Assembly: GCA_937139605.1 (NCBI GenBank)
Contig: CAKZQG010000020.1
Coordinates: forward strand, 1 to 8,882
Direction: 5' to 3'
Length of the DNA: 8,882 nt
Origin: an uncultured bacterium
GTDB lineage: Bacteria; DRYD01
Part shown: positions 1-8,882 of the stretch, piece after piece
Layout: the number at the start of each line of letters is the position of its first letter
Numbering within the stretch: position 1 is the stretch's first letter
Made by a program: the position numbers and the translations under genes
The notes under the pieces: generated by a model
The model's input: only the letters and a program-made list of their open reading frames with translations
Database searches by the model: none
What the model was told of the DNA's origin: nothing

Positions 1-560
1 AAATAATGGTATATTGATGAAGTAATAAAATTAGTTTTTAATGTTTTACTTATTCCTAAAACCTTATAAGTAACATTAGTTAAAAACTTTACTTTTGTTA
101 TTAAAACCTTACTTATTAGTTTATAAGCAACGTTACTAACAAAATTAACTACCCTATTTAAGTTTATAACATTTAATACTTTGCTTGTAATTGTTATTAC
201 TGGACTTATTCTATCTTTTATTAAACGCTTCTTAATATTTGAAGTAATTACAGTAGTATAATAGTTAGCCAACATACTTATTTTGTTTATAGCTCTATTT
301 ATACTGTAATACTTAACTTCCTTCGGTATATCTAAATCTAAATCACTTACTCTTAAAGTTGATTGATAATTATTGATAAACCAAATAGGTATTTTTGTAA
401 TTTCTCTAAAATTACCTGAAATGTAATTTATAGGTCTATCACCAAGTAAATTCCATATCTTAGGTAAAATAGAATTAACTATTTGATACTTCTGTTGTAT
501 CCTTAAAGTATTCCAATATGGATGTTTACTTAATATTTTATCTAATTCTTTAAAAGTCAT
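1..560 (-). CDS. Unknown phage protein, partial (C-terminus beyond left edge)
   Basis: I read this by hand: an open frame starts with ATG at 560-558 and stays open to position 1, giving about 186 residues with no stop. The start overlaps the stop of the preceding adaptor-like gene in an ATGA arrangement, so translational coupling is likely; no clear ribosome site precedes it. It begins MTFKELDKILSKHPYW. The first ~115 residues look like a mixed soluble fold with several aromatic residues. From about residue 120 the protein is rich in Val, Ile, Asn, Lys and Thr and contains degenerate units about 19 residues long (SNVAYK... then TNVTYK...). I do not recognise the family. Its place after the two adaptors suggests a tail or head-tail connector role, which is inference from position only. 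Coding status is well supported by the long open frame in AT-rich DNA and by the overlap. Confidence 0.72.
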   Translation of the reverse strand, partial: MTFKELDKILSKHPYWNTLRIQQKYQIVNSILPKIWNLLGDRPINYISGNFREITKIPIWFINNYQSTLRVSDLDLDIPKEVKYYSINRAINKISMLANYYTTVITSNIKKRLIKDRISPVITITSKVLNVINLNRVVNFVSNVAYKLISKVLITKVKFLTNVTYKVLGISKTLKTNFITSSIYHY

Positions 561-1183
561 ACTACCCACTTAGGTTTAATTACTGTCCATCCTTCTTTTT
601 TAACTAAGTTTTGGTCGTATTCTTTAATGTCCTTATTGTATAAATTAAGTATAGCTACGTATTTAGCACCTTCTTCACCACTAAATTTACTTATACCTAT
701 TTTACACATTTCTATAATTGAATAAGTAATCATTTCCTCATTATACTGTTCAGGTATAATCGGTTCTAATTCAGGTAAATAATCATTATCAGTCTTTATA
801 TCAGCACTATATACTAATACTAATCTATCTGGTCTATCTTTACTACAATACTTAGGGTGATAATCAAATACTAACTTATTATAAGTCTTATAAAGAACAT
901 AGTGATTTTCACTACTGTCTTCATCAATCTTAGTACTTAGTGTGTATTCTACATTGTTTACACTAAGTGAAACAGGACTTATAAATGATGGTAATTCAAT
1001 AGGTATATCACTATCTAATACATTATTAAATTCATATACTCTTTTATCTAATTTATACTTTCTTGATATTTGCCTTTTAATTCTCTGCAACACTCTTTGA
1101 TATTGATGTCTTGCAAAGTTATTAAAGTTTTCATCACCAAGTCTAAATGCAATTTCATTTATAAGTAGATTATCACTTTCCAC
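557..1183 (-). CDS. Putative head-tail adaptor / head completion protein (second adaptor-like)
   Basis: This 208-residue protein starts at GTG (1183-1181), not ATG. The site AGAAGG lies about eight bases upstream, inside the end of the preceding gene, and the two genes overlap by 11 bases. The N-terminus (INEIAFRLGDENFNNF, then a basic helical stretch with QRVLQRIKRQISRKY) is followed by a beta-rich middle (about 55-135) and a C-terminal helical pair (about 140-190) containing EQYNEEMITYSIIEMC. Helices, beta segment and helices, together with a position just after the capsid genes, is the usual plan of gp6- or gp4-like connector proteins that sit under the portal. The family assignment is inference from architecture and synteny. 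It resembles the upstream 257-aa protein in plan and in its N-terminal LGD motif. It shares an ATGA overlap with the following gene. Confidence 0.55.
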   Translation of the reverse strand: MESDNLLINEIAFRLGDENFNNFARHQYQRVLQRIKRQISRKYKLDKRVYEFNNVLDSDIPIELPSFISPVSLSVNNVEYTLSTKIDEDSSENHYVLYKTYNKLVFDYHPKYCSKDRPDRLVLVYSADIKTDNDYLPELEPIIPEQYNEEMITYSIIEMCKIGISKFSGEEGAKYVAILNLYNKDIKEYDQNLVKKEGWTVIKPKWVV

Positions 1184-1946
1184 TATGCTTACCTTCTAAT
1201 TGTAATTGTAATGTGATATAATTTGTTATTGACGTTATTTGATTATTTACATCAGCAACAAACATTTGAAATTTATCACTTCTGGCTGCATCTGCCATTC
1301 CTTCTGCGGCTGCCATTGTAAGTAAAATATCTACATATTCACCACTAATGTTAACAGGCTGTTCTAAATTACTATCATCAAAGTATATTGGAGAAGTAAC
1401 TATAATAGCATCTAAATTTAATTTATCTGGATTTTTAACCAAAGGAGTTATACATAATGAATTATTCATTATAGTTCCATAAAAAATACCTTTAGTTAAA
1501 TCTGGCTTTTGTAAATCATTTTCATTATTTATTGTTGATAACCATTTTTTATTATCAATCATTATTATTTTTTTGTAAGAACCTTTACTTTCTGTCATAG
1601 GTGGGGCTGGAGTAGGTTCTGGTAATGGGTTAGTTATAGTAGAATAAAATAAATATGCTTCCTCTACTTTTTCTAAATATATTTTATCTTTAGAAAAATC
1701 TACTTCTTGCCAAGCTACTTTAATAGTAAAGTCATTTAGTTGTTTTTGTATAAATTTAGTAGTATCTGAAAATTGTGGAGCATAAGAACCCATTACTTGT
1801 TTTAATGTTCTAATCAATCTACCATAAGCTCGTGATAAATAATTTACTCTTTGTTCTAAATCAAATAATTCACCTTTGCTATTATTTGTTACTGGGTCTC
1901 CTAACTTTAATGCAAGACGATTATCAAGTTCACCTAATGTAAACAT
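1173..1946 (-). CDS. Putative head-tail adaptor protein (first adaptor-like)
   Basis: This 257-residue protein starts at ATG (1946-1944) behind GGAGG at an ideal short distance. The N-terminus reads LGELDNRLALKLGDPVTNN followed by a helix with LSRAYGRLIRTL. That pattern (a LxxRLxLxLGDP motif, then a helix containing RAYxxL) is one I associate with phage structural proteins encoded between the capsid and tail genes. A proline-rich linker (PLPEPTPAPP, about residues 107-117) divides it from a beta-rich middle. Near the C-terminus is a long helix with VDILLTMAAAEGMADAARSDKF. The role proposed is a dodecameric adaptor binding the portal; this is inferred from order and architecture, not from a recognised domain. 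A hairpin in the 38-base gap upstream separates it from the capsid surface-protein gene. It could alternatively be a neck or tail-completion protein. Confidence 0.55.
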   Translation of the reverse strand: MFTLGELDNRLALKLGDPVTNNSKGELFDLEQRVNYLSRAYGRLIRTLKQVMGSYAPQFSDTTKFIQKQLNDFTIKVAWQEVDFSKDKIYLEKVEEAYLFYSTITNPLPEPTPAPPMTESKGSYKKIIMIDNKKWLSTINNENDLQKPDLTKGIFYGTIMNNSLCITPLVKNPDKLNLDAIIVTSPIYFDDSNLEQPVNISGEYVDILLTMAAAEGMADAARSDKFQMFVADVNNQITSITNYITLQLQLEGKHSGK

Positions 1947-1964
1947 TTAACCTCCATATAAAAT

Positions 1965-1982
1965 TAGGGGCATAAGCCCCTA
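1965..1982 (-). terminator. GC-rich hairpin, weak or partial terminator
   Basis: A perfect 7-bp stem (TAGGGGC/GCCCCTA) encloses a four-base loop. It begins three bases past the stop codon of the 156-aa gene. On the minus strand it is followed by ATTTTATAT and then the GGAGG of the next gene. The T-run is only four long, so partial termination or 3'-end protection of the capsid transcript is more likely than a full stop. Such an element would fit lower expression of adaptors than of capsid proteins. The hairpin is seen directly; its function is inferred. Confidence 0.45.
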
Positions 1983-1984
1983 TA

Positions 1985-2455
1985 CTATTGATAATAGCCA
2001 GTTAATAAATATTCTATGGAAACTACTTTTCCTGCACCTGCTGCCGTATGTACTAATCTAATAAATTTTGTAGCGCTCAATTCTCTAAACTTAGTTAAAT
2101 CTATTGAACCACTACCTGTATGTGCTTCTGTACATATATATGCTTTACCACTCGATTTTACAATAGCACCTGGCTGGAAAGCTACCGCTGACCAATCAGG
2201 CAAAGAAGATATTGGATTATCAAACCCATCTATTTCATATCCTACCGCTGTAGTAAATAAAGCTACTCCATTTGCTGATACAGTACCTAATTTTATAGGA
2301 GTAATATCAACTGAAACTACATCTTTCATAGGATTAGGAATAAATGTGCTTGAAGCGTTAGGTAAACTTGTAACTACTCCGTGTTGATAATATAGTATAT
2401 CATCTTCAACGGAAGTAATTTTTTCAGTCATAAATCTTTTTAAATTACTAATCAT
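1985..2455 (-). CDS. Putative capsid decoration / head-fibre protein with CBM5/12-like motif
   Basis: This 156-residue protein starts at ATG (2455-2453) behind AAGGAG at about eight bases. It follows the major capsid gene closely, the usual place for a capsid surface protein. Residues 87-126 read DWSAVAFQPGAIV, then SSGKAYICTEAHTG, then a short tail with FREL. The spacing of W88, the G-x-IV pair, S-G-K-x-Y, C108 and H112 matches the small three-stranded CBM5/12 (chitin-binding type 3) fold that phages reuse in surface and fibre proteins. The usual last Trp is replaced by Phe123. The N-terminal ~80 residues hold a beta-rich region with no recognised domain and could bind the capsid; the C-terminal strand region (about 130-156) ends GYYQ. 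The role as an outer decoration or sugar-binding head protein is inference from motif and position. Confidence 0.55.
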   Translation of the reverse strand: MISNLKRFMTEKITSVEDDILYYQHGVVTSLPNASSTFIPNPMKDVVSVDITPIKLGTVSANGVALFTTAVGYEIDGFDNPISSLPDWSAVAFQPGAIVKSSGKAYICTEAHTGSGSIDLTKFRELSATKFIRLVHTAAGAGKVVSIEYLLTGYYQ

Positions 2456-2481
2456 TTTAATTTCTCCTTATTTAATCGTTA

Positions 2482-4074
2482 TTATGCTTCTAATGGTTCA
2501 CCTAATGGCGAAAGTGAAGTATAAACTGGATTAGCAGTTCCATCCGCATATCTAGGCGTTTCATTAATAAATACCCAATGTGCATCTGGATATAAATCAA
2601 TAAATCCCTTTATACCGTGAATAAATCCATTTGTTTTTAATGGATTTTCATTGTTAATTGTTTCGAATACATCAGTTGAAGGATAATTCTTCAATTTAAC
2701 AGTTTTGAAATGTGATTTATCTACAAGCAAAGCTACATTAGATGCACCATTTAGCGTTAATTTATCCGATGGTACTACATCTACTTTTAATCCTTCACCA
2801 GTTGTAAATAATTTACCTTCTACATTCCATTCTGATTTAATATCAGGTACACTTTGTGTCATAAAGTTAATCATAGTTACAAAATCAGTATAAAATTCAG
2901 CACCACAAATAAGTGCTTTTCTATCTGAACCGTGATATGCTTTACCTTGTAATACCTTATTGAATATACTTGGATGAAAACTACCAAAGTTAGCAGATGA
3001 ACCACCAGTAAATCCAGCACTGTAATCTATTCCCTTTACTCTCCAGTAATGACTTTTTGGTATATTAGCCAAAAAACCATCGGTAGTTCCTGACCAATAA
3101 CCAGTTTCAGCATCAAATTCCTCACTCTTCTCACCAAAGATTGCTGACCATTCCCAACTATCATAGTAATCTCTTATTGCCTCTCTTTTTGATTTAGTAA
3201 GTGGGGATTCAATACCCATATTAGTAGATATTATCTCAGATAGATACTGACTACCCCAAGCTCTTAAATCTCTTTGTAATATTCCATATGCCCAAGTTCC
3301 ACTAAAAGATTTGATTTTAGCATCTATTTCATCTTCTTTCATTGACTTAGCCATAGGAATAATAAAAGCATATTTTTCATTAATTTGTCCTGAAGTCCAG
3401 TTAGAAGCACCAGTAACTACTGAAAATGCACTGTAAGATGGAGTAACTGTTCTCTGTTCACCAGCCCAGTTTCTTTCAACTGTTATAGTTGATTTCTTAT
3501 AATCTACTGATAAAATTTTCCATATTTCAGGTAAAGGCTTATTTCCTAATCCATTCGGAGCATATGAAGGTGCTACTGTTCTACCAGGAGCTACCCAGCT
3601 AAACATTGCTAACACAAATTGACCAGGTTCTAATCTTGCAATATCACCTACTTGTTTAATATTCCCTTTCGGATGTGCAGTGCTAATCGGAGTTTGGTTA
3701 CTCTTAATTTTAACAGTAGCTATTGCATCACCACCTACACTACCTTGAACTGCAAGGTATAACTTGTGCTGTGGTTCAATTTCAATAGGCAATCTAAATC
3801 TAACATCATTTACTTCAATACCGCCATCTAATTCTGACTGTTCAAATAGGATTTTTAAAAAGTTACTTCTTCCTTCCTGTATTTTGAACATTAAATCCTT
3901 TTCCAATAACAAAGGGTTTCTTTGATATTCAGGAATAGTTGCTAATATTGAACGTCCTTGAATATAAGGTAAGTTAAATGGTTTTTCGTAAAATCCTCTA
4001 CTTGAACTACCACCAGGTATAGGGGTAGTAAACCCACCAAAACTTGTTGGAGTTCCTTTATATAAATCTGCCAT
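2482..4074 (-). CDS. Major capsid protein
   Basis: This 530-residue protein starts at ATG (4074-4072) behind AAGGAG about eight bases upstream. It sits between the scaffold gene and a putative decoration gene, in the canonical portal-scaffold-capsid order. The N-terminus is flexible and Gly/Ser/Pro-rich (about 1-30), as in many capsid N-arms. A helical segment follows around 57-82 (LLLEKDLMFKIQEGRSNFLK). A beta-rich insertion covers about 95-235, and a long helix-bearing central domain with many Trp residues (WSAIFG, YWSGTTDGF) covers about 245-350. The C-terminal half contains a plausible A-domain (AEFYTDFVTMINFM, then SEWNVEGKLFTTGEGLKVDVVPSD). An HK97-like fold, possibly of the SU10-like family used by some podoviruses, is inferred from size, order and pattern; no diagnostic motif proves it. 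No protease gene or obvious propeptide is seen beside it. Confidence 0.78.
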   Translation of the reverse strand: MADLYKGTPTSFGGFTTPIPGGSSSRGFYEKPFNLPYIQGRSILATIPEYQRNPLLLEKDLMFKIQEGRSNFLKILFEQSELDGGIEVNDVRFRLPIEIEPQHKLYLAVQGSVGGDAIATVKIKSNQTPISTAHPKGNIKQVGDIARLEPGQFVLAMFSWVAPGRTVAPSYAPNGLGNKPLPEIWKILSVDYKKSTITVERNWAGEQRTVTPSYSAFSVVTGASNWTSGQINEKYAFIIPMAKSMKEDEIDAKIKSFSGTWAYGILQRDLRAWGSQYLSEIISTNMGIESPLTKSKREAIRDYYDSWEWSAIFGEKSEEFDAETGYWSGTTDGFLANIPKSHYWRVKGIDYSAGFTGGSSANFGSFHPSIFNKVLQGKAYHGSDRKALICGAEFYTDFVTMINFMTQSVPDIKSEWNVEGKLFTTGEGLKVDVVPSDKLTLNGASNVALLVDKSHFKTVKLKNYPSTDVFETINNENPLKTNGFIHGIKGFIDLYPDAHWVFINETPRYADGTANPVYTSLSPLGEPLEA

Positions 4075-4087
4075 AGTTTATTCTCCT

Positions 4088-4915
4088 TTATAAATTTGAA
4101 ATAAATTTACTTCGGAGACTTTGAAAGGTTGGTTGTCCTACGTTAACTGAAGCTATTGAGGGTATTTTCTTAGTTCTTATAGCAAAGTTAAACATCTTTG
4201 CTAAATCAACTAATTTTAATTTCTGTGCCCACTGTTGAAATCTAACTAAATGCTCATCATCCCATTTCATTTCCTTTTTAACAGCTTCCATATCTCTTTG
4301 AATATTAGCCATCATTTCTTTTTCCTGTTTTTCACGCATCTGTTTCTTCAACTGTATGGCTTCTTTAAGTGTCTGTACTTTTGGAGTATTTCCTTTATAT
4401 TCATCATAAAGTTCATCTAATCTCTTAAAGTAAAGCCAGGCTTTTCCACCAGGATTTTCATCTGCTTCAGCTCTCGTATAACGGACATCACCAAATTCAC
4501 TTTTAAGTCTCTGTTGTATTATACTTGTTATATCCGTTTCTTTAATTAATTCTGGTTTACGCTCTCTGACAAACGCTTCAAAGACTAAGTCATCTTCTAA
4601 TAAGTCATTGAGAATTTGTAAATATACCGCATTCTCTTCCTGCTCTTTAACAAGTTTTTGATGCTCGTTATAAAGCTTATCATACCTTGATTGAAGAGTC
4701 CTTATAAGTCCTTCAGTTTTGTCTAAGTGCTTAAACCTTTCATCAATCTCAATTTCTTGAGACTGTTGAGAACTTTCTGCATCAACACTATCCTGACTAA
4801 CTGAATCCACCTGCTCATTTACTTCAAATACATCCATCACATCTTCTGTTAGTAAAGATGGAGTGATTGTACTTGATTGATTAGATGCTTCGTTATTTTG
4901 GATAATATTTTCCAT
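4088..4915 (-). CDS. Scaffolding (capsid assembly) protein
   Basis: This 275-residue protein starts at ATG (4915-4913) behind AGAGGTG. It lies between portal and major capsid genes, as scaffolds do. Residues 1-60 are acidic and rich in Ser, Gln and Asn and look disordered. Residues about 64-110 form a predicted coiled coil (LIRTLQSRYDKLYNEHQKL). A second charged helix occurs at about 182-218 with KKQMREKQEKEMMANIQRDM. The C-terminus is basic (RTKK near 247-250; RSKFISNL at the end), fitting the known use of a short basic C-terminal segment by P22-type scaffolds to bind capsid subunits. Low complexity, helix content, charge pattern and synteny all agree; the sequence itself has no conserved motif. 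Scaffold is expected inside procapsids and released on maturation. Confidence 0.72.
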   Translation of the reverse strand: MENIIQNNEASNQSSTITPSLLTEDVMDVFEVNEQVDSVSQDSVDAESSQQSQEIEIDERFKHLDKTEGLIRTLQSRYDKLYNEHQKLVKEQEENAVYLQILNDLLEDDLVFEAFVRERKPELIKETDITSIIQQRLKSEFGDVRYTRAEADENPGGKAWLYFKRLDELYDEYKGNTPKVQTLKEAIQLKKQMREKQEKEMMANIQRDMEAVKKEMKWDDEHLVRFQQWAQKLKLVDLAKMFNFAIRTKKIPSIASVNVGQPTFQSLRSKFISNL

Positions 4916-4926
4916 AATTCACCTCT

Positions 4927-4940
4927 AAAATAATTATTTT
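4927..4940. repeat. 14-bp perfect AT palindrome
   Basis: The sequence AAAATAATTATTTT reads the same on both strands and lies in the 36-base gap between the portal stop and the scaffold ribosome site. It could be a weak RNA hairpin or protein site, but an A/T-only palindrome of this length may be chance in DNA of this composition. Confidence 0.3.
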
Positions 4941-4951
4941 AATAAATTTTG

Positions 4952-6970
4952 TCAAGTAATATTTTTATCTTTTTGACCTAAAGATTTAATTAACGTTTCT
5001 GATAATTTATTTAATTCATCTATCATTAACTGTTGATTTTCTGTATTTATTTCAGAAATATCTTCTGCCGATAATATTTTTTTATTGATTGAAACAACTG
5101 TTTGTAATATTAACTTAGATAACTTTTCATTGTATTCAGATAATAAAGCTCTATTTTCATATTGTTTAATAAGTTCTTTATCTCTTTCTATTTGTGCACT
5201 TAATTGTTGTATCTGTTGTTGTAATTGACGTATTACATCTAATTCTTCTTGCATTTCATCAAAGCTTCTTATATCAGATAGTTCAAACGCTTTCTTTATA
5301 TAAACTTCTCTTTGATATGGGTCTTGTGTTGTTTGTGCTATTTTAAACATTTCAACAGATTGTGCAATTTTTTGTGATGGTAATAATTCTGAATTTACAG
5401 ATAGTAATAAATATTTAACTACTTGTGAGTTATCTAACATTTCCTTAGTAATTTTAATCTCATCTACTTTATTACTATTATTTAATAGAACGTATGTTTG
5501 TCCTACTTGTAGTGTATTAAGTAAGTACTCTATTATTACATTACCAAGCTGTTCATTAGCTATTTGAATATGATTTAACGCAAGTGCAATCCTTTCCATC
5601 GCCGCATTTTGATACTGTTGTAATGTAGAAAATACATCTATTCTATTTCTATTAGGGTCTCCCGTTACTGCTGAATTTATAGCTGTTGACATTTCCATAC
5701 TAACTCTCATCAGTTCAATTAAACTTGGATAAAAGTTAGATAACTGTTGTATTTGTTCCTTTTCAGGTTTTAATACATTTCCTTCAATATTAACTATTTT
5801 ATATTCTTTAATTGAACCTGGTCTAGAACCTAATCCTTCCCAATTAGCTCTATTGGTATCATCTACTGAACCTTCAGGAACTAACCATCCTGCATTATTT
5901 GTTAAAATACCATTGACAAGCATTTGTTGAATAGCTTTATCAGCTGTATTTTGCATTTCACGAATAAAATGTACTGCTGAATAACTCCTATATGGTCTGC
6001 CTCCCCATTCAAAAAACTTAACTTTAATTTTGAAATCTGTAATTGGTAACATTTCAGTTAAAACTATATAATCTCCCCATATTAAAGTTTTCCTAACAAA
6101 CATATTCTCTTCTTTACTTTCAGCAGTTTCCAATATACCTACAAGCTCCTGGTCTAAATTTTCTTCAAATACCTTAACAAGTGTATCAGTATTAATATCA
6201 CGAATGTAATACATATTAGTTAAAACTTTATCATAATATTCTGTTACTGTTACTGTTTTATTATGTAAATCTGTAATTGCTTTTGTTCTTTCATTAGTAT
6301 TAATAGTCTTGCCTGTAAAATAATTTTCATCTACTGGTTCTAATTCATTAGCAATACGCAATTGATTTATTTCTGTTAATAAAGGTTGATATAAATTTAA
6401 AAATTCATCTAAAGGTACTTCTTTTTCTACAAAGTAACCTCGCATATCAGATAAACTTCTTTTACGACTATTAGCATCTAATATTACCTCTAATGGATGT
6501 AAATTAACATACCTTATTGGCAACTCACCTACTTGATAATATTGTTTTTCTTCTATGGTACTTATTCCCATTCCTAATATTAACATATTTTTTATGGTCT
6601 CTTCTTCTTCACCTAATGCTTCAGATTTATACATTATATGCTTAACTAATTTATCAAGTATATGTGCATATTGCTTACCCCGTTCATCAAGTGCAACTAC
6701 CCTAAAACTTGGCTTAGCTTTAGTCATTAAAGCAAGTTTGTGATTAATTAAAGGATGAATGAAATTAATTGATACAGGGACACCACTCCCTTCTTTATAT
6801 ATTTTCTCTAACTGTTCTTTGGTAAATGTAGTACCTGTATCATCTACATCATTGTAATAATATTGTTCATTTAATTCTGCATAAGCCCACCAATTATTAC
6901 GTTGATTTAACCAAGTTTCTCTTTTCTTTTTTAATTCTTCTGGTACTTGTTCTAATGTAAATACTATCAT
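4952..6970 (-). CDS. Portal protein, P22-like
   Basis: This 672-residue protein starts at ATG (6970-6968) behind GAGAGG at five bases. It would form the dodecameric ring through which DNA is packaged and ejected. Residues 61-140 carry the typical portal start: GVPVSINFIHPLINHKLALM, then KPSFRVVALDERG, a helix with HILDKLVKHIM, and the LILGMGIS segment. The central region has AVHFIREMQNTADKAIQQML and, further on, SAVTGDPNRNRIDVFSTLQQ leading to a long helix, matching the crown/stem organisation of P22-type portals. Residues about 571-615 form a Gln/Glu-rich coiled coil (EELDVIRQLQQQIQQLSAQI), like the helical barrel seen at the C-terminus of P22 portal. The length suits that family. It is the first gene after a strong terminator. 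No terminase gene lies upstream in this window. Confidence 0.88.
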   Translation of the reverse strand: MIVFTLEQVPEELKKKRETWLNQRNNWWAYAELNEQYYYNDVDDTGTTFTKEQLEKIYKEGSGVPVSINFIHPLINHKLALMTKAKPSFRVVALDERGKQYAHILDKLVKHIMYKSEALGEEEETIKNMLILGMGISTIEEKQYYQVGELPIRYVNLHPLEVILDANSRKRSLSDMRGYFVEKEVPLDEFLNLYQPLLTEINQLRIANELEPVDENYFTGKTINTNERTKAITDLHNKTVTVTEYYDKVLTNMYYIRDINTDTLVKVFEENLDQELVGILETAESKEENMFVRKTLIWGDYIVLTEMLPITDFKIKVKFFEWGGRPYRSYSAVHFIREMQNTADKAIQQMLVNGILTNNAGWLVPEGSVDDTNRANWEGLGSRPGSIKEYKIVNIEGNVLKPEKEQIQQLSNFYPSLIELMRVSMEMSTAINSAVTGDPNRNRIDVFSTLQQYQNAAMERIALALNHIQIANEQLGNVIIEYLLNTLQVGQTYVLLNNSNKVDEIKITKEMLDNSQVVKYLLLSVNSELLPSQKIAQSVEMFKIAQTTQDPYQREVYIKKAFELSDIRSFDEMQEELDVIRQLQQQIQQLSAQIERDKELIKQYENRALLSEYNEKLSKLILQTVVSINKKILSAEDISEINTENQQLMIDELNKLSETLIKSLGQKDKNIT

Positions 6971-6985
6971 ATATACCTCTCTTTT

Positions 6986-7026
6986 AAAAAAAATAGTGAG
7001 TATTAGTTTGATTTAATACTCACTAT
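6986..7026 (-). terminator. Strong intrinsic terminator ahead of the portal gene
   Basis: A perfect 13-bp inverted repeat (ATAGTGAGTATTA at 6993-7005 with its complement at 7014-7026) has an eight-base loop. On the minus strand it is followed at once by seven T residues (6992-6986), continuing an eighth from the stem. This is a classic Rho-independent terminator for minus-strand transcripts, with an AT-rich but long stem. The portal start codon is only 16 bases beyond the T-run, leaving no space for a promoter between. The stop codon of the 36-aa ORF lies in the first arm of the stem. Confidence 0.85.
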
Positions 7027-7123
7027 GTAATTGCATCTTTTTATAAGCTCTCCAATTGTTTACTACAAAAATAATCAATAATATCAAACTTACAAATTTA
7101 TTCTTTATTGATGAAATTATCAC
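7013..7123 (-). CDS. Tiny hydrophobic ORF (36 aa), possible membrane peptide
   Basis: Found by hand reading. GTG at 7123-7121 opens a 36-codon frame ending TAA at 7015-7013, inside the terminator stem. The peptide begins MIISSIKNKF, has a hydrophobic stretch at about residues 10-21 (FVSLILLIIFVV), and continues NNWRAYKKMQ before ending LHSEY. One short membrane helix with a positively charged flank on each side is visible. A weak AGGG lies about ten bases before the GTG. The start overlaps the 41-aa ORF, continuing the chain of overlaps in this cluster. Short hydrophobic frames arise easily by chance in AT-rich DNA, so this is tentative. It is too short to assign a function. Confidence 0.4.
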   Translation of the reverse strand: MIISSIKNKFVSLILLIIFVVNNWRAYKKMQLHSEY

Positions 7124-7223
7124 GTTTATCTATCCCTGTAAGAAAATACAAAATTCGATAGAATAGTTCTCTAAAAAATATCCATATACCTGCAAACATC
7201 ATTCGCATATAAAATTTTAACAT
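7098..7223 (-). CDS. Small membrane protein (41 aa), unknown
   Basis: ATG at 7223-7221 starts a 41-codon frame that ends TAA at 7100-7098. It is preceded by GAGAGG four bases upstream, the same ribosome site that serves the portal gene. The start overlaps the end of the 73-aa gene by seven bases. The peptide begins MLKFYMRMMFAGIWIFF and has a hydrophobic aromatic-rich segment at about residues 8-29, interrupted by Arg-Glu at 18-19, followed by a charged tail (GIDKRDNFINKE). One amphipathic or membrane-spanning helix is likely. Holin-like or regulatory roles are possible, but nothing in the sequence shows one. Confidence 0.6.
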   Translation of the reverse strand: MLKFYMRMMFAGIWIFFRELFYRILYFLTGIDKRDNFINKE

Positions 7224-7438
7224 AAGTCCTCTCTTTCTGTAAAATTTTCCTGAGTTTTTTTAGACCTTAAATAATCTATCCTACTTTTTGCATCTCTTAT
7301 ACTTGCAAAACCATTATAACCTACCTCTTCAATAGTAGCTTCTCTATAAATAGTACCGTAATCAAAATCTTCTAATTCCATAGCTAACCAATAATAACCT
7401 TCTGAATCAACTAATAATGCATCACTTAATTTCCACAT
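7217..7438 (-). CDS. Hypothetical protein (73 aa)
   Basis: ATG at 7438-7436 follows AGGAG about six bases upstream, eight bases after the stop of the helix-turn-helix gene. The 73-residue product is acidic in its first half (VDSEGYYWLAMELEDFDYG) and more basic in its second (GFASIRDAKSRIDYLRSKK). The pattern suggests a small beta sheet with an aromatic surface followed by one helix. I do not recognise a family. Its short, acidic, soluble nature and its place next to a DNA-binding regulator would also suit a small phage inhibitor protein, but that is conjecture. The good ribosome site and tight spacing make it very likely to be a real gene. Confidence 0.7.
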   Translation of the reverse strand: MWKLSDALLVDSEGYYWLAMELEDFDYGTIYREATIEEVGYNGFASIRDAKSRIDYLRSKKTQENFTEREDLC

Positions 7439-7446
7439 AAGTACTC

Positions 7447-7932
7447 CTATTTGTTATATTCATAAATCATTTTTTCGTAATTTTCAAAGTTAGTCATCAT
7501 TTTCTTTAACTCCTTTTTAGTAAGTGGAATAAACTTCCATTCCTCTTCAGGTTTCTTTATTCTTATCATTTCTTCTTTACCCGATGGATAACTAATTTTA
7601 GTATATTTGTAAATAGTATCCCAAATTGGAATATTTCTTCTATATAGCCAATTATTTACGTGAGTAACTGATAAACTTAATTTTGCCGCTATTTGCTTTC
7701 TAGTTATCTTTTTTCTTTCATATAAAGCTACATACTTGTTAACTATCTTATTTTCTGGTCTTTTCGCTAAAATCTTATCCCAAATCTCAATATTACGAAA
7801 ATATAACCAATTATTGATACGCTTTAGGGGTACTCTAAGTTTATCACAAATTTGCTTTCTATTTAATTTTTTTCTTCGATAATCTTCAATAAGTTTTTCT
7901 ATTACCTCTTTATCTATTTTAGATTTCCCCAT
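7447..7932 (-). CDS. Tandem helix-turn-helix DNA-binding protein
   Basis: This 161-residue basic protein starts at ATG (7932-7930) behind GGGAG, eight bases after the stop of the 49-aa gene. Two copies of a ~45-residue unit are offset by 53 residues: about 10-54 (with LNRKQICDKLRVPLKRINNW, then RNIEIWDKI) and about 63-107 (with ITRKQIAAKLSLSVTHVNNW, then RNIPIWDTI). Each has the helix-turn-helix pattern RKQIxxKLxxxxxxxNNWL, in which the second helix would contact DNA. The C-terminal third (about 108-161) is charged and probably helical, ending MIYEYNK, with no recognised catalytic residues. A repressor or activator of nearby operons is the natural guess; an architectural or transposition-related DNA-binding role is also possible. 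The two units are clear internal duplicates that have since diverged. Confidence 0.8.
   Translation of the reverse strand: MGKSKIDKEVIEKLIEDYRRKKLNRKQICDKLRVPLKRINNWLYFRNIEIWDKILAKRPENKIVNKYVALYERKKITRKQIAAKLSLSVTHVNNWLYRRNIPIWDTIYKYTKISYPSGKEEMIRIKKPEEEWKFIPLTKKELKKMMTNFENYEKMIYEYNK
7612..7905 (-). repeat. Tandem duplicated helix-turn-helix coding units
   Basis: Two coding units, about 7771-7905 and 7612-7746, encode the two similar 45-residue segments of the helix-turn-helix protein, 159 bases apart start to start. They match better as protein than as DNA, which indicates an old internal duplication. Both end in an RNIxIWDxI motif after the recognition helix. Confidence 0.75.
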
Positions 7933-7940
7933 ATTACTCC

Positions 7941-8090
7941 CTACAATAATAATAAAATAATTGCTATAAAAATTATTAAATAAATCATAATAGGATTTAA
8001 AAATGAGTATTCTTTCCTATATTTACAATCTTCATCACAGTTTAAACAATCATAGTAAAAAGCATCTTCATAATCTTTACATTGTTTCAT
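7941..8090 (-). CDS. Small Cys-rich, tail-anchored membrane protein (49 aa)
   Basis: The frame is open further upstream to 8180, but the true start is taken as ATG at 8090-8088, because GAGGAG lies five bases before it and the longer version would overlap most of the nuclease gene's end. The 49-residue product begins MKQCKDYEDAFYYDCLNC and has cysteines at 4, 15, 18 and 22 (C-x10-C-x2-C-x3-C), which could hold one metal ion or form disulfides. Residues about 34-49 (MIYLIIFIAIILLLL at the end) form one membrane helix at the extreme C-terminus. A cytoplasmic Cys cluster with a C-terminal anchor is a plausible topology. I do not recognise a family. The start is two bases short of 8092, so it lies ten bases past the stop of the nuclease ORF. 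Confidence 0.68.
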   Translation of the reverse strand: MKQCKDYEDAFYYDCLNCDEDCKYRKEYSFLNPIMIYLIIFIAIILLLL

Positions 8091-8100
8091 ATTAACTCCT

Positions 8101-8430
8101 CTATTTTTGCCAAACTTTATAATTCTTAGGAATTTCATTAAGCCAGGTACCACCATATGCAGACTCAAAAGTAGTAACAATCAATCCGTGATTAGTTTTT
8201 ATCATAACTAATACTGGTTGATTATTTGCCTTAAAAACTAAACTATGACTTTTAACAATAGTATCATTTAATTTTTCAGTACTTTTTAATTTGTCATAGT
8301 ATTTAATTAATTCATTCCATCTGAAAGCTTTATGTCTTTTACACTCTAATAATATTAAAGTATTATCTTTTTGAGCCAATAAATCATACTTACTATTATC
8401 ATCTGGTCTTTTTACTGTAAAACCCCTCAT
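8101..8430 (-). CDS. PD-(D/E)XK nuclease-like protein, apparently N-terminally truncated
   Basis: This 109-residue frame starts at ATG (8430-8428), three bases from the first CRISPR repeat. Residues 3-31 fit the core of archaeal-type Holliday-junction resolvase and related PD-(D/E)XK folds: GFTVKRPDDNSKYDLL, then LILLECKRHK, giving D16, E29 and K31 in the order D...ExK. The rest is helical (about 38-58), then beta-rich (SLVFKA, PVLVMIK, GLIVTTFESA). Family members are usually somewhat longer and begin with a helix carrying a conserved acidic residue before the GFxxxR segment; that helix is missing here. An in-frame TGA occurs three codons before the ATG, inside the repeat, so no longer version is possible. 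No proper ribosome site is seen, only a weak GAG from the repeat. It may be a broken 5'-deleted gene or a short functional form; activity without the lost residue is uncertain. Confidence 0.55.
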   Translation of the reverse strand: MRGFTVKRPDDNSKYDLLAQKDNTLILLECKRHKAFRWNELIKYYDKLKSTEKLNDTIVKSHSLVFKANNQPVLVMIKTNHGLIVTTFESAYGGTWLNEIPKNYKVWQK

Positions 8431-8433
8431 TTG

Positions 8434-8882
8434 GTCTCAATTCCACTATGGTTCGATTAAAACATTGGACGAAGAATCGTTCGATTCCATCTTGAAGCAG
8501 TCTCAATTCCACTATGGTTCGATTAAAACAAGATTTCGGATTACACACAATTGAATCTGAAATATTCTCAATTCCACTATGGTTCGATTAAAACATCGAG
8601 TACTGTGCTGGGTATCGCAAAAACTCGCTGGGGTCTCAATTCCACTATGGTTCGATTAAAACGAAAAACCCTTAGTGGAGAGAGTATATTCTTTTCTAAA
8701 GTCTCAATTCCACTATGGTTCGATTAAAACATGTTTTGTGGTGGTTGTCATATTGTTCAAAAAGTTGGTCTCAATTCCACTATGGTTCGATTAAAACCCA
8801 GTCGCAAGAAAGATGTTCCAGGGATTTACTTATATCTCAATTCCACTATGGTTCGATTAAAACTAATTACATCACGGTGCCT
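8434..8882 (-). CRISPR. CRISPR array, seven repeats, continues past the right edge
   Basis: Seven repeats of 29-30 bases start at 8434, 8500, 8565, 8633, 8701, 8768 and 8834. They are identical except for the first plus-strand base (T in the third copy, A in the seventh, G in the others), so the strict unit is 29 bases. Six whole spacers measure 36, 35, 38, 38, 37 and 36 bases; a seventh is cut after 19. On the minus strand the repeat begins GTTTTAATCGAACC and ends GGAATTGAGAC. The ATTGAGAC end resembles the ATTGAAAC crRNA 5' tag of type I and III systems, so minus-strand transcription is favoured. A coding frame rather than an AT-rich leader adjoins the left end, placing the leader off the right side and the oldest spacer beside the nuclease ORF. 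No cas gene is in the window, so subtype I-B or III is inference from the repeat only. Confidence 0.97.

Follow-up and report, generated by a model that had tools for sequence, protein, structure and literature searches.

A CRISPR array joined to a 5'-truncated nuclease gene on a phage-like metagenomic contig is probably an assembly artefact

The window analysed here is the whole of contig C20 (8882 bp), which belongs to a 45-contig, 1.88-Mb bin with a completeness of 88.5%. The contig is open at both ends, with an ORF at its left edge and a spacer at its right edge. The preliminary description had presented it as phage-like DNA abutted by a CRISPR array, and both parts of that description hold. 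The minus strand carries a phage head-gene block with portal, probable scaffold and major capsid protein genes together with further small genes. The portal protein (4952..6970) is P22-like, matching PF16510 with E=2.5e-35, and the SU10-like major capsid protein (2482..4074) matches PF17236 slightly below the cut-off (E=9e-5). The ORF at 4088..4915, which lies between the portal and capsid genes, probably encodes the scaffold protein. The same portal-scaffold-capsid order is found in the IMG/VR contig 3300024999_000119 (L020) at 52%, 45% and 61% identity, respectively. In the window, the structural genes are well spaced and intact. Upstream of the portal gene lie a minus-strand gene for a phage protein with two helix-turn-helix (HTH) repeats (7447..7932), small ORFs and a nuclease-like ORF, none of which is conserved in L020. 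The phage part has a G+C content of 29%, compared with 38% in the spacers of the array.

The right end of the window is occupied by a partial CRISPR array (8434..8863, sense on the minus strand), which consists of 7 repeats of 30 nt (GTTTTAATCGAACCATAGTGGAATTGAGAC in the sense direction) and 6 full spacers. Written as GTCTCAATTCCACTATGGTTCGATTAAAAC, the repeat starts at 8434, 8500, 8565, 8633, 8701, 8768 and 8834. Five of the seven copies are perfect over 30 nt and the other two differ in the first base only, while the spacers are 35-38 nt long with none in common. Near-identical repeats that alternate with unique, evenly sized spacers mark the stretch as a CRISPR array. A further spacer is cut off by the contig end after 19 nt (8864-8882). 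The orientation of the array was taken from an A/T-rich non-array flank common to contigs L009-L014, which we read as the leader and which lies on the side matching the window's right edge. The array therefore meets the phage part at its leader-distal end, and its leader side lies beyond the contig end. The terminal repeat at the junction is complete and perfect, like the internal repeats; at the distal end of the array in L008, a degenerate terminal repeat with 2 mismatches is followed by other sequence. Searched as exact 20-mers, three window spacers found no match in IMG/VR, and the window spacers gave only chance-length matches to the window, to L020, to the phage contig L015 described below and to the cas loci of the bin.

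Next to the array lies a 5'-truncated ORF of 109 aa (8101..8430, minus strand) that resembles PD-(D/E)XK nucleases. As the preliminary description had stated, it starts three bases from the terminal repeat, with CAA ATG AGG GGT TTT directly after the repeat, and has an in-frame stop inside it: the frame reads EP*WN*DQ|MRGF, the stops falling within the repeat. The claim that it has no good ribosome site is also confirmed, as positions -25 to -1 contain neither GGAG nor GAGG. Ten other phage ORFs checked carry GGAG/GAGG/GAAGG-like motifs, which leaves the nuclease-like ORF as the sole one among 11 with no Shine-Dalgarno-like motif. The ORF contains KYDLL...LLECK, a D...ExK motif, and matches PDDEXK_5 (E=0.003) and phrog_5018 (E=0.0016), with its residue 2 aligning to profile positions 21 and 22. 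Both matches are weak, the Pfam match to PDDEXK_5 being below its cut-off; taken at face value, they place the loss at ~20 N-terminal residues. QMRGFTVKRP would fit the PD-(D/E)XK fold as the end of its first helix plus its first strand, with the D and ExK coming next. Since the upstream frame is closed in the repeat, a Shine-Dalgarno-like motif is missing and the profile matches begin at about position 21, the ATG of MRGF is most likely a non-native start, the gene having been cut at, or a few bases from, the repeat end. The preliminary description had specified the missing part as the N-terminal helix of an Hjc-type nuclease. The weak profile matches agree with such a loss, but 'Hjc-type' is over-specific, because a PDB search gave chance matches and no sequence relative, and the single-sequence AlphaFold model of the ORF (pLDDT 37) was useless. 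Phages with a full-length version of the gene, to which the preliminary description had looked for the breakpoint, were found neither in IMG/VR nor in phage records. There was likewise no intact relative in 97 relatives of the bin, and 395 genomes sampled from the phylum of the Ignavibacterium sp. MAG L010 gave one chance-level match only.

The repeat itself is foreign to the bin, being absent from the other 44 contigs as well as from 58 other genomes sampled around the bin. Exact copies were found in Ignavibacterium, in Bacteroidota and in one Jordarchaeia MAG, mainly in the first two, and the other MAG contigs with the repeat likewise end within the array. Two loci of the bin carry cas1. The one with an array nearby, on contig C26, uses a different repeat (GTTTCAATTCCTTATAGGTAGGCTAAAAC), which suggests that the array on C20 does not come from the binned organism. 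Our best guess for its owner is an Ignavibacterium-type host; bin membership is unreliable for array contigs of this kind. The C26 array lies at about 6844-7545 of L018 (C26:28001-48000) and is adjoined by Cmr-like and type I-like genes, typed by eye from their sequences. A separate irregularity was seen in the Bacteroidetes contig L009, whose start (1-100) recurs inside its own array (1330-1420), the two places having an identical 37-nt spacer in common (at 56 and at 1381). This reflects either a segmental duplication or a mis-assembly of the array.

The junction probably arose as an artefact; a phage with a captured array is the less likely reading. The explanation that we favour, and consider somewhat probable, is that two real molecules were joined into one chimeric contig through a spacer/protospacer assembly bridge. 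One molecule would be the CRISPR array of a host using the Ignavibacterium/Bacteroidota-type repeat, and the other a tailed phage whose portal is P22-like and whose capsid is SU10-like. The host array would hold a spacer acquired from the nuclease gene of this phage. In a short-k assembly, this spacer of ~35-38 nt, identical to its protospacer (8397-8433), could then lead the path out of the array and into the phage; the nuclease gene would thereby lose its 5' part, and the rest of the array would drop out. The junction segment proposed as both spacer and protospacer (CAAATGAGGGGTTTTACAGTAAAAAGACCAGATGATA; 8397..8433, minus strand) is picked out by its position and spacer-like length. The repeat is complete down to 8434 and the gene-like frame runs from 8433; the break thus falls at a repeat/spacer boundary, as a bridge of this kind needs. 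Such a bridge would produce a break at that boundary inside a gene, a perfect terminal repeat, a repeat that stands alone in its bin, and a short contig open at both ends. It is disfavoured by the fact that a large-k assembly would not bridge through 38 nt, and by searches that found neither a second copy of the junction segment nor an intact nuclease relative by which to place the true 5' end or a PAM. An exact junction 20-mer had no match in IMG/VR, nor did a 38-mer with up to 3 mismatches in the 395 genomes mentioned above, and a 29-mer with up to 3 mismatches matched only the window itself among the bin, its relatives, related phages and repeat-bearing MAGs. These empty searches, like those for the nuclease, carry little weight, since spacers are population-specific and the metagenome of origin lay outside the search. 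Among the papers searched, none was found on spacer/protospacer bridges in assembly. CRISPR arrays are documented as a cause of chimeric contigs in short-read metagenome assembly (PMC6617893), and the window resembles those cases: a fragmented contig ends in an array, the repeat is foreign to the bin and the junction is abrupt. It differs from them in the specific bridge, for which we infer both the spacer/protospacer identity and the path of the assembler.

An alternative is that assembly or scaffolding went wrong in some other way, with spacer and protospacer not identical, e.g. by a join of low-coverage ends. The shortness of the contig, the 45-contig bin and the published array chimeras (PMC6617893) speak for it. 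We think this improbable, as such an error does not favour the repeat/spacer boundary: by our own estimate, with a random break in the 67-bp repeat-spacer unit, roughly 1 case in 8 would have gene-like sequence begin no more than about 8 nt from a repeat end. The preliminary description had instead preferred recombination or insertion that put the distal end of an array in place of the 5' end of the gene. The truncated gene and the array in place of its 5' end stand, whereas recombination found no independent support. Its own alternative, mis-assembly, fits better than recombination and can be specified as a spacer bridge. A genuine event would have destroyed the nuclease by joining a host array to phage DNA, either through spacer/protospacer homology or at the end of a repeat; in particular, a real phage may have captured a stretch of host array when a spacer recombined with the protospacer in that phage, which we consider unlikely. 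The boundary sequence expected from such an event is identical, and the phage would then bear 7 or more repeats that the Cas proteins of the host could process. Virus-borne mini-arrays (PMC6858448), like the window, show host-like repeats in viral DNA with no cas genes in view. The precedent of mini-arrays and solitary repeats in phages (PMC6858448, PMC10651486), and the single exact copy of the window repeat in L015, speak for capture. In the window, however, at least 7 repeats run off the contig edge, neither a cas gene nor a second array flank is in view, and a phage gene is broken at the junction. In mini-arrays, the spacers number one or two and the array sits between genes. A phage-borne array would be established by both flanks or by relatives; the window offers one flank only, and the regions read of the syntenic L020, whose portal and capsid are 52-61% identical, hold no array. 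Recombination is therefore rated below the assembly bridge, with no relative bearing an array, no second flank and the contig itself as its sole support.

Two further readings would leave the contig genuine. It could be host chromosome with a degraded prophage at the distal end of the array and a deletion edge at the last repeat, in keeping with a repeat typical of host arrays. We hold this to be quite unlikely, given phage structural genes that are intact and well spaced, a terminal repeat that is not degenerate and a different repeat in the bin's own array. Least credible, indeed very improbable, is a functional phage-borne CRISPR array beside a naturally short nuclease gene starting at MRGF; the ATG is correctly placed and phage-borne arrays exist, but the ribosome site and the N-terminal part of the fold are missing, and a stop codon lies just upstream.

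A genuine junction would point to a mechanism, recombination between spacer and protospacer, that places CRISPR arrays into the very phages they target. As an artefact, the likelier case, it serves as a warning about any array that neighbours phage genes on a short contig from a metagenome: where an array breaks at a repeat end within a gene, a spacer/protospacer bridge should be suspected before a phage-encoded array is claimed. Even as an artefact, the join assembled through the bridge would indicate which host targets which phage.

The repeat of the window also occurs in a phage contig in another form. IMGVR_UViG_3300029892_000018 (L015, also handled as L034) is the sole IMG/VR contig with the exact repeat, which it carries as one intergenic copy (2906-2935); no second copy was found in the 19.9 kb read when up to 7 differences were allowed. 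Solitary repeat units in phages act as RNA anti-CRISPRs, Racr (PMC10651486). Because the layout in L015 matches these units, we regard its solitary repeat as a Racr candidate that would act on CRISPR systems of the type represented by the window's array. The window shares with them the repeat that occurs singly in L015, and differs in having an ordinary spaced array instead of a solitary repeat. The phage of the window and L015 are possibly phages of related hosts. The two-HTH protein of the window (7447-7932) has 28% identity over 101 aa to a protein encoded at 1326-1724 of L015, which also carries terminase-, portal- and capsid-like genes, named by eye. Directly after the solitary repeat, L015 has a strong G+C-rich hairpin, and the stretch has a folding z-score of -3.6.
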